This document shows positions 1 to 64,000 of a stretch of DNA of 64,000 nt, piece by piece. Each line of letters starts with the position of its first letter. Positions within the stretch are counted from its first letter, which is position 1. The notes beneath the pieces are model-generated. The model was given only the letters and a program-made list of their open reading frames with translations, had not been told where the DNA came from and did no database searches. A program made the position numbers and the translations under genes. This DNA is from Natronococcus sp. A-GB7 (lineage in GTDB: Archaea > Halobacteriota > Halobacteria > Halobacteriales > Natrialbaceae). Location: the NCBI RefSeq assembly GCF_029688865.1, contig NZ_JARUKV010000016.1:1-64000 (forward strand), written 5' to 3'.

Positions 1-489
1 TTCGCGCCGGACCGAGGCGACGCCGTCCTCGAGGTCGTGCTCGAGGTGGTTGACGACGGCGCCCCACTCGAAGCCCAGGTCCTGGGCCAGGGAGACACCG
101 GTGCCGCCCCAGTTGTCGTCGCCGGACTGGACGCCAGTCAGCACGAGGTCGGGCTCCTCGGCCTCGACGACCGCCCGCAGGATTTCGGTCTTCGCGCCGA
201 CGTCGAGCAGGTCGACGTCCTCGAGGGCGTCGTCCCAGACGCGGATCGCGCGGTCGGCGCCCTTCGCAAGCGCCTGGCGGATCGTCTGCTCGCACTCCTC
301 GGGGCCGATCGTCACCGTGACGACTTCGTCAGCGATGCCGTCCTCCTGGAGCTGAACCGCCTCCTCGACGGCGTAGTCGTCCCACTCGTTGAGGTCGGCG
401 CCGAGATACTGGTCGGCGATGGTCGTGCCTTCGATCTCGAACTCGTCTTCGACGGTCGAGACCTCTTTTACCGTCACGAGGATCTTCAT
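1..489 (-). CDS. etfB: Electron transfer flavoprotein beta subunit, 3' end cut by window edge
   Basis: The reverse strand from the ATG at 489 reads MKILVTVKEVSTVEDEFEIE and stays open for 163 codons to the window edge, so roughly the C-terminal third is missing. The N-terminus, the segment EEVVTVTIGPEE-like (VVTVTIGPEECEQTIRQAL) and the motif LTGVQSGDDNWGG are typical of the FixA/EtfB family. EtfB pairs with EtfA to carry electrons from acyl-CoA dehydrogenases and other flavoproteins in the cytoplasm; etfA would be expected just beyond the left edge, which I infer from usual gene order. No gene overlaps it on the other strand. Confidence 0.93.
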   Translation of the reverse strand, partial: MKILVTVKEVSTVEDEFEIEGTTIADQYLGADLNEWDDYAVEEAVQLQEDGIADEVVTVTIGPEECEQTIRQALAKGADRAIRVWDDALEDVDLLDVGAKTEILRAVVEAEEPDLVLTGVQSGDDNWGGTGVSLAQDLGFEWGAVVNHLEHDLEDGVASVRRE

Positions 490-689
490 CATTTATCGGT
501 CGGACGCCCCTCCCGTAAACGTTTTCGAAACACCGTGTCACGAACGACCAGTTGATTCGGCGTTCGTCCCACGAATTCCTCTCTTGGCGCTCACCCGTCA
601 CACTCTCGGCGGGCGAATCCCGTGGGAGACGGTCCCAGCCCGGATCTCGAGACGGAAACGGTTTAACGGCGCCACCGGTAGTATACCGC
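490..689. other. Divergent intergenic region between etfB and the TRAM gene
   Basis: About 200 bases separate two divergent starts. I see a TATA-like box for the right-hand gene (662-667) and no open reading frame worth calling; the ORFs that cross it are out-of-frame extensions of neighbours. Confidence 0.6.
662..667 (+). promoter_or_regulatory. TATA-like box for the TRAM-domain gene
   Basis: TTTAAC is centred about 25 bases before the ATG at 690, the haloarchaeal distance from TATA box to transcription start. This predicts a leaderless transcript and supports the 690 start over in-frame upstream codons. Confidence 0.5.
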
Positions 690-1196
690 ATGGCAGACTG
701 TCCACTCGCTGATGACTGCCCGAGCTTCTCCGAGCGAATCTCGGGGATGGGCTGTCAACACTACGGCGATCGGGGTGGCAAGGAGTGGTGTAACCACTAC
801 AACCAGCCCATCGAGGATCTGAAGACCCAGCCCGTCAAACCCAGCGAGGAGGTCGTGATCGACGTCGTCGACATGCACGAGAGCGGCGCCGGCGTTGGTC
901 GAACCGAGGACGGTTTCATCGTGATGGTCGACGGCGTCCTGCCGGAGGCCCGGGCGCGAGTCGAGATCACCCGGGTCCACAGTAATCACGCACGCGCGGA
1001 GAAACTCGAACTCCTGCCGATGGACGGCGAGGAAGACGACGGGGACGAAGACGACGACGACGATGGCGACGGCGGCGAGGGAGTCGACGACGGTGACGAC
1101 GTCACCCCCGCCGACGACGAGACCGAGTCCAACGAGAGACACACCGCACCGAAGCGCGAGCGACTCGGTAGCCGCGAGAACTTCTGGGGCTCGTAG
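690..1196 (+). CDS. TRAM domain protein with N-terminal cysteine cluster and acidic tail
   Basis: 168 residues. Residues 1-40 carry four cysteines (C4, C10, C22, C34), suggesting a small metal-binding segment. Residues 50-110 form a TRAM domain, the RNA-binding beta barrel also found in MiaB/TrmA-type enzymes, with the signature DMHESGAGVGRTEDGF and a VxITRVHSNHARA end. Residues 112-145 are an almost uninterrupted Asp/Glu/Gly stretch, then a basic end TAPKRERLGSRENFWGS. Stand-alone TRAM proteins are common in haloarchaea and are thought to act as RNA chaperones, but the target is unknown. The start is set by a TATA box at 662. Confidence 0.85.
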   Translation: MADCPLADDCPSFSERISGMGCQHYGDRGGKEWCNHYNQPIEDLKTQPVKPSEEVVIDVVDMHESGAGVGRTEDGFIVMVDGVLPEARARVEITRVHSNHARAEKLELLPMDGEEDDGDEDDDDDGDGGEGVDDGDDVTPADDETESNERHTAPKRERLGSRENFWGS

Positions 1197-1330
1197 CCCC
1201 CTCGAGTGGACAGCTCCGCTTCCGTTCGAACTCCCGGTCCGGCCGCGACCGTGGAAGCTTTCATCCCGCCACCGACTAGTGCCTCGTATGCCGACGCGAG
1301 CCCACTCGACTGGCGGTGGAGGGGATCGTC

Positions 1331-1789
1331 GTGATCGATGACATCGCGACGGTCCTCGAGGAGATCGGTTTCGATCCCGAGAACAGCGTGCTGACCTACC
1401 GCCAGGCGCAGGTGCTCGCGTTGCGCGAACGAGACGTCTCCCAGGCCGATATCGCCGACGCGCTGGGAACCTCCCGGGCCAACGTCTCCTCGATCGAGGC
1501 CAGCGCCCGAGAAAACGTCGCGAAGGCCAGGGAGACCGTCGCCTTCGCCGAGGCGCTTCAGGCCCCGGTCCGAGTTCGGGTTCCCGAGGGAACCGACCTC
1601 TACGACGTGCCACAGCTCGTCTACGAGGCCTGCGACGAGGCCGGCGTCAAGGTCGACCACACCGCCCCGGACCTGATGAAGGTCGTCAGCGACGCCGCCG
1701 GAAACGCGATCACGGGCCGGCAGGTCGCCGCGCCGCTGACCGTCAGCGTCAGCTCCGAGGGCGTGGTTCGGGTTCGCCACCAGGAGTGA
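1331..1789 (+). CDS. Tfx family DNA-binding protein
   Basis: 152 residues if started at GTG 1331; an in-frame GTG at 1316 would add five residues. The N-terminal half has an HTH resembling sigma-70 region 4/LuxR folds: LTYRQAQVLALRERDVSQAD followed by IADALGTSRANVSSIE. The C-terminal half (VPEGTDLYDVPQLVYEACDE and following) matches the Tfx family, named for a Methanothermobacter regulator of the formylmethanofuran dehydrogenase operon. The target in haloarchaea is not known. No ATG is available near the start. It sits between unrelated genes with about 50 bases to the next start. Confidence 0.85.
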   Translation: MIDDIATVLEEIGFDPENSVLTYRQAQVLALRERDVSQADIADALGTSRANVSSIEASARENVAKARETVAFAEALQAPVRVRVPEGTDLYDVPQLVYEACDEAGVKVDHTAPDLMKVVSDAAGNAITGRQVAAPLTVSVSSEGVVRVRHQE

Positions 1790-1841
1790 CCGCGGTGCCG
1801 GAGTCCGGAGGGCTTTGTATCCGGACGACATCGGTCGCGGT

Positions 1842-2627
1842 ATGGAACTGGACCTCGACGACACGACGGCGCTGGTAACGGCCTCCTCGAGCGGGCTCGG
1901 GTTCGCGAGTGCTCGGGCGCTGGCCGAGGCGGGAGCGAACGTGACGATTTGTGGCCGGGACACCGAGCGACTCGAGGACGCCCGCGAGGAACTCGAGGAG
2001 ACGGCCGCGGGCGAGGTGCTGGCCGTCGAGGCCGACCTCACCGACCCCGACCACGTCTCGCGACTCGTGAGCGAGACGGTCGAGAGCTTTGGCGGGCTCG
2101 ATCACCTCGTCACCTCCGCGGGCGGCCCGCCGAGTACGACCTTCCTCGAAACCAGCGAACAGCAGTGGTACCAGGCCTACGACCTGCTGGTGATGAGCGT
2201 CGTCTGGACGATCGAGGAGGCCCACCCTCACCTGCTCGACTCCGAGCACGGGACGATCACCTGCATCACCTCCCGGACGGTCAGGGAGGTCGCCGACGGT
2301 CTCCTGCTGTCGAACTCCGTTCGCCGGGGCGTGATCGGACTCGTGAAGACGGTCTCGCGGGAGTTCGCTCCGGAGGTTCGCGCCAACACCGTGTTGCCAG
2401 GGACGATCGAAACGCCCCGCATCGAGGAGCTCGTCGACGCCCGCGTCGAACGCGGCGAGTACGACGACTACGAGTCGGGACTGGCCGACCTCGCGGACGA
2501 CATCCCGATGGATCGCATCGGCGACCCGCGAGAGCTTGGCGAGGTCGTCGCCTTCCTCTCGAGCCCGCGGGCGAGTTTCGTCAACGGCGCCGAGGTACCG
2601 ATCGACGGCGGCCTGTTGCGGAGTTAG
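1842..2627 (+). CDS. SDR family oxidoreductase with altered catalytic Tyr/Lys
   Basis: 261 residues, normal SDR length. The Rossmann motif TASSSGLGFASA (residues about 11-22) and the C-terminal dinucleotide-fold ending (FVNGAEVPIDGGLLRS) are clear, and the middle TSAGGPP stands in for NNAG. The active-site stretch keeps Ser (TSRTV), but 13 residues later, where Tyr is expected, there is Ser, and the Lys four residues on is Arg (SNSVR instead of YxxxK). A subgroup of SDRs related to 3-oxoacyl-ACP reductase has such changes, so this is likely a genuine subfamily rather than a sequencing error. Its substrate, and whether it is catalytic, cannot be told. Confidence 0.88.
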   Translation: MELDLDDTTALVTASSSGLGFASARALAEAGANVTICGRDTERLEDAREELEETAAGEVLAVEADLTDPDHVSRLVSETVESFGGLDHLVTSAGGPPSTTFLETSEQQWYQAYDLLVMSVVWTIEEAHPHLLDSEHGTITCITSRTVREVADGLLLSNSVRRGVIGLVKTVSREFAPEVRANTVLPGTIETPRIEELVDARVERGEYDDYESGLADLADDIPMDRIGDPRELGEVVAFLSSPRASFVNGAEVPIDGGLLRS

Positions 2628-2726
2628 GATCGACAGCGGCGGGCCGACCGCGTCCCGGGTGAAGTGCCTCGGTCGTCCGTTCCGGGAACCGCTGTCGCTA
2701 AGAACCCGTCCCCGCATTCACCGATC

Positions 2727-3752
2727 GTGAGCGACCTCGGCAAGATCGACCGACAGTTCTTCGAATCGCGGATCGCCCCCAACCTCGGCGCCGAGCGCGA
2801 CGACGTCGCCCTGGGGCCGAGCCACGGCGTCGACTTCGGCGTCATCGACGTCGGCGGGCGGGCGCTGGTGACCGCCACAGATCCCGTTTCGATCCCTCCC
2901 GCACTCGGCCTCGAGCGCGCCGCCCGGTTCGCCCTCGACTTGATCCTCGCGGACGTCGCCGTCAGCGGCGTCCCGCCCTCGCATCTCTCGATCTGCTTTA
3001 CGCTTCCGGAGACGATGAGCGACGAGGCGTTCGCCACGGTCTGGGAGACGATCCACGAGGAGTGTGCCGACCTCGGCGTCGCCGTCGTGACTGGCCATAC
3101 CGCCCGGTACTCCGATCCCTCCCACCCCTGGGTCGGCGCCGCGACCGCGATGGGTGTCGGCGACCACGCTGACATCGTCCGTCCGGACGGCGCACGGCCG
3201 GGTGACCGCCTCCTGCTGACCACTGGCCCCGCCGTCGAATCGGTCGGGCTCCTGAGCACGCTCTTTCCCGAGGCACTCGGGCTTCCCGACGACGTGATCG
3301 CCGACGCCCAGGAACGGCTCGAGGAGGTCCACTGCGTCCGGGACGCCCTCACCGCAGCCGCGGCGGGACCCGCTCGAGCGATGCACGACGTCACTGAGGG
3401 GGGATTGGCGGGCGCGCTGAACGAGATGGCCGCCGGCGCCGGCGCGCGGTTCGAGATCGACCGCGCTGCCGTCCCGATGCGTCCCGGCGTCGCCGACGTC
3501 TGCGAGCACCTCGAGATCGACCCCTGGGCGGCGACCAGTTGCGGCTCGCTCGTCATCGCCGTCGATCCCGAGGGCGTCGACGCGGTTCGCGAGGCGCTCG
3601 AGGATCGAGGGACTGTGGTGGCCGAGATCGGGCGTGTCGAGGCGGACGAAGACGGGGACGGAACGGTAGCCGTCGACGGCGAGGTCCTCGAGCACCCGCG
3701 GGGCGACCCCTCGTGGGACGCCTACGCGGAGCTGGCTGAGAGACAGACGTAA
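2727..3752 (+). CDS. AIR synthase-related protein (PurM/HypE/ThiL superfamily)
   Basis: 341 residues from GTG 2727 (VSDLGKIDRQFFESRIAPNL); an in-frame GTG at 2664 adds 21 residues that look non-coding. Family marks are the N-terminal ATP-binding half with DVALGPSHGVDFGVIDVGG and TDPVS, a middle GHTARYSD loop, and the C-terminal MHDVTEGGLAGALNEMA segment shared by HypE, SelD, ThiL and PurM. These proteins use ATP to activate a carbonyl or thiol group. No hydrogenase, selenium or purine genes lie nearby, so the specific reaction is unknown. The window has a separate ThiL at 22475. Confidence 0.85.
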   Translation: MSDLGKIDRQFFESRIAPNLGAERDDVALGPSHGVDFGVIDVGGRALVTATDPVSIPPALGLERAARFALDLILADVAVSGVPPSHLSICFTLPETMSDEAFATVWETIHEECADLGVAVVTGHTARYSDPSHPWVGAATAMGVGDHADIVRPDGARPGDRLLLTTGPAVESVGLLSTLFPEALGLPDDVIADAQERLEEVHCVRDALTAAAAGPARAMHDVTEGGLAGALNEMAAGAGARFEIDRAAVPMRPGVADVCEHLEIDPWAATSCGSLVIAVDPEGVDAVREALEDRGTVVAEIGRVEADEDGDGTVAVDGEVLEHPRGDPSWDAYAELAERQT

Positions 3753-3823
3753 CGAATTTCTTCCCAAGAACGTCGCGTGAAACGTGTGTTCTGTACAGGT
3801 GAAGCAGGTATCACCGCCAGCAT

Positions 3824-3947
3824 CCGCGAGCGAAGCGAGCGGTTCCCCGCCGAAGCGGGCGAAGCCCGCGGAGGCGGCTTTTTAGCGTAGATTTTTGCGC
3901 GAGTGGTTCCGCGCTTCGCGCGGAATCCCGACGCGGAAAAAGGTACG
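3824..3947. repeat. Structured intergenic repeat, copy A
   Basis: Starts with GCGAGCGAAGCGAGCGG, followed by GC-rich hairpin sequence (CCCGCCGAAGCGGGCGAAGC) absent from copy B, then CGGCTTTTTA, GATTTTTGCGCGAG, a hairpin with 8-bp arms and loop TTC (TTCCGCGC/GCGCGGAA at 3907-3925), and GCGGAAAAAGGT. The blocks TTTTTGCGC and GCGGAAAAA can pair around the inner hairpin with a single mismatch, giving a long stem. The same order of blocks occurs at 56799-56877, where the inner hairpin has a different sequence but still pairs. It lies between two genes of the same orientation and contains no ORF. It could be a MITE-like element, a REP-like sequence or a structured terminator. Confidence 0.65.
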
Positions 3948-3959
3948 TGGGGAACACCC

Positions 3960-3965
3960 TTTATA
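3960..3965 (+). promoter_or_regulatory. TATA box for the nucleotidyltransferase gene
   Basis: TTTATA is centred about 26 bases before ATG 3988 and directly follows repeat copy A. This predicts a leaderless mRNA and decides the start codon. Confidence 0.6.
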
Positions 3966-3987
3966 CGACGGCTTCGAATGGCCGACG

Positions 3988-4311
3988 ATGAGCGATGGAT
4001 CGAATCCGACGGACGCGACGGCGGCGTTCGCCGAGCGGGCGCAGGCCGAGTACGGCGAGTCGATCCGTCACCTCGTCGCGTTCGGCAGCGCCGTTCGCGG
4101 CGACGACCGCGACGTCCACAGCGAGGCGGAGCTCCTACTGGTACTCGAGGATCTCGAGCCCGAGCGCGAACTCGAGGCGCTGGCCCGCGAGGTCGGCCTC
4201 GAGCACGGGACCGTGCTCTCGGTACACGTCCTGCCGGCAGATCGCTACGAGGAGCGAACGGACCACGAGTTCGTCGAACGGGCGTTCGCCGAAGGGGAGG
4301 TATATGTGTAG
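3988..4311 (+). CDS. Minimal nucleotidyltransferase-fold protein with degenerate metal site
   Basis: 107 residues starting at ATG 3988 (MSDGSNPTDATAAFAERAQA); an in-frame ORF extends upstream through the repeat but is not supported. The motif HLVAFGSAVRGDDRDVHSEA matches the pol-beta/MNT signature GSxxxGxxxxxSDxD, except that both metal-binding aspartates read as glutamates (SEAEL). MNT proteins are often antitoxins of HEPN toxins, but no HEPN-like gene is adjacent. Related conserved haloarchaeal proteins are annotated only as nucleotidyltransferase domain proteins. The enzyme may have lost or changed catalysis; its role is unknown. Confidence 0.75.
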   Translation: MSDGSNPTDATAAFAERAQAEYGESIRHLVAFGSAVRGDDRDVHSEAELLLVLEDLEPERELEALAREVGLEHGTVLSVHVLPADRYEERTDHEFVERAFAEGEVYV

Positions 4312-4392
4312 GCGACGGTCGCCCGCGGGCGGTTCGGACCCGGACTCCGGCCGTTCGAGCGACGTCACCCTCGAGGTGACGGGTCGGTGACG

Positions 4393-5220
4393 ATGCGGGT
4401 CACGCTGCTCGGCACCGGCGACACGACCGGGACCCCGACCGTGGGCTGTGACTGCGAGACCTGCCGGACGGCCCGCGAGCGGGGGATCGAGCGTACTCGC
4501 TTCTCGGTCCACGTCGAGAACGAGCGCACCGACGAATCCCTGCTGATCGACTTCAGTCCGGACTTTCGCTACCAGTTCCTACGCGACGACGTCGCCCTGC
4601 CCGATGCGGGGATCATCACCCACGTCCACTTCGACCACCTCGACGGGCTGGGCAACGCCTTCCGGGTGTTCGACTCGCTCGAGGTGTACGCGGCCGACGA
4701 AACCGATCCCCGAACCGGGAAGAGCGTGGCCGAGACCGTCGCCGAGGACTACCACTATCTGAACACGATCTCCGTTCGGCCGACGACGCCGCTCGAGCCG
4801 ACCCGGATCTGCGGGCTCGACGTGACGTTCGTCCCGGTCGACCACCCGCCGCTGGTCTGCTACGGGCTCGCGATCGAAGATCCAGAGACGGGCGCAAAGC
4901 TGTCGATCACGGGCGATACGAGCTACGCTGTTCCCGATCGCTCTCGGGAGATCCTCGCCGATCCGGACCTCCTGCTGGCCGACGCGATCGTCCCGGCACA
5001 CCTCTGTGCCTCCCATCCCGCCGGCGGGCGCCACGAGGGACCCGACGGGACGCCCTACACGTTCGGTTCGAAGCACATGACCCGCGAGGGGGCGCTGACG
5101 CTGGCCGAGGAACTCGAGGCGAGTCGAACCCGGCTCGTTCACCTGGCACACTACTATCCCGCAGAAGAAGCGTTCGAGGAGCCGCTCGCCGTCGACGGCG
5201 AGCGGTACGTTCTCGAGTGA
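4393..5220 (+). CDS. MBL-fold metallohydrolase, PhnP-like
   Basis: 275 residues from ATG 4393; GTG 4387 is two codons upstream in frame. The N-terminus MRVTLLGTGDTTGTPTVGCD is followed by CDCETC, the cysteine cluster that binds an additional zinc in PhnP-type phosphodiesterases. The catalytic metal site is THVHFDHLDGL, with later ligands in SITGDTSY and HLAHYYP. PhnP hydrolyses cyclic phosphates in phosphonate degradation, but no phosphonate genes are nearby, so a related phosphodiesterase or tRNA-processing-like activity is equally possible. It starts 81 bases after the nucleotidyltransferase and may share its transcript. Confidence 0.85.
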   Translation: MRVTLLGTGDTTGTPTVGCDCETCRTARERGIERTRFSVHVENERTDESLLIDFSPDFRYQFLRDDVALPDAGIITHVHFDHLDGLGNAFRVFDSLEVYAADETDPRTGKSVAETVAEDYHYLNTISVRPTTPLEPTRICGLDVTFVPVDHPPLVCYGLAIEDPETGAKLSITGDTSYAVPDRSREILADPDLLLADAIVPAHLCASHPAGGRHEGPDGTPYTFGSKHMTREGALTLAEELEASRTRLVHLAHYYPAEEAFEEPLAVDGERYVLE

Positions 5221-5242
5221 GTGGCCTCGACCGCGACGGCGG

Positions 5243-6514
5243 TTAGAAGCCGCCGCCGAACAGCAGATCGAGGAAGTCCTGGACCGCGAAGATCGCCAGG
5301 ACGAACGCCAGCAACACCAGGAACGCGTTGACGACGTTCAGCAGCGTCGTGTTCCGGTACTCGCCCATCGTCTCCTCGTCGTTGACCGCCCAGAACAACA
5401 GGAGGGCGGCCAGCGGCAGGCCGAAGATCCCGTTGTACGTCGGGAAGAGGATGACCATGTCGACGACCGAGAGGTCGAGGACGCTACTGATCAGCGGCGA
5501 GGCGAGCCCCAGCCCGGTCAGGCCGACGAAGATGAGTTTGAACAGTCGGCTGCCCTGATCGACCTCGATGTCCATCGCCTGCGGGATAATGTACGCCGGC
5601 GTCCACATGATCGGGATGATGCTGTTGAACGCCGCGGCCGTCACGCCCGCGATGAACAGGACCATCGCCCACGTGCCAAGCACCTCGACGAGGGCCTCGC
5701 CGGGCGTAATAAAGGACTCGAGTTCGGTGAACCCCATCGGCTGTAACACCGCGGCCGAGACGACCAGGATCGCGACCGTGGTGATCCCACCGACGGTGAA
5801 GCCGACGGCGAGGTCCCGGCGGGCGTCGGAGACGTCGCTTTCGTCGGTCCAGCCCTTCTCCTCGACGAGGATCGACTCGAGGAAGAAGTTGGGCCATAGC
5901 GCGGTCGTTCCGAGCAGGCCGGCCGCGATCGCGAGCGCGCCCAACGAGTCCGACGTCGGGACGAAGCCGAGCGCGACCGCGCCGAGATCCGGATTGCTCG
6001 GTCCGGCGACGGCGAGGTAGAGGACCATCACCGACAACATCATGATGATCATCAGCTTCTCGATCTTGTCGTAGTTCAACAGTCCGACGCCCATAGCCAG
6101 CAGCGTCGTCAGGACGGCGATCGGCTGCCAGGCGATGGCTCCCCCCGTGACGAACGAGACGCCCGCGCCGACGGCGGCGACGAGTCCGAGCGTCCAGGCG
6201 ACGCAGCCGATCGAGAGGAATACGGCAATCGCCGTCGCGGGGCCTTTTCCGAGCTTCTCGCGGACGAAGGGCATGAGCGGCCGGCCGTGTATGCCCAGCC
6301 GTGCGCTCATATCCTGTGCCATGACGCCGAGCAACACCGCACCGACGACGGCCCACAGCAGCGTGTAGCCGTGCATGAGCCCGGCCTGGCTCGCGATGAA
6401 CACGGATCCGGAGCCGAAGTAGCTGGCGACCATGACGAACGCCAGTCCGTACTCCTTTACCGCATCTGACAATTCTTGCGTTATTCGTGTCGTGAAGTTT
6501 TCAGTAGTTCCCAT
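5243..6514 (-). CDS. Divergent NRAMP family transporter
   Basis: 423 residues with about eleven hydrophobic helices and an overall NRAMP pattern (for example NYDKIEKLMIIMMLSVMVLY and AAAFNSIIPIMWTPAYIIPQ). In canonical NRAMP metal carriers, helix 1 has DPGN and helix 6 has MPH. Here the helix 1 equivalent reads FGSGSVFIASQAG and the helix 6 equivalent reads TTALWPNFFLES, so the usual transition-metal ligands Asp, Asn and Met are missing. This resembles NRAMP-related carriers with other substrates; the actual substrate (Mg2+, an amino acid or another ion) cannot be decided. It lies convergent to the MBL gene with a 22-base gap. Confidence 0.82.
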   Translation of the reverse strand: MGTTENFTTRITQELSDAVKEYGLAFVMVASYFGSGSVFIASQAGLMHGYTLLWAVVGAVLLGVMAQDMSARLGIHGRPLMPFVREKLGKGPATAIAVFLSIGCVAWTLGLVAAVGAGVSFVTGGAIAWQPIAVLTTLLAMGVGLLNYDKIEKLMIIMMLSVMVLYLAVAGPSNPDLGAVALGFVPTSDSLGALAIAAGLLGTTALWPNFFLESILVEEKGWTDESDVSDARRDLAVGFTVGGITTVAILVVSAAVLQPMGFTELESFITPGEALVEVLGTWAMVLFIAGVTAAAFNSIIPIMWTPAYIIPQAMDIEVDQGSRLFKLIFVGLTGLGLASPLISSVLDLSVVDMVILFPTYNGIFGLPLAALLLFWAVNDEETMGEYRNTTLLNVVNAFLVLLAFVLAIFAVQDFLDLLFGGGF

Positions 6515-6650
6515 GAATTAAATTTCCCGGCAGTTTCGCCCGAGGCAGTTCGGTCAATGTACAGAGATAGTATCGCTAAGTCAACCAAATACAACGACTC
6601 CGTACGGAAAAGGCTCGGCGTTTCACTTTCCAGGTGAGGGCGACGACAGC

Positions 6651-6673
6651 CTTCGATACTCAGTATCGAAGGC
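6651..6673. terminator. Perfect palindromic hairpin after the 6697-7674 gene
   Basis: CCTTCGATACT and AGTATCGAAGG form an 11-bp perfect stem with a one-base centre (ten pairs with a three-base loop is sterically more likely). It is 24 bases beyond the stop of the minus-strand gene at 6697 and upstream of the NRAMP gene, so a terminator or a binding site for the NRAMP promoter are both possible. Confidence 0.45.
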
Positions 6674-6696
6674 GATCCGTATTCATCGGCGATCGC

Positions 6697-7674
6697 TCAC
6701 CGAAAGCGCTCGAGTCCGGCCTGACTGTGGCGTTTTCCGTCGGGGTCTGCGACCCAGTCGGTTCGGTCGTCCCGTTCGGTTTCGAGATCGATCTCCGGTC
6801 CTGGTCCGGGCTCGTACCCCGGGCAGTCGGCGCCACAGTCGGTCTCCCAGTCGACGACTCGGCCCGCCCACTCGCAGTACGGTAGCGTCGCGCCGCTCGA
6901 GCCGTGGGCTCGACAGCTCGCACAGTCCGGAAAGCCGTAGGTTCGCCACCCCTTGCCGTAGGCTCGCTCGGCGAGGCGCCGACGAGCACGTGCCTTGGCC
7001 GCGGGCGAGACGACGGCGACGTCGGTCCGACCTGGGTGACTCTCGAGGGGTTCGACTCCCGGCTCGGCGACCGACAGGGGGGTCGACTCGCGGAGCACGT
7101 CGATCTCGCGGACCGCCCCTTCCTCGCGGTGGACTCGCCAGATCCCGACCTCGTCGGGAATCCGGTTGCGGTGGGCGCCCGTGACGTAGCTCTCGGTCGC
7201 CAGCACGACCTCGTCGACGAGCCCGAGGCTGACGTCCGTTCGAAGCTGGGCCTCGAGCTCCCCGGGCCGGCCGAGATCGGGCTTGTTCTCGATACCGACG
7301 ATCCGGTCGTACCAGTCGTGGTAGCGGGCGACCTGCCGGACGTACTCCCGTCCGCTCTGGCGCTCGCGCTCGAAGAAACCGATCTCGAGGGCGCGCTCGG
7401 TCGCCCGCCGCGCCCGTTCGGGATGGCAGTCGAACGCGTCCTTCCAGTACCGCGCGCGGCCGGGGCCGACTCGCGATTCGATCGCCGCGGTGGGAATCGA
7501 CTCGGCCGTGATCGCGGTCCGCTCCGCGAACGCGGGGCCGGGCTCGACGGCGACGATATCGAGGACGCGCCCGCCCGGATTCGCGACGCCCGCGCCGAGC
7601 TGTCGGGCCAGGAGGCGGTCGCCGCGGGACTCGAGGGCGGCACACAGCTCGAGTTCGAACGCAAACTCGCTCAC
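6697..7674 (-). CDS. Conserved haloarchaeal protein (DUF5787-like)
   Basis: 325 residues starting MSEFAFELELCAALESRGDR. I associate it from memory with haloarchaeal family DUF5787. The N-terminal half has a restriction-endonuclease-like feel: an initial helix, a D residue in VLDIVAVEPG, and IVGIENKPDLGRPGELEAQL, close to a D...ExK nuclease motif. The C-terminal part has a cysteine set CASC, C, C and C (FPDCASCRAHG, LPYCEWAG, DCGADCPGYE), probably a metal-binding module. A nuclease role is inferred only from the motif pattern. It is divergent from the microprotein gene at 7789. Confidence 0.72.
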   Translation of the reverse strand: MSEFAFELELCAALESRGDRLLARQLGAGVANPGGRVLDIVAVEPGPAFAERTAITAESIPTAAIESRVGPGRARYWKDAFDCHPERARRATERALEIGFFERERQSGREYVRQVARYHDWYDRIVGIENKPDLGRPGELEAQLRTDVSLGLVDEVVLATESYVTGAHRNRIPDEVGIWRVHREEGAVREIDVLRESTPLSVAEPGVEPLESHPGRTDVAVVSPAAKARARRRLAERAYGKGWRTYGFPDCASCRAHGSSGATLPYCEWAGRVVDWETDCGADCPGYEPGPGPEIDLETERDDRTDWVADPDGKRHSQAGLERFR

Positions 7675-7724
7675 GACGGGACGAACGGGCGGTAGCGAGA
7701 AAAGGAGGGTGGTCGCCCACTCCA

Positions 7725-7741
7725 GTGAGACACAGTGTCAC
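7725..7741. promoter_or_regulatory. Near-palindrome in a divergent promoter
   Basis: GTGAGACACAGTGTCAC is almost self-complementary around one central base, with GACAC/GTGTC perfect. It lies 51 bases before the start at 7674 and 48 bases before the start at 7789, with a possible TATA sequence (GATTAAT) at about 7753-7759. It could be a shared operator. Confidence 0.3.
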
Positions 7742-7788
7742 GATAGACAACAGGATTAATCACCCTGCGGTTTGAAGCCGGATGGTGT

Positions 7789-7932
7789 ATGGGGGTACTC
7801 GATGCACTCGGTGTTCGAGGCCGGGACGGGACGACGCGCTACGAGTGTCGAAACTGCGGGCGAGAGCTGACGGCCGACGACGAGGAGTGTTCCGGCTGTA
7901 GCTCCCGAGAGATCGCACACTACGAGTTCTGA
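7789..7932 (+). CDS. 47-residue zinc-ribbon microprotein
   Basis: The reading frame from ATG 7789 to TGA 7930-7932 encodes 47 residues beginning MGVLDALGVRGRDGTTRYEC. It has two CxxC knuckles, CRNCGRE and CSGCSSRE, 11 residues between them, the rubredoxin/zinc-ribbon layout. Small one-ribbon proteins of this type are abundant in haloarchaea; their functions are mostly unknown. It is below the size most gene callers keep. It ends EIAHYEF, a terminus common in such proteins. Confidence 0.75.
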   Translation: MGVLDALGVRGRDGTTRYECRNCGRELTADDEECSGCSSREIAHYEF

Positions 7933-8031
7933 CTCCGTTTCGGTTCCACCTCTCAGATCCGAACGCCCGGAGTACGCGTCCCACCGCGAGCGAAACGCTG
8001 ATTTACGAACAGCGCCATCGCCCGATGAAGG

Positions 8032-8220
8032 ATGGCGAACAGGGACGACGTTTCCAGAGAACTCGCAGAATGTACGGAGTGCGGCACGGTCTACGCGGCC
8101 AGGCAGTGGCCCGACGGGAGGGTCAAGACGATCGGAAGCGAGAGCTGTCAGTGTGGCTGCACCGAGTTCGCTCTCGTTGAGACCGACGAGGAGACGATGC
8201 CGCCCGACAGGGCAGAGTAA
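8032..8220 (+). CDS. 62-residue zinc-finger microprotein
   Basis: Starts MANRDDVSRELAECTECGTV. Cysteines are arranged CTEC and CQCGC (C14, C17, C38, C40, C42 region), so a single zinc site is likely. The end is acidic (ETDEETMPPDRAE). It follows the other microprotein gene by 99 bases in the same orientation and may be cotranscribed. I do not recognise a named family. Confidence 0.7.
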   Translation: MANRDDVSRELAECTECGTVYAARQWPDGRVKTIGSESCQCGCTEFALVETDEETMPPDRAE

Positions 8221-8368
8221 CCGACCCCACCGTCGGGTGGCGTTCGCGACGGGTCGATGCGCGAGGAGCGTCCGTCGACGCCCCGCCGACGGAGACGACA
8301 CCAGCCCGGTTCGCGAGCGGCAAGCGTCGCTCGCGGCACGAACTACGGGTCCTCGACCGCGTCGGAAC

Positions 8369-8689
8369 TCACCGCGCTTTCGGCCGCGGATCGGGATGGT
8401 TCAGATCGTCGGTCGCCGGTCGGCGACCGCGCCGGCGATAGCGCTCGAGTAGCCACCGACCTCCGATCGACGCTCCGACGGGAACGGCAACGACGGTCGC
8501 GAAGCCGACCGCTAGCGCGACCGAGGCGGTGACCAGCGGCGGTCCCGTAACGACCGCCGCCGTGGTCGTCGCGGCCACGAGCGCGGCGCTGAACGCGACG
8601 ACGGTGAGGACACACGAGGCGAACGCCGACGCGAGACTGCGATCGGTGCCGGGCGGTACGGACGGAGACGGGGCATGTGGTTGGTGCAT
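8369..8689 (-). CDS. Small hypothetical membrane protein, two helices
   Basis: 106 residues from ATG 8689 (MHQPHAPSPSVPPGTDRSLA); ATG 8713 would add eight. Two hydrophobic segments (LASAFASCVLTVVAFSAALV and VTASVALAVGFATVVAVPVG) are separated by a short loop, and the end is strongly basic (RYRRRGRRPAT), suggesting an inside C-terminus. It is downstream of the HTH regulator at 8950-9900 in the same direction and has an upstream sequence element in common with it. Function unknown. Confidence 0.6.
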   Translation of the reverse strand: MHQPHAPSPSVPPGTDRSLASAFASCVLTVVAFSAALVAATTTAAVVTGPPLVTASVALAVGFATVVAVPVGASIGGRWLLERYRRRGRRPATDDLNHPDPRPKAR

Positions 8690-8721
8690 CGGTTTTCGGC
8701 CGTACTGACGCACCGGCGCGG

Positions 8722-8753
8722 ATTAAGTGTAACCTGAAAAACATTTCTGTAAC
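8722..8753 (-). promoter_or_regulatory. Candidate promoter with element shared with the 8950-9900 regulator
   Basis: On the minus strand, CTTAAT (8722-8727) is a plausible TATA box for the gene starting at 8689. Upstream, GTTACAGAAA (8744-8753) is identical to a decamer at 9947-9956 and has the same offset from the TATA-like box. It overlaps the inverted repeat GTAACG-TC-CGTTAC at 8749-8762. Confidence 0.4.
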
Positions 8754-8949
8754 GTCCGTTACTGAAGGAGATTTCAGGGCGGTTGGCCGACTGTACGGCT
8801 ACTCGATCGGTTCGCCCGTTCGGTCTCGAGCGATAGCTTCTCCGGTGGCTACGCGGTTCCATGCGGCGACGGTCCGCTATCGCTTCCACGATCGGTCCCA
8901 GCTGCGCCTCCGCCGCGGCAGCCCCCTGTCGTCCATCGGTCCCGTCCGC

Positions 8950-9900
8950 TCACCGACTCGTCTCGAGCACCGAGAGGTCCTCGGCCATCCTGACCCGGAG
9001 TTCGTCCCCGGCCACCGGCAGCCGGACCTCGAGACGGTAGGGGTCGCGCTCGAGGACCTGCGTGTACTCGGGGGAGACACACCACGGGAGCGTCCAGTAG
9101 GGCCGCTCGTCGAGCGAGACACCTCGCTCGTCGTGAAAGCGAACCACCGTCGAGTGATCGAGCAATCGGAGCCCGGTGGCCGAGCAGAGGGTGTGACCGC
9201 ACTGGGCGCACTCGTGGTCGACGCGAACGTCGACGCCGAGACAGCACTCTTCGGACTCGACGATTCGGGTTTCCATCCGACCGCTGCACTCAGGACAGAC
9301 GCCGTCGGCCGCCAGACAGTGGAGATGACGGACGCGCTGGTCGAAGGCGTCGGCGATCTCCGCGGGGCTTCGGTCGTTCAGACCACCGGGCGGGAAGCCG
9401 TACTCGCCGTGGCACTGCCCGCAGTCCCGACAGTCGATCGCGAGGTGCTCGTCCGCGTAGGCGGCCCGAAGCGAACCGCCGCAGTCGAAACACTCCCCCC
9501 TAACGGCGAACGGCTCGAGCGTCGGCCGCTGGTTGAACGAGCCCGCGATCACCGAGCGGACGACCTTCCGTCCGGCGTGTTTGAACGCGTACCCGACATC
9601 GGACCGTTGGCCCGGCGAGCCGCCGCTCCCTTCGGTCGCGGAGACGCCCTCGCACTTCGTGACGAAGTGGCCAGTGAGCTTCTGCAGGTGGTAGTTGAAC
9701 TGTGCGGAGTCGCGCATCCCGACCGCTCGGCGCAGCTCCGAGAACGATACCGGGCGCTCGTCGGCCGCCCACAGCGCCTCGAGGATCGCGAGGCGGGTCT
9801 CGTTGCCGATCAGCGCGAACGCGTCGGCTGGCTCGAGACACTCCGTACACTCGAGAACCGATTCGGGATCGGTATCGCTCGAAACGGATGAGTCACTCAT
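8950..9900 (-). CDS. HTH transcriptional regulator with C-terminal zinc-ribbon domain
   Basis: 316 residues from ATG 9900 (MSDSSVSSDTDPESVLECTE); an alternative codon at 9915 adds five. Residues about 20-105 form an ArsR-like winged helix (FALIGNETRLAILEALWAAD and FSELRRAVGMRDSAQFNYHL). The rest has at least four cysteine pairs (CFDCGGS, CRDCGQC, CPECSGR, CAQCGHT), a multi-ribbon region of a haloarchaeal regulator family (I believe DUF7351-like). The ligand is unknown. A TATA-like box and an upstream decamer found again before the next gene suggest autoregulation and control of that gene. Confidence 0.82.
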   Translation of the reverse strand: MSDSSVSSDTDPESVLECTECLEPADAFALIGNETRLAILEALWAADERPVSFSELRRAVGMRDSAQFNYHLQKLTGHFVTKCEGVSATEGSGGSPGQRSDVGYAFKHAGRKVVRSVIAGSFNQRPTLEPFAVRGECFDCGGSLRAAYADEHLAIDCRDCGQCHGEYGFPPGGLNDRSPAEIADAFDQRVRHLHCLAADGVCPECSGRMETRIVESEECCLGVDVRVDHECAQCGHTLCSATGLRLLDHSTVVRFHDERGVSLDERPYWTLPWCVSPEYTQVLERDPYRLEVRLPVAGDELRVRMAEDLSVLETSR

Positions 9901-9924
9901 GCGAAAAGCTACCACCCGGCCGAG

Positions 9925-9956
9925 CTAAAGCGTTCGCTCAACGTCGTTTCTGTAAC
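9925..9956 (-). promoter_or_regulatory. Candidate promoter and operator of the HTH/zinc-ribbon regulator
   Basis: On the minus strand, CTTTAG (9925-9930) is centred about 27 bases before ATG 9900, and GTTACAGAAA (9947-9956) begins 17 bases upstream of that box, exactly as at 8722-8753. Confidence 0.45.
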
Positions 9957-10082
9957 ATGGCTGTCATTCCGACGGAACGGGAGTCGGCCCGACCCGATCC
10001 GCGGGGATCACTGGACCTTCAACCGCCAGCGGACGCGTTCGCGATCGGAAGGTGTTTAGGTCGTTGCAACGGCGTGCAATCG

Positions 10083-10673
10083 ATGACCGGTAATCGACGC
10101 CCGACGACGCGCCGTCGGCTACTCGCCAGCGCGAGTTCGATCGCGGTTCTCGGAGCCGCCGGCTGTCTCGACGATGACGGCGAGTCCGGCGAATCAGCCG
10201 ACGACTCGAGTCACGAAGACCACGACGACGGAGGAACCGACGAGCCCGACGACGGCGAGTTCGACGACGATCTGGTCGACGATCCGGTCGACGACGCGGA
10301 CCACGAGGTCGATATCTCCGAGCTACTCGTCTACGAGCGCGACGGCGAGCAGGTCGCGAACTCCCACAGGGGTCACTGGCACTACGAGACCGAGACGAAC
10401 GGACTACCGACGATCGAGCCGGGATCGACGATCGAACTCGAGACCGTCTTCACGAAAGACGGCGAGGAACTTCCGGTAGGCGAAGACGAGCCGTACCGCC
10501 TGGATGTCGAACTCGCGGACGGGAAAGACGAAATCGTCGACATCGACGTCGACCCCGCGACCGTCTCGGTTTCGGGCGAGCAGGCGGGAGAGACCGCAAC
10601 CGTCTTCGAGCTGCTCGAGGACGGAGACGTCGTCTGGGAGGCGCCCCCGATCGACACCTTCGTCGAGGAGTAA
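10083..10673 (+). CDS. Tat-type lipoprotein, acidic, unknown function
   Basis: 196 residues. The N-terminus has twin arginines ([12 protein letters not shown]), a hydrophobic stretch and a lipobox ending LGAAGC, so C28 is the likely lipidated residue. A disordered Asp/Glu/Ser linker follows (about 29-75), then a folded part with [20 protein letters not shown], a HRGHWHYET segment and an end [20 protein letters not shown]. The histidine-rich HRGHWH could bind a metal. I do not recognise the domain. It stands alone between the regulator and the translation operon. Confidence 0.78.
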
Positions 10674-10786
10674 CAAGGCCGAGATCGCCCGACTGCACGG
10701 AACTGTTTGGCACCGTGATTCGGCCCGAGAACAGTAGGTTTATCAGTCGCACGGCGGAACCTCTACCTAAGATTACTCATCGTCTT

Positions 10787-12040
10787 ATGGCAGGAAATCA
10801 ACAACCGGAGGTGAACATCGGACTCGTCGGCCACGTCGATCACGGCAAGACGACGCTGGTGCAGGCTCTCAGCGGATCGTGGACGGACCAGCACAGCGAG
10901 GAGATGAAACGCGGCATCTCCATCCGGCTGGGGTATGCGGACGCGACGTTCCGTCACTGTCCCGAGCTCGACGAGCCCGAACGGTACACCGTCGAACAGG
11001 AGTGTGCGGACGGCTCGCCGAGCGAGCCGCTTCGAACGGTCTCGTTCGTCGACGCACCGGGCCACGAGACCCTGATGGCGACGATGCTCTCGGGGGCCTC
11101 GCTGATGGACGGCGCCGTGCTGGTCGTCAGCGCTAACGAGCCCGTCCCACAGCCCCAGACCGAGGAGCACCTGATGGCGCTCGACATCATCGGGATCGAC
11201 AACATCGTCATCGCCCAGAACAAGGTCGACCTCGTCGACTCCCAGCAGGCCCGACAGAACTACCAGGAGATCCAGGAGTTCGTCGAGGGAACCGTCGCCG
11301 AGGACGCGCCCGTCGTTCCCGTCTCGGCCGGCCAGGAGGTCAACCTCGACCTGCTGATCCAGGCGATCGAGGAGGAGATCCCGACGCCCGAGCGCGATCC
11401 CGAGGCCGACGCTCGGATGCACGTCGCCCGGAGCTTCGACATCAACAAACCCGGGACGACCGCCGCGAACCTCGCCGGCGGCGTCCTCGGCGGAAGCCTC
11501 GTTCGAGGCGAACTCGAGCTCGACGACGACCTCGAGATCCGTCCGGGACGGGAGGTCGAGGAGGGCGGTCAGACCGAGTACGTGCCGATCCAGACGACGG
11601 TTCGATCGCTGCAGGCGGGCGGCGCCGACGCGGAGTCGGTCACGCCCGGCGGACTGCTCGGGGTCGGAACCGGACTCGATCCCTCGTTGACGAAGGGCGA
11701 CGCCCTCGCGGGCCGGATCGCCGGCCCGCCGGGGTCGCTCCCGCCGACCTGGGAGCAGTTCACGATGGACGTCGATCTGCTCGATCGGGTCGTCGGCAAC
11801 GTCGACGAGACGGAGGGGCCGGGCGACGCGGCCGACATCGACGAGATCAGCACGGGCGAGCCCCTGATGATGACCGTCGGCACCGCGACGACCGTCGGCG
11901 CGGTCACGAGCGCCCGCAGCGGGGAGTGTGAGGTCAAGCTCAAACGCCCCGTCGCGGCCGAACCCGGCGCGAAGATCGCGATCAACCGCCGGATCGGCGC
12001 CCGCTGGCGACTGATCGGACTGGGAACGCTTCGCGAGTAA
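10787..12040 (+). CDS. eif2g: Translation initiation factor aIF2 subunit gamma
   Basis: 417 residues. The GTPase core has G1 [10 protein letters not shown] (about residues 15-24), G3 DAPGHE, and G4 NKVD, followed by two beta-barrel domains and the characteristic C-terminus ([16 protein letters not shown]). As part of aIF2 it delivers initiator tRNA to the small ribosomal subunit. The start at ATG 10787 ([20 protein letters not shown]) fits the family; 24 upstream in-frame codons are not conserved-looking. It heads an operon with the PIN, rpo7, spt4 and DUF359 genes, a gene order conserved in many archaea. Confidence 0.97.
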
Positions 12041-12056
12041 GACGACGACAGCGAGC

Positions 12057-12443
12057 ATGAGCACCCGGGTTGCCCTCGATACAAGCGCGCTGATGATGCC
12101 GGTCGAACTGGACGTCCGGCTGTTCGACGAACTCGAGCGACTGATCGGGTCCGCCGAACTGGTTGCACCCCAACCCGTAATCGAGGAGCTCCAGCGGCTC
12201 TCGGAGAAGGGCGGCACCGAGGGGACCGCCGCGTCGGTCGGCCACGACCTAGCGACCGAACGCTGTCTCGTCGTCGACACGGAGGAATCGTACGCCGACG
12301 ACGCCCTGGTCGAACTCGCCCGCGAGGGAAGCGTCGACTACGTCGTCACGAACGATCGCCCGCTGCGCGACCGGGTGCTCGAGGCGAGCATACCGGTACT
12401 TGCATTACGCGGGAGAAACAAGCTGGCAATCACTCAACCATAG
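12057..12443 (+). CDS. PIN domain protein of the Fcf1/VapC9 type
   Basis: 128 residues covering a complete PIN domain: ALDTSALMMPVELD carries the first acidic residue, EELQRLSE the second, and DYVVTNDRPLRDRVLEASIP the C-terminal acidic pair. It lies 16 bases after aIF2 gamma and its stop directly abuts the rpo7 ATG, so all are almost certainly cotranscribed. Archaeal homologues in this place are annotated as rRNA-processing endonucleases related to eukaryotic Fcf1/Utp24. The role in 16S maturation is inferred from that relationship. Confidence 0.88.
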   Translation: MSTRVALDTSALMMPVELDVRLFDELERLIGSAELVAPQPVIEELQRLSEKGGTEGTAASVGHDLATERCLVVDTEESYADDALVELAREGSVDYVVTNDRPLRDRVLEASIPVLALRGRNKLAITQP

Positions 12444-13013
12444 ATGTACAAACGGGTCAAACTGAAGGATACGGTCGAAGTACCGCCGAAAGCGCTCGGT
12501 GACGTCTCGCCGAAGCTGGTCAAGCAACTGCTGCAGGACAAACTCGAGGGTCGGATGGACGAGCAGGTCGGCAGCGTCGTCTCGGTCACCCAGGTCCACG
12601 ATATCGGCGAGGGAGCCGTGCTCCCGAACAAGCCGGGGGTCTACTACGAGGCCGAGTTCGACGCCGTCACGTTCGATCCGGATATGCAGGAGGTCGTCGA
12701 CGGCACGATCGTCGAGGTCGTCGAGTTCGGCGCCTTCGTCGGGATCGGCCCCGTCGACGGGCTGCTCCACGTCTCCCAGATCTCCGACGAGTACCTCGCC
12801 TTCGACGGCGAGAACCAGCAGCTCGCCTCGAACGAGTCCAACCGCACGCTGGGCGTCGACGACGCCGTTCGAGCGCGTATCGTCACCAAGAGCATCGACG
12901 AACGCAACCCGCGCGACTCGAAGATCGGTCTCACCGCGAAACAGCCCGGACTCGGCAAACACGGCTGGCTCGAGGAGGACCACGAGAAGCGCGAAGCGGC
13001 CACGGGTGAGTAA
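12444..13013 (+). CDS. rpo7: DNA-directed RNA polymerase subunit Rpo7 (E')
   Basis: 189 residues. The N-terminal part (MYKRVKLKDTVEVPPKALGD) is the Rpo7 tip domain and residues about 80-165 are an S1-like RNA-binding domain with VVDGTIVEVVEFGAFVGIGP and DGLLHVSQISDEY. Rpo7 pairs with Rpo4 in the polymerase stalk, binding nascent RNA and helping open-complex formation. It follows the PIN gene with no gap and precedes spt4 by two bases. Confidence 0.96.
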   Translation: MYKRVKLKDTVEVPPKALGDVSPKLVKQLLQDKLEGRMDEQVGSVVSVTQVHDIGEGAVLPNKPGVYYEAEFDAVTFDPDMQEVVDGTIVEVVEFGAFVGIGPVDGLLHVSQISDEYLAFDGENQQLASNESNRTLGVDDAVRARIVTKSIDERNPRDSKIGLTAKQPGLGKHGWLEEDHEKREAATGE

Positions 13014-13015
13014 CG

Positions 13016-13213
13016 ATGGCATCCGATCGACTCGTCTGTCGCGAGTGCCACCGAGTCAACGATCCCGACAGCGACACCTGTGACTCCTGTAACTCCTCCT
13101 CGCTGACCGAGGACTGGGCCGGCTACGTCGTTATCGCCCACCCCGAGGACAGCGAGATCGCCACGGAGATGCAGGTCACCGAGCCCGGATCGTACGCGCT
13201 GAAGGTTCGGTAA
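13016..13213 (+). CDS. spt4: Transcription elongation factor Spt4 (RpoE'')
   Basis: 65 residues. Zinc is bound by CREC (C8, C11) and CDSC (about C22, C25); the remainder (WAGYVVIAHPEDSEIATEMQ) matches the Spt5-contacting part. Spt4 with Spt5/NusG keeps RNA polymerase processive. The start at 13016 is tight against rpo7 (stop 13013). Confidence 0.96.
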   Translation: MASDRLVCRECHRVNDPDSDTCDSCNSSSLTEDWAGYVVIAHPEDSEIATEMQVTEPGSYALKVR

Positions 13214-13214
13214 C

Positions 13215-13784
13215 GTGACTCGCGACGACGGCAGCGATCCCGACCGCGTGGACGAGCAGCTACTGGTTTTACCCGACGACCTCCGCCACGAGCTCAAGGA
13301 GCCGATGGGCCCGATCGAGACCGACGCCGACGTCCTGCTCGAGGCGGTCTCGGGCCCGCTGATCGCCGTCGGCGACGTCGTCACCTACCACATCGTCCGT
13401 GCCGGACGCGAGCCCGACGTCGCGCTCGTCGACGAGCGGACCAAACGCCAGCTCGTCGAGGAGGAAATCCGCGAGACCGTCACCGAACGAGTGAACGTCG
13501 AGGCCCGCAACCCGCCCGCCGAGCTCACCGCCGACGTCCTCGAGACGCTCCAGGAGAGCCTCGAGCGCGAGGAGCCGACGACGGTCCTGGTCGACGGCGA
13601 GGAGGACCTGGTCGTGCTCCCGGCGATCATGGTCGCGCCCGACGGCGCCAGCGTCGTCTACGGCCAGCCCGACGAGGGGATGGTCCACGTCGTCGTCGAC
13701 GAGGAGGTGCGCCGGGAAGTTCGAGCCCTGCTCGAGCGCTTCGAGGGCGACCAGGAGCGGTTCTGGAGCCTGCTCGAGGAGTAG
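13215..13784 (+). CDS. GTP-dependent dephospho-CoA kinase (DUF359 family)
   Basis: 189 residues from GTG 13215, one base after the spt4 stop. The conserved segments GPLIAVGDVVTYHIVRAG, ALVDERTKRQ and VLVDGEEDLVVLPAIM are those of the archaeal DUF359 family, shown in Thermococcus to phosphorylate dephospho-CoA with GTP, the last step of CoA synthesis. Gene position after spt4 is conserved in archaea. The N-terminus is a short acidic stretch. Confidence 0.92.
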   Translation: MTRDDGSDPDRVDEQLLVLPDDLRHELKEPMGPIETDADVLLEAVSGPLIAVGDVVTYHIVRAGREPDVALVDERTKRQLVEEEIRETVTERVNVEARNPPAELTADVLETLQESLEREEPTTVLVDGEEDLVVLPAIMVAPDGASVVYGQPDEGMVHVVVDEEVRREVRALLERFEGDQERFWSLLEE

Positions 13785-13890
13785 ACGGAATCGGAGACCG
13801 ATTCTCGGGAACTCGCAGTTCGTCGCCGGAAGCTGTGTACACCAGTAGATAGCGACACGTCTTCTCTACAGGCAGCCCCTCGACAATCGT
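13785..13890. other. Convergent intergenic spacer
   Basis: 106 bases between the end of the translation operon and the end of the flavoprotein gene. No clear hairpin with a T-tract; nothing else seen. Confidence 0.5.
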
Positions 13891-15303
13891 TCAGGCGGTC
13901 GAGGGCTCGGCGAGTTCGCGGAGTCGCTCGAGGTTGGTAATCGACGATTCTTGGTACTCAGCGATCCGCTCGAGCGCGTCCTGCACGCGTGGGTCCTCGA
14001 GGTGTTCGTTCATTCCTCGCGTAATGTTGAGTCGACATCCTCGTCGCCAGTCCTCGATGTCGGGTTCCTCCTGCCACGCGACGAGGCTCCGTTGGATGAC
14101 GAGGGTTTGGCGGACGAGCTTCTCCGCGTTACCGAACCCGGGGTTGGGCGGACACAACCGGTTTTTCTCCGCGTCGTCGTCGCGGTTCGCCTCGACGTAG
14201 GCAGTGATAGCAGCGCTAAACGGGATGACTCCGGGAGCGTGAATATACTGAATGGTGATCCGGTCGGGGGCGAAGATCGGCCGCGTCGGGGGGGTATCGA
14301 CACCGTGGGCGGTGCAGTCGACGTGCACGTGCTGTGGGTTGGTGGGAACGGTCCCATCGTCGAGTACGATGCGGTCGGCCTCGAGACGCTGGACGTATCC
14401 GTGACGGATGACGTTGCGGATCCGGCGCAGGTCATCGCGTTCGTCCTGGCTGAGGATCGCCCCGCGATAGGTTTCGGGTTCGACCTCGGGGTCGAGCGGG
14501 ACCAGCACCTCGTTGGCTTCCAGCCGGCGGAACAAGTCGGGGACGTCCTCGGCCTCCGCGGCAGCTTTCGTCCACAGCGACCACATCTCCATGAACAACG
14601 GCACGTGCTCCAGGGGTTGATATTTGCGCCGGGAGGTAGTCCAGGGGTCGCGTGGTCGAACCCACCGGATTTCCGCCGGTGGAACGCCGTTATTGAGCAG
14701 CCAGCTGCAAGTGTCCATGGACGTCTTCCCCGCCCCGATGACAGTGAACCCGTCGGCTGGATCGGTGAGGTCGACGAGTTCGTTGGGGGTGACCAGCCGC
14801 ACGTCCGGGTCGACGTCGAATGGTGGTGTGTGGGTCGCGGGGATGGACGATTCCACGTAGGTGGCGTCCACGACCCGGCGCCGGACCTCGACCTCGGTCG
14901 TCTCGCCGGTCAGCCGCGACTCGAACCGATGGCGACCACCATTGGAATCGATGTAGTTGGACGTGCCGAAAAAGCGGACCTGTCCCGAGCCGAGCAGCTC
15001 TTCGTCGAGTACGCGCCGGTAGTAGCCGCAGACCTCCGCGCCGGTCGCCCGCTCGTAGAAGCCGGCGTTGGGGCCGACCTCGTCGATCTCGTCGTTGCCG
15101 AGCCGCCGCGAGTCGACCCCATAAATCGCAGACGGCTGGTGGAGCCGCACGAACGGGTAGGCGTCGTTCCAGTGGCCACCCGGATTCGCCCGCCGGTCTA
15201 CCATCACGACATCGGCGTCGGACTCGTCGATCAGCGTGTCCGTAAACGCCATCCCCGACGCCCCCGCACCGACCACCAGGTAATCCGTCTCAAGCGCTTC
15301 CAT
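13891..15303 (-). CDS. FAD/NAD(P)-binding oxidoreductase, class B monooxygenase-like
   Basis: 470 residues. The first Rossmann fold is at the start (YLVVGAGASGMAFTDTL), followed by DRRANPGGHWNDAYPFVRLH, similar to flavin monooxygenases that bring substrate next to FAD. A second nucleotide motif, FTVIGAGKTSMDTCSWLLNN, lies near residue 190. The full Baeyer-Villiger fingerprint is not evident. Similar proteins, as far as I recall, are frequent in actinobacteria, which raises the possibility of transfer into this lineage. The substrate is unknown. No metabolic partner gene is adjacent. Confidence 0.82.
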   Translation of the reverse strand: MEALETDYLVVGAGASGMAFTDTLIDESDADVVMVDRRANPGGHWNDAYPFVRLHQPSAIYGVDSRRLGNDEIDEVGPNAGFYERATGAEVCGYYRRVLDEELLGSGQVRFFGTSNYIDSNGGRHRFESRLTGETTEVEVRRRVVDATYVESSIPATHTPPFDVDPDVRLVTPNELVDLTDPADGFTVIGAGKTSMDTCSWLLNNGVPPAEIRWVRPRDPWTTSRRKYQPLEHVPLFMEMWSLWTKAAAEAEDVPDLFRRLEANEVLVPLDPEVEPETYRGAILSQDERDDLRRIRNVIRHGYVQRLEADRIVLDDGTVPTNPQHVHVDCTAHGVDTPPTRPIFAPDRITIQYIHAPGVIPFSAAITAYVEANRDDDAEKNRLCPPNPGFGNAEKLVRQTLVIQRSLVAWQEEPDIEDWRRGCRLNITRGMNEHLEDPRVQDALERIAEYQESSITNLERLRELAEPSTA

Positions 15304-15449
15304 GTCGAACCACCCCGGTCGTCAGACGCTCAGCGTGATTGCTCCCGAAAGAGCCCCCACTGACCTGTTTCTCTTCGGCTTCGAACTGATCACTGGCGTC
15401 TGTCATCTGATGGACCAATCTGTGTGATACAGCCACATAGAGTTACGCT
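15304..15449. other. Divergent spacer upstream of the flavoprotein gene
   Basis: About 145 bases. It contains short TGTG-rich sequence (TGTGTGATACAGCCACA, a loose inverted repeat TGTG...CACA). No confident promoter element. Confidence 0.35.
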
Positions 15450-15452
15450 GTG

Positions 15453-15632
15453 ATGAATCTGCAGGGGTTGAGCAATCTGCAGACGGTAACGGACACGGCG
15501 CGAGTAACTGCGTTTCAGTTCGATGTTTCGACCACGGTCGTGGCCAGCTTCGGGATCGGAGCGGTCGTCTCCGTGTCCGTATACGTGATGAGGAATATAC
15601 TCAGCGCCCGTGAAATCGACGGCTGGAACTGA
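15453..15632 (+). CDS. Possible single-span membrane microprotein
   Basis: 59 residues from ATG 15453 (GTG 15450 is adjacent in frame). Residues about 28-50 (TTVVASFGIGAVVSVSVYVM) are hydrophobic and followed by RNILSAREIDGWN. Unlike its surroundings it is not a shadow of another gene, and codon usage is slightly less GC-biased. There is no recognised family and no clear TATA box, so it may be spurious. Confidence 0.4.
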   Translation: MNLQGLSNLQTVTDTARVTAFQFDVSTTVVASFGIGAVVSVSVYVMRNILSAREIDGWN

Positions 15633-15744
15633 GGGCGCTATCGATTCGTCCGCTCGCGGTAATCAAGCAGGTACCACCCCAGGGGGGACTCGAGGACGTG
15701 TTCTTTCCTACTGGACCCCGGCCCAGGGAGCGGATTCGAGCCGA

Positions 15745-16122
15745 CTACTGTCGAACCGAACTCCCTCGAGCCCGCCAGCGCCAGCCGTAGTACAACGTCG
15801 CTGCGGCGAAGCCGATCGCTCCGACGGTGTAGGTCGTTTCCGAGACCAGGATCGCAGCGGTCCCGGTGAGGACGGCCAGTCCACCCGAAAGCAGCAGCTG
15901 GAACTCGAGCGTGCGGTGGCGGTCGACGAGGACGGTGGGGACGACCGTCCCGCAGGCGTAGACCCCGATCAGGCCGGGGATGAGTCCGGCGACGCCCCGA
16001 TCACCGAACCCCGCGTACAGTAGAACGACCTGGACGAGCAGGAACGGACCGAGGACGAGGACGGCGAGTAGCTGCCGCTCGCGTTCCAGCATCCGTTCGT
16101 CGACCGCGTTCCCGGTCTGCAT
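15745..16122 (-). CDS. Hypothetical four-helix membrane protein
   Basis: 125 residues from ATG 16122 (MQTGNAVDERMLERERQLLA). Four hydrophobic segments are visible (LLAVLVLGPFLLVQVVLLYA, VAGLIPGLIGVYACGTVVPT, LLLSGGLAVLTGTAAILV, TVGAIGFAAATLYYGWRW), with a basic end RWRARGSSVRQ. An upstream in-frame start at 16161 is possible but runs towards the next gene. No family recognised. Confidence 0.65.
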   Translation of the reverse strand: MQTGNAVDERMLERERQLLAVLVLGPFLLVQVVLLYAGFGDRGVAGLIPGLIGVYACGTVVPTVLVDRHRTLEFQLLLSGGLAVLTGTAAILVSETTYTVGAIGFAAATLYYGWRWRARGSSVRQ

Positions 16123-16248
16123 ACTGCGATCTAGTGTCGACTGTCTATTAATTCGTTCCACCGGAAACGAGATGACGGGTCCGAACGTCGTCCTCGCCCG
16201 CGAGCGATACTCGAGACCTTCTTACCGTCCGAGTGAGACGTAGGGAAT

Positions 16249-17340
16249 ATGTACGATTTCGTCGTCGTGGGCGTCGGCCCCGCCGGCGCGCGTTTCGCGC
16301 GTCGAGCCGCCGATCGCGGCCACGACGTCCTCGCTCTCGAGCAGGGGACGATCGGCACGCCGCTGGCCTGCTCGGGCCACGTCAGTACGGACGTCTGGAG
16401 CGTGACGGGCGAGGGCGCCCGCGAAGAGCTGCTTCAAAACGAGATCCACGGCGCGCGCTTTCACGTCGGCGGCCCCCGCAGCGACGCCTACCCCTTCTAC
16501 AAGCGCGAGGTTGCCTCGAACGTCATCGACCGCGTCGGGCTGGATCGTCACCTCGCCGAGCTGGCTCGCGAGGCCGGCGCCGACGTCCGTGAGAACCACT
16601 CCGTCACGAGCGTTACGGAGCACCGCGACCGCGTCGAGGTCGTCGCCAGCGGGCCCGACGGGCCCGTCACCCACGAGGCGAAGATGGTCGCGGGCTGTGA
16701 CGGCCCCCGCTCGAGGGTCCGTCAGGAGCTCGACCTCCCCGAGCCCGACGAACTCCTTCACGGCGTGCTCGCCTTTTCCGAGGAAGAGGACTACGAGGAT
16801 TTCGTCGACGTCCACCTCACCCCGCCGACCTTTTTCGCCTGGCGGATCCCCCGCGGCGAGGCCGGCGTCGAGTACGGCCTCGCGGCCCCGCCGGGCGTCG
16901 AGGTGACCAAACACTTCGAGGAGCTGATCGACGGCTACGAGATCGACGTCGCCCACCGCTGTTCGGGTGCGATCCCGATCGGCCCTGCGGACCGGGTGAC
17001 GAGCCGCCGGGGATTCCTGATCGGCGACGCCGCGGCCCAGACCAAACCGTTCACCGGCGGCGGGATCCTCTACGGGACGACGGCCGCGGACCACGCGGCC
17101 CGCGAGATCGACCCTGATCGGCCGACCAGCCTCGCGGCCTACGAACACGCCTGGCGTGAAGACCTGAAACGGGACCAGCAGCTCGGCCACTGGCTCCGCC
17201 GTGCGTACTCCCTGCCCGAGCCGATCCAGCGCGTCGGGCTGAGCGCGCTGTCGGGCGAGATCGGCGTCCACATGGATCGACCCACGTCGCTGGTCTCCCC
17301 GACCCACCTGAAGGCGATGCTCTCGAGACTGCGGCCGTGA
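16249..17340 (+). CDS. Geranylgeranyl reductase family protein (archaeal lipid saturation type)
   Basis: 363 residues. FAD-binding motif FVVVGVGPAGARFARRAADR at the N-terminus, then CSGHVS (residues about 40-45), which corresponds to the PxxxxCxG-like substrate loop, and the conserved GDAAAQTKPFTGGGILYGTT near residue 260. Enzymes of this family reduce the double bonds of geranylgeranyl chains; in archaea they saturate digeranylgeranylglycerophospholipids, and related copies act on menaquinone or other prenyl groups. Haloarchaea usually have several paralogues, so the precise substrate is not fixed by sequence alone. Confidence 0.88.
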   Translation: MYDFVVVGVGPAGARFARRAADRGHDVLALEQGTIGTPLACSGHVSTDVWSVTGEGAREELLQNEIHGARFHVGGPRSDAYPFYKREVASNVIDRVGLDRHLAELAREAGADVRENHSVTSVTEHRDRVEVVASGPDGPVTHEAKMVAGCDGPRSRVRQELDLPEPDELLHGVLAFSEEEDYEDFVDVHLTPPTFFAWRIPRGEAGVEYGLAAPPGVEVTKHFEELIDGYEIDVAHRCSGAIPIGPADRVTSRRGFLIGDAAAQTKPFTGGGILYGTTAADHAAREIDPDRPTSLAAYEHAWREDLKRDQQLGHWLRRAYSLPEPIQRVGLSALSGEIGVHMDRPTSLVSPTHLKAMLSRLRP

Positions 17341-17422
17341 TCCCCGCGAGGCATCGCTGGAGCACGGCCTCCCGGAGCCGCAGGCGACGAACCGAAGGCC
17401 CTCGTCGCGAAACACTCGAGCG

Positions 17423-18853
17423 ATGACCGGACGGCTGGCGGCCGTCGCCGCGCTCGTCGCGCATCTCCTCGAGCGACTGGGGATCATCGACGCCGAGCGA
17501 CTGCGCCCGACGGTCGATCTGGCCTGGCCCCGGATCGTCACCGGGATCGCGATCATGTCCAAGCAGACGGCCGACCTCGCGATGGTCGGGATCGCCGTCG
17601 GCACTGCCGGCACCGCGGGGCTGGCCTTCGCGCTCGCCTACTGGGAGATCGTCGCGATGCTCGGACTCGGACTGGCGGGCGGGACCGTCAGCCTCGTCTC
17701 CCAGAACTACGGCGGCGAGGAGAACGAGCGGGCGTCGCTGGTCGTCACCCAGAGCGTTCTGCTCGCGGTCGGCATCTCGCTGCCGCTCGCGGCCGCGTTC
17801 CTCCTCGTTCCCGATCAGTTGATCGGGCTGTTCGGCGCCGGCCCCGACTCGCTGGCCCACGGCAGCACCTACCTCGTCTACGTCGCGCCGGCCGTCGTCT
17901 TCGAACTGCTGAACCTGATCGCCAGCCGCACCTACACCGGGGTCGGCGACACCTTCACCGAGATGATGGCCCGCGCGGGTGGTGCGGTCCTCAACATCGT
18001 GCTCAGCGCCGTCTTCATTTTCGGCTTCGAGATGGGCGTCGCCGGCGCCGCGCTCGGTACGACCCTCTCGACGGGGTTCGTCACGGTCGTCCTCGCGTGG
18101 GGGATGGTCGGACGCTCCTACGGGAGACTCGGGATGGAGCCCAGTCCGGTGCCGATCACCCGCGAGGGGCCGTGGCTCGAGGCCGGGGTTATCCGCGACC
18201 TCGTCGAGATTTCGACGCCCGAGATCGGTCGCCGGCTCGCCCAGGGGGTTGTCGTCTTCCCCATGCTGTGGATCGCCGCCTCGTTCGGCCCGGTGGTCGT
18301 CACCGCCCTGGAGGTCGGTCGTCGGGTCCGCAGCCTGATCAACAGCGTCAACTGGGGGATGGGGTTGGCCTCGAGTTCGCTCGTCGGCCAGCACCTCGGC
18401 GCGAACGAGGAGGAGGAAGCGGGCGCCTACGGCGAGGGGATCGTCCGGCTCTCGGTGGTCTGTTACGTCGGGATCGCCGCCGTCGTCCTCGCGTTCGCCG
18501 AGCCGATCGCGGGGCTGTTCGTGAGCGAGCCCGCCGAAATCTCGCTGGCCGCGACGTTCGTCGCCGTCGGCGCCGTCAGCGCAATCGGACTCGGCGTCGA
18601 CGGCGCCGCGGCGGGCGCGCTGCTCGGCGCCGGCGACACCCGGCTGCCGCTGGTAGCCTCGCTGATCGGTCGGTACCTCTTTGCGTTACCCGCAGCGGCG
18701 CTCGGACTCGTCACCCCGCTCGGCGTCGGCGGGCTCTACCTCGCCTTCCTGCTCGAGACGTACGTCCCGGGCGGGATCAACTACTGGCTGTTCCGGCGCG
18801 GACGCTGGAAGGCCGTCAGCCGGCGATATCGCCCCGACACAGAGGCGAGCTGA
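17423..18853 (+). CDS. MATE family efflux transporter
   Basis: 476 residues with twelve predicted helices in two similar halves, as in MATE drug/sodium antiporters. Recognisable pieces are TGIAIMSKQTADLAMVGIAV (first helix region) and GGTVSLVSQNYGGEENERAS, with the second-half counterpart GMGLASSSLVGQHLGANEEE. The repeat of Q/NYG and QHLGA motifs marks the two halves. It likely exports organic cations or metabolites. It starts 82 bases after the lipid reductase and may be cotranscribed; it is convergent with hisS. Confidence 0.93.
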   Translation: MTGRLAAVAALVAHLLERLGIIDAERLRPTVDLAWPRIVTGIAIMSKQTADLAMVGIAVGTAGTAGLAFALAYWEIVAMLGLGLAGGTVSLVSQNYGGEENERASLVVTQSVLLAVGISLPLAAAFLLVPDQLIGLFGAGPDSLAHGSTYLVYVAPAVVFELLNLIASRTYTGVGDTFTEMMARAGGAVLNIVLSAVFIFGFEMGVAGAALGTTLSTGFVTVVLAWGMVGRSYGRLGMEPSPVPITREGPWLEAGVIRDLVEISTPEIGRRLAQGVVVFPMLWIAASFGPVVVTALEVGRRVRSLINSVNWGMGLASSSLVGQHLGANEEEEAGAYGEGIVRLSVVCYVGIAAVVLAFAEPIAGLFVSEPAEISLAATFVAVGAVSAIGLGVDGAAAGALLGAGDTRLPLVASLIGRYLFALPAAALGLVTPLGVGGLYLAFLLETYVPGGINYWLFRRGRWKAVSRRYRPDTEAS

Positions 18854-18888
18854 AGAAAATCGTATCGGTCCGAGGGCGCGGGGGAGCG

Positions 18889-20187
18889 TTACGCCAGGTC
18901 CTCGTAGGTCGGGCGCTCGAGCTCTCCGGGGAACTCCTCGACTGGGGTCTGGAGCTGATCGCCCGACTCCATGTCCTTGATCGTCACCTCGTCGTTCGCC
19001 AGATCCTGCTCGCCGACGATGACGACCGTCTCGGCGTTGATCGAGTCGGCGTAGTCGAGCTGTGCGCCGAAGGAGCGGCCGGCGACGTCGGTCTCGACGA
19101 CGTGGCCCCGGTCGCGCAGCTCGCGGGTGATGCGGGCGGCCTCGGATCGGGTGTCGCCGACCTGGAGCACGTAGTAGTCGGTGGCCACTTCCTCCTCGGG
19201 CCAGACGCCAGCGCGCTGACACAGTAGCGACAGCGTCGCGTGACCGGGCGCGACCCCGACCGCGGGGGTGGGCTGGCCGCCGAAGCTCTCGATGAGGCCG
19301 TCGTAGCGCCCGCCGCCGAAGATCGACCGGGAGACCTCGCCCGTCGAGTCGAAACACTCGAAGACGACGCCGGTGTAGTAGTCGAGCCCCCGGGCCGTCT
19401 CCAGCGAGATCGTACAGTACTCGCGGGCACCGAAGTCTTCGGCCGCCTCGAGGACGTGCTGCAGGTTCTCGACGGCCGCCGTAACCCGGTCGGTGTCGGC
19501 GAACGACTCGACGGCTTCGAGATCGCCCTCCGCGATGAGATCGGCGAACTCGGCGGCCTGGTCGTAGGAGAGGCCAGCCTCGGCGAGCAGGTCGTGGTAC
19601 TCCGCGGTGGAGATCTTGCCGGACTTGTCGACCGCCCGAATCGCCTCGGTCGTATCGACGTCGGTCTCGTAGCTCTCGAGCACGCCGCCTAAGATGTCGC
19701 GGTGGGAGATCCGGAACTCGAAGTGGTCGCCGGTGAGCCCGAGGTCGGTCAGGGCGTCGGCGGCCCAGGCGAGGATCTCGGCGTCGGCCTCGGGCTCCGA
19801 GGAGCCGAAGATGTCGACGTTGGTCTGGTAGAACTCGCGCTGGCGGCCCTGCTGGACCTGCTCGTAGCGCCAGAACGGGCGCGTCGAGAACCACTTGATC
19901 GGCTTCGACAGCTCCTGTTGTTTCGCCACGACCATCCGTGCGACCGTCGGCGTCAGCTCGGGGGTTAGCGTGACGTGGCGGCCGCCCTGGTCCTCGAAGG
20001 CGTACAGCTCCTCGACGATCTCGTCGCCGCTCTTGTCGGTCCACATCTCGGCGCGCTCGAGTGCGGGCGTGCCGATCTCGCGGAAGCCGTACCTGCGAGC
20101 GGCGTCCTCGATCGTGTCGATGGTCGCCCGTCTGGCGGCCATCTCGCCGGGGTAGAAGTCACGAAACCCCTTGATGCCGTCGTACAT
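18889..20187 (-). CDS. hisS: Histidyl-tRNA synthetase
   Basis: 432 residues. Class II motifs are present: motif 1 region around EIGTPALERAEMW, motif 2 FSTRPFWRYEQVQQGRQREF, the HisA-type segments LETARGLDYYTGVVFECFD and GGGRYDGLIESFGG, and motif 3 PAVGVAPGHATLSLL-like (VGVAPG). The C-terminal anticodon-binding domain spans about residues 330-410. The length is normal. It charges tRNA-His. Stop is 35 bases from the MATE stop. Confidence 0.96.
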   Translation of the reverse strand: MYDGIKGFRDFYPGEMAARRATIDTIEDAARRYGFREIGTPALERAEMWTDKSGDEIVEELYAFEDQGGRHVTLTPELTPTVARMVVAKQQELSKPIKWFSTRPFWRYEQVQQGRQREFYQTNVDIFGSSEPEADAEILAWAADALTDLGLTGDHFEFRISHRDILGGVLESYETDVDTTEAIRAVDKSGKISTAEYHDLLAEAGLSYDQAAEFADLIAEGDLEAVESFADTDRVTAAVENLQHVLEAAEDFGAREYCTISLETARGLDYYTGVVFECFDSTGEVSRSIFGGGRYDGLIESFGGQPTPAVGVAPGHATLSLLCQRAGVWPEEEVATDYYVLQVGDTRSEAARITRELRDRGHVVETDVAGRSFGAQLDYADSINAETVVIVGEQDLANDEVTIKDMESGDQLQTPVEEFPGELERPTYEDLA

Positions 20188-20298
20188 ACCCCACCGTTCG
20201 GCGACGGCGACCTTCTAACCTTTCGTTTGGGCGTCGACCACGCGACTCCGGAGTAGCGGTCACGACAGGCCACACTCGTCCCCGTGCGAGCGGAGAGA

Positions 20299-20304
20299 TT
20301 TATA
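20299..20304 (+). promoter_or_regulatory. TATA box for the TspO gene
   Basis: TTTATA centred about 25 bases before ATG 20326, predicting a leaderless message. Confidence 0.6.
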
Positions 20305-20325
20305 CTGCAACGGTGAAGGCGTCGT

Positions 20326-20850
20326 ATGCCCCGACGAATCGATCGGACCGCTCCCGAGACGCTCGGCGACGGCGAGTGGCGGGAGCTGGGCCTGGCCGTC
20401 GGCTTCTGCGAACTCGCCGGCGTCGTTCCCGGTCTGCTAACCGCCGAGGACGTGACCGAGTGGTACCCGACCCTCGAGCAACCGCCGCGAACGCCGCCAG
20501 GCTGGGTGTTTCCGCCCGTCTGGACGGTCCTGTTCGCGACGATGGGGGTCGCGTGGCACCTGGTCCGTCGGGACCGAACGGCGAGCGCGAGGGGAAAGCG
20601 GCGGGCCGAACGGGTGTTCCTCTCCCAGCTCGCGTTGAACGCGCTCTGGTCGCTCGTCTTCTTCGGCCGACGGTCGATCCTCGGGGGACTCGTCGTCATC
20701 GCATTGCTCGGGCCGGCGATCGCCGTGACGATCGCGGCGTTCGCTCGCATCGATCGTCGGGCGGCGCTGTTGCTGGTGCCGTATCTGTGCTGGGTCGCGT
20801 TCGCGACGGCGCTGAACTACGGGCTCTGGAAACGCAACCGCGACCGGTAG
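20326..20850 (+). CDS. TspO/MBR family protein
   Basis: 174 residues, five hydrophobic helices. Family signatures: WYPTLEQPPRTPPGWVFPPV (the conserved W-Y-...-P-P-W-F-P loop and helix), WTVLFATMGVAWHLV, and a later ALNALWSLVFFGRR plus LLVPYLCWVAFATALNYGLW. TspO proteins bind tetrapyrroles and related ligands; in haloarchaea a link to light- or bop-related regulation has been proposed, but nothing nearby supports that here. Its stop is four bases from the stop of the PP-loop gene. Confidence 0.92.
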   Translation: MPRRIDRTAPETLGDGEWRELGLAVGFCELAGVVPGLLTAEDVTEWYPTLEQPPRTPPGWVFPPVWTVLFATMGVAWHLVRRDRTASARGKRRAERVFLSQLALNALWSLVFFGRRSILGGLVVIALLGPAIAVTIAAFARIDRRAALLLVPYLCWVAFATALNYGLWKRNRDR

Positions 20851-20854
20851 GATA

Positions 20855-21445
20855 CTACCGGACGTTCGTCACGTACGTCTGCTCGTGGTCGGGGAACAGC
20901 TCTCCGACGGCTTCGGGACCGTCCTCGGCGACGATGATCGCCCGCAGCTCCGCCTCGTAATCCGCGCGGTCGATCGACTCGCTGGGACCGACGGTCACCT
21001 CGAGGTGGTTCTCGACGAGTCGGTCGACCGCCGTCCGGCCGAATCCCGACAGCGGTGCGATGTAGTCGATGCCGTGGCGATCCTCGAGGCTCTGGGCCTG
21101 GGCCCGCGAGACGGTCGGCACGCGGTCGTCCCGGCGAGTGCCGTCGGCGACCGCGTCGAAGCGGTCCTCGGCGAGGGCCTCAAGGGCGTGCTGGTGGACG
21201 TGTTGGATCCCGTTGCGGGGAAAGCCGTCCTCGCGGATCCGCTCGACGGCCTCGCGGGCGACGTCGCGCTCGAGGTCGAGGCGCTCGAACTCGAAGCCGG
21301 CGGTGTCGGCGGTCTCGCGGGCGTGTTTCCAGTCGTCGCCGACGCCGAAGCTGACCGTGACGAGCGTGACGTCGTAAAACTCCTCGAGGACGAGCGCCGC
21401 GAGCGTCGAATCCTTGCCCCCGCTGTAGAGCAGTCCGAGCTCCAT
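20855..21445 (-). CDS. PP-loop ATP pyrophosphatase domain protein (COG2117-like)
   Basis: 196 residues. The N-terminus [20 protein letters not shown] contains the SGGKDS PP-loop that adenylates substrates in tRNA thiolation, asparagine synthase and related enzymes. Also seen are DGFPRNGIQHVHQHALEALA and ADGTRRDDRVPTVSRAQAQS. This looks like the archaeal family described as a predicted tRNA modification PP-loop subunit. Its ATG overlaps the last base of the PDCD5 stop codon (TGATG), so translation is coupled. The substrate is unknown. Confidence 0.85.
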   Translation of the reverse strand: MELGLLYSGGKDSTLAALVLEEFYDVTLVTVSFGVGDDWKHARETADTAGFEFERLDLERDVAREAVERIREDGFPRNGIQHVHQHALEALAEDRFDAVADGTRRDDRVPTVSRAQAQSLEDRHGIDYIAPLSGFGRTAVDRLVENHLEVTVGPSESIDRADYEAELRAIIVAEDGPEAVGELFPDHEQTYVTNVR

Positions 21446-21801
21446 CAGCGACGCTTGATGTCGAAGCTCTTCGAGTCGGGTTTGAGCTCCTGGAGGAGCT
21501 GTTTCATCTTCTCGTCGTCGATCTTGCCCTGGATGCGCCCGCTGCGAGCCAGCGCGATCACCTGCTGTTCGACCTGTTCTCCGAACTGCTCCTTGCTCAT
21601 CTTGACCGTGTTGAGCCGCTTTCGCGCGTCGTCGGTCAGGTGCTGTCGGAGCAGCGCCTGCTTCTGGGCTTCGGCCTGCTGCTGGGCGGCTTCCTGGCTC
21701 GCCCGGTCGGCCTCACCGCCCCCCTCGGCGCGGTCCTGTAGCTGCTCCATCTTCTTCTGTCGGAGCTCCTCGAGTTTCTCCTCGTCGGGTGAGCCGCTCA
21801 T
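21445..21801 (-). CDS. DNA-binding protein of the PDCD5 family
   Basis: 118 residues: a charged Gln-rich N-terminal helix ([20 protein letters not shown]), then a three-helix core ending [20 protein letters not shown] and a basic tail [10 protein letters not shown]. This is the archaeal homologue of eukaryotic PDCD5. Archaeal members bind nucleic acid or the chaperonin; the cellular role is uncertain. It follows S19e in the same orientation and overlaps the PP-loop gene by one base, a conserved archaeal order. Confidence 0.95.
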
Positions 21802-21903
21802 AGTGGGACGTTGCGCGCGGGCGCAGAAAATGATTACGGACGATGAGAGCGAGAGACGCCGCTGATCGGCGAGCGGTCCGAAAAGACGTCTCGAAAGCGA
21901 GTC

Positions 21904-22359
21904 TTACGCGTAGCGCTCGAGTTCCGGGCGGTCGAGCTCCTCGAGAACCTCGCCGGCGGTGTCGTCGAGCAGGCTCCGACCCGCGGGCGTGATGCGGCGA
22001 CCCTCGCCCTCGGCGGTCTCGACGAGGTCTTCCTCCTCGAGCTGCTGGAGGATCGTCCGGATCACGTTCTTCGAGCCGTCGGTTCGTCGGTCCGGGGCGA
22101 CGCGATAGCGGTTCGTCCCGGCCTTGCCGCCGCCGTACTCCGTCGAGAGTCGTTCGACGCCGACGGGGCCGCGGTCGGCGACCTTCCGCAGGAGGCTCGC
22201 GGCGCGGGTCGCCCAGAAGTCCTCCTGCTCGGGGGGCAGTTCGCGGTCGACACCAGTCTTCGCGAACTGGCTCCAGTCGGGTTCGTCGAGTCGGTCCTCG
22301 AGGTCCTCGGCGAGCGCCTCGATGAGGTCGTCCGCCGGAACGTCGTACATCGTAGCCAT
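21904..22359 (-). CDS. rps19e: 30S ribosomal protein S19e
   Basis: 151 residues from ATG 22359 (MATMYDVPADDLIEALAEDL). The winged-helix S19e core is clear: DFWATRAASLLRKVADRGPV, GVERLSTEYGGGKAGTNRYR and VIRTILQQLEEEDLVETAEG followed by GRRITPAG. It is a structural component of the small subunit head. Longer in-frame upstream sequence belongs to the divergent thiL promoter. A TATA-like box lies at 22384-22390. Confidence 0.96.
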   Translation of the reverse strand: MATMYDVPADDLIEALAEDLEDRLDEPDWSQFAKTGVDRELPPEQEDFWATRAASLLRKVADRGPVGVERLSTEYGGGKAGTNRYRVAPDRRTDGSKNVIRTILQQLEEEDLVETAEGEGRRITPAGRSLLDDTAGEVLEELDRPELERYA

Positions 22360-22383
22360 TGGCGTTGGGTTCCCTGCCGCGGC

Positions 22384-22390
22384 ATTTAAG
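22384..22390 (-). promoter_or_regulatory. TATA-like box for rps19e
   Basis: On the minus strand CTTAAAT, centred about 28 bases before ATG 22359; fits a leaderless or near-leaderless transcript. Confidence 0.5.
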
Positions 22391-22474
22391 GCCATCGTTG
22401 TCTCCCGAGCTCGACCCCCGAGCACCGTCCTCGCGGTCCGGACCGTTTTTCGTTCTGGCCCCGAAACGCCGGGT

Positions 22475-23380
22475 ATGGACGAACGCGCCGCACTGGCGCT
22501 GTTGGAGGGGGAACTCGACCCGGTCGGCGACGACGCGGCCGTCGTCGACGGGCTGGTCGTGACGACCGACATGCTCCACGAGCGGACGGACTTTCCGCCG
22601 GGGACGAGCCGCTACACGGCCGGCTGGCGGTCGGTCGGCGCCTCGCTGTCGGACGTCGCCGCGATGGGGGCTTCGGCGACGGCTGCGGTCGCCGCCTACG
22701 CGGCCCCTGAGTTCGTCGCGGACGAACTGCTCGCGTTCGTTCGGGGCGCACGCGACGTCTGCGAGCTCGTCGACGGGGAGTACGTCGGCGGCGACCTCGA
22801 CGGCCACGACGAGTTCACCGTTGCGACGACCGCGATCGGGCGGACCGACGACCCCGTCCCGCGAAGCGGCGCTCGACCCGGTGACGCGGTCTGTGTCACC
22901 GGCACGCTCGGGCGGAGCGCAGCCGCCCTCGAGCTGTTTCGCCGGGGTGAACGCGAGGACGACCCGGACGCCCGCGAGCGCGCGAACGAGCTGTTCCGGT
23001 TCGAACCGCGGGTTACGGCCGGTCGGGCGCTGGCTCCGCACGCGACGGCGATGATGGATTCGAGCGACGGCCTCGCGCGGTCGCTCCACCAGCTCGCCGA
23101 GGCCAGCGACTGCGGGTTCGCGGTCGACGGCGAGACGATTCCGATCGACGACGCCGTGCGATCGGTCGCGGAGAGCGAACGGGCGGCCCTCGAGCGCGCG
23201 ACGACGTTCGGCGAGGACTTCGAGCTGGTCGCGACAATTCCCGAAGAGGTACTCGAGGCCGTTCGCGACGCGGTCGACGTTCCACTCGCGAGGGTCGGAA
23301 CCGTTCTCGAGAGCGGTGAGGGAATCAGTCTCGACGGCGAGCCGCTCGCGGATCGAGGCTACACCCACGGCGAGGACTGA
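22475..23380 (+). CDS. thiL: Thiamine-monophosphate kinase
   Basis: 301 residues. ThiL marks: GDDAAVVDGLVVTTDMLHER near the N-terminus (metal and nucleotide ligands), DVAAMGASATAAVAAYAAPE, the GGDLDGHDEFTVATTAIGR segment, and MMDSSDGLARSLHQLAEASD in the second half. It phosphorylates thiamine phosphate to the active coenzyme. The start ATG 22475 matches the usual N-terminus. Its TGA is immediately followed by the TGA (minus strand) of the protease gene, so the two genes abut tail to tail in the palindrome TGATCA. Confidence 0.93.
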   Translation: MDERAALALLEGELDPVGDDAAVVDGLVVTTDMLHERTDFPPGTSRYTAGWRSVGASLSDVAAMGASATAAVAAYAAPEFVADELLAFVRGARDVCELVDGEYVGGDLDGHDEFTVATTAIGRTDDPVPRSGARPGDAVCVTGTLGRSAAALELFRRGEREDDPDARERANELFRFEPRVTAGRALAPHATAMMDSSDGLARSLHQLAEASDCGFAVDGETIPIDDAVRSVAESERAALERATTFGEDFELVATIPEEVLEAVRDAVDVPLARVGTVLESGEGISLDGEPLADRGYTHGED

Positions 23381-24538
23381 TCACTGAACGACGGCGATCG
23401 GAACCGGCATGAAACACAGCAGGCCGAGCCCGAAGGTGACGACGCCGAGCAGGAATCGACCGGTCCCGAGCCGTTCGTCCCGAACCGGGCGTGCCGGGCC
23501 GACCGAGGCCAGCACCGCGGTGAAGATCCCCCAGAACACCCAGATGAACACCGAGTTGCCGCTGTGGCCGCTCACGTAGTAGAGGTACGCAGCGAGTCCG
23601 AACAGCGCGCCGGGAACCAGCGCCGCGATCGTCTCCTGGAGGTTTCCGGTCATCGCCCGGAGGATGTGGCCGCCGTCGAGCTGACCGACCGGGATGAGGT
23701 TGAGAAAGGTGACGAACATCCCGACCCAGCCGCCGATGACGACGGGATTGACCGCCGTGGCGGGATCGTCCCGGTACAGCGGCTGATCGAAGAGGACGGC
23801 GAGCCACTCGAGCAACAGCGGGTAGCCGAGGTCGATCTGGATCGCGTTCGGGTCCGCGACGACGTCCTCGGGTGCGGTAACGGGAGGCATGTGGAGCCCG
23901 ACGATCGTGACGACGACCGTCGCGATCAGCCCCGCCAGGGGACCGGCGACGCCGATGTCGAACAGCGCCTTCCGGTCGGGCATTCGCCCCTTCATTTTGA
24001 TCACCGCGCCCATCGTCCCGATCAGCGTCGGCACCGGGATAAAGTAGGGCAGGGAGGCGTCGACCCCGTGGTAGCGGCTCAACACGTAGTGGCCCATCTC
24101 GTGGACGCCGAGAACGCCCAGAATTGCGACCATGAACGGCCAGGCCTCCCACATCGCCAGCGGATTCGCGAACGGATCGATGTGATACCACATCGAGCCC
24201 GCGAACAGCGTCGAGACGACGGTTGCGAGCAACAGAATGACGTTCGTCCAGGGGATCCCGTCGATCCCGATAGACCGGGGCTCGGCGACGAGGGCGTACT
24301 CGCCGTGACGCCGCGTCAGCTCGACGTCGTACCCCTCCTCGCGAAAGACGGGCCACAGCTCCCGCATCAGCGGTTCGGGGGCGACCAGCGGATCACCGTA
24401 GTAGACGAGCTGGTCGTCCTCTCGTCGGGTTTCGTAGACCGCGAACACCGACTCGACGCGCTCGAGCGGTGGTCCGCCCTCCGGGGGCGAGCTCCGGTTG
24501 CCCGCCGTCCCGTAGTCGGACGAATCGACGTCGTCCAT
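23381..24538 (-). CDS. Site-2 protease family (M50) membrane metallopeptidase
   Basis: 385 residues with six or more helices. The zinc site is HEMGH in ILGVHEMGHYVLSRYHGVDA, with the third ligand in NLIPVGQLDGGHILRAMTG. Residues about 1-110 form a soluble N-terminal domain (VYYGDPLVAPEPLMRELWPV region). Such proteases cleave membrane-bound substrates inside the bilayer during signalling or quality control. No obvious substrate such as an anti-sigma-like protein is next to it. A second, PDZ-containing family member is at 29812. Confidence 0.92.
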   Translation of the reverse strand: MDDVDSSDYGTAGNRSSPPEGGPPLERVESVFAVYETRREDDQLVYYGDPLVAPEPLMRELWPVFREEGYDVELTRRHGEYALVAEPRSIGIDGIPWTNVILLLATVVSTLFAGSMWYHIDPFANPLAMWEAWPFMVAILGVLGVHEMGHYVLSRYHGVDASLPYFIPVPTLIGTMGAVIKMKGRMPDRKALFDIGVAGPLAGLIATVVVTIVGLHMPPVTAPEDVVADPNAIQIDLGYPLLLEWLAVLFDQPLYRDDPATAVNPVVIGGWVGMFVTFLNLIPVGQLDGGHILRAMTGNLQETIAALVPGALFGLAAYLYYVSGHSGNSVFIWVFWGIFTAVLASVGPARPVRDERLGTGRFLLGVVTFGLGLLCFMPVPIAVVQ

Positions 24539-24561
24539 CGTCCGAAGTCAGCGGTTGCTCG

Positions 24562-24567
24562 TATAAA
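24562..24567 (-). promoter_or_regulatory. TATA box for the 24538 protease gene
   Basis: TTTATA on the minus strand, centred 26-27 bases before ATG 24538; predicts a leaderless mRNA. Confidence 0.6.
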
Positions 24568-24741
24568 TTGCCTTCCCTAGGCGACGGCGATCGCTCTCGA
24601 AGAAGTGAGTGAGCCCGCGTGCCGAGACAGTCAGTCGGACGCGGGCGAGACCGCAATCGTTCGATCAGGGGGGAGACCGCGCCGGATGGCGTCCGTGGCG
24701 CGCCGGCGCGGGTGAGCGTCGTTCGTTGCGTAGACGACAGC

Positions 24742-24981
24742 TCAGGCGGACTGCACGCGCCAGGTCGTCGCGCTCGTGTACGACCACTTCTCGACCTCGA
24801 GGTCGCCGTCCGAATCCGAGAGTTTGACCATCAGCGCGCCGATCTCCTTCGGGGACATGCCGACGTCGTCGGAGATGAACTTCCCCTTGAAGTACAGCTC
24901 GCCGTCTTCGACCTGTTCGCGCAGGTAGTTCTTTAGCCGCCGTTCTTTGCTTTCCGTGGAGGATTGGGCTGTCGTGCTCAT
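24742..24981 (-). CDS. Small conserved haloarchaeal protein (DUF7123-like)
   Basis: 79 residues from ATG 24981 (MSTTAQSSTESKERRLKNYL). The sequence KGKFISDDVGMSPKEIGALM and the end EVEKWSYTSATTWRVQSA look like a winged-helix fold and match a very conserved haloarchaeal family that I believe is DUF7123. An in-frame ORF continues upstream to 25101, but a strong TATA box at 25011-25018 shows that the transcript begins close to 24981. Function unknown. Confidence 0.85.
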   Translation of the reverse strand: MSTTAQSSTESKERRLKNYLREQVEDGELYFKGKFISDDVGMSPKEIGALMVKLSDSDGDLEVEKWSYTSATTWRVQSA

Positions 24982-25010
24982 CGACAACACTCTCTTGCAG
25001 CCAGTATATG

Positions 25011-25018
25011 TTATAAAG
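25011..25018 (-). promoter_or_regulatory. TATA box for the DUF7123-like gene
   Basis: CTTTATAA on the minus strand, about 33 bases before ATG 24981, within an AT-rich stretch. Confidence 0.6.
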
Positions 25019-25019
25019 T

Positions 25020-25319
25020 AAGGACGTTTAGCGAGTTTTTGGTTGCATTTAGCGTACAGTCGAATAATAGGTTCTTTATCGCCGCCGTCGAGACGCTTCA
25101 CGACGGCACGAAAGGTATTTAGATGTTTTATACTCCCCTCTAACGTATTATTCTCTTCTGAACCATAGAATAATACGAAATATCAATTTAATATACTGTT
25201 TCAGTAGAGCTTGCAGTGTCATGCCGGCCAACGATGCTCGAGGTATCCTACCTGCCATAGCAGGGCCGTAAACGTCCCCTCACCCGAGCCCCGAACTCGA
25301 GAATCCGCCGGAACGAGGG
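25020..25319. other. AT-rich gene-free region with perfect inverted repeat
   Basis: About 300 bases far richer in A and T than the rest of the window. It holds an 11-bp perfect inverted repeat, CGTATTATTCT (25144-25154) and AGAATAATACG (25167-25177), with a 12-base spacer, and TTTATAC/TTTAATATA TATA-like sequences around it. The only frame is a 16-codon ORF at 25220, too short to support. It could act as an operator, an unusual terminator for moaE, or a promoter of an unseen RNA. Confidence 0.45.
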
Positions 25320-26141
25320 CTATGACTGCTCGTGAACCCAGAACTCGTCCTCGACGGTGACTTCCTTCTTGAACAGTGGCACCTCGTCTTTGAGTCGGTT
25401 GATCCCGTCCTCGACCGTTCGGAACGCCTCCTCGCGGTGGCCCGCGAGGACGACGACGAAGACGATATCCTCGCCGTCGGCGACGACACCGGTTCGGTGG
25501 TAGAGTTCGACGTCCAGTACACCTTCCCGGGACTCGAGGTCCGTCTCGAGGGCAGCCATCCGCTCCTCGGCGACGCCCTCGTACTTCTCGAACTCGAGGT
25601 ACTCGGTTCGCGCGTCGTCGGCGCCGTCCTTCGCGCGCACCCGTCCGGTGAACGTCGCGATCGCACCCGCACGATCGGCCCGGGGCGAGCGCTTGACCCG
25701 CGCGACGAGCGACTCGAGGGTCTCGTAGTGCTCTTCGGCCTCGAGTGTCTCGACCAGTGAATCCTCCTCGAGGTCGCCAGGACCGGAGACGGTCGCGAGG
25801 ACGTTTTCGACGTCGTCGGACGACTCTCCGACGACGAGCGTCGGGTACCGAAGTCGAGGGACGCCGACGACGACGGCGTACTCGCAGTCGGTCGAGAGCG
25901 CCGTTAGCGCGTCCGCGACCGACATCCCCGTTCCCGAGGCGGTCCAGTCGCCGTCGGCACCGAGCGCGTAGGTGACGTCGCCGCCGATCGTCAGCGACTC
26001 CTGGGTGCCGTCGGCGATCGTCGCGTCGTACCGGACGACGCCGACGCGTCCCTCCCGGGAGAGCCGATCGACGACCCGGTCGACGACGCGCTCGAGTCGC
26101 TCCTCGCTCGTACCACGGTTCAGACAGCCGAGTACGTACAT
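25320..26141 (-). CDS. moaE: Molybdopterin synthase catalytic subunit with N-terminal MobB-like domain
   Basis: 273 residues from ATG 26141. The C-terminal part (about 135-273) is MoaE: GAIATFTGRVRAKDGADD, EYLEFEKYEGVAEERMAALE, and LYHRTGVVADGEDIVFVVVL, then FKKEVTVEDEFWVHEQS with the conserved Lys and Trp region. MoaE with MoaD inserts sulfur to form molybdopterin. The first about 130 residues (MYVLGCLNRGTSEERLERVV) resemble MobB but the P-loop GxxGSGKT is replaced by GCLNRGTSEE. The longer ORF to 27098 is a shadow of CapA. It is divergent from capA-like 26220. Confidence 0.88.
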   Translation of the reverse strand: MYVLGCLNRGTSEERLERVVDRVVDRLSREGRVGVVRYDATIADGTQESLTIGGDVTYALGADGDWTASGTGMSVADALTALSTDCEYAVVVGVPRLRYPTLVVGESSDDVENVLATVSGPGDLEEDSLVETLEAEEHYETLESLVARVKRSPRADRAGAIATFTGRVRAKDGADDARTEYLEFEKYEGVAEERMAALETDLESREGVLDVELYHRTGVVADGEDIVFVVVLAGHREEAFRTVEDGINRLKDEVPLFKKEVTVEDEFWVHEQS

Positions 26142-26219
26142 GTCGGAGGATTGGTTCGGTTCCGGTTTGTAGCTGTCGACGGGGAGCGGTCTTTGGTCCC
26201 GCGACCCGTAGACGAGGGT

Positions 26220-27215
26220 ATGGCCAGTCGAATCGGCTTCATCGGCGACGTCATGCTCGGCCGCGTCGTCGACGACCGTCAGCGGCACCGCCCCGTCGAC
26301 GCGGTGTGGGGGACTGCCTTCGAGGATCTCCGCGAGCTCGACGGGCTGGTCATCAACCTCGAGTGCGTCCTGTCGACGCGAGGTCGGCAGTGGCGGCGCA
26401 CGCACCGCCCGTTTCACTTCCGCGCGGATCCCGACTGGGCCGTGCCCGCCCTCGAGCGGGCCGGCGTCGACGTCTGCGCGCTGGCGAACAACCACGTCCT
26501 CGACTACGAGGCGGTCGCGCTGCGGGACACCCTGAACCACTTGGACGAGGCCGAAATCGCCCGCACGGGTGCGGGCGAGACCCTCGATGAGGCCCTCGAG
26601 CCTGCCGTCGTCTCGATCGGGGGAGTTAGGATCGCGGTTATCGCCCTCACCGACAACACGCCCGAGTACGCGGCCGAGGACTCCTCGGCGGGAACGGCCT
26701 GGATCGAGATCGACCGCGAGAACCCGGAGACGAGACGACGCGTCCGCGACGCCCTCGAGCGCGCTCGCGGGGCGGATCCCGACCTGCTGGTCGCCTCCCT
26801 CCACTGGGGGCCGAACATGGTCGAGGAGCCGCCCGCGTCGTTTCGGGAGTTCGGTCGCTGGCTGGTCGAGGCGGGCGTCGACGTCGTCCACGGCCACAGC
26901 GCCCACGTCTTCCAGGGGGTCGAGGTCCACGAGGGACGGCCGATCCTCTACGATACGGGCGATTTCGTCGACGACTACGCGGTCGATCCCGAGCTTCGCA
27001 ACGATCGGAGTTTCCTGTTCGTGCTGCGGACGAGCGACGACGGGGAGTTGCTGAAGCTGCGCCTCCAGCCGACCGAGATCGACGACTGTGCAGTCCACGA
27101 GGCGAGTCCCGACGCGGCCGACTGGTCCCGCGAGCGTATGCGGGAGCTGTCGGCCCCGTTCGGAACCGTCTTCGAGCGCGACGGCCCGGCGCTGGTCCTC
27201 TCGCTCGAGGACTGA
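26220..27215 (+). CDS. CapA family protein (metallophosphatase-like)
   Basis: 331 residues from ATG 26220 (MASRIGFIGDVMLGRVVDDR). Motifs of the PGA_cap/CapA domain: GDVMLGR, NLECVLS, ANNHVLDYE, LHWGPNMVEEPPASFREFGR, and VDVVHGHSAHVFQGVEVHEG with ILYDTGDFVDDY. These correspond to the metal ligands of the calcineurin-like fold. CapA takes part in poly-gamma-glutamate synthesis in bacilli; no capB/C genes are near, so here it is likely a phosphoesterase of unknown target. No signal peptide is seen, which suggests a cytoplasmic protein. Confidence 0.88.
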   Translation: MASRIGFIGDVMLGRVVDDRQRHRPVDAVWGTAFEDLRELDGLVINLECVLSTRGRQWRRTHRPFHFRADPDWAVPALERAGVDVCALANNHVLDYEAVALRDTLNHLDEAEIARTGAGETLDEALEPAVVSIGGVRIAVIALTDNTPEYAAEDSSAGTAWIEIDRENPETRRRVRDALERARGADPDLLVASLHWGPNMVEEPPASFREFGRWLVEAGVDVVHGHSAHVFQGVEVHEGRPILYDTGDFVDDYAVDPELRNDRSFLFVLRTSDDGELLKLRLQPTEIDDCAVHEASPDAADWSRERMRELSAPFGTVFERDGPALVLSLED

Positions 27216-27317
27216 TCGACGGCTCGCGGGGTGATCGGCCGACTGTCACGAGAGCGCGTCACAGCCGCCGCGGAGTTGGCAATCCTTAAGATAGCGACTC
27301 CGCTACACCGCGTTAGG

Positions 27318-28043
27318 ATGAAAGTGGTCGTTTCTATCGGCGGGAGTGTCCTCGTCCCCGAGCCCGGGGCCGATCGGGTTTCCGAACACGCCGCGGTCAT
27401 CGAGGACCTGGTCGCGGACGGCTGCCGGGTGGGGGCCGTCGTCGGGGGCGGCGGCGTCGCCCGCGAGTACATCGGCGCCGCCCGCGAACTGGGGGCCAAC
27501 GAGATCGAGCTCGACAAGCTGGGGATCGACGTCACCCGGCTCAACGCGCGCCTGCTCATCGCCGCGCTCGGCGAGGACGCCGTCACGGCACCGGCGGAGG
27601 ACTACGAGGCGGCCGGCGACGCGCTTCGCCGCGGCGACGTCTCCGTCATGGGCGGCGTCGCACCCGCACAGACGACCGACGCCGTCGGCGCCGCCCTCGC
27701 GGAGTACGTCGACGCGGACCTGCTCGTCTACGCCACGAGCGTCCCCGGCGTCTACAGCGACGACCCCAACGAGGTCGACGACGCGACGAAGTACGACGAC
27801 CTCACCGCGACCGAGCTGGTCGACGTCATCGCCGGCCTCGAAATGAACGCCGGCGCCTCCGCACCGGTCGACCTGCTCGCAGCGAAGATCATCGAGCGCT
27901 CGGGGATGCGAACGATCGTCCTCGACGGAACCGACCCCGACCGCATCGCCCGCGCGGTCCGCCACGGCGACCACGAGGGAACCGACGTCGTTCCCGACGG
28001 CGTCGGCGAGGAGCCGACCTACTGGGCGAGTAACGAACGATGA
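27318..28043 (+). CDS. pyrH: Uridylate (UMP) kinase, archaeal type
   Basis: 241 residues from ATG 27318. Amino-acid kinase fold with MKVVVSIGGSVLVPEPGADR at the start, VVGGGGVAREYIGAARELGA and the UMP-binding DVTRLNARLLIAALGED, then ATSVPGVYSDDPNEVDDATK. UMP kinase makes UDP for pyrimidine nucleotides. Its stop overlaps the lysS start (ATGA at 28040-28043), so the two are translationally coupled. CCTTAAGA about 30 bases upstream could be the TATA box. Confidence 0.94.
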   Translation: MKVVVSIGGSVLVPEPGADRVSEHAAVIEDLVADGCRVGAVVGGGGVAREYIGAARELGANEIELDKLGIDVTRLNARLLIAALGEDAVTAPAEDYEAAGDALRRGDVSVMGGVAPAQTTDAVGAALAEYVDADLLVYATSVPGVYSDDPNEVDDATKYDDLTATELVDVIAGLEMNAGASAPVDLLAAKIIERSGMRTIVLDGTDPDRIARAVRHGDHEGTDVVPDGVGEEPTYWASNER

Positions 28044-29737
28044 GCGCGAACGAGGACGAGACGATCGACGGCGGCGAGCCGGACGCCGAGAGCCCCTACA
28101 CCCTCCAGCGCGAGGACGGCGACGACGCTCGCCACGTCTTCTGGGCCGACGCGGTCGCCGACCGGGTGGAAGATCGCGATCCCACGGAGCCGATCGTGAT
28201 CAAGGGCGGTATTTCGCCGTCGGGCGTCCCCCACCTGGGTAACGTCAACGAGGTGATGCGGGGGTACTACGTCGCCGAGGTGCTCCGCGAGCGCGGCCAC
28301 GACGTCCGCCAGGTGTTTACCGCCGACGACCGCGACCCGCTTCGGAAGCTTCCGCGCACGCTCTGTGATCTCGAGGGGAACCTCGTCGATCTGGGCGAGG
28401 TCGACGCGGGCGCGCTCGGCCGGAACCTCGGCTCGCCGTACACCGACATTCCGGACCCGTTCGGCTGCTGTGACTCCTACGGCGCGCACTTCTCGGGGAT
28501 CATCCAGGACAGCGCCGATGCGATGGACGTCCCGATCGACCTGGTCTCGACGACCGAACTCTACACCGACGGCGAGTTCGACGACGTCACCCGTCACGTC
28601 CTGGCCAACCAGGAGCGGGCCCGCGAGGTCCTCTCGCAGTACCAGGACAAGGTCGACGAGGACTACGTCCCGTTCAATCCGATCTGTGAGGAGTGTGGCA
28701 AGGTCACCGAGACGGTGACGAGCGTCGATTTGGAGAGCGATCCCGCGACCGTCGACTACCGCTGTACCGACATGGACGCCGGCGACCGCACCATCGAGGG
28801 CTGTGGCCACGAGGGAACCGCCACCATCCGCGAGGGGAAGATGCCCTGGCGCTTCGAGTGGCCCGGCCAGTGGCAGGCGCTGGGCGTCGACTTCGAACCC
28901 TTCGGCAAGGACCACGCCGAGGGCTCCTGGCCCAGCGGCCAGGACGTCGCGCGCAACGTCCTCGAGATCGACCCCCCGGTGCCGATGGTCTACGAGTGGT
29001 TCACCCTCGAGGGCGAGCCCTTCTCCTCCTCGGAGGGGAACGTCATCCTCGTCTCGGACGTCCTCGAGCTGCTCGAGCCCGAGGTGCTTCGCTACTTCTT
29101 CGCGAAGGACCCCTCGAAGGCGCGGGACTTCAGCATCGAACGCCTCGACCAGCTCGTCGACGAGTTCGACCGCTTCGAGGCGACGTACTTCGGCGAGGTC
29201 GACGCCAGCGAGGACGAGCAGGCGTTCGCGGAGCGGGTGTACCCACTCGTCGTGGAAGAGCCCCGCGAGGAGCGGATTCGGCTTCCCTACACCTTCGCCG
29301 CGGTACTCGGAATGTTCGACGACCCCGAGCTTCGCGAGGAGGTCGCCCGCAAGGAGGACCACATCCCCGAGGACGCTCCCGAGTGGGCCGTCGAGGGCGC
29401 CTTAGAGCGCGTCGAGCAGGCCCGCAACTGGGCACGTCGGACCGGCAACGAGTTCGACTACGAACTCAAGCGCAGCGAGATTCCGGAACACGACTTCGAC
29501 TCTGCGACCGAGGCGGCCCTCGAGGAGCTCGCCGATTTCGTCGCGGAGGGCCACGGGCCCGACGAGATCCAGGGCGAGATCTACGAGACCGCAAAGCGCC
29601 ACGACGTCGATATCGGCGACTTCTTCGGCGCCGGCTACCGGCTCTTTTTCGACGAGCAACAGGGACCGAAGCTCGGTCCGTTCCTCGACAAGGTCGACCG
29701 GGAGTTCGTCGTCGCGCGACTCCGTCGGGATCGCTAA
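28040..29737 (+). CDS. lysS: Lysyl-tRNA synthetase, class I
   Basis: 565 residues, the class I LysRS typical of many archaea rather than the class II bacterial type. The HIGH equivalent is GISPSGVPHLGNVNEVMRGY (residues about 57-76). A zinc finger CEECGKV plus CRC-like cysteines lies in the middle. The KMSKS equivalent reads EPFSSSEGNVILVSDVLELL, in which the usual lysines are absent. The C-terminal alpha-helical cage domain is complete. It charges tRNA-Lys. The start overlaps the pyrH stop. Confidence 0.95.
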   Translation: MSANEDETIDGGEPDAESPYTLQREDGDDARHVFWADAVADRVEDRDPTEPIVIKGGISPSGVPHLGNVNEVMRGYYVAEVLRERGHDVRQVFTADDRDPLRKLPRTLCDLEGNLVDLGEVDAGALGRNLGSPYTDIPDPFGCCDSYGAHFSGIIQDSADAMDVPIDLVSTTELYTDGEFDDVTRHVLANQERAREVLSQYQDKVDEDYVPFNPICEECGKVTETVTSVDLESDPATVDYRCTDMDAGDRTIEGCGHEGTATIREGKMPWRFEWPGQWQALGVDFEPFGKDHAEGSWPSGQDVARNVLEIDPPVPMVYEWFTLEGEPFSSSEGNVILVSDVLELLEPEVLRYFFAKDPSKARDFSIERLDQLVDEFDRFEATYFGEVDASEDEQAFAERVYPLVVEEPREERIRLPYTFAAVLGMFDDPELREEVARKEDHIPEDAPEWAVEGALERVEQARNWARRTGNEFDYELKRSEIPEHDFDSATEAALEELADFVAEGHGPDEIQGEIYETAKRHDVDIGDFFGAGYRLFFDEQQGPKLGPFLDKVDREFVVARLRRDR

Positions 29738-29811
29738 CAGGTTCTCTGCCCTCGCCCGGCGGGCTCCGGCCAACACAAACCATTTGAGAGCCCCACCCCG
29801 AACTACGGTAG

Positions 29812-31644
29812 ATGCAATACGGCTCTCCCGCTTTCGTCTCGATGCCGGAACTTTTCGGTTCGACGACGCTGACGTGGGTGCTCGTCGGTCTCCTCGCCTA
29901 CTGGTTCCTGGTCCTCTCGCTTCGCAACGCCGGACTGTTGCCCAGCTACGTCGGGACCCAAGGGCCGATCACGACGTTTCACACCAAGCGCGGCCGGGAG
30001 TTTCTGGACTGGCTTTCCGGACCGAAGCGGTTCTGGCGAGCGTGGGCCAACGTGGGGATCGGCATCGCGATCGTCGTCATGGTCGCGATGTTCGCGTTTC
30101 TGCTGTTCGCTGCGATCGCCGCGCTGTCGGCACCCCAGCCGACGTCGTCGGTCCAGCAGCCCCGGAACGTGTTGATCATCCCCGGCGTCAACGACTTCCT
30201 GCCGCTCTCGGCGACGCCGGGAATCGTCTTCGGACTGCTCGTCGGCCTGGTCGTCCACGAGGGCGGCCACGGCCTGCTCTGTCGCGTCGAGGACATCGAG
30301 ATCGAGTCGATGGGCGTCGCGATGCTTGCGATTCTCCCGATCGGCGCCTTCGTCGAACCCGACCAGGAGAGCAGCAAGAAGGCCGACCGCGGAGCCCAGA
30401 CCCGGATGTTCGCCGCCGGCGTCACCAACAACTTCGCGATCACGATCGTCGCGTTCGCCCTGCTTTTCGGACCCGTAGTCGGCTCGATTGCCGTCGCCCC
30501 CGGCGCCGCAGTCGGCGGGGTCGCCCCCGGCTCACCCGCTGCCGACGCCGGCCTCGAGCCAAACGATCGCATCACCGCGATAAACGGCGAGGAGATCGAG
30601 GACAACGATCACTTCCTCGAACTGCTCGAGACCGCCGAGGGCGAGAGCGTCGAACTCGAGCGAAACGACGAGGAGACCGTGACCGTCCAGCGGTCGCTGG
30701 TCGTGACTGCCGCCATCGACGGGAACCCGGCCGGCGTCGACACCGGCGAGTCGGTGTTCGCGGTCGACGGCGAACCGGTCGCGACCGAGGACGAGCTGCT
30801 CGAGGCTGCCGGCGACGACGAGATCGTTACGCTGACCGTCGGCGAGGACGGCGACACCGACCAGCGGGAGGTCCCGATCGGCGCGGCCGTTACGATCGTC
30901 GAGGACGGACCGCTCGCCGACGCCGGCGCCCCCGCCGGCGAGCAGATGGTTATCACCGAACTCGACGGCGATCGCACCCAGTCCGCGTCGGTGCTCCAGG
31001 ATCGACTCGGCGAGACCGATCCCGGCGACGAGGTCACGGTCGCGGGCTACCTCGACGGCGAGCGCGTCGAGTACGAGATCACACTCGGCGATCGAAGCCA
31101 GGTCACCGGCGGCGGAACCGCGGGTTACCAGCCGGTCGAGGGCGTCTCCGGCATCTCGGCCGAGGCCCTCGGCGTCCAGCATTACCCCGCCGAGGCGTAC
31201 CTCACCGTCCTCGGCGGCGACGGCGACGGCCAGGTCAGCCCGCTCGTTGACTCGTTCCTCGGGAAGATCGGCTTCGCGCTGTTCCTTCCGCTGGCGGGCT
31301 TTCTCGACGTCCTGCCGTTCAACTTCGCGGGCTTTACCGGCGGGGTCGAGAACTTCTATCAGGTCGAGGGCTCACTCTCGATGCTCGGCGACTGGACGGT
31401 GTTCGTCATCGCCAACCTGCTGTTCTGGACGGGCTGGATCAACGTTCAGCTCGGCTTTTTCAACTGCATTCCGGCGTTCCCGCTCGACGGCGGGCACATC
31501 CTCCGGACCAGTACGGAGGCAGTGATGTCGCGGCTGCCGATCGACGCCACCCGCGGGATGGTCCGGATGGTGACGACGACGGTCGGACTGGCGATGCTCG
31601 CCAGCTTCGTGTTGATGCTGTTCGGGCCGCAACTGCTGAACTGA
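29812..31644 (+). CDS. Site-2 protease family (M50) peptidase with PDZ domains
   Basis: 610 residues. Helices flank a zinc site HEGGH in LVGLVVHEGGHGLLCRVEDI (about residue 148), with the partner motif NCIPAFPLDGGHILRTSTEA near residue 555. Between them are two PDZ-like repeats (APGSPAADAGLEPNDRITAI and a second with GAPAGEQMVITELDGDRT-type sequence). This is the archaeal form of RseP/S2P intramembrane protease. It follows lysS by 74 bases in the same orientation. The start ATG gives MQYGSPAFVSMPELFGSTTL; a second ATG at residue 11 is also possible. Confidence 0.93.
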   Translation: MQYGSPAFVSMPELFGSTTLTWVLVGLLAYWFLVLSLRNAGLLPSYVGTQGPITTFHTKRGREFLDWLSGPKRFWRAWANVGIGIAIVVMVAMFAFLLFAAIAALSAPQPTSSVQQPRNVLIIPGVNDFLPLSATPGIVFGLLVGLVVHEGGHGLLCRVEDIEIESMGVAMLAILPIGAFVEPDQESSKKADRGAQTRMFAAGVTNNFAITIVAFALLFGPVVGSIAVAPGAAVGGVAPGSPAADAGLEPNDRITAINGEEIEDNDHFLELLETAEGESVELERNDEETVTVQRSLVVTAAIDGNPAGVDTGESVFAVDGEPVATEDELLEAAGDDEIVTLTVGEDGDTDQREVPIGAAVTIVEDGPLADAGAPAGEQMVITELDGDRTQSASVLQDRLGETDPGDEVTVAGYLDGERVEYEITLGDRSQVTGGGTAGYQPVEGVSGISAEALGVQHYPAEAYLTVLGGDGDGQVSPLVDSFLGKIGFALFLPLAGFLDVLPFNFAGFTGGVENFYQVEGSLSMLGDWTVFVIANLLFWTGWINVQLGFFNCIPAFPLDGGHILRTSTEAVMSRLPIDATRGMVRMVTTTVGLAMLASFVLMLFGPQLLN

Positions 31645-31810
31645 GCGGCTACTTTCGATCGTCGACGGGCGTCGTTCTCCGGCGTCCTCCCGTTCGAGCG
31701 TGGTCGCGTTCGAACCGATTCGACAGCCCGTTGCGGTAGCTCTCGACGGCTATCGGATTCGCACAAAGCGAGTCAGAGGAAACGTCGGACCCTCGAGAGC
31801 GACGGGACGG

Positions 31811-32335
31811 CTACTCCTCCTCGTCGATCCCGTGGCGCTCGTAGAACTCCGGAGGCGTCTCCTCGATGCGCTCGAAGTCGGCGTCGAAGTAGTGTTCGTG
31901 GTGGCGAACGACCTGCTCGACGATCCAGGCGCTGAACTCCTCGTTGAAGCGCCACTCTCCCTCGATCTCGGGGATTTCGAAGCGTTCGTCCGTCGAAAAG
32001 GCCGCGTAGACGTGGAAGAACCCGAGGATGACGTCGGCGAAATCGTGAGCCTTCTCGGCGCCGCTCTCCCGGCGGTCGGCGAGCTCCTCGTGGCCGTCGT
32101 CGGTCAGCTCGAAGTACTTCCGATCGGGTTCGTCCTCGCGTTCGATCCGCTCGGCCCACCCCTTCTCCTCGAACTTGTAGAGGATCGGGTACACCGAGCC
32201 GTAGGACGGTTCCCAGTGGCCGCCGCTGATGTCGCGGATCTCCTTGAGAATCTCGTAGCCGTACCGGGGTTTCTCCTCGAGCAGTTCGAGGACGAGATAC
32301 GCGATCACTCCCTTCGGCGGTCCACTCTTCCGCAT
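31811..32335 (-). CDS. PadR family transcriptional regulator
   Basis: 174 residues from ATG 32335 (MRKSGPPKGVIAYLVLELLE). The winged helix (about 8-85) has GYEILKEIRDISGGHWEPSY and GSVYPILYKFEEKGWAERIE, the PadR signature, then a C-terminal helical part (about 95-174) for dimerisation. PadR proteins respond to small molecules or membrane stress. Upstream in-frame codons reach 32518 but cross the intergenic region. The neighbouring cupredoxin and heme genes are candidates for control, though unproven. Confidence 0.9.
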   Translation of the reverse strand: MRKSGPPKGVIAYLVLELLEEKPRYGYEILKEIRDISGGHWEPSYGSVYPILYKFEEKGWAERIEREDEPDRKYFELTDDGHEELADRRESGAEKAHDFADVILGFFHVYAAFSTDERFEIPEIEGEWRFNEEFSAWIVEQVVRHHEHYFDADFERIEETPPEFYERHGIDEEE

Positions 32336-32591
32336 GTGAGTCGAGATTTTGACGGATGTACGTAAAGGGTTTCGGTCACCCCATTCGCGAGCAGTGCATC
32401 GAGTTCTCGAGGATCGAGTGATCCGTCGGTTGCCGTCGTCGGTGATCCGAATCGTCCCGTCGAGTTCCAGCAACCGGGGAGACGCCCCGTACCGAGTGTA
32501 CTGTCGAGGGCGACTCAAAGACGAGCCGGATTCTCCCTACAACGAGAGATCGGCAAGCTCGTCGAAATCGATCGACGTCGGATGCCAAGGA
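32336..32591. other. Intergenic region between padR and the cupredoxin-like gene
   Basis: 256 bases separating two minus-strand genes. It contains the padR promoter region (CTTTACGTACATC on the minus strand at about 32353-32365) and no convincing ORF or terminator hairpin. Confidence 0.45.
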
Positions 32592-33113
32592 CTACTCCGC
32601 TCGGAGTTCGACGGCACCGGCCATCTCCTCCGGGTGCGTTTCACAGAGATACTGTTCGACCTCGTCGGTCGCCTCGGCGACGAGCGTCTCCGTCTCTCCC
32701 TCGTCCTCGAGAAACTCCGTGGCTGCGACGGGCTCGGAGCCGTCCCACAGTGCGAAGTTGTGGACGTCGCCGTCTCCATTAGTGAATCGGAACTCGTACT
32801 CGCGGCCCTCGTAGAGGACGATATCCGGGTTCTCCTCGTCCTCGATGGGGTCGGGCTCGATCCCGATCCAGCCGTCGGTGTCGGCCTCGAACTCGAGCGT
32901 CGAAACGTCCTCCCACTCGTCCTCGTCGTCCTCGGGCGGGTCGGGATCCTCCTCGTCGGCTTCGTCGGTGACGGTGTCGTCGGTTTCGTCCTGATCGGGC
33001 TCGCCCTCGCCGTCGCCCGTTCCTTCGGTGCAGCCGGCAGCGAGCGCGACTCCGGCGGTCGCGCCGACCAGCCGAAGCGTCGATCGGCGTGACCATGAGT
33101 TGGTTCGGGGCAT
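32592..33113 (-). CDS. Tat lipoprotein with cupredoxin-like copper-binding end
   Basis: 173 residues. Twin-arginine signal SWSRRSTLRLVGATAG and lipobox ALAAGC, so C28 is probably lipid-anchored on the outer face. A disordered acidic linker (about 30-70) precedes a beta domain. The end carries the type 1 copper pattern: H118 (DVHNFAL), then C157, H160 and M164 in YLCETHPEEMAGAVEL. Halocyanin and plastocyanin-like proteins use this set for electron transfer. The His-to-Met spacing is one residue longer than in amicyanin-like sites. It is divergent from the heme protein at 33231. Confidence 0.8.
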   Translation of the reverse strand: MPRTNSWSRRSTLRLVGATAGVALAAGCTEGTGDGEGEPDQDETDDTVTDEADEEDPDPPEDDEDEWEDVSTLEFEADTDGWIGIEPDPIEDEENPDIVLYEGREYEFRFTNGDGDVHNFALWDGSEPVAATEFLEDEGETETLVAEATDEVEQYLCETHPEEMAGAVELRAE

Positions 33114-33230
33114 CGGTCGGTGTTCGTTCTCGAGGCACCTGAAGTAGCGGCAGACATTCGCGGGGGTTCGATAATCGACCGGCAGCGCGAAACCCTGTCC
33201 TTCTTGACGACGCCGGCCTAAGCCGCGCGT

Positions 33231-34733
33231 ATGGAACGACGACGACCGCCACAGACCGAAGAGGGCTGGTACGTGCTCCACGATTTCCGGTCGATCGACT
33301 GGGACGCCTGGCGGGACGCCCCCGAACGGCACCGCTCGAGCGCGCTCGAGGAGGGGGTCGACTACCTCTCGGCCGCCGAGGACGCCGTCGACGCCGAGGA
33401 GGGCGAGTCGGCGACGTTCGCGATGCTCGGCCACAAGGCCGATCTGCTGGTGCTCCACCTGCGGCCCACGCTTTCCGACATCGACGCGCTGGAGCGCGGG
33501 TTCGAACAGACCGCGCTCGCGGAGTACACCGAGCGTGCGGACTCCTATCTTTCGGTGACCGAGGTCTCGGGGTACATGTCCGAGGAGTTCTTCGAGGACG
33601 ACGAGGAGGTCGAGGACACCGGGATGCGCCGGTATATCGAGACCCGGCTGAAGCCGACGATCCCAGAGGCCGAGTTCGTCAGCTTCTACCCGATGGACAA
33701 ACGCCGCGGCGACGAGGACAACTGGTACGACCTGCCGTTCGACGAGCGGGCCGACCACCTCTCGAGTCACGGCGAGATCGGCAAGGAGTACGCGGGTCGG
33801 GTCACCCAGATCATCTCCGGCAGTATCGGCCTGGACGACTTCGAGTGGGGCGTGACGCTGTTCGCCGACGACCCGACCGACGTCAAGGACCTGCTCTACG
33901 AGATGCGGTTCGATCCCTCGACCTCCCGATTCGCGGAGTTCGGCCGGTTCCTCTCCGGACGGCGGTTCCCAGCCGAGCAGCTGGGAGCGTTCCTGGCGGG
34001 TGAGCCGATTCCACAGGACAAGACCGATCACGGCCACCACCACGGCGACTCCGCACATGGCGACTCGAGCGGCCATCACCACGGCGATTCCGACGGCTCC
34101 GACGGCCACCACGGCGGAGACGACGAGGACGAGGAATCGGTCCGCAGCGAACTCGAAGAGATGGGCGTCTACGCGGGCCAACCCCACGGCGAGGACGTCC
34201 ACGCAGTCGTGCTCTACTCGGCGGCCGACCCCGAGGAGTTGTACGAGGAGGTCGACGGCCTACGGACGAACTTCGATCACTACGACACCCACGTCAAGAC
34301 GGCCGTCTACGAACCCAGTGAACTCGCAGACGAGGAGAGCGAGACGGCGGTCGTCAGCCTCTGGGAGACCGAGCGTGCGGCCAACACCGCCGCCGGGTTC
34401 CTCGCCGACCTCCCCGATATCGTTCGGCAGGCGGGCGATGACAGCGACGACTCCTGGGGAACGATGGGGATGTTCTACGCGGTCAAGCCCGAACACCGCG
34501 AGGACTTCGTCGACACCTTCGAGGACGCCGGCGCCCTGCTCGCGGACATGGAGGGCCACCGCAAGACCGACCTGCTGGCCAATCTCGAGGACGAGAACGA
34601 CATGTTCATCGCCAGCCGCTGGGACTCCCGCGAGGACGCAATGCAGTTCTTCCGCAGCGACGCCTTCGCCGACGCCGTCGAGTTCGGCCGGGACGTCCTC
34701 GAGAAGCGACCTCGACACGTCTTCCTGGCCTAG
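33231..34733 (+). CDS. Heme-binding Cld-like/ABM fusion protein (PitA type)
   Basis: 500 residues. The first about 255 form a chlorite-dismutase-like/HemQ domain (WYVLHDFRSIDWDAWRDAPE, TFAMLGHKADLLVLHLRPTL, KEYAGRVTQIISGSIGLDDF). A linker at about 262-305 is rich in His and Asp (HGHHHGDSAHGDSSGHHHGD). The C-terminal part is an antibiotic-biosynthesis-monooxygenase-like ferredoxin-fold domain (MGMFYAVKPEHREDFVDTFE). The same fusion is known in Haloferax as PitA. HemQ-like coproheme decarboxylation in heme synthesis is the likely role, inferred from family. Confidence 0.9.
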   Translation: MERRRPPQTEEGWYVLHDFRSIDWDAWRDAPERHRSSALEEGVDYLSAAEDAVDAEEGESATFAMLGHKADLLVLHLRPTLSDIDALERGFEQTALAEYTERADSYLSVTEVSGYMSEEFFEDDEEVEDTGMRRYIETRLKPTIPEAEFVSFYPMDKRRGDEDNWYDLPFDERADHLSSHGEIGKEYAGRVTQIISGSIGLDDFEWGVTLFADDPTDVKDLLYEMRFDPSTSRFAEFGRFLSGRRFPAEQLGAFLAGEPIPQDKTDHGHHHGDSAHGDSSGHHHGDSDGSDGHHGGDDEDEESVRSELEEMGVYAGQPHGEDVHAVVLYSAADPEELYEEVDGLRTNFDHYDTHVKTAVYEPSELADEESETAVVSLWETERAANTAAGFLADLPDIVRQAGDDSDDSWGTMGMFYAVKPEHREDFVDTFEDAGALLADMEGHRKTDLLANLEDENDMFIASRWDSREDAMQFFRSDAFADAVEFGRDVLEKRPRHVFLA

Positions 34734-34918
34734 AAGGGATCCGACGGGCCGATTCCGTCGTAGAAGAGGTAGCCGGCGACCCCGGCCAGCCCGAGGGCGA
34801 GCGTGAGATAGGGCCAGTTGCCGGCGTCGTGGTCGGTCAGTGTGGCGTGTGCGACGATGACGACTGCGAAGCCGACGTTCGCGACCGCCATCGCGAGCAG
34901 GAACGAAACGGTCTCCAT
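34730..34918 (-). CDS. Small two-helix membrane protein
   Basis: 62 residues (METVSFLLAMAVANVGFAVV at the start). Two hydrophobic helices, the second LTLALGLAGVAGYLFYDGIG, separated by DHDAGNWPY. It overlaps the heme gene tail to tail by four bases: the palindrome CTAG at 34730-34733 supplies both stop codons. The family appears widespread in haloarchaea but has no function known to me. Confidence 0.75.
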   Translation of the reverse strand: METVSFLLAMAVANVGFAVVIVAHATLTDHDAGNWPYLTLALGLAGVAGYLFYDGIGPSDPF

Positions 34919-35185
34919 CGTTCGTAGGGTTCGGCGTCGGTCGGATAGCCGTTTCGGACCACCGTCCGTCGGCTCGTTCTCGCTCGAGCGGATCGAACTT
35001 TTTTCGGCGAGATTCCCGCAGTGCTCGGACCGTTACGCGTGACCTGACGGGAACTCGCCACGGGCGACGCTGTGATCGAATCGAGGTCGGTACAGAAGGG
35101 GTCCGATCGACCGATCGAAAGCGCGAGCGGCCCTCGTTCGAGTCGATCGTCCGGGATGCGGCGAAGCCGCACCCGAAGAGTACAG
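34919..35185. other. Intergenic region with terminator-like hairpin
   Basis: 267 bases without a convincing ORF. It includes the upstream region of the two-helix protein, a T-run (AACTTTTTT), and a hairpin at 35153-35174. Confidence 0.5.
35153..35174 (-). terminator. Hairpin after the DUF5611-like gene
   Basis: TGCGGC-GAA-GCCGCA with flanking GGG/CCC pairs and one bulged base, starting 12 bases after the minus-strand stop at 35186. It fits an intrinsic terminator or a REP-type element. Confidence 0.45.
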
Positions 35186-35572
35186 TTAGTCGAAGTCGTG
35201 ATCCGGGTCGTCCTCGACTTTCCGTTTCATCGATTCGCGGCGGGACTTGGCGTCCCGACCCGTCGCCTCGAGCAGGAAGTCGTTTTTCGCGTCGACGGCC
35301 TCGCCTGCGGCCTCGAGCTCGTCGGGACCGAGCTCGGTCGGGTCGCGCTCGTAGAACTCGACGGCCAGCTTGTCCTTCTTGCCGGAGTATTCGACGGCGC
35401 CGACGACGATCTTCTCGAAGACGGGGTTGTCGGGCTCGGCGATCACGTACAGGTCGCTTCCCTTGAACTCCTCGGTGCCCGTAATCGGCCCGAAGTAGTC
35501 CTCGACGGTGGCCTCCATGTCGGGGATTCGCTCTTCGAGATACTCACCGCGGCGCATCTTGTACTCCTTCAT
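35186..35572 (-). CDS. Conserved haloarchaeal protein (DUF5611-like)
   Basis: 128 residues from ATG 35572 (MKEYKMRRGEYLEERIPDME); an in-frame ATG at 35611 would add 13 residues (MKRGKHSPVYHQF), which look like promoter-proximal sequence. Conserved-looking blocks are FGPITGTEEFKGSDLYVIAE and FEKIVVGAVEYSGKKDKLAV, then a charged basic/acidic end (KSRRESMKRKVEDDPDHDFD). I connect it from memory with DUF5611. Function unknown; cytoplasmic by lack of helices. Confidence 0.78.
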   Translation of the reverse strand: MKEYKMRRGEYLEERIPDMEATVEDYFGPITGTEEFKGSDLYVIAEPDNPVFEKIVVGAVEYSGKKDKLAVEFYERDPTELGPDELEAAGEAVDAKNDFLLEATGRDAKSRRESMKRKVEDDPDHDFD

Positions 35573-35716
35573 GAATTGGTGATACACGGGGGAGTGTTTA
35601 CCTCTTTTCATAGCCGCTGTCCGTGATCCCGCCGGCTCGGGCCGCGAGTACGGACGTTGCTCGAGCCGAGCGAACCGCGACGAAAACGGACGGGCGGAAA
35701 ATCCGGAACTCGGCGG

Positions 35717-36802
35717 TCAGCGGTCGAGCTGTGCGCCGAGGTACCCCCTTCGGCAGTCGGGACAGATGTCGCCGGTTCGAAGGGAACTACGGTCGCTGCC
35801 CGCGGTAAAGCCACAGCGGGGGCAGTGCAGTTTCGCCTGCCCGTCGCCGCCCGGGATCCCTCCCTCGCTACCGGGTGTCGGCGCCTCGCTCGCTCGCTCG
35901 ATGCCGCTACCCGAATCGACGTCGGGCCCCGCGTCGACCGCCGCGTTCTCCCCGCTTGTGGTCGGCGGACTGCCCGCCGTCGCCTCGGACACCGCCGGCT
36001 CCGACTCGGTCTCGACGTCGTTCGAGGGTCCGTCCGGCGCTTCGGCACCGGTGTCGAGCAAGATTGCGTCGTCCTCGAGCGGTTCGGACTCCCTGTCGGG
36101 CCAATCGTCGGGATCGTCGTCAGTCCCGCGCTCGACCGGCGGACCGACGTCGCTGGAGTCGGGCCACTCGCCGTACTCGCGGTCGGTCGGCGCCGTCCCG
36201 TCGTCCTCGAGGATCTCGCCGTCGTCGGTAACGGGGTCGCCGTTCTCGTCGGTCGGGAGCTCGAGTCCGGTGTCGGCGGTGTCGGCTCCGTCAGCACTCG
36301 AGCCCGTAGAGCCAAAACTGGTGGAGTCGGTTTCGGCGAACTCAGTCTCGGTGACGTCGCCCTCGGCGACTTCGGATCCGGGGGTTCCTCCCTCGGTTCC
36401 GGAAACGCCGTCCTCGGCCTCGGCCTCGGGCGACGACGGATGCCGTGCCGGCGCGGGCTCGCTTCCGGCGTCGTCGACATCGTCGGCATCGATAAACGTC
36501 GCGTCCGTTGCTCCCGGTTCGGCCGTGAATCCGCTCGCGTCGGCGCCGCCGGACTCGGTTGCCGGCGGCTCCGCCGATCGGGGTGTCGATTGCGGCTCGG
36601 GTTCGTCGGGTCGCGGGCCGGCGCCAGTCATCGAGATGCTCCGCACTTCGGTGTTCTCGCTGACGACGTGTTTGTCGCCGCAGCGAGCACACTCCTCGTA
36701 CTCCCGGACGGTGACGACGACCTCACTCCCCCGCTCTTCGCGCTCGCGTTCGACGTCGACGTCTCCGTAGTCGTGACCGAGCAGCGAACATCGCAGGACC
36801 AT
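35717..36802 (-). CDS. Two zinc ribbons joined by a long acidic disordered linker
   Basis: 361 residues from ATG 36802 (MVLRCSLLGHDYGDVDVERE). The N-terminal ribbon uses CARCG plus C5 and H10 (CSLLGH) and the C-terminal ribbon uses CPRCGF and CPDCRRG. Between about residues 60 and 310 lies a Ser/Thr/Asp/Glu/Pro/Gly stretch with no hydrophobic core. It resembles haloarchaeal family DUF7093. The ribbons might bind nucleic acid or another protein, with the linker acting as a tether. The ORF to 36952 includes promoter sequence. It is divergent from 36943. Confidence 0.78.
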   Translation of the reverse strand: MVLRCSLLGHDYGDVDVEREREERGSEVVVTVREYEECARCGDKHVVSENTEVRSISMTGAGPRPDEPEPQSTPRSAEPPATESGGADASGFTAEPGATDATFIDADDVDDAGSEPAPARHPSSPEAEAEDGVSGTEGGTPGSEVAEGDVTETEFAETDSTSFGSTGSSADGADTADTGLELPTDENGDPVTDDGEILEDDGTAPTDREYGEWPDSSDVGPPVERGTDDDPDDWPDRESEPLEDDAILLDTGAEAPDGPSNDVETESEPAVSEATAGSPPTTSGENAAVDAGPDVDSGSGIERASEAPTPGSEGGIPGGDGQAKLHCPRCGFTAGSDRSSLRTGDICPDCRRGYLGAQLDR

Positions 36803-36942
36803 TGTCTCACCGTATCGAGTCAGGCCATAAAAAACGTACTGCATGGGCGCTGTCGCGGCGCTGTCGGTCCGACTTGCCGATCGTTCGAGGACGGTAGCCG
36901 AACGACAAACGTCAAATCCCGGGTCGACCAATAGGCTGACGG

Positions 36943-37242
36943 ATGAGAGCAAAGCGGGAGTACCGGAACCGAGCGGAGACCGAGGTGGCGGTACTCGACG
37001 CGCTCGTCGACCGGGCCGACGACGGGATGACCGTCTTCGAACTCCGCGCGGAGGCCGAAGTCGACATCGACGAACTCGAGGAGGCGCTGGCGACGCTCAA
37101 GGAGGACGGGCTGATCGACGTCGATGCGGAGACGAGCGAGACGGTGATCAAGCCCGACGAGCGCGTCGTTCCGGAGGTGCCGACCGACGACGCCGACGAG
37201 CAGTCGATCGGCGACTGGCTCCGCGAGCGGATGCCCTTCTGA
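36943..37242 (+). CDS. Small winged-helix protein (DUF6432-like)
   Basis: 99 residues. The first 70 read as a winged helix (VAVLDALVDRADDGMTVFEL, DIDELEEALATLKEDGLIDV), ending in an acidic segment and DWLRERMPF. I connect it with haloarchaeal DUF6432. It precedes the GcvT-like gene by 39 bases and may be cotranscribed. It could be a transcription factor, but no DNA-contact helix is strongly basic. Confidence 0.8.
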   Translation: MRAKREYRNRAETEVAVLDALVDRADDGMTVFELRAEAEVDIDELEEALATLKEDGLIDVDAETSETVIKPDERVVPEVPTDDADEQSIGDWLRERMPF

Positions 37243-37281
37243 ATCGAAACGCCTGTGGGTGCCTGTCCCCTCTCGGTATCC

Positions 37282-38373
37282 ATGAGCGTCATCGAGGCCA
37301 TCCACACTGATCTCGGAGCCACGTTCGGCGATCGCGCCGGCCGAACGGTCGTCGAACACTACGGCCGCCCCGAGCGGGCCCACCGCGCGGTCAGAAACGG
37401 CGTCGGCCTGTTCGAGGCCGCCTACGGCGTCGTCGTCGTCGAGGGTGAGGACCGCCTCGAGTACGTCGACAACGTCGTCTCGAATCGGGTCCCGAGCGAG
37501 GACGAGCAGGGCTGTTACGCGCTCGTTCTCGGCCCCCAGGGCCGAATCGAGATCGAACTCTACGTCTACAACGCCGGCGAGCGGCTGCTCCTCTTTACCC
37601 CGCCCGCCCACGCCGACGACCTCGCCGAGGAGTGGTCCGAGAAGGTATTCATCCAGGACGTCGAGATCCGGGTCGCGACCGACGACTACGCCATCTTCGG
37701 CGTCCACGGCCCCCACGCGACCGAGAAGATCGCCAGCGTGCTCAACGGCGCCGCCTCACCCGACGAGCGCTACTCGTTCGTCCGCGGCTCGATGGGCGAC
37801 GACGGCGTCAGCGTCGTCCGAACCGACGCGCTCACCGGCGAGGAGAGCTACGAGGTGATCTGTGCGGCCGACGCCGCCGAGGACGTCTACGACGTCCTGT
37901 TGAACCAGGGACTCAACGCCGCCCCCTTCGGTTACCGAACCTGGGACACCCTCTCGCTCGAGGCCGGCTCGCCGCTGTTCGAGACCGAACTCGAGGGGCA
38001 GATCCCGAACGTACTCGGCCTGCGAAACGCCTTGGACTTCGAGAAGGGCTGTTACGTCGGCCAGGAGGTCGTCTCCCGGGTCGAGAACCGCGGCCAGCCC
38101 AGCAAGCGCCTCGTCGGGCTGACCCTCGAGGGCGAGGCCGTTCCCGACGCCGGCGCCGCGGTCTTCGACGGCGACTCGTCGGTCGGCGAGGTGACCCGAG
38201 CCGATACGAGCCCGCTGCTCGAGGAGCCGATCGCGCTCGCGGTCGTCGAGTACGGGCTCGAGAGCGACGCGCTGACGGTCCGGGTCGGTGGCGAGGAGGT
38301 TCCCGCCGCGCGCACCAACCTCCCGTTCGTCGACGGATCGGACCGCTCGGACCGGTTGCCGGAGTACCAGTAG
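37282..38373 (+). CDS. GcvT/YgfZ-type aminomethyltransferase family protein
   Basis: 363 residues from ATG 37282 (MSVIEAIHTDLGATFGDRAG). GcvT fold: FEAAYGVVVVEGEDRLEYVD near residue 45, ALNAAPFGYRTWDTLSLEAG, and the YgfZ-like signature KGCYVGQEVVSRVENRGQPS near residue 258. KGCYxGQE is the tetrahydrofolate-binding mark of the iron-sulfur assembly protein YgfZ/IBA57. Glycine-cleavage partners are absent here, so a folate-dependent Fe-S or general aminomethyltransferase role is more likely. Confidence 0.9.
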   Translation: MSVIEAIHTDLGATFGDRAGRTVVEHYGRPERAHRAVRNGVGLFEAAYGVVVVEGEDRLEYVDNVVSNRVPSEDEQGCYALVLGPQGRIEIELYVYNAGERLLLFTPPAHADDLAEEWSEKVFIQDVEIRVATDDYAIFGVHGPHATEKIASVLNGAASPDERYSFVRGSMGDDGVSVVRTDALTGEESYEVICAADAAEDVYDVLLNQGLNAAPFGYRTWDTLSLEAGSPLFETELEGQIPNVLGLRNALDFEKGCYVGQEVVSRVENRGQPSKRLVGLTLEGEAVPDAGAAVFDGDSSVGEVTRADTSPLLEEPIALAVVEYGLESDALTVRVGGEEVPAARTNLPFVDGSDRSDRLPEYQ

Positions 38374-38417
38374 TATCGTCGTTTTCGGCCCGTACTGTTC
38401 TCAGTCCGTCCCTTCAC

Positions 38418-38612
38418 AATGCGGTGGCGCGCGCTGTCGGCCGACCGAGCGGAAGCGAGGGCGGTCGATGACACTGTGCGAGGGATGAGCGAGGGAGCGA
38501 CGCGAGCGAGCTTGGCGCGGAACCGAAGGTTCCGCGAACCATGCGAACGGGCACTCCGTGCCCGTGAGCAGGAATCGGCTGGGGAGGACGTGGAAATCAC
38601 TGGTGCCAGAAT
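38418..38612. repeat. Multi-hairpin intergenic element
   Basis: This segment has nested inverted repeats: an imperfect stem around CTGTCGGCCGACC and GGTCGATGACA, a 9-bp perfect stem CGCGGAACC-GAA-GGTTCCGCG (38516-38536), an 8-bp perfect stem ACGGGCAC-TCC-GTGCCCGT (38547-38565), then GAATCGGCTGGGGAGGACGT. The frame at 38419-38676 spans the hairpins and is not a convincing protein. I recall similar sequence ending in CTGGGGAGG in other haloarchaea, which I could not check. It may be a structured RNA or a dispersed palindromic repeat. Confidence 0.5.
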
Positions 38613-38752
38613 AGCAGGATGGGTCGTTTTGCTCGTCCGTTCGAGAAGAAACGTCCTTCAGAGCAACGTCGGCTGATGCGGACTGAAACTGATCTGCTAT
38701 GCCTGAACTGGCCGGGCACACGATAAAGGACGCCGACGGTGGCGTCGGGACC

Positions 38753-39148
38753 ATGGACGAGAGCACCGACTTCGAGGAGCTGGCCTCGCGCGTCCGAACA
38801 CAGTCCGAGGACGCCGCCGGTTCCGACACCGATCGCGTGACGATCCGCTCGCTCGACGAGCTCGACGCCGACGCGCTCGCCGAACTACTCGAGGCCGCCG
38901 AACCTAACGCCTCGGAACCGGGCTCGCTCGCCTTCGTCCTTTCGAGAGCGAACACGGACCTGTTGCTCGAGCGCGAGACCGACCTCGAGGGTGTCGAGGA
39001 CCTCGAGACCGAACTCGGCCGCGAGATTCGGGTCGAGAAGGGGATGCCAGACGACACGATCCTGCTGCTGGATCCCGAGGCCGTCGACGGCGAGGAGCTG
39101 CTCGAGCCCGAGTCGATCGCCTGCGGGATCGTCGGCAGCGATCACTGA
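38753..39148 (+). CDS. Conserved hypothetical protein
   Basis: 131 residues from ATG 38753 (MDESTDFEELASRVRTQSED); an in-frame start at 38699 adds 18. Sequence is acidic, with ELDADALAELLEAAEPNASE and a C-terminal ELGREIRVEKGMPDDTILLL, EPESIACGIVGSDH. No membrane helix, metal motif or recognised domain. It is followed closely (65 bases) by the DUF389 gene in the same orientation. Confidence 0.7.
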   Translation: MDESTDFEELASRVRTQSEDAAGSDTDRVTIRSLDELDADALAELLEAAEPNASEPGSLAFVLSRANTDLLLERETDLEGVEDLETELGREIRVEKGMPDDTILLLDPEAVDGEELLEPESIACGIVGSDH

Positions 39149-39213
39149 GGAGCCGTCGTCTCTGCAGCCGACTCCCCCTCCAGTACTATTCGTCGGCCCG
39201 TTGTCGTGGACCT

Positions 39214-40512
39214 ATGCGATATCTCGAGATCACGGTGCCGGAGGGGCGACGCCAGGCCGTCCTGAACATCCTCGAGGACGAGGCGATCGAGTACGTCGTC
39301 AGCGACGAGACCAGCGGCAGGGGGTACACCGCCGTCGTTCGGTTCCCGCTCCCGACGCGGGCGGTCGAACCGGTGCTCGACCGACTGCGGCAGGCGGGGG
39401 TGAGCGACGACGCCCAGGTCGTCGTCATCGACGCCGAGACGGTCATCTCGGAGGAGTTTACGACCCTCCGGGACCAGTACAGCCAGGGCGGACAGCGAGG
39501 CGCGCGCACCTCGAGGCAGGTCCTTCGAACGAAGGCCGAGGAGTTCACGCCGCCGGTTTCGATCTACCTCATCATGCTGCTGATCAGTGCGGTTGTCGCC
39601 ACCTCCGGACTGCTCGCGGACTCGCCCGCGGTCGTCGTCGGTTCGATGGTGATCGCGCCGCTGCTCGGCCCCGCCCTCGCCGCCAGCATCGGGATCGTCA
39701 CCGGCGACGACGCCCTCAAGGCGACCGGGTTTCGGTACCAGGCTGTCGGCGTCGGGATCGTCGTCGCCGCCTCGATCGGCCTCGCGACTCTCGCGCGGCT
39801 GGCCGGCCTCGAGCCCGCGGGGGTCGACATCGTCGTCGCAACGGAGCTCGAGGAGCGCGTCTCGCCGAACCTGTTCTCGATCGCCGTCGCGCTGGGCGCC
39901 GGTGTGGCGGGCATCCTGAGTCTTACACGCGGGTTCTCGGAGGCAATCGTCGGCGTGATGATCGCCGCGGCGCTCATTCCGCCCGCCGCCGCGGTCGGCA
40001 TCACGGCCGCCTGGGGGATGTACGGCGCGGCCCTGGGTGCGAGCGTGCTCGTCGCCGTCAACCTGCTCTCGATCAACCTCGCCGCGCTGGCCACGCTGTG
40101 GATCGCCGGCTACCGTCCGCAGGGGCTGTTCGAGGTCTCGCCGACCCGCGGACCGACCTACAGGTACGCGGCCGTCTTCGGGGTCGCGCTGCTGGTGCTC
40201 GCCGCGCCGCTCGCCGGGATCACGCTGCTGGATTTCCAGACCACCCAGCTCGAGTCCACCGCCGAGGACGACGTCGAGCGCGTCCTCGCAGAGCCCGAGT
40301 ACGACGGGCTCGAGGCCGCCGGCGTCGAGGTCGAACTCGACGGCGACTACCCGTTCCAGTCGGTCGAACGGATCACCGTCACGATCACGGGACCCGAGCC
40401 GGGACCGGAGCCGGGGCTGGCCGATCGACTCCACGCGGAGCTCGGGCCGGACGACGGCCTCCTCCTCGAGGTCCAGTACGTCGTCGCCGAGGAGCGCGGC
40501 CCCGAAGAATGA
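39214..40512 (+). CDS. DUF389/TIGR00341 family membrane protein
   Basis: 432 residues. N-terminal ferredoxin-like domain (MRYLEITVPEGRRQAVLNIL to about 90) then about six to seven helices (PVSIYLIMLLISAVVATSGL, VVVGSMVIAPLLGPALAASI, VGVMIAAALIPPAAAVGITA) and a C-terminal soluble end (VERITVTITGPEPGPEPGLA). The SMVIAPLLGP and ALIPPAAAVG segments are the family signature. Archaeal and bacterial members are uncharacterised. A TATA-like CTATT lies about 27 bases before the start. Confidence 0.9.
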   Translation: MRYLEITVPEGRRQAVLNILEDEAIEYVVSDETSGRGYTAVVRFPLPTRAVEPVLDRLRQAGVSDDAQVVVIDAETVISEEFTTLRDQYSQGGQRGARTSRQVLRTKAEEFTPPVSIYLIMLLISAVVATSGLLADSPAVVVGSMVIAPLLGPALAASIGIVTGDDALKATGFRYQAVGVGIVVAASIGLATLARLAGLEPAGVDIVVATELEERVSPNLFSIAVALGAGVAGILSLTRGFSEAIVGVMIAAALIPPAAAVGITAAWGMYGAALGASVLVAVNLLSINLAALATLWIAGYRPQGLFEVSPTRGPTYRYAAVFGVALLVLAAPLAGITLLDFQTTQLESTAEDDVERVLAEPEYDGLEAAGVEVELDGDYPFQSVERITVTITGPEPGPEPGLADRLHAELGPDDGLLLEVQYVVAEERGPEE

Positions 40513-40580
40513 GCCCGTTTTTCTGACCGTCCGGCGTCCGTGGCTACGTCGTTATCTCTATCGGCGGCGTTCCTTCGAGC

Positions 40581-42008
40581 ATGGGAACTACCGGCAGATC
40601 GCCGGGTGAGGAATCGTTCGCACGGCTCCCGAGCGAGGACGTCGCGTCGCTCACGACGGACTTCGCCGGCGAGATCGTTCGGCCCGTCGATCCGGGCTAC
40701 GACGACGCACGCGAGATCTGGAACGGGATGATCGACCGCTGTCCCGCACTCGTCGCGCGCTGTTCGGGCGTCGCCGACGTCGTCGCCGCCGTGAACTTCG
40801 CCCGCGAGCAGGGTCTCGAGGTCGCCGTTCGCGGCGGTGGCCACAACGTCGCCGGAACGGCGGTCAACGACGGCGGGCTCGTCGTCGATCTCTCCGAGAT
40901 GACCGCCGTGCGGGTCGACCGTGAGACGGGAACCGTTCGGGCCGAGGGCGGGGCGACGCTGGGCGACGTCGACCGCGAGACACAGCTGTTCGGCCTCGCG
41001 ACGGCCCTCGGCGCGGTCTCGCAGACGGGGATCGCGGGACTGACGCTCAACGGGGGGTACGGCCACTGCAGCCGCGAGTACGGGCTCGCGCTCGACAACC
41101 TGGTGGGCGTCGACGTCGTCACCGCCGACGGACGGGTTCGGACGGCGAGTCGCGAGCGGAACGCGGACCTGTTCTGGGGACTGCGCGGCGGCGGGGGTGC
41201 CCTCGGGATCGTCACCTCCTTCGAGTACGAACTCCACGAGGTCGGCCCCGAGGTGTACGCCTTTTTCCCCTGGTACCGCGCGGACGACGCGCCCGCCGTG
41301 ATGGCACGCTACCGGGAGTGGATCGCCGACGCGCCGCGGGACGCGGGGGTCCTCGTCTTCACCGCTCACGTCCCCGACCTCGAGGAGTTTCCCGAGGCGG
41401 CGTGGGGTGAGTCCGCGATCGCAATGCTGGGGTCCTATCGCGGTGACGCGGACGCCGACGAGGTCTTCGGATCGCTGCTCGAGGCTGCGACCCCGCTGGT
41501 CGATCTCAGCGGCGAGATGGCCTACGTCGACCTGCAGTCGATGCTCGACGAAGACTACCCCGACGGGCTGCGCTACTACTGGAAGGCGATCTACCTCGAG
41601 GAGCTGGACGACGCGATCGTCGATCTCATGCTCGAGTACACCGAGGCCGCGCCGTCGGCGCTGTCGACGCTCGACCTCTGGCATCTCGACGGGGCGGTCG
41701 CCGACGTTCCCCGGGAGGAGACGGCGTTCTGGCACCGCGACAAGCCCCACATGCTCACCGTCGAGGCCAACTGGGAGGATCCCGAGCAGGACGACGCGAA
41801 CCTCGAGTGGGCCCGCGGGGCTATCGCGGCGGCCGAGACGCTGCCGGTCGCTTCGGGGCGGTACGGGAACTTCCCGGGACTGGAGGCGGAGGCCGCGAAG
41901 CTGCGCTACGGCGGCAACTACGATCGGATGGTCGACCTCAAGACCGAGTACGATCCGGAGAACCTGTTCCGACTCCCGGGGAACGTTGCGCCTCGAGTCG
42001 ACGACTGA
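40581..42008 (+). CDS. FAD-binding berberine-bridge-type oxidoreductase
   Basis: 475 residues. The PCMH FAD fold shows AVRGGGHNVAGTAVNDGGLV, where the His is the usual site of covalent FAD attachment, and GAVSQTGIAGLTLNGGYGHC. The BBE C-terminal block is AKLRYGGNYDRMVDLKTEYD-PENLFRLP-like. Members oxidise alcohols, sugars or alkaloids with O2. The second covalent Cys seen in plant BBE (CVG position) is replaced by Ser (VSQTG). TTATCT about 28 bases upstream may be the TATA box. Confidence 0.9.
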   Translation: MGTTGRSPGEESFARLPSEDVASLTTDFAGEIVRPVDPGYDDAREIWNGMIDRCPALVARCSGVADVVAAVNFAREQGLEVAVRGGGHNVAGTAVNDGGLVVDLSEMTAVRVDRETGTVRAEGGATLGDVDRETQLFGLATALGAVSQTGIAGLTLNGGYGHCSREYGLALDNLVGVDVVTADGRVRTASRERNADLFWGLRGGGGALGIVTSFEYELHEVGPEVYAFFPWYRADDAPAVMARYREWIADAPRDAGVLVFTAHVPDLEEFPEAAWGESAIAMLGSYRGDADADEVFGSLLEAATPLVDLSGEMAYVDLQSMLDEDYPDGLRYYWKAIYLEELDDAIVDLMLEYTEAAPSALSTLDLWHLDGAVADVPREETAFWHRDKPHMLTVEANWEDPEQDDANLEWARGAIAAAETLPVASGRYGNFPGLEAEAAKLRYGGNYDRMVDLKTEYDPENLFRLPGNVAPRVDD

Positions 42009-42030
42009 GCAAAGGGGACCCGCCCGACCG

Positions 42031-42189
42031 CTACGACTCGAGCTCGCGATCCGACTCCCGGAGCTCGCGTTGCTCGACCGAGTGACCGGTCTCGACGTAG
42101 TGGCGGATCATCACCTCGTTGAGTTCGCCGTCGGCGTCGTCCTCGACGCGGCGGCTCCACTCACACACCTCGCAGTACGCGATTGGCAC
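42031..42189 (-). CDS. 52-residue zinc-finger microprotein
   Basis: Reverse-strand frame from GTG 42189 to TAG 42033-42031. The protein begins (M/V)PIAYCEVCEWSRRVEDDA and has Cys6, Cys9, His30 and His36 (CEVC ... RHYVETGH), a C2H2-like zinc-binding pattern. There is no ATG upstream in frame. It lies convergent to the 42008 stop and is too small for most callers. No function known; its existence is supported by the metal motif and absence of another gene here. Confidence 0.6.
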   Translation of the reverse strand: MPIAYCEVCEWSRRVEDDADGELNEVMIRHYVETGHSVEQRELRESDRELES

Positions 42190-42305
42190 AGCCGGAGTTT
42201 CGAGTACGGGATCTTGAATTATCTGGTTCGATTCCGTGAATTACGGGAGCAGTCTCCCGGGATTCGAGGACCACCGTTAACTGCGGGCCCGCCGTACGAC
42301 GCCCG

Positions 42306-43763
42306 ATGCCAGACGCCGACGGTCGTCCGAACGTGTTGTTCGTACTCACCGACCAGGAGCGCTACGACTACTCCGCGCCCGACGGCCCGCCCGTCGAGAC
42401 GCCCACCATAGATCGGCTCTCGAGCGAGGGGATGCGCTTCGAACGGGCCGTTACCCCGATCAGCATCTGCACGAGCGCCCGTTCCTCCCTGCTGACGGGG
42501 CTGTTCCCCCACGGCCACGGAATGCTGAACAACAGCCACGAGGCCGACGCGATCCGGGCGAACCTGCCGACGGAGCTACCGACGTTCTCCGAACTGCTCG
42601 CCGAATCCGGCTACGAACTCACCTACACGGGCAAGTGGCACGTCGGCGACGATCAGACCCCCGAGGACTTCGGCTTCTCGTATCTGGGAGGCAGCGACGT
42701 ACACCACGACGACATCGACGAGGCGTTCCGCGAATACCGCGAGCAGCGAGGGACGCCCCTCGAGGGGACCGAACTCGAGGACGAGATCTACACCCGCGGC
42801 GGCGAGGAGTCGGGCACGTTCGTCGCCGCGACGACGCCCGTCGACGTCGAGGACACGCGAGCCTACTTCCTCGCCGAGCGGACGATCGACGCGATCGAGG
42901 CCCACGCCGAGGACGACCGCGAGGAGCCGTTCTTCCACCGGGCGGACTTCTACGGCCCGCACCACCCCTACGTCGTCCCCGAACCGTACGCCTCGATGTA
43001 CGACCCCGAAGACGTCGAACGGCCCGACAGCTACGCCGAGACCTACGACGGGAAACCGCAGGTTCACGAGAACTTCCTGCACTATCGGGGCGTCGCCGAC
43101 TTCGACTGGGATACCTGGGCGGAGGCGATCGCGAAGTACCGCGGGTTCGTGACGATGATCGACGACCAGCTCGAGCGGATCCTCGAAGCCCTCGAGGAAC
43201 ACGGACTCGAGGAGGAGACCGCGGTCGTCCACGCCTCGGATCACGGCGACTTCGTCGGGAGCCACCGCCAGTTCAACAAGGGACCGCTGATGTACGACGA
43301 CACCTACCGGATCCCGCTGCAGGTGCGCTGGCCCGGCGTCGTCGACCCCGGCTCGGTCTGCGAGGATCCCGTTCACCTCCACGATCTGGCCGCGACCTTC
43401 CTCGAGATGGGCGGTCTCGAGGTTCCGGAGTCGTTCCACTCGCGAAGCCTCGTTTCCCTGCTCGAGGGCGAGGACTCCGAGGAGCGCCCCGACTCCGTCT
43501 TCGCGCAGTACCACGGCGACGAGTTCGGGCTCTACACCCAGCGGATGGTCAGAACGAGAGGGTACAAGTACGTCTACAACGGGCCCGATATCGACGAACT
43601 GTACGATCTCGAGGCCGATCCCGCGGAGCTGCAGAACCTGATCGACCACCCCGGCTACGGCGACGCCCGTCGGGAGATGCGAGACCGACTGGTCGACTGG
43701 ATGGACCGAACCGACGACCCGAATCGGAAGTGGGTGCCGGACGTCCTCCGAGAACGGGACTGA
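42306..43763 (+). CDS. Sulfatase family (alkaline-phosphatase superfamily) hydrolase
   Basis: 485 residues. N-terminal RPNVLFVLTDQERYDYSAPD provides metal ligands; CTSAR at residue 55-59 is the formylglycine site (canonical CxPxR or CxAxR, here the third residue is Ser). GKWHVGDDQTPEDFGF and HASDHGDFVGSHRQFNKGPL carry other metal and sulfate ligands. It likely hydrolyses sulfate esters or phosphoesters after Cys-to-formylglycine conversion; the maturase is not in this window. No secretion signal is obvious. Confidence 0.9.
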   Translation: MPDADGRPNVLFVLTDQERYDYSAPDGPPVETPTIDRLSSEGMRFERAVTPISICTSARSSLLTGLFPHGHGMLNNSHEADAIRANLPTELPTFSELLAESGYELTYTGKWHVGDDQTPEDFGFSYLGGSDVHHDDIDEAFREYREQRGTPLEGTELEDEIYTRGGEESGTFVAATTPVDVEDTRAYFLAERTIDAIEAHAEDDREEPFFHRADFYGPHHPYVVPEPYASMYDPEDVERPDSYAETYDGKPQVHENFLHYRGVADFDWDTWAEAIAKYRGFVTMIDDQLERILEALEEHGLEEETAVVHASDHGDFVGSHRQFNKGPLMYDDTYRIPLQVRWPGVVDPGSVCEDPVHLHDLAATFLEMGGLEVPESFHSRSLVSLLEGEDSEERPDSVFAQYHGDEFGLYTQRMVRTRGYKYVYNGPDIDELYDLEADPAELQNLIDHPGYGDARREMRDRLVDWMDRTDDPNRKWVPDVLRERD

Positions 43764-43861
43764 GGCGGGATCCATCGCCCGACCCGGAAGCGTACGTTTA
43801 CGGTCCCGAAGCGGGTAGCCACGTCCATGACCGACGGACCGATCGCGATGGAGGGGAACCG

Positions 43862-44302
43862 ATGAGCCGATCCGGACGCGACGAACCGGACCCCGAGGAG
43901 CTCCGCGAGCGAGCCACCGAGGACGAGGCGATCGCCGACGCGCTCGAGGAGCTCGTCATCGAGCTGCGGGACGAACCGGTCAAAGAGAGCCGACTCGAGG
44001 GGTTGTTCGACGAGGCGACGACCAGCGATCCGAGGATCTGGAACACCGTCACCGCATTCATCGACGTCGAGGACGGCGACGCCGTCGTCACCGACGAATC
44101 CAAACTGGCGGCGGGGAAGTGGGCGCCCGAGATCGTCGACGACTGCGACACGATGGTGACGATCGATATCCAGCGCGGGCTGATGCCCGACGATTTCAAG
44201 TATCAGGTCGGCCGCGAGCTCCAGGATCGGATCACGGAGTTCCGCGAGGAGGCCGCGAGGAAACGACAGGAGGCCGACGAACTCGAGGGCGACGGGGAGT
44301 AG
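43862..44302 (+). CDS. Conserved hypothetical protein with helical ends
   Basis: 146 residues from ATG 43862 (MSRSGRDEPDPEELRERATE). N-terminal and C-terminal helices (ITEFREEAARKRQEADELEG) flank a middle part with KWAPEIVDDCDTMVTIDIQR. It is soluble and acidic, and I recognise no domain. The 98 bases between it and the sulfatase leave open whether they share a transcript. Confidence 0.65.
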   Translation: MSRSGRDEPDPEELRERATEDEAIADALEELVIELRDEPVKESRLEGLFDEATTSDPRIWNTVTAFIDVEDGDAVVTDESKLAAGKWAPEIVDDCDTMVTIDIQRGLMPDDFKYQVGRELQDRITEFREEAARKRQEADELEGDGE

Positions 44303-44370
44303 CGTTTTCGAGGCCTCCGTTCGGTGACCGATCGCGACAGAAATATGTCAGCTCGGATTGACGTCGACGT

Positions 44371-45426
44371 ATGTCCGAGTTTATCACGCCGCCGCCGCTG
44401 GAGCGCGGCGACCGCGTCGCCGTCCTCGCGCCCTCGAGCGCCGGCGCGCGGGAGGCGCCCCACGTCTTCGAGCTGGGTCTCGAGCGACTGCGCGAGCGGT
44501 TCGACCTCGAGCCGGAGATCTACCCGACGGCTCGACAGGGGAACGACTTTCTCGCTGCCAACCCCCGCGCCAGGGCCGCGGACGTCCACGCCGCCTTCCG
44601 CGATCCCGACGTCAGCGGGATCGTCGCAACCATCGGCGGCAGCGACCAGCTGCGGATCCTGAAACACCTCGATCCGGACGTCCTCCGGGCCAGCCCGACC
44701 CGATTCTACGGGATGAGCGACAACACCGCCCTCCAGCTGCTGCTGTGGAACGCGGGCGTCGTCTCGTACAACGGCGCCCAGCTGATGAACGAACTCGCCG
44801 TTCCGGGCGAGCTACCCGCCTACACCGAGCGGTACTGTCGACGCGCGTTCTTCGAGGACGACCTCGGTCGGCTCGAGCCGGCGGCGGAGTGGACCGACGA
44901 GCCCTCGACGTGGTGGACCGATCCCTCGGCGATGGACTCGCCGCCGACCTACGAGCCGAACCCGGGACGACGCTGGGCGGGCGGGAGCGAGCCCGTCGAG
45001 GGTCGGACGTGGGGCGGCTGTCGCGCGATCGTCGAGTGGTTCCTGGCGACCGATCGGTTCGTGCCAGCACCGAGCGCCCTCGAGGGGGCGATCCTGTGTC
45101 TCGAGACCGCCGAATCGATCCCCGATCCCGAAACCGTCGGCGGGACCCTCATGTGTCTCGGCGAGCGCGGCCTGCTCGAGCGGTTCGACGGCGTCGCGAT
45201 CGCTCGCCCGCCGACCCGGAGTTTCCTGAGGGAGCCGCCCCGCGAGCAACGGGAGGCCTACCGCGAGCGACTCTACGAGGAGATCGTCGAGCAGGTTCGG
45301 CGGTACAACCCGGACGCGCCCGTCCTGCTGGGTCTCGACTGGGGACACACGACCCCGATCGCGCCGCTACCGATCGGGGGTCGTCTGGAACTGGACCCGA
45401 GGTCGGAGACCGTCCGGTGTCGCTGA
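44371..45426 (+). CDS. S66 family peptidase (LD-carboxypeptidase-like)
   Basis: 351 residues. The family triad is visible: Ser in FYGMSDNTALQL, Glu in CLETAESIPDPETVGG, and His in LLGLDWGHTTPIAPLPIGG. The N-terminus has GDRVAVLAPSSAGAREAP. Bacterial members recycle peptidoglycan or cleave microcin C7; haloarchaea lack murein, so the substrate must be another amide or peptide. AAATAT-like sequence about 27 bases before the start may be the TATA box. Confidence 0.9.
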   Translation: MSEFITPPPLERGDRVAVLAPSSAGAREAPHVFELGLERLRERFDLEPEIYPTARQGNDFLAANPRARAADVHAAFRDPDVSGIVATIGGSDQLRILKHLDPDVLRASPTRFYGMSDNTALQLLLWNAGVVSYNGAQLMNELAVPGELPAYTERYCRRAFFEDDLGRLEPAAEWTDEPSTWWTDPSAMDSPPTYEPNPGRRWAGGSEPVEGRTWGGCRAIVEWFLATDRFVPAPSALEGAILCLETAESIPDPETVGGTLMCLGERGLLERFDGVAIARPPTRSFLREPPREQREAYRERLYEEIVEQVRRYNPDAPVLLGLDWGHTTPIAPLPIGGRLELDPRSETVRCR

Positions 45427-45436
45427 ACGACCTCGA

Positions 45437-45847
45437 TCACTCGAGCACGACGTCCTCGTGCTCGAATCCGTCGTCCTCGCGCCACCGCCAGGAGCCGACC
45501 TCGAACGGGTCGAGCGAGACGATGACGTACGAGCGGTCGGGCCAGGTGGCGTCGGCCGCGTCGGTCTCGCTGGGGTGGGGTGGGCCCTGCGGGTGGGAGT
45601 GATAGAAGCCGACGATCTCCTCGCCTCGAGCCTCGAGGCGATCGAAGATCGCGAGCTGTTCCTCGGGGTCGATCCGGTACCGGGTTCGAGGAGGCTCGGC
45701 GACGTTTTCGGCGGGATACTGTGACCGAACGGTGCTCGACCCGTTCGGTTCGTACTCGCCACCGAGGACGCCACAGATCTCGAGCGGACTGCCGTCTCGG
45801 GCTCGCTCGACGATCTCCGTGCGAACCGCTTTCGGGAGAACGAGCAC
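45437..45847 (-). CDS. JAMM/MPN metalloprotease
   Basis: 136 residues from GTG 45847 (VLVLPKAVRTEIVERARDGS). The JAMM motif is complete: an early Glu (SPLEICGVLGGEY), HSHP (GFYHSHPQGPPHPSETDAAD) and the distal Ser and Asp. MPN proteins remove ubiquitin-like SAMP modifiers or process other amide bonds; in Haloferax a JAMM enzyme desampylates proteins. Start is two bases after the TGA of the cobalamin-binding protein gene (TGACCGTG), indicating coupled translation. Confidence 0.88.
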   Translation of the reverse strand: MLVLPKAVRTEIVERARDGSPLEICGVLGGEYEPNGSSTVRSQYPAENVAEPPRTRYRIDPEEQLAIFDRLEARGEEIVGFYHSHPQGPPHPSETDAADATWPDRSYVIVSLDPFEVGSWRWREDDGFEHEDVVLE

Positions 45848-45849
45848 GG

Positions 45850-46821
45850 TCAGGGCGCCTGATCGGCCCGGGTCTCGGTCGGTCCCGACGGGTTCGACAC
45901 GAACTCCTCGAGCTCGTCGAACGGAACGGCGACCGACTCGGGCGGGGCGTCGAACCGCTCGGGCTGAACGATCGGTGCCAGCGCCTCGAGGGTGTCCACG
46001 AGCCGCGGCCCGGGCCGGTTGAGGTAGTGGTGGCCGTCCATCGCCCACACCCGACCCTCGCGGACCGCCGCGAGCTCGTCCCACCCCTCGCGTTCGGTGA
46101 GGTCCGATCGATTCGCCGCGGTCTGCTCGAGGTCGAACCCGCAGGGAGCGACGACGACGAGTTCGGGATCGTACTCGAGGATTTCCTCCCATTCGCGGGG
46201 CGTCGAGCGCTGCCCGACGTCCGCCAGCCCGTACTCGCCCCCGGCCCAGTCGACGAGTTCGGCCGTCCAGTGGCCCGCGATCATGGCGGGGTCGGTCCAG
46301 TCGAAGATGGCGATCCGCGGTCGCTCCCGGCTCGCGATACCGGCCGTTCGCTCCCGAACGGCGTCGATCCGTTCCTCGAGGTCGGCTCGGACCTCGCGGG
46401 CTCGCTCCTCGCGGTCGGTCGCACGGCCGACTCGCTCGAGGTCGTCCAGTACGTCGTCGACGGTGTGGGGGTCGACCGTCAGTACGTCGGGATCGGCCTC
46501 GATGCGGTCTACCGCGTCGGCGATCACCGCCTCGTCGACCGCACAGACGTCGCACATCCCTTGCGTGACGATCAGCTCCGGCTCGAGCTCCTCGAGCAGG
46601 TCGACGTCGACCTCGTAGACGCCGTCGTCGGTCTCGCCGATCTCGAGGACCTGCCGGTCGATTTCCTCGCTCGAGGCGTCGGCATCGATACGGGAACGCG
46701 TGATCGAGGGAAGCGACGCGACGCTCGGCGGATAGTCACATTCGTGGGAGACGCCGACGGGCTCGAGCCCGAGCGCGGCAACGAGCTCGGTCGCCGATGG
46801 AAGCGTCGTAACGATTCGCAT
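45850..46821 (-). CDS. Cobalamin-binding (BtuF-like) protein without signal peptide
   Basis: 323 residues (MRIVTTLPSATELVAALGLE). The class III solute-binding fold shows LVGVSHECDYPP-like sequence, DLLEELEPELIVTQGMCDVC, and the C-terminal RVWAMDGHHYLNRPGPRLVD. There is no signal peptide or lipobox, so unlike BtuF it should remain in the cytosol; this cytosolic family is common in haloarchaea and may bind corrinoids. It precedes the JAMM gene by two bases and follows 46876-47436 by 54. Confidence 0.85.
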   Translation of the reverse strand: MRIVTTLPSATELVAALGLEPVGVSHECDYPPSVASLPSITRSRIDADASSEEIDRQVLEIGETDDGVYEVDVDLLEELEPELIVTQGMCDVCAVDEAVIADAVDRIEADPDVLTVDPHTVDDVLDDLERVGRATDREERAREVRADLEERIDAVRERTAGIASRERPRIAIFDWTDPAMIAGHWTAELVDWAGGEYGLADVGQRSTPREWEEILEYDPELVVVAPCGFDLEQTAANRSDLTEREGWDELAAVREGRVWAMDGHHYLNRPGPRLVDTLEALAPIVQPERFDAPPESVAVPFDELEEFVSNPSGPTETRADQAP

Positions 46822-46875
46822 ACCCTCCGTAGGAACGGCAGGATCAAAAGTTGGGGCCCCGACGAGGCGACGGGA

Positions 46876-47436
46876 TCAGTACTCGTCGAGATCCCGCTCG
46901 GAGTCGTCGCCGAGGTCGTGATCGGGTTCCTCCGAGTCGCCCGGCTGCTCGGTCGGGTCGTCCTCGATGTCGATCGTCGTCTCCGAGGACTCCTCGTCGA
47001 TGTCGAACTCGTCGGTCTCGAGTTCGCGTCCCTCGACGCCGACGCTGCCGTCGGTGATCTCGATGGTGACGCCGTCGTGGACCGACTTCGGGTCGCGGCC
47101 GACCATCTTCCCGGTCGCGGACTCGAGCTCGTCGTTGACCGCCCACGCGAACCGGAGGACGGTCTCGAGCTCGGTGCCCGCCTGCCGGATCCCTCGCTCG
47201 GCGGGGAGCTCGCCGAGGCTCTGGGCGCCCTCTGGATGGAGGTACTGGATAGGATGGTCGGTCGGCACTTCGCGGAGGTCGACGTTGAACGACCAGAGGT
47301 ACGGCAACAGCTGCACGGCGTACCCCTGCGGTTTCGGCGCGCGGCGACCCGCCGCGGTAAAGGCGAGGGTCAGCGCCGACGACTCCGCCTCGGTGTCGAA
47401 GTAGACGCCGTCGAAGCCGGGAATCGAGATGCGCAT
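46876..47436 (-). CDS. Conserved hypothetical protein with acidic tail
   Basis: 186 residues. A folded N-terminal part (MRISIPGFDGVYFDTEAESS and GRRAPKPQGYAVQLLPYLWS) is followed by an acidic, low-complexity end (DDPTEQPGDSEEPDHDLGDD). I do not recognise it. It is the first gene of a possible three-gene run with the cobalamin-binding and JAMM genes, transcribed leftwards. Confidence 0.65.
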   Translation of the reverse strand: MRISIPGFDGVYFDTEAESSALTLAFTAAGRRAPKPQGYAVQLLPYLWSFNVDLREVPTDHPIQYLHPEGAQSLGELPAERGIRQAGTELETVLRFAWAVNDELESATGKMVGRDPKSVHDGVTIEITDGSVGVEGRELETDEFDIDEESSETTIDIEDDPTEQPGDSEEPDHDLGDDSERDLDEY

Positions 47437-47525
47437 ACACGAGGATCGGTCTCGTCGGGGGTAAGGGTAGAGCCGGCACTCCCAGCCTCTTTTATCCGTG
47501 CTCGTCGGAGACGGGACTCGTCACC

Positions 47526-48266
47526 TCAGAAACGATCGGCGAACTTGTCTCGCCTGTTGATGTCGAGTTCGCTCACGCTCGAGTGGTCCTGGCTCGCGAC
47601 AAAGCGGATGGCTTCGGCGACCTCCTCGGGCTCGCTGGCCTCGCTCTCGTCGAAGGCCTCGGCGAACGTCTCCCCACTGGTAGTTTCGAACTCCGAGCGG
47701 ACCTCCGCGGGGTTGACGATGCTGACGCCGACGTCGTCGTCGCCGACCTGGGCCGCGACGCTCTTGGCGAACCCGCGAACCCACCACTTCGAGGCGGCGT
47801 AGATCGGGTTGAACGACCGGGGGTACTGCCCGGCGAAGCTCCCGAGGAAGATCAGGTGGCCCTCCCGCTCGCGGACGTGGGGGATCGCCGCGCGGGTCGC
47901 GTAGAAGACGCCGTCGACGTTGGTCTCCTGCATCGTCTCGTACTCTTCCGTGCTCATCTCGGCGACCTCGCTGCCCCGGGAGAGCCCCGCGTTGTTCACC
48001 AGAATATCGAACCCGTCGAAACGGTTGACGGTCTCCTCGATCAGGTTGTCGACGTCGTCCTCCTCGCGGACGTTCGTCGGAACGACGAGCGTCTCGACGC
48101 CGTGGTCGGTCTCGAGGTCGTCGGCCAGCTCCTCGAGGTCGCCCTCGCTGCGGGCCGCGAGGACGACGTTTGCCCCCGCGTCCGCGAGCTCTCGGCAGGT
48201 CGCCGCGCCGATTCCCGCGCTCGCCCCGGTGACGATCGCCGTCTGCTGCTCGAGCGTGTCGGTCAT
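47526..48266 (-). CDS. SDR family oxidoreductase (canonical)
   Basis: 246 residues. Complete classical SDR: TGASAGIGAATCRELADAGA, NNAG (ILVNNAGLSRGSEVAEM), Ser in IFLGSFAGQYPRSFNPIYAA, and YAASK with normal spacing. It ends in LDINRRDKFADRF. Unlike the SDR at 1842 all catalytic residues are present. Coenzyme preference is probably NADPH from the small residues at the end of strand 2 but I did not test this. The substrate is unknown. Confidence 0.92.
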   Translation of the reverse strand: MTDTLEQQTAIVTGASAGIGAATCRELADAGANVVLAARSEGDLEELADDLETDHGVETLVVPTNVREEDDVDNLIEETVNRFDGFDILVNNAGLSRGSEVAEMSTEEYETMQETNVDGVFYATRAAIPHVREREGHLIFLGSFAGQYPRSFNPIYAASKWWVRGFAKSVAAQVGDDDVGVSIVNPAEVRSEFETTSGETFAEAFDESEASEPEEVAEAIRFVASQDHSSVSELDINRRDKFADRF

Positions 48267-48336
48267 CGTACCGAGTCGGACGGCCGTTACCCCCTAAGCG
48301 TTACCGAAGGGCTCGAATGTGTCCGGTTCGGATTCG

Positions 48337-49872
48337 TCAGTAGTTCTCGAGCTCGTACAGCTCGCCGTACTTCGACTCGACGTACTCGAGGAAGTAGTTC
48401 GCCGTGAGCGGTTCGCCCGTCGCGACCTCGATCAGCTCCTCGGTGGGGTAGCGCTGGCCGTGGCGGTGGACGTGCTCGGTCATCCACTCCCAGAGTGGCT
48501 CGAACTCGCCCTCGCGGATCAGGCCGTCGACGTCGAGATCCTCGCGGATCGCGGCGTCGAGTTGGGCGGCGAGTACGCTGCCGACGGTGTAGCCCTGAAA
48601 CGCCGCGAAACGGTACGACCAGTGGGTGTCCTGCAGGCAGCCGTCGGTGTCGGTGTCGGGAACGACGCCGAGGTAGTCGCCCATCTTCGCGTTCCAGGTC
48701 TCGGGAATCTCGGCGACGTCGAGGTCGCCCTCGACGAACGCCCGGTCGATCTCACAGCGAAGGATGATGTGGAGGTGGTAGGTGAGCTCGTCGGCCTCCA
48801 CCCGAATCAGGTTCTCCGGATAGATCCGGTTGACCGCGGCGTAGGCCTCGTCGACGGTGACGTCCTCGAGCTGGGGGAACTGCTCCTTCATGGTCGGAAG
48901 GAAGAACTCCCAGAACGCTCGCGTCCGGCCGACGTGGTTCTCCCAAAATCGCGACTGGGACTCGTGGACGCCCGAGGACAGCGAGGCGCCCAGTGGGTTA
49001 CCGTACTCCTCCTTCGGCAGTCCGAGCTGGTAGCTCGCGTGGCCGAACTCGTGGATCGTCGCCATCAGCGCGTCGATCGGGTCGTGTTCCCGGAACCGGG
49101 TGGTGATCCGAGCGTCGAACTGATTGCCCGACATGAACGGATGGGGCGCGGTGTCGAGACGGCCGCGTTCGCGGGGGTAGCCGAGCAGGTCGACGACCTC
49201 CTGGGAGAGGGCCATCTGATCTTCCTCGTCGTACGAGTACTCCGGAGCCCGGAACGGCGACGGTAGCTCCCGGCCCTCGGCCTCGATCGTCTCGATCAGC
49301 GGGACGAGCCCCTCGCGAAGCTCGTCGAAGATCCCCTCGACGGTTTCGAGCGGGAGGTAGGGCAGACTGTCCTCGTAGAGCACCCGATACGGGTTCGCGT
49401 CGGGCTCGATCGCCGCCGCCCGTTCCCGATGAAGGTCGATCAGTTCTTCGAGGTTCGGCGCGAACTGCTCGAACTCGTCCGCGGCTTTCGCCTCCTGCCA
49501 GACCTGTTGGGTCTCGGTCTGGTGGGCCGCGACGCGTTCGACGAGGTCACCGGGCACGTCGGCCGACCGATCGTACTCCCGGCGTAGTTCTCGGACGACG
49601 GCGGCCTGCTCTTCGTTTAGGTCGACGGAATCGACCTCCTCGAGCCACCCGCCGACCTCGTCGTCGACCAGTAGCTCGTGACCCAGTCCCGACAGCGTCG
49701 AGAGCTGGCCGGCCCGCGCAGGCGTCCCGCCTTCCGGCATCATCACGCGCTGGTCCCAGCCCAGCGCCATCGAGGCCGTTCGGACGTCGGTGAGTTTCTC
49801 GGAACGCTCGAGGAGAGCGCGGTAGGCGTCGGGTGCGTCTGCGTCGTCGTGGGTTTCGTCAGCAGTTCCCAT
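48337..49872 (-). CDS. M32 family carboxypeptidase, paralogue 1
   Basis: 511 residues. Motifs of the M32/thermostable carboxypeptidase family: HPF and DARIT (PHPFMSGNQFDARITTRFRE), HEFGH (TIHEFGHASYQLGLP), HESQSRFWEN, IRVEADELTYHLHI and GCLQDTHW. After HW the expected GxFGYFPTY is replaced by YRFAAFQGYTVG. The enzyme should remove C-terminal residues with a metal ion. A close paralogue lies at 51119-52648, with an exporter between. Confidence 0.93.
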   Translation of the reverse strand: MGTADETHDDADAPDAYRALLERSEKLTDVRTASMALGWDQRVMMPEGGTPARAGQLSTLSGLGHELLVDDEVGGWLEEVDSVDLNEEQAAVVRELRREYDRSADVPGDLVERVAAHQTETQQVWQEAKAADEFEQFAPNLEELIDLHRERAAAIEPDANPYRVLYEDSLPYLPLETVEGIFDELREGLVPLIETIEAEGRELPSPFRAPEYSYDEEDQMALSQEVVDLLGYPRERGRLDTAPHPFMSGNQFDARITTRFREHDPIDALMATIHEFGHASYQLGLPKEEYGNPLGASLSSGVHESQSRFWENHVGRTRAFWEFFLPTMKEQFPQLEDVTVDEAYAAVNRIYPENLIRVEADELTYHLHIILRCEIDRAFVEGDLDVAEIPETWNAKMGDYLGVVPDTDTDGCLQDTHWSYRFAAFQGYTVGSVLAAQLDAAIREDLDVDGLIREGEFEPLWEWMTEHVHRHGQRYPTEELIEVATGEPLTANYFLEYVESKYGELYELENY

Positions 49873-50032
49873 ATTTCGGTTCGAAGTATACGGTAGGGAG
49901 TACTAAACGCTCGGATCGAGGCGCCGGGTGGCGCAGTGATTCCCGAGTACGGGTTCGCTCCAACGAACTCGAGAACGAACCCACAGAAGTGGTTCGGTAC
50001 GCTCAAGCACGGGTGCAGAGAACACCCGATCC

Positions 50033-50959
50033 GTGACCCGATATCGGAACGGCGGTCTGTTTCTCACCCTCTGTCTCATCTGGGGAACGACGTTCGTCGC
50101 GATCAGCGCCGGGCTGTTGCACTTTCCACCGGTGTTGCTCGCCGCGTTTCGGTACGATCTCGCCGCGGTACTGCTCCTCGCGTACGTCTATCACACGGAG
50201 ACCGCGTGGCGTCCACGAGGGCGAAACGAGTGGGCGGAGGTCGCCGTCGGTGCGGTGTTTCTCATCGCCGCGTACCACGCGTTCCTCTTTACCGGCCAAC
50301 AGTACACGACCGCCGCGACGGCCGCAATCGTCGTGAGTCTTACCCCGATTCTCTCGGCCGGTTTCTCGCGGGTGTTCGTCCCGGAGTACTCGCTAACCCC
50401 GATCGGCGTCGGTGGCCTTCTGCTCGGCGTCGCCGGCGTGGTCGTCATCGCACGGCCCGACCCCGCGAACCTGCTGTCCTCGGACGTCGTCGCCACCGGC
50501 CTCATCTTCTGTGCCGCTTCGGCGATGGCGCTCGGAAGCGTCCTCTCGCGGCGGATCGAGTCGTCGCTTCCCACGCTTACGATGCAGGCGTGGGCGATGC
50601 TCGGCGGCGCGATCCTCATGCACGCGGTGAGCGCGTCGATTGGCGAACCGATCGACGTCAGTGCGTGGACCCACCCGGAAGCGATCGGCTCGCTGGCGTT
50701 TCTCGTGATCGTCTCGAGCGTACTCGGCTTCTTCCTGTACTTTACCCTGCTCGAGAATCTCGGCCCGGTCGAACTCAACATGGTTTCGTACGTCGCACCC
50801 GCCATCGCCGCGGTCGTCGGGTGGCTCTATCTCGGCGACGAGATCTACCTTTCGACCGTCTTCGGATTCGTCCTCATCGCCGTCGGATTCGTCCTCACGA
50901 AGCGGCGTTTTATCGCACGGGAGCTTTCGACGTTGAAAACGGAACAGACGGCCGACTGA
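50033..50959 (+). CDS. EamA family (DMT superfamily) transporter
   Basis: 308 residues from GTG 50033, ten helices as two EamA repeats (TLCLIWGTTFVAISAGLLHF and AYHAFLFTGQQYTTAATAAI in the first; ATGLIFCAASAMALGSVLSR and VSYVAPAIAAVVGWLYLGDE in the second). Typical exporters of amino acids or metabolites. It lies between two M32 peptidase genes, oriented opposite to both, which may suggest export of peptide-derived amino acids; that is inference. The end is basic and hydrophilic. Confidence 0.92.
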   Translation: MTRYRNGGLFLTLCLIWGTTFVAISAGLLHFPPVLLAAFRYDLAAVLLLAYVYHTETAWRPRGRNEWAEVAVGAVFLIAAYHAFLFTGQQYTTAATAAIVVSLTPILSAGFSRVFVPEYSLTPIGVGGLLLGVAGVVVIARPDPANLLSSDVVATGLIFCAASAMALGSVLSRRIESSLPTLTMQAWAMLGGAILMHAVSASIGEPIDVSAWTHPEAIGSLAFLVIVSSVLGFFLYFTLLENLGPVELNMVSYVAPAIAAVVGWLYLGDEIYLSTVFGFVLIAVGFVLTKRRFIARELSTLKTEQTAD

Positions 50960-51118
50960 TCCCCCGCGGCTGGCGTCGTGGGATTTCACACCGCAGCCAT
51001 GTAACTCCTTTCGGAACGCGGAACTCCATCGTCGCGTTCCCGAGCGCACGAACTACCGAGTGACACCTGGAACGTCGGACACTCGTTCTGAAAACAAAAA
51101 AGATCCCGACGGCCGATC

Positions 51119-52648
51119 TCAGTACTCCTCGAGCTCGTACAGCTCGCCGTACTTCCCCTTCACGCAGTCGAGGAAGTAGTCGGCCGTGTACGCCTCGCCG
51201 GTCGCGTGCTCGACCAGGTCCGGGGTCGTGTAACGCGCGCCGTGCTGGTGGATCCGCTCGCGCAGCCAACCGTTGAGATCGTCGAACTCGCCGGCTTCGA
51301 TGCGGTCATCCAGCTCGCCGAGGTCGTCTTCGGCGGCGGCGTACAGCTGGGCGGCCAGCACCGATCCCAGCGAGTACGTCGGGAAGTAGCCGAAGGAGCC
51401 GTGAGACCAGTGGATGTCCTGCAGGCAGCCCTCCGCGTCGGTTTCGGGCCGAACGCCGAGGTACTCCTCGTACTTGTCGTTCCAGACTTCGGGGACGTCC
51501 TCGACCTCGAGATCCCCCGAGATGAGGTCGCGCTCGATCTCGAAGCGGATCACGATGTGGAGGTGGTAGGTGAGCTCGTCGGCCTCGACGCGAATGAGGT
51601 TGTCGTCGTACACCTGGTTCGCGGCCTCGTAGGCCTCCTCCGGGGTGGCGTCCTCGAGCTCCGCAAACCGGTCGGCGACGGTCGGCAGGAACTGCGCCCA
51701 GAACGGCTGCGAGCGGCCGACGTGGTTCTCCCAGAGGCGGGACTGGGACTCGTGAACCGTCAGGTCGCGGGAGTCCCCGAGGGGGGTGCCGTACGCTTCG
51801 TCCGGAAGCCCGAGCGTGTAGTTGGCGTGGCCGAACTCGTGGATCGTCGATGTCAGCGAGCCCAGCAGGTCGTCCTCCTCGAAGCGGGTGGTGACGCGGG
51901 CGTCGAACTGCGTTCCCGAGGAAAAGGGGTGCGGAGCGGTGTCGAGGCGGCCCCGTCCCCAGTCGTAGCCCAGTTCGTCGAGGACGTCGCGGGCCAGCGC
52001 CTCCTGGTCGTCGTCGTCGAACTCGCCCGCGAAGGTGTCGGTCGCCAGATCGACGTCACTGTCCTGGATCGCGTCGATTAGCGGGACGAGCTCCTCGCGC
52101 AGGCGCTCGAGCACCCGCTCGGCCGTCTCCAGATCCAGGTAGGGCTCGTAGTCGGCGAACAGCACGGCGTAAGGGTCGGCGTCGGGATCGATGTGTTCGG
52201 CGTACTCCCGCTTGAGCTCGACCAGCTTCTCGAGGGTCGGCGCGAACTGCTCGAAGTCGTCCTCCTCCTTCGCCTGCTTCCAGGTCGGGTGGGCGTTGGC
52301 GGTCGTCTCGGAGATCTCCTCGACGAGCTCCTGGGGAACGCTCGTCTCCCGGTTGTACTGCCGTCGTACTTCGCGGACGGCGGCCCGCTGTTCGTCACCG
52401 AGGTCGCTCGATTCCAGCTCCTCGAGCAGGTCGCCGGTCTCGTCCGCCGTGAGCAGCTCGTGGCTGATCGAGGACAGCGCCGAGAGCTGCTGTGCGCGGG
52501 CGGGGGTCCCCTCCTCAGGCATGACGACTTCCTGGTCCCATCGAAGGATACCGGCCGCATTGCCGACGTTCGAGATCCGCGTAATTCGCTCTTCGAACTG
52601 TTCGTAGGTCTCCTCGTGCTGCTCGCTCCGGGCCTGGTCGGTTGCCAT
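51119..52648 (-). CDS. M32 family carboxypeptidase, paralogue 2
   Basis: 509 residues. Same motif set as the 48337 paralogue: HPF plus DARVT (APHPFSSGTQFDARVTTRFE), HEFGH (TIHEFGHANYTLGLP), HESQSRLWEN, IRVEADELTYHLHI, GCLQDIHW, and the complete GSFGYFPTYSLGSVLAAQL end that paralogue 1 lacks. The two are similar over their full length and end in nearly the same sequence (KYGELYELEEY against KYGELYELENY), so an old tandem duplication with an exporter inserted between them is plausible. Confidence 0.94.
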   Translation of the reverse strand: MATDQARSEQHEETYEQFEERITRISNVGNAAGILRWDQEVVMPEEGTPARAQQLSALSSISHELLTADETGDLLEELESSDLGDEQRAAVREVRRQYNRETSVPQELVEEISETTANAHPTWKQAKEEDDFEQFAPTLEKLVELKREYAEHIDPDADPYAVLFADYEPYLDLETAERVLERLREELVPLIDAIQDSDVDLATDTFAGEFDDDDQEALARDVLDELGYDWGRGRLDTAPHPFSSGTQFDARVTTRFEEDDLLGSLTSTIHEFGHANYTLGLPDEAYGTPLGDSRDLTVHESQSRLWENHVGRSQPFWAQFLPTVADRFAELEDATPEEAYEAANQVYDDNLIRVEADELTYHLHIVIRFEIERDLISGDLEVEDVPEVWNDKYEEYLGVRPETDAEGCLQDIHWSHGSFGYFPTYSLGSVLAAQLYAAAEDDLGELDDRIEAGEFDDLNGWLRERIHQHGARYTTPDLVEHATGEAYTADYFLDCVKGKYGELYELEEY

Positions 52649-52808
52649 TGGCTGGCAATACTTACGGGAGTGCCATCAACGTCGTGGTTCCGGAACGGAC
52701 TCGCCGCGGCGATTCGGTTCAGTTCTCCAGAAAACGATCGAGAATGATATACCTGTGGGAACTGCAAGCCACGGACTGTTTGTCGAGACTGGTGAGTAAC
52801 GTGATGTA

Positions 52809-53165
52809 ATGGTCGTCGCATCACTCGTTGTGTTCATCGTCAGCTTGCTCATCGGCGCCCTCGGGATCTTTCTCGGGGCGAAGTTCGTCGTGGACGTCGA
52901 GGACTACACCTACGCGTTCATCACCGCCCTCGTCGGGGCGGTCGTCTGGGCGGTCGTCGGGTTCTTCCTCGGGTGGATCCCGCTGTTGGGCCCGATACTG
53001 GTGTTCCTCGCGTACCTCGCCGTGATCAACTCCCGGTATCCGGGCGGCTGGATCGAGGCGCTCACGATCACCGTCGTCGCCTGGCTGTCGGTGCTCGTCG
53101 TGCTGTACGTGCTCGCGTTCGTCGGGCTCACCGGATTCGAGGCGGCCGGCGTTCCCGGCGCCTGA
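52809..53165 (+). CDS. Small hypothetical membrane protein, four helices
   Basis: 118 residues. Four hydrophobic segments (VVASLVVFIVSLLIGALGIF, TYAFITALVGAVVWAVVGFF, LLGPILVFLAYLAVINSRYP, ITVVAWLSVLVVLYVLAFVG) fill nearly the whole protein. I recognise no family; similar small membrane proteins are frequent in haloarchaea. It ends in a T-run at 53189-53194 that could be a termination signal. Confidence 0.7.
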   Translation: MVVASLVVFIVSLLIGALGIFLGAKFVVDVEDYTYAFITALVGAVVWAVVGFFLGWIPLLGPILVFLAYLAVINSRYPGGWIEALTITVVAWLSVLVVLYVLAFVGLTGFEAAGVPGA

Positions 53166-53388
53166 CGCCTACCTGCGGTACGTACGAACTTTTTTGAACG
53201 AGGAGCCGTCGTGAGGACGGCATCCACCCCGTCTTTCGCCGCCCGAACGCTCGATCGCTCGGATGCGATGTCGGTCGTCCGTTCACAGGAACGGTCGAGT
53301 ACTCGTCGCTAACAGAGGGAGAGTCACACCCGGTGTCGCTCTGGTCGACGGTGAAGAGTTATCCGGATCGATCGCCAATTCGTGACCA

Positions 53389-53694
53389 ATGGGACTGTTC
53401 GAGAAGCTCGGCCGGAAGGTCGGCGAGTTCACGCACGAGGCGAAGGAGGCGGCCGCCGACGAGGCAGGGTACCGCTGCGAGGAGTGTGGAAACACGTTCT
53501 ACACCGAGCAGGCGTGCCCGGAGTGTGGCAGCGAGAACGTCACCGAACGCGGCGCGAACGCTGGTGACGACCACAGCCCGGACGAACGCGACGCGGCGGA
53601 GCCAACCGACGGCGAGGAATCCGAACCGTCGACCGATTCCGCCGACGTCTCCCCGCCGACCGACGGGGCCGACGACACGACCGACCGCGAGTGA
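53389..53694 (+). CDS. Zinc-ribbon protein with acidic tail
   Basis: 101 residues. After a basic helix (MGLFEKLGRKVGEFTHEAKE) come CEECGNTF and CPECGSEN, a four-cysteine ribbon (about C31-C50), then a disordered tail of Asp, Glu, Ser and Pro. The ribbon could bind nucleic acid or proteins. No recognised family. The stop is 30 bases from the M20 peptidase stop, on the opposite strand. Confidence 0.75.
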   Translation: MGLFEKLGRKVGEFTHEAKEAAADEAGYRCEECGNTFYTEQACPECGSENVTERGANAGDDHSPDERDAAEPTDGEESEPSTDSADVSPPTDGADDTTDRE

Positions 53695-53724
53695 GGAGTC
53701 AGCGCGACAGCGGCGACAGCGGCG

Positions 53725-54804
53725 TCAGCGCGGCCACGTCTCGGCCGCGCCCCGGTAGAGGTCGACACAGCGCTCGAGCACCGCGATCGAGACGCTCTCC
53801 GTATCGGTGTGGGCCTCGCCGGGTTCCGAGGCACCACAGATCACGCACTCGGTCCCCGCTCGGGAGAGCCAGCCGGCGTCGGTCGCGTGCGGTTTCGTCA
53901 CGAGTTCCGGCGCGCCAGACTGAGCGCCGTCTGCCGCCTCGAGGACCGCCTCGGCGAACGCCTCGTCGTCACACTCCATCGGTGGCAGGTCCTGATCGAT
54001 CGTCCACTCGACGCCCTCGAGTTCCTCGACCCGCTCGAGAGCGGCCCGCTCGCCGGGAACGGTCCGTTCGTCGACCGTCAGCTCGCAGCGGTCGGGAACG
54101 ACGTTCATCGCCGTCCCGCCCTCGATCTCGGTGACGACGACGCTGCCCGCGAGCCGTTCGCCGGCCACTTCGACCGTTGGCGCCTCGAGCCCTCGAACGA
54201 CGTCGACGGCATCACTCGCCCGGTAGATGGCGTTCTCTCCCGCCTCCTGTTCGCTCGCGTGGGCGCGCTCGCCGCGGGCCCTGATCGTACTCCCGCGGCG
54301 GCCCTTGTGGGCGACGGCGACGTCGGTGACCCCGGGCGCCGAGTAGCCCGTTGATCCCTCGCCGACGATCGCGTAGTCGGGCGCGAACCCGTTCTCGATG
54401 GCGTGGCGGGCGCCGATCCCTCCTACCTCCTCGCCGACGAAGCTCGCGAAGACGAGTTCGTCGGCAGGTTCCGCATCGCGGAACGCGATCGCCGCCGCGG
54501 CGACCGCTCCCTTCATGTCCGCCGTTCCCCGACCGTACAGTCGGCCGTCTCGCTGTTCGACGACGTACTCGTCGCCGCCCGGGCCGACCTGCGAATCGGC
54601 GGGCTCGACGACGTCGTGGTGGCCCACGAGCGCGAGCGAGTCCTCGCCCGTCCCCTTCCTGGCGAGTACGTTGCCGACCTCGTCTCGCGTTACCTCGGCT
54701 GCGGTCTCGCGACGGAGCCACTCCTCGAGCAGGTCGCCTGCGGCCGTCTCGTCCTCGTGGCTCGGGGTCCGTACGAGCTCCCGGGTCAGATCGATGACCG
54801 ACAT
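53725..54804 (-). CDS. M20 family metallopeptidase (ArgE/DapE type)
   Basis: 359 residues from ATG 54804 (MSVIDLTRELVRTPSHEDET). Metal ligands: H in LVGHHDVVEPADS, D in GRGTADMKGAVAA, EE in SFVGEEVGGIGARHAIENG, and a late H in GEAHTDTESVSIAVLER. The dimerisation lid is RARGERAHASEQEAGENAIY. It removes an acyl or amino group from amino acid derivatives or peptides, but the substrate cannot be assigned. The 1068-codon frame upstream of 54804 is a shadow of the PIN-ATPase gene. It is divergent from that gene. Confidence 0.92.
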   Translation of the reverse strand: MSVIDLTRELVRTPSHEDETAAGDLLEEWLRRETAAEVTRDEVGNVLARKGTGEDSLALVGHHDVVEPADSQVGPGGDEYVVEQRDGRLYGRGTADMKGAVAAAAIAFRDAEPADELVFASFVGEEVGGIGARHAIENGFAPDYAIVGEGSTGYSAPGVTDVAVAHKGRRGSTIRARGERAHASEQEAGENAIYRASDAVDVVRGLEAPTVEVAGERLAGSVVVTEIEGGTAMNVVPDRCELTVDERTVPGERAALERVEELEGVEWTIDQDLPPMECDDEAFAEAVLEAADGAQSGAPELVTKPHATDAGWLSRAGTECVICGASEPGEAHTDTESVSIAVLERCVDLYRGAAETWPR

Positions 54805-54915
54805 GGGCGTCCCTTTCACCTCCGGGAAGTTGACTGCATCGCAGTCGTGCGGTCGGTTGACGCGCCTTTCGTGTGCTTGAACACCCTTATTGGCGTTCGG
54901 GACCCAGTAGACGGT

Positions 54916-56790
54916 ATGAATGTCGTGCCGGATACGAGCGTGGTCATCGACGGCCGCGTCTCGGCGACGATCGAAGACGGGCAGTTCGAGGGAGCGACGA
55001 TTTCGGTGCCGGAAGCCGTCGTCGCGGAACTCGAGGCGCAGGCCAACGACGGCCTCGACAGCGGCTGGGACGGCCTCTCCGAGCTCCAGCGGCTCGCGGA
55101 CCTCGCCGATGAGGGGCGAATCAGCCTTGAGTACGTCGGCGACCGACCGAACGCCATCGAGCGCGGCCACGCCTCCGAGGGCGAGATCGACGCGCTGATC
55201 CGCGACATCGCGGAGGACCTCGGCGCTACGTTCCTGACGAGCGACATCGTCCAGGCCGAGGTCGCCCAGGCGAAGGGTCTCGAGGTCGAGCACGTCTCGC
55301 CGGAGATCCGGGAGGTCGGCACGCTGACGATCGAGGAGTTCTTCGACGACCAGACGATGAGCGTCCACCTGCGGGCCGGTGCCGTTCCGAAGGCCAAGCG
55401 GGGCGAACTCGGCGAGATGCGCTACGAGGAGATCGCGGACGAGCCGCTCGACGAGGAGACGATCGACGAGTACGCCCGCGAGATCGTCGACGGCGCCAAG
55501 GAGTCCCACGACGGCTTCATCGAGCTCTCGGAGCCGGGGATGAAGATCGTCCAGTTCCGGGACTACCGGATCGCGATCGGTCGTCCGCCGTTCTCGGACG
55601 GCATCGAGATCACCGCCGTCCGCCCGATCGCCCAGACCGACATCGAGGACTACGAGAACGCCGACGAACTCAAAGAGCGGCTGCTCGAGCGCCAGCGCGG
55701 CGTCCTCATCTCGGGGGCACCGGGCGCCGGGAAGTCGACGTTCGCCCAGGCGGTCGCCCGCTTCATCTCGAACAACGACTACGCGGTCAAGACGATGGAG
55801 AAACCCCGCGACCTGCAGGTCGGCCCGGAGATCACCCAGTACACCGAACTCGCCGGCGAGATGGAGAAGACTGCCGACGCCCTGCTGATGGTCCGGCCCG
55901 ACTACACCATCTACGACGAGGTCCGCAAGACCGACGACTTCGAGGTCTTCGCGGACATGCGTCTTGCCGGCGTCGGCATGATCGGTGTCGTCCACGCGAC
56001 CCGACCGATCGACGCGCTCCAGCGACTCGTCGGCCGGGTCGAACTCGGGATGATCCCCCAGGTCGTCGACACCGTCGTCTACATCGAGGCCGGAGAGGTC
56101 GACACCGTCTACGACGTCCGCACCGAGGTCAAGGTCCCCGCGGGGCTCACCGAGGAGGACCTCGCTCGACCCGTCATCCAGGTCACCGACTTCGAGACGG
56201 GCGAACCCGACTACGAGATCTACACGTTCAACCGCCAGGTCGTCACCGTCCCGCTCAACGACGAGGAGGGCGGACCCGGCAGCGAGTCGGGCGTCGACCG
56301 CATCGCCAAACAGGAGATCGAACGCGAGATCCGCTCGGTCGCGCGAGGGTACGTCGACGTCGATCTCAAAAGCCAGGACAAGGCGATCACCTACGTCGAA
56401 GAGGACGACATCTCGAGCGTGATCGGCAAGGGCGGCGGCCGAATCACCGACATCGAGAACCGGCTGGGGATCGACATCGACGTTCGGACCCACGACGAGA
56501 ACCCGAACTACGGCGCCGGAAGCGGCGGTAGCGGCGGCGGGGCGGGCGGAAACGTCGCCGGTTCCCAGCCCGGCGAGATGGTCACGCCAGAGATCACCTC
56601 GAGGCACATCGTCATTCCCGTCGACGGCAGTCACGGCGAGACCGTCGAGGTCCAGGCCGGCGGCGACTACCTCTTCACCGCGACGGTGAGTCGCGGCGGC
56701 GAGATCCAGGTCTCGCGAGGCAGTGCGATCGCCGACGATCTCGAGCAGGCGATCGATCGGAAGGATCCGATCACGGTCGTTCCCTCCTAA
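54916..56790 (+). CDS. PIN domain-ATPase-KH domain protein (COG1855 type)
   Basis: 624 residues. A PIN domain occupies about residues 1-140 (VPDTSVVIDGRVSATIEDGQ, ATFLTSDIVQAEVAQAKGLE). A PilT/VirB11-like ATPase follows, with Walker A LISGAPGAGKSTFAQAVARF near residue 266 and TIYDEVRKTDDFEVFADMRL. A KH domain has SSVIGKGGGRITDIENRLGI near 500. After a Gly/Ser linker comes a C-terminal block ending IDRKDPITVVPS. This conserved archaeal protein probably moves along or cleaves RNA, but its role is not established. Its 3' end is duplicated downstream. Confidence 0.93.
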   Translation: MNVVPDTSVVIDGRVSATIEDGQFEGATISVPEAVVAELEAQANDGLDSGWDGLSELQRLADLADEGRISLEYVGDRPNAIERGHASEGEIDALIRDIAEDLGATFLTSDIVQAEVAQAKGLEVEHVSPEIREVGTLTIEEFFDDQTMSVHLRAGAVPKAKRGELGEMRYEEIADEPLDEETIDEYAREIVDGAKESHDGFIELSEPGMKIVQFRDYRIAIGRPPFSDGIEITAVRPIAQTDIEDYENADELKERLLERQRGVLISGAPGAGKSTFAQAVARFISNNDYAVKTMEKPRDLQVGPEITQYTELAGEMEKTADALLMVRPDYTIYDEVRKTDDFEVFADMRLAGVGMIGVVHATRPIDALQRLVGRVELGMIPQVVDTVVYIEAGEVDTVYDVRTEVKVPAGLTEEDLARPVIQVTDFETGEPDYEIYTFNRQVVTVPLNDEEGGPGSESGVDRIAKQEIEREIRSVARGYVDVDLKSQDKAITYVEEDDISSVIGKGGGRITDIENRLGIDIDVRTHDENPNYGAGSGGSGGGAGGNVAGSQPGEMVTPEITSRHIVIPVDGSHGETVEVQAGGDYLFTATVSRGGEIQVSRGSAIADDLEQAIDRKDPITVVPS

Positions 56791-56798
56791 GACTCCGA

Positions 56799-56877
56799 CC
56801 GCGAGCGAAGCGAGCGGCTTTTTAATGAAGATTTTTGCGCGAGCGGTCGGCTTGCCGACCCGAGCGGAAAAAGGTCC
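56799..56877. repeat. Structured intergenic repeat, copy B
   Basis: CCGCGAGCGAAGCGAGCGGC, TTTTTAATGAAGATTTTTGC, GCGAGCGGT, a perfect 7-bp hairpin GGTCGGC-TT-GCCGACC (56845-56860) and GCGGAAAAAGGT. The same blocks in the same order occur at 3824-3947, but the inner hairpin arms there are TTCCGCGC/GCGCGGAA. TTTTTGCGC and GCGGAAAAA pair with one mismatch around the hairpin. It begins nine bases after the stop of the PIN-ATPase-KH gene. Confidence 0.65.
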
Positions 56878-56883
56878 GTGCGT

Positions 56884-56976
56884 GAGACCCAGGACTCGCG
56901 CGGGAGCGCGATCGTCGACGACCTCGAGCAAGCGATCGATCGGAAGGATCCGATCACGGTCGTCCCCTCATCGTAG
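56884..56976 (+). pseudogene. Duplicated 3' end of the PIN-ATPase-KH gene
   Basis: This stretch is a copy of 56701-56790: in frame it reads ETQDSRGSAIVDDLEQAIDR then KDPITVVPSS and a TAG stop. Counting 87 aligned bases I find ten differences; seven codons change silently and three change the residue (I to T, V to D, A to V). The copy has no start and is out of context, so it should not be expressed as a gene. The silent excess suggests the copy comes from an allele that was under selection, not from drift in place. Confidence 0.75.
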
Positions 56977-56978
56977 AA

Positions 56979-57000
56979 CCGCGAGCGACGCGACCGGATC
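56979..57000. repeat. Truncated second copy of the repeat start
   Basis: CCGCGAGCGACGCGACCGG follows the duplicated gene tail, exactly as CCGCGAGCGAAGCGAGCGG follows the real one. Only the first about 19 bases of the repeat are present here. Confidence 0.55.
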
Positions 57001-57241
57001 GAGATGAGCATCGGACTCCGTCGACGCCTCCGTTTCGAAGAGTGGGAGTGGGGTTTCCCAATCCCGAATTGGGGTTTAGATAACCAAATTCTATAGCGTG
57101 TATGTTCATATTCTGCCGATCTGTTCCGGCAGCAGTCCGTGATACCTGCACCCAAACCGAGACTACTAGCAATATAATCGCAAAACACTTAACGGAGACA
57201 AATGTCTGGCTAGTCGTAGATCAACACCACGTGATTCAACT
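57001..57241 (+). promoter_or_regulatory. nadE upstream region, AT-rich with small inverted repeats
   Basis: 241 bases without an ORF. There are two short stems, CCCAAT/ATTGGG (57057-57062 and 57068-57073) and CTGCCG/CGGCAG (57113-57118 and 57127-57132), and a TATA-like AATATAAT at 57171-57178. The latter is about 65 bases before the nadE start, which would give a leader of some 40 bases. One of the stems may be an operator; no NAD-related regulator site can be named. Confidence 0.4.
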
Positions 57242-58138
57242 ATGGGTGCTAAAAGGAAAACGTTCGTCTACTCGGAGCTCGAGAACGGTGTCGGACCGTT
57301 CATTACTGATCGTGACGCCCTCGAGGCCGTTCGGGATCGGATCACCGACGACCTCCGCCGGACCGTCGCCGACGCCGGCGCGGACGGCGTCGTCGTCGCG
57401 ATGAGCGGCGGAATCGACTCAACGGTGACCGCCGCGCTGGCCGTCGAAGCGCTGGGCAGCGATCGGGTACTCGGGCTCGGCTTGCCCTGTCACAAGAGCG
57501 ACCGCACGCAGGTCAACGAGGCCCGGACGATCGCCGACGGGCTCGGAATGGAGTTCCGCGAGATCCAACTCCAGCCGCTTCTGGGTGCCTTCGAGGAGAC
57601 GGTCGCGGCCGAGTTCGAATCGGAATCAGCCGATCGGCCCAACGAGCGAAATCACGCGATCGGAAACGTTATCGCGCGGCTGCGGATGTGCTGTGCGTAC
57701 TACGCCGCAAACCGCGACTCGCGGCTCGTCGTCGGAACGGCGAACCGCTCGGAGCTCCTGGTTGGCTACTTCACGAAGTACGGCGACGGTGCCGCAGACA
57801 CGTATCCGATCGGGGACCTCTATAAAACCGAAGTCTGGGCGCTCGCCAAGCGACTCGGCGTGCCGCGTCGCATCATCAGCAAGACCCCGACCGCCGGCTT
57901 CTGGGCAACTCAGACCGACGCCGGCGAACTCGGTGCCCCGTACGACGTCATCGATCCCCTGCTCTACCGCCTCGTCGACGAGGGCCAGACCCTCGAGGAG
58001 GCGGTCGCCGCCCTCGAGATCGACCCTGATCTCGCTCGCGAGATCGTCTCGCTGTTCGCCGGGACGGCGCACAAGCGGACGACGCCGCACACGCCGGGAA
58101 TCGCGAACCGCGACGGGTTCGCGTCGGTCGATCCCTGA
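57242..58138 (+). CDS. nadE: NAD+ synthetase
   Basis: 298 residues. The PP-loop SGGIDST lies near residue 55 (VVVAMSGGIDSTVTAALAVE), followed by CHKSDRTQVNEARTIADGL, GTANRSELLVGYFTKYGDGA and PIGDLYKTEVWALAKRLGVP, the conserved NadE blocks. It amidates nicotinate adenine dinucleotide in the last step of NAD synthesis. There is no N-terminal glutaminase domain, so ammonia is the likely nitrogen donor. Downstream genes are on the other strand and its stop is four bases from the next. Confidence 0.95.
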   Translation: MGAKRKTFVYSELENGVGPFITDRDALEAVRDRITDDLRRTVADAGADGVVVAMSGGIDSTVTAALAVEALGSDRVLGLGLPCHKSDRTQVNEARTIADGLGMEFREIQLQPLLGAFEETVAAEFESESADRPNERNHAIGNVIARLRMCCAYYAANRDSRLVVGTANRSELLVGYFTKYGDGAADTYPIGDLYKTEVWALAKRLGVPRRIISKTPTAGFWATQTDAGELGAPYDVIDPLLYRLVDEGQTLEEAVAALEIDPDLAREIVSLFAGTAHKRTTPHTPGIANRDGFASVDP

Positions 58139-58141
58139 CCG

Positions 58142-58543
58142 CTACTCGAGGTAGACGTCCGGGTTCCGCCACCAGAACAGTCCCCACGAGAGCATGAAGC
58201 CGACGGCCATCGCGACGATGTCTTGGACGATCTGGGGGAGCCCGAGGTCGACGATCGCGACCAGGACGATCGACGAGCCCAGTGCCGCGCCCGCAACGAC
58301 GAACGCTACGTCGCCCGCGATCTGTTCCTGCGATCGGTCCCAGTAGTGCTGGCGACTCTCGTCGTACCAGACGCCGACGTAGATCAACACCGGCGACATG
58401 AGCGTGATGACCGTGATCGACTGGTACGCTTCCGGCAGTCCGACCGGAAACAACACGAGCTGGTTGAGTATCTGTGCCAGAATCGACATGACGAACAGTC
58501 CGGCCAGCAGCCACCCCCACCGCGGCAATCGCTCCTTGTCCAT
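58142..58543 (-). CDS. Hypothetical membrane protein, four helices
   Basis: 133 residues. Four helices (WGWLLAGLFVMSILAQILNQ, SITVITLMSPVLIYVGVWYD, DVAFVVAGAALGSSIVLVAI, IVQDIVAMAVGFMLSWGLFW) with a charged loop ESRQHYWDRSQEQI in the middle. Not recognised. It is oriented like, and 45 bases after, the winged-helix gene at 58589, so these two may be one unit. Confidence 0.7.
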   Translation of the reverse strand: MDKERLPRWGWLLAGLFVMSILAQILNQLVLFPVGLPEAYQSITVITLMSPVLIYVGVWYDESRQHYWDRSQEQIAGDVAFVVAGAALGSSIVLVAIVDLGLPQIVQDIVAMAVGFMLSWGLFWWRNPDVYLE

Positions 58544-58588
58544 ACACGGAGGCGATCACCACTGAAAAATAATCCTGCCGCTTCCGGT

Positions 58589-58882
58589 CTACTCCGCGCA
58601 GCAGGCGTCTTTCTTCGGGGATTCCTCGACGCCGCTGCCGTCGGCTGCGACGGGTTCCTCGAGGCGGTAGAGGCTCTGTCTGGCGTCCGCGAAGTAGATA
58701 TCCTCGTCGACGATGCCGATATCTTCGAGCCGCTCGAGGGCATAACGGACGGTTCGAGCCGAGAGCATCGACTCCTCGACGATCTGTTTCTGCGTGAGCG
58801 GACCGTCGTACTCGAGAACCTTGAAAACGAGTTTCGCGCTCGGTGGCAGATCTTCGAGATCCTCGCCGTCAGTCGCGGTCAT
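58589..58882 (-). CDS. Winged-helix transcriptional regulator, MarR/TrmB-like
   Basis: 97 residues. Residues about 10-75 form a winged helix (PPSAKLVFKVLEYDGPLTQK and SMLSARTVRYALERLEDIGI). The end SPKKDACCAE has paired cysteines close to the C-terminus, possibly redox- or metal-sensing. I recognise this as a common haloarchaeal HTH family. A TATA box at 58908-58914 gives a leaderless transcript from 58882. Confidence 0.85.
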   Translation of the reverse strand: MTATDGEDLEDLPPSAKLVFKVLEYDGPLTQKQIVEESMLSARTVRYALERLEDIGIVDEDIYFADARQSLYRLEEPVAADGSGVEESPKKDACCAE

Positions 58883-59097
58883 ATTACGTTTCGAAAGCTC
58901 CCAGTAGTATAAAAGTTGAGCCTTACAGGGATAGAGATCGACATAATATATCGTCCACTCGGAGCGAGTAAAATGGAGTTGTGGCTTCTATCGCCCGAAA
59001 TCTCGACTATTTGACCGACCAGTCAGTCCGGTCCGGTGACTCCTAAAAACGGGTAGCGGGAGCGGGAAGGCCGACCGCGGCTCGGTCGATCGGTGAC
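58883..59097. other. Intergenic region
   Basis: 215 bases with the promoter of the winged-helix gene, a second AT-rich run (GACATAATATATCG at about 58938-58951) of unclear use, and no supported ORF. Confidence 0.45.
58908..58914 (-). promoter_or_regulatory. TATA box for the 58882 winged-helix gene
   Basis: TTTTATA on the minus strand, centred about 28 bases before ATG 58882. Confidence 0.6.
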
Positions 59098-60237
59098 TCA
59101 GATCCGTTCCCAGGCGTCGTCGTCGTCGGGATCAGGAAGTTCGCCGACCGATCCCTTGGCGGGAATCGTGGATCCGTCGCTCGTCTCCGCAGTCTCGTTG
59201 CCGAGTTCGAGTTCCGGCCAGGCGGTTCTCTCCCATTTTCCGCGCTCGGAGTGATAGTAGACGACGTCGTCGTTGACGACCGCGAACAGTCCGCGCTGTC
59301 GATCGTGGACGACGCGTGCGTTCGTGTCGATGGCGACGTCGACGACGTCCTCGAGGGTGTCGAGTTCGACGTGGTAGTCGCCGACCCACATCGGGATCGA
59401 TCCCTCCGAGATCCACTCCGCGTAGCGGCGTTCGTGGACGGACCGGCGAGCCGACTCGGCGTCGATCGGACGTCGCGTGTGAACGACTCCGGCTCCGCCA
59501 AGCGCGAGCAGTCCGATCGCCGCCAGTCCGGCGACGACCGCCCCGTTCGGCGACTCTCCGACCTCGACCTGTGCCGTCTCGCTGTGGTCGGTCGACTCCG
59601 CCAGCTCCGTCTCCTCGAACCAGTAGGCGTCCTCGGTCAGCTCGAGCATACTCGACAGCGTCTGCTCGTCGGCGTGGGTTCCCGTATCGTAGACGGCGAC
59701 GACCTCGAGCACCGTTCGAACGGTTCCGACGCTTTCGAACTCCGCCTCGACGTCGGCTCGTTCGGCCACGAGTGAGTCGATATCGATCGTCGTTCCCGAC
59801 CGTGCGACGTCGTCCTCGATAGTTGCGGCGGTCCGCTCCTCCCGTACCGTCTCCTCCCAGAAGACCGCGTCCTCGTGTTCGGCCTCGTGGCGGACGCGAA
59901 CCTCGTGGACGACGTCGGCGTCGTCGCTCGGAACCGACGTCTCCACAGTGAGGGTCAGCTCCGGCGCCTCGGGCAGCGTGTAGACCGGATTCTCCTCGAG
60001 TTCGGTACCGACTTCCCAGGCACCCTCCTCGACGACCGTCGCGCTCGTCGTCGCTTCGGTCGCGACGCTCTCCTGGTCGATCTCCTCGGTCGTCGTCGTC
60101 GTTCCCGGCGTCGCTGCAACCCAGCCGGCGCCAACGAGTGCGAGCACTCCCACGAGCGCGAGAGCGATCGCGAGGGATCGACCGCGATCCGCGATCACCA
60201 GATCCAGACGCGGGTTATCGATCACGCTTTCCTCCAC
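59098..60237 (-). CDS. DUF5305-like membrane protein
   Basis: 379 residues. An N-terminal anchor (SLAIALALVGVLALVGAGWV) leads into an extracellular part of about 180 residues (EEIDQESVATEATTSATVVE, EENPVYTLPEAPELTLTVET), a second helix (GAVVAGLAAIGLLALGGAGV) and a cytoplasmic end (WISEGSIPMWVGDYHVELDT). The layout and sequence match haloarchaeal DUF5305 proteins as I remember them. They commonly sit next to signal peptidase I, as here; a link to handling secreted substrates is inference. It is the second gene of the 61527 transcript. Confidence 0.82.
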   Translation of the reverse strand: MEESVIDNPRLDLVIADRGRSLAIALALVGVLALVGAGWVAATPGTTTTTEEIDQESVATEATTSATVVEEGAWEVGTELEENPVYTLPEAPELTLTVETSVPSDDADVVHEVRVRHEAEHEDAVFWEETVREERTAATIEDDVARSGTTIDIDSLVAERADVEAEFESVGTVRTVLEVVAVYDTGTHADEQTLSSMLELTEDAYWFEETELAESTDHSETAQVEVGESPNGAVVAGLAAIGLLALGGAGVVHTRRPIDAESARRSVHERRYAEWISEGSIPMWVGDYHVELDTLEDVVDVAIDTNARVVHDRQRGLFAVVNDDVVYYHSERGKWERTAWPELELGNETAETSDGSTIPAKGSVGELPDPDDDDAWERI

Positions 60238-60369
60238 CCGTCAGCCTCCCCCGGTTTTCGTCACGTGTTCGAACCCGAGTATCCCTCGAGCGAACAGGTC
60301 GTTCGGGAGAACTGTTCATACACACGGGAAGAATCCCGATCGTGATAACGGTAGTGGCCCCCCGGATGC

Positions 60370-61527
60370 CTACCGCCACCGACGCAGTCGACGCCGAAGA
60401 CGCGTCGAGAGCGAGACGTGGTCGCCGGGACTGCGGATCCGGAAGTCCCCCCGCCCGAACAGGAGTGTGACGACGCCGACGACGACGCCGACGAGGACGA
60501 GATCGACGGCGGCGATCGCGGCGAGGGGATGGATCCCGTGTAACCAGACGAGCAACGAAGGGGGAAGAACGGTCAGATAGCGGTACTCTCCGACGTGACT
60601 GGTGTACTCGCCGGTCTCCTGGGGAGCTGACACCGACAGCGTCGTCGCGTCCGCCGAGCGGGGACCGAGCGTCTGCGATCCGGGCTCGGCCTCGAGTCCC
60701 CCGCCGGCTTCGTGGACGACGACCACCGGGGCGTAGCCCGCGTTCTCGACCTCTCGAGTCAGTTCGCTCGTCTCGCCCGGAGCCAGTATCTGGGGATCGT
60801 CGGTCGGCGACTCCGTGACCGCGACCTCGTACTCGTAGGTGCCGGCGGGAACCACCATCGCCGCGGTCGCCAGTGCGACGATCACGAACACTACGAGCGC
60901 GACGGTCCCCCAGAACGCGTAGACGTTCTCCCGGGAGGTCGATCGCACCGTCTCGCGTCGCGCAATGCCCGCGTAATCGAGGAGGATTCCCACACCGAAC
61001 AGCGCCACGCCGAGTCCGACCAACACCGAACCCACGCCGTGGCTGTCCCCCGTCGAGACCCCGATGATCGACGCGGCCGTCCCGTACGCCGACTCGAGTG
61101 CACCCTGAACGCCCATTATGCCAGTTCCGAGGTGGGGGACCGTCACGACTTCGCCGCCCGGCTGCCAGGCGACGGCGACGATCTGCTCGTCGCTCACCGG
61201 CGGCTCCTCGCCGCCCTGATCGGTGAAAGGGTTCGCGTCGCCCGCCGTCACGTACCCCTCCGGCGTCTCCTCGACGATCCGGTGGGTGGTCAGTTCGCCG
61301 CCGTGGAGCGCTTCGGCGTCGAAGACGACGACGTCGCCCTCGCTGGGCGAGCCGGCGACGGCGTCCGGTACGGCGACGAACCCGTCGCCCGCGTCCATCG
61401 TCGGCTCCATGCTCCCCGTCGCGACGTAGCCCAGCAGGATCGGCTGGCCGAGCACCTGCCCGACGACGAGCAGGGCGACGGCGAGAACGACGAGTCCGGC
61501 CGCGCCTCGAGCGAGGAGCGTTCGCAT
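60370..61527 (-). CDS. Signal peptidase I, archaeal (Ser-His-Asp) type
   Basis: 385 residues. After an N-terminal anchor, the catalytic Ser39 is in YVATGSMEPTMDAGDGF, His82 in GGELTTHRIVEETPEGYV replaces the bacterial lysine, and Asp97/Asp103 lie in YVTAGDANPFTDQGGEE. Beyond about residue 155 the protein has two more helices and an extracellular domain (EVAVTESPTDDPQILAPGET), an extension larger than in ordinary SPase. The neighbouring secreted proteins are likely substrates, which makes a SipW-like dedicated peptidase a reasonable reading. The start is supported by TATA-like sequence upstream. Confidence 0.92.
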   Translation of the reverse strand: MRTLLARGAAGLVVLAVALLVVGQVLGQPILLGYVATGSMEPTMDAGDGFVAVPDAVAGSPSEGDVVVFDAEALHGGELTTHRIVEETPEGYVTAGDANPFTDQGGEEPPVSDEQIVAVAWQPGGEVVTVPHLGTGIMGVQGALESAYGTAASIIGVSTGDSHGVGSVLVGLGVALFGVGILLDYAGIARRETVRSTSRENVYAFWGTVALVVFVIVALATAAMVVPAGTYEYEVAVTESPTDDPQILAPGETSELTREVENAGYAPVVVVHEAGGGLEAEPGSQTLGPRSADATTLSVSAPQETGEYTSHVGEYRYLTVLPPSLLVWLHGIHPLAAIAAVDLVLVGVVVGVVTLLFGRGDFRIRSPGDHVSLSTRLRRRLRRWR

Positions 61528-61552
61528 TTAGTATCTGTCTCCTGTAGCGAGT

Positions 61553-61566
61553 GTAAAGATATTAAA
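61553..61566 (-). promoter_or_regulatory. AT-rich promoter box upstream of signal peptidase
   Basis: On the minus strand TTTAATATCTTTAC; either half (TTTAAT or CTTTAC) could be the TATA box for ATG 61527, at about 36 or 28 bases. Confidence 0.45.
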
Positions 61567-61759
61567 CCTGTCTTGTCGATCGGGAGCGTGTCGAAAGAAG
61601 TTGCAACATCGTCAACCCCAGATACGGTTGGTCAAGCCGGGAGCGGGCGGCTCGTCGGCCGGATGAGTCACGATCATAACGGTTCTGCTCCGGAATCACG
61701 CCCCTTCGGAGAGGCGAACGGGTCGAGAGCGGTTTCGGTGGGAAGAACTATCCAATGAA
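61567..61759. other. Intergenic region, no feature seen
   Basis: About 190 bases between the signal peptidase start and the stop of the secreted-protein gene on the same strand. It contains no supported ORF or clear hairpin. Confidence 0.4.
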
Positions 61760-62251
61760 CTAGTCTCCGGAGTCGTCTTCCGCTTCAGCGACAAACGTCA
61801 CCTCGCTGTCTTCCGTCGGCGCATCCCCGTCGATGTCAAAGATCACGTCCAGATCGAGATCATCATCAGCGTCGATACTGACCGTCGCTTCCCCGTCAGA
61901 CAGATCCGTCTCATCGTAGTTGATACGCATATCGTCAGGAACGTCTTCGATACTCAGCTCGACATCGTTCTCACCGTTGTTCTCAACCGTAATCGCCTCA
62001 TCGAACCTCGTCTTGGCGTCCTCGTTCAGGTCCTGAACATCGATTTCGATCTGTCCGTCGTTGCCGTCTTCTCCCTCGAGCGTGTCGCTGTTGACCTCGA
62101 AGGCCAGTAACGCGTCGGCGTCACCCGTCGTCCCGAAGTCGACCGTTCGATCCGCCTCGACGGTACTGAACGCGCCGGTACCAAGTGCTGCGCCGCCGCC
62201 GGCGACGATCGTTCCGAGTCCGATGAGCGTGTTTCGTCTATTGAGTTTCAT
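61760..62251 (-). CDS. Secreted protein with TasA/DUF1102-like N-terminus
   Basis: 163 residues (MKLNRRNTLIGLGTIVAGGG). The N-terminal hydrophobic segment after twin arginines looks like a signal sequence, followed by GAFSTVEADRTVDFGTTGDA, which matches the mature start of the secreted protein at 63083. The rest is a very acidic beta-rich domain (DVELSIEDVPDDMRINYDET) typical of haloarchaeal DUF1102-like proteins. Similar small proteins in bacteria (TasA, camelysin) form fibres and depend on the peptidase SipW. Structure or assembly is inferred only. Confidence 0.75.
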   Translation of the reverse strand: MKLNRRNTLIGLGTIVAGGGAALGTGAFSTVEADRTVDFGTTGDADALLAFEVNSDTLEGEDGNDGQIEIDVQDLNEDAKTRFDEAITVENNGENDVELSIEDVPDDMRINYDETDLSDGEATVSIDADDDLDLDVIFDIDGDAPTEDSEVTFVAEAEDDSGD

Positions 62252-62514
62252 AATAGGATTCGCTTGGTCCGGCCGGCGACTGATATCTCGAGCGAAGTCG
62301 CGGGCGGTTCCTGTCTCGATCTATGCCACCCACGCACTTTGTATTTGTGATCCTGAAAGTCTTCTTAGTAAGTTATTAGGGATTCAGGCCGCCCCAGAAT
62401 CGACTCTCATCCGGCGTCGTACCGTTTCAGTTCCGGAACGAACGGTGAAACGAACCCGTTGGCCAGTAGGCTTATCTATCGGTAGTCGGTACTGTGCGCT
62501 GTACTGACGTTCTA
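62252..62514 (+). promoter_or_regulatory. Divergent promoter region of the secreted-protein cluster
   Basis: 263 bases between the start of the 62251 gene (leftward) and of the 62515 gene (rightward). A likely box for the right gene is CTTATCT (62471-62477). The middle holds AT-rich sequence (AGTCTTCTTAGTAAGTTATT, 62349-62368). No ORF was supported. A shared regulator site is possible. Confidence 0.45.
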
Positions 62515-63081
62515 ATGGCGACGAACACGGCCGCCGATGAGACGCAGACGGATCTCGACGAGCCGACGCCGGACCGCGGCGAGATCTTCGGTTTGCTCTC
62601 GAACCAGCGACGCCGGTACGCGATCCACTACTGCAAGCGCGAGGACGGCCCGGTCGAACTCGGGGACCTCGCCGAACACGTCGCCGCCTGGGAGCTCGAG
62701 AAGGAGATTCCGGAGCTGACCGCCGCGGAGCGAAAGCGCGTCTACACCTCCCTCCAGCAGAGCCACCTGCCGACCCTCGAGCGGGCCGGGATGGTCGTCT
62801 TCGACGACCGAACGATCGAACTCACCGAGGAGGCGGCGGAGCTCGACGTCTATCTCGATATCGTCCCGAGCGACAGCGTCCCGTGGGGGGTCTACTACCT
62901 TGGGCTCTCCGCGCTCGCGTCGATCGTGATGGCCGGGTTGTGGCTCGGGGTCGTTCCGACCGAGACGATTCCGGCGCTCGGCTGGACGACACTCGTGGTC
63001 GGGCTGTTCGCGGCGTCGTCGATCGTCCACGTCGTTCAGAACCGACGGATGCGGCTGGGGGAGATGGAGCACCCCCCATAG
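62515..63081 (+). CDS. Winged-helix protein with two C-terminal membrane helices (DUF7344-like)
   Basis: 188 residues from ATG 62515. Residues about 20-110 read as a winged helix of the haloarchaeal type (FGLLSNQRRRYAIHYCKRED and ELTAAERKRVYTSLQQSHLP). Two helices follow (VYYLGLSALASIVMAGLWLG and LGWTTLVVGLFAASSIVHVV), so the DNA-binding part would sit on the cytoplasmic side of the membrane. It ends one base before the next gene, so both are cotranscribed; it may regulate the secreted-protein cluster, by inference. Confidence 0.85.
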   Translation: MATNTAADETQTDLDEPTPDRGEIFGLLSNQRRRYAIHYCKREDGPVELGDLAEHVAAWELEKEIPELTAAERKRVYTSLQQSHLPTLERAGMVVFDDRTIELTEEAAELDVYLDIVPSDSVPWGVYYLGLSALASIVMAGLWLGVVPTETIPALGWTTLVVGLFAASSIVHVVQNRRMRLGEMEHPP

Positions 63082-63082
63082 T

Positions 63083-63958
63083 ATGCGAACGACAAAATCT
63101 CTGGCCGTACTCTGTGTCGTTCTCGGCGTCGTCTTGCTCGCCGTACCGACCTTCGGATTCGTCACGATCTCCGCCGATCGGGGCGTCTCTATCGGGACTG
63201 CCGACGACGAGGAGGCGTACCTCGGCCTCGAGGCGGTCGATACCGTCGTCACCGATCAAAACGACGCCGAAACGGTGCTCGTGATGACGAACAACGCCGA
63301 CGAGGAGCTGTCGATCGACGCCGACGTCGTGATCCACGAACCGGGCCTCGAGGAGGCGAGCGACTTCGGTGGCACGCTCCCACCGGGCGGGGAGACGACG
63401 TACGCGGTGACCTGCGAACCCGGAACTGGTGCCGGAGAAACGAAACTCGAGGTCGCGGTCGACTCCGGTACCGGGGACGGGATCTCGATCGAAGAGTTTG
63501 AGCGGACGGTCACGATCGAGCGAGACTGTCCCGGTCGATCCGATCCGGGTCCGCCCGGCGGAGCCGATCCTGGAAACGGGTTCGACTCGGTCACCGTCGA
63601 CGACGTCTCCGGATCGGTGAACCCGGGCGAGGAGCGCCAGCAGTTCCGGTTCAGACTCGCGGAGAACCGGAAACCCAACGAGGAGATCGAAATTGACCTG
63701 AGTAATCCTGAAGGGGGTGGTGTCGACTACACCGAGACGTTCCGAGACGACGACCTCGAGGTCCTCGAAGGCGCTGGTGCCGTCCAGGAGAGCGACGGGA
63801 CGCTCGTCTACCAGGTCGCCCCCCAGGACGGTCACGACGACGAGATAGTTCTCGAGCTTGGCGGGTACGCGACCGACGGCGACGGTGGTCCCTACGAGGT
63901 GACGTTCACGCGAACCGACACGGACGAGACGGCGGTAGAGTCGTTCGAGATCGAGTAG
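63083..63958 (+). CDS. Secreted protein with DUF1102-like N-terminus
   Basis: 291 residues from ATG 63083. Signal-like start MRTTKSLAVLCVVLGVVLLA followed by FVTISADRGVSIGTADDEEA, which aligns with the mature start of the 61760 protein (ADR at the same place, then GT and a D-rich turn). The domain (about 30-155) is beta-rich; a Gly/Pro linker (DPGPPGGADPGNG) leads to a second beta domain (about 175-291, ERQQFRFRLAENRKPNEEIE). It lies one base after the winged-helix gene. Extracellular; function unknown. Confidence 0.8.
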   Translation: MRTTKSLAVLCVVLGVVLLAVPTFGFVTISADRGVSIGTADDEEAYLGLEAVDTVVTDQNDAETVLVMTNNADEELSIDADVVIHEPGLEEASDFGGTLPPGGETTYAVTCEPGTGAGETKLEVAVDSGTGDGISIEEFERTVTIERDCPGRSDPGPPGGADPGNGFDSVTVDDVSGSVNPGEERQQFRFRLAENRKPNEEIEIDLSNPEGGGVDYTETFRDDDLEVLEGAGAVQESDGTLVYQVAPQDGHDDEIVLELGGYATDGDGGPYEVTFTRTDTDETAVESFEIE

Positions 63959-64000
63959 CTCGATCGTTCGCTCCGCAATGCGAACCCCTTTTCACCACCG

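Follow-up and report, generated by a model that had tools for sequence, protein, structure and literature searches.

A divergent Tafi-type pilus locus with a dedicated signal peptidase predicted in Natronococcus sp. A-GB7

The five genes at positions 59098–63958 of the window, the whole 64,000-nucleotide stretch of Natronococcus sp. A-GB7 DNA that was analysed, raise the question of what a signal peptidase, two membrane proteins and two secreted proteins might build together. By homology they should constitute a locus for a Tafi-type pilus, a reading to which we give a probability of roughly 0.87, and filaments in Natronococcus are predicted from the genes. The assignment is made because the pilin is homologous to the solved Tafi pilin PDB 9P0A of Natrinema sp. 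J7-2, and because a syntenic locus of Natrinema gari (L119) encodes a protein 100% identical to it. Tafi (Tat-fimbriae) is a thin haloarchaeal surface fibre (Galeva et al. 2025, iScience 28:111793, as cited in PMC12687288), and the window would hold a divergent, complete-looking gene set for this already known kind of fibre, with a signal peptidase of its own. The sequence-only reading had proposed that the module may build an extracellular fibre, and the homology to a filament subunit supports this. All five open reading frames are present at exactly the coordinates first reported, the same set of five families is found a second time in the genome, and the models used for the module give zero matches in the remaining 56 kb of the window.

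The pilin and the Natrinema locus

The pilin gene (61760–62251, minus strand) encodes 163 amino acids, compared with 215 for 9P0A, and its product finds chain C of 9P0A with E 1.8e-21 as a single sequence in phmmer and with E 6e-46 as a profile. The N-terminus MKLNRRNTLIG is a twin-arginine signal, from which export by the Tat route is predicted. The arginines are conserved in 67 (R5) and 64 (R6) of 67 relatives, and Ala27-Phe28 at the end of the signal is found in all 67. The mature domain of 137 residues, counted from Ala27, is acidic and predicted to fold as a beta sandwich. In a fold search the AlphaFold2 model matches AbpA of Pyrobaculum calidifontis (7UEG) with Z 8.8 (113 residues, 3.0 Å, 11% identity) and 9P0A with Z 8.5, the top rows being tied, and other Ig-like folds also score Z 7 to 8.7. 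A fold like that of TasA or camelysin had been expected; for the Tat-type protein a beta sandwich is predicted, with AbpA and 9P0A sharing the best place, but TasA is not among the fold matches listed.

The NCBIfam model TafE recognizes the pilin with 110.8 bits, and none of the window proteins reaches the equivalog cut-offs for TafA (190 bits), TafC (410 bits) or TafE (155 bits). A TafA above cut-off was not found in the Natronococcus sp. A-GB7 genome either, the TafA scores being 40.7–44.6 bits. The Natrinema gari protein identical to 9P0A also fails, with 77 of 155 bits for TafE and 53 of 190 for TafA, so Tafi pili are not bounded by these cut-offs. In the sister loci L116 and L093, TafA above cut-off is located beside the same peptidase and DUF5305. 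The window and the locus of Natrinema gari share the gene order SecTaf, winged helix, pilin, signal peptidase, DUF5305, and the Tat-signal pilin is homologous to that of Natrinema sp. J7-2. The window differs in its shorter pilin, the absent TafA and the lack of two further Natrinema genes of 902 and 394 amino acids, and the Natronococcus genome also holds a second, differently typed module. Taf pilins were found by genome search at these two module loci only.

Both secreted proteins had been called DUF1102-like. They carry secretion signals and the likeness holds at the level of the family, as Pfam DUF1102 is matched by 11 of 67 relatives (E<=0.1) and, clearly, by a relative of Sec type from other archaea (E 1e-43), but neither window protein matches the Pfam model itself. 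This family of "unknown function" would receive a setting among the Tafi-type pilins.

The signal peptidase and its DUF5305 partner

The gene at 60370–61527 (minus strand) encodes an archaeal-type signal peptidase I (S26B), for which the Ser-His-Asp residues S39, H82 and D97 are invariant in 22 relatives. The score to TIGR02228 lies close to the cut-off of 51.85 bits, with 50.0 bits in a protein scan and 51.9 bits in the genome search that included the neighbours. Topology analysis gives four hydrophobic segments, and additional TM helices and a second extracytoplasmic domain, at about residues 233–325 (~90 residues), lie outside the catalytic domain, in agreement with the enlarged extracellular part noted earlier. 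That the long peptidase might be the housekeeping enzyme was rejected, since the latter is encoded at a separate locus (L018), where the module models match only that peptidase (37 bits).

The neighbouring gene (59098–60237, minus strand) encodes the expected DUF5305-like membrane protein (PF17231, E 7e-44), with two hydrophobic segments by hydropathy. Its AlphaFold2 model (pLDDT 88.5) has a TM helix at residues 9–42, an Ig-like beta ectodomain at 46–227, a second TM helix at 232–254 and a small cytosolic domain at 260–340. The fold is Ig-like; its best matches, transglutaminase and similar domains with Z up to 8.9, were read as a common arrangement and not as a specific relative. Plasmids searched for DUF5305 of the non-halophile type gave haloarchaeal matches only.

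Of 116 haloarchaeal genomes, sampled evenly, 87 have the long peptidase and 92 have DUF5305; both occur in 87, DUF5305 without the peptidase in 5, the peptidase without DUF5305 in 0, and neither in 24 (Fisher p 3e-20). The two genes adjoin in most loci, and peptidase, DUF5305, membrane winged helix and secreted proteins are found together in 55 of 59 complete named loci, so that the co-occurrence anticipated across Halobacteria is borne out. The distances of peptidase and DUF5305 correlate with r 0.94, against 0.154 for the best of 1000 permutations, part of this signal being explained by the shared ancestry of the genomes. In all eight two-module genomes compared, the signal class of the pilin differs between the two loci. 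Peptidase and DUF5305 appear to have evolved together in two types of module, each with pilin signals to match, which is new as far as we have checked. DUF5305, another family of "unknown function", is hereby placed with the long peptidase, beside such pilins in nearly every haloarchaeal genome bearing that peptidase. The need for a dedicated, non-housekeeping peptidase and for DUF5305 in Tafi assembly becomes testable, and the coexistence of two module types in a single cell provides a natural experiment on how specific the peptidases are for their pilins.

The divergent promoter region and a possible assembly route

Between the pilin gene and the genes on the plus strand is a divergent intergenic region (62252–62493) with conserved blocks and a mean column identity of 79% in an alignment of five species, which should contain the promoters. 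It is followed by a DUF7344 gene (62494–63081, plus strand), whose likely true start is the ATG at 62515, conserved in relatives. The match to PF24035 (E 3e-28) and a hydrophobic C-terminal part compatible with two membrane passes agree with the membrane-anchored winged-helix protein proposed before, and this candidate local regulator has a conserved place in 57 of the 59 complete loci. It might conceivably report the state of the envelope to DNA, as the sequence-only reading suggested. The TafC-like gene (63083–63958, plus strand) begins 1 bp past the regulator gene, and the two therefore probably form a single operon. Its product has a hydrophobic Sec-like signal without twin arginine, a pilin-like N-domain (residues 1–150) matched by the pilin profile with E 1e-6, and a C-terminal domain that is variable among 50 homologues. 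It matches NCBIfam TafC with E 2e-11 and 43.4 bits, far under the cut-off, and sequence search gave no solved relative. Past 63958, where a look for further members had been advised, none of the neighbours seems to belong to the module; a 111-aa membrane protein lies 3' of this position and is followed by an ABCE1/RLI-like gene.

The pilin would be exported via the Tat route and cleaved by the dedicated peptidase around the conserved Gly26-Ala27-Phe28, which would release a mature N-terminal strand. Each pilin might then lend this strand to the next subunit, giving a polymer as in AbpA and TasA. The TafC-like protein, with its pilin domain and variable C-domain, could be a minor subunit acting as tip, adhesin or anchor, DUF5305 might serve as membrane platform or base and partner of the peptidase, and the membrane winged helix may regulate the divergent promoter. 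From cleavage onwards each of these steps is less certain than the identity of the locus, ranging from tentative to reasonably probable.

Alternative readings and related fibre clusters

It is quite improbable that the five genes truly belong to the sipW-tasA family, as an archaeal member with a SipW peptidase and a TasA/camelysin matrix protein, and are not a separate pilus type. In favour of this, the peptidase is hit by the SipW model NF046067 with E 2e-7, AbpA heads the fold matches, and the Ala-Phe that follows the signal peptide is reminiscent of TasA, for which PMC10269814 gives Phe at P2'; elsewhere in the phylum, archaea have DUF5305 and the peptidase next to proteins above the SipW-signal and camelysin cut-offs. 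However, NF046067 gives only 30.6 of the 190 bits required, TIGR04088 (SipW-dependent substrate signal) matches neither secreted protein, the pilin signal is of Tat type, and by sequence the Tafi pilin, not TasA, is the nearest homologue of solved structure. The parallel to sipW-tasA extends to the predicted fold, with AbpA as best match, to the conserved Ala-Phe and to the dedicated peptidase, but not to membership. Bacillus subtilis sipW-tasA shares with the window a dedicated archaeal-type peptidase beside a fibre protein and an aromatic residue starting the mature chain, and differs in lacking the Tat signal, DUF5305 and the membrane winged helix. AbpA stems from a hyperthermophilic archaeon and is distant in sequence from the window pilin.

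A shade less probable still is that the secreted proteins act singly at the surface, for instance as receptors or as accessories of the S-layer, and that a spare signal peptidase matures them; the short pilin and the absence of the TafA equivalog would agree with it, but the protein encoded in the syntenic Natrinema gari locus is identical to a filament subunit of solved structure. A housekeeping peptidase lying by chance beside unrelated secreted proteins might be suggested by DUF7344 being common, with 35 matches in the Natronococcus sp. A-GB7 genome, but this is refuted by the counts over 116 genomes and 59 loci, and is also opposed by the second module and the separate housekeeping peptidase.

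It is possible, although somewhat less than evenly favoured, that DUF5305 and its partner peptidase are an ancient archaeal processing and assembly platform of three fibre branches, namely SipW-type camelysin/TasA clusters, Sec-exported DUF1102 pili and Tat-exported haloarchaeal Tafi pili, with each peptidase fitted to the signal that its own pilins carry, and that the haloarchaea rerouted an originally Sec-dependent pilus via Tat. Intermediate clusters connect the bacterial sipW-tasA biofilm fibres to the haloarchaeal pili. The non-halophilic archaea of the phylum appear to carry the module with Sec-like signals, in addition to the DUF5305-peptidase pairs beside SipW-type camelysin proteins, which is likewise new as far as checked. 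Their DUF1102/DUF5305/peptidase loci (L184–L189), in genomes of 1.4–2.2 Mb, contain winged helix, pilins, long peptidase and DUF5305 mostly in the same order as the window, and differ from it in their pilins, whose Sec-like signals lack the twin arginine.

Layout and identity of the window locus

All five open reading frames proposed by the sequence-only reading at 59098-63958 are present with those limits. Read along the minus strand, the genes for a TafC-like protein (63083-63958) and a DUF7344 winged-helix regulator (62494-63081) run backwards, and beyond a divergent promoter those for a pilin (61760-62251), a signal peptidase (60370-61527) and a DUF5305 membrane protein (59098-60237) run forwards, with gaps in that order of 1, 242, 232 and 132 bp. 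The promoter region shows conservation in an alignment of five species. For the regulator, the ATG at 62515 is the better start. Next to DUF5305 lie genes for a small winged-helix protein (58589-58882) and a membrane protein (58142-58543), then a nadE-like gene (57242-58138); these genes (57242-58882) were left out of the module count.

Pfam and NCBIfam scans assigned DUF5305, archaeal signal peptidase I and DUF7344, and the two secreted proteins match NCBIfam models of Tat-fimbriae (Tafi), the haloarchaeal thin surface fibres (TafE 110.8 bits, TafA 44.6, TafC 43.4), none reaching the equivalog cut-off. The pilin begins with MKLNRRN and a hydrophobic stretch, a Tat-type signal, and the TafC-like protein has a hydrophobic N-terminus without twin arginine. 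A profile built from 67 pilins gave one strong PDB chain match (E 6e-46), chain C of 9P0A, the Tafi pilus structure from Natrinema sp. J7-2; the window pilin as a single query also matched this chain (E 1.8e-21). A protein 100% identical to this chain is encoded in a Natrinema gari locus (L119) that has the family order of the window plus two further genes (902 and 394 aa). The Taf equivalog cut-offs are also missed by the protein identical to 9P0A and so do not make a fair membership test. Comparable loci in Salinadaptatus (L116) and in Natrinema salsiterrestre (L093) hold a TafA that exceeds the curated cut-off. The five-gene set is thus a Tafi-type pilus locus, divergent and of a kind already known. 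Its accessory genes are placed within a co-evolving module. Part of this may already be published. The 902-aa protein of L119 (2740-5448) starts like haloarchaeal type IV pilins (RGASSIIGILLLFTLVILGAAVVF), as judged by eye only.

The AlphaFold2 model of the window pilin is a beta sandwich (pLDDT 79.5), whose best solved fold matches include 9P0A (Z 8.5) and AbpA, the bundling pilin of Pyrobaculum calidifontis (7UEG, Z 8.8); FimA and the Sulfolobus thread score slightly lower. A number of unrelated Ig-like domains reach similar values, and the fold by itself would therefore not be decisive.

Co-occurrence and co-evolution of the module

Among 116 evenly drawn haloarchaeal genomes DUF5305 is present in 92 and the long peptidase in 87, all 87 of which also hold DUF5305 (Fisher p 3e-20). 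Five genomes (G010, G056, G073, G076 and G095) have DUF5305 without the long peptidase at a threshold of E 1e-40, and two of these DUF5305 matches are fragments. In 42 DUF5305 loci (2 own, 40 others; stretches of 12-19 kb), differing in gene order and orientation, the same stretch also holds the peptidase in 40 cases, a Taf-type protein in 37 and a winged helix in 27. Around the peptidase, in 59 complete 17-kb loci of named genomes, an anchor that biases the set towards near relatives, the counts were 59 for Taf-type proteins, 57 for the winged helix and 57 for DUF5305, with all four families in 55. The families co-occur across Halobacteria, the first check set by the sequence-only reading. 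In the other 56 kb of the window and the housekeeping-peptidase locus, the same models matched only the housekeeping peptidase (37 bits). DUF7344 alone is common, with 35 matches in the own genome, and winged-helix presence is thus weaker evidence than that of the other families. One contig labelled 'Mollicutes bacterium' (L154, PULR01000059.1) holds a typical haloarchaeal Tafi locus, and its genome bin is probably mislabelled.

The peptidase and DUF5305 models, run against the own genome, revealed a second locus on contig C1 at about 349.4-354.4 kb (L017, 6378-11368), where all five families occur together, with the TafC-like and winged-helix genes on one strand and the remaining three on the other. 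Identities to the window copies are 43% for the peptidase, 34% for DUF5305, 42% for the winged helix and 30% for the pilin. This module is of the other type, with a pilin signal MLPMERRKF... and a TafC-like protein without a C-terminal domain. A profile search found Taf-type secreted proteins in this genome only at the two loci; the housekeeping-type signal peptidase has a separate locus on contig C23.

Distances of peptidase and DUF5305 correlate (r 0.94, against 0.154 for the best of 1000 permutations), and their module types agree in 77 of 78 loci. In the eight two-module genomes compared, own included, one locus carries pilin signals of the 'NRRN' type (with a lysine, NRKN, in one of the eight) and the other mainly 'RRKF'-type, and the pairing is therefore not species history alone. 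Both peptidases of the Halovivax pair were called the same type, at 45% identity, and a minority of loci have mixed signal classes.

Signal processing and accessory proteins

Ala27-Phe28 is invariant in the pilins (67/67). TasA of B. subtilis, according to PMC10269814, likewise has Phe at P2' and is cut by the dedicated SipW. The 9P0A structure models 188 of 215 residues, with the alignment reaching residue 215; a mature start at Phe28 or just ahead of it would fit this span. Ser, His and Asp are invariant in the long peptidase, which has a second extracytoplasmic domain between additional hydrophobic segments that the housekeeping enzyme lacks. The high-confidence prediction for DUF5305 consists of a TM helix, an Ig-like ectodomain, a second TM helix and a small cytosolic domain; a search with the predicted structure found no solved specific relative.

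The pilin-like N-domain of the TafC-like protein is conserved (occupancy 0.88-0.99), and its C-terminal part varies or is missing, with total lengths of 145-549 aa, an architecture that would suit a minor tip or adhesin subunit. The protein after the winged-helix position on Natrialba magadii pNMAG01 (L169:1880-2698, WP_004214215.1) carries the annotation 'polymer-forming cytoskeletal protein'. In L119 its counterpart combines a secretion signal with a variable C-terminus that contains bactofilin-like repeats, and such proteins are thus probably extracellular.

Relation to sipW-tasA

DUF5305 is also found in non-halophilic members of the phylum with genomes of 1.4-2.2 Mb. Six loci from these archaea (L184-L189) encode the winged helix (running off the end of the locus in L187), at least two Taf-type pilins, the long peptidase and DUF5305. 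Their pilin signals are Sec-like instead of Tat, typically ending GADF..Y.ADR, and the one pilin scanned against Pfam was a clear DUF1102 (E 1e-43). The Sec type may have come first and the Tat type later. In L177, L178 and L181, DUF5305 and a signal peptidase adjoin secreted proteins above the SipW-signal (TIGR04088) and camelysin (PF12389) cut-offs, and these three loci are a bridge to bacterial sipW-tasA. These findings support the parallel drawn by the sequence-only reading as a real though distant link.
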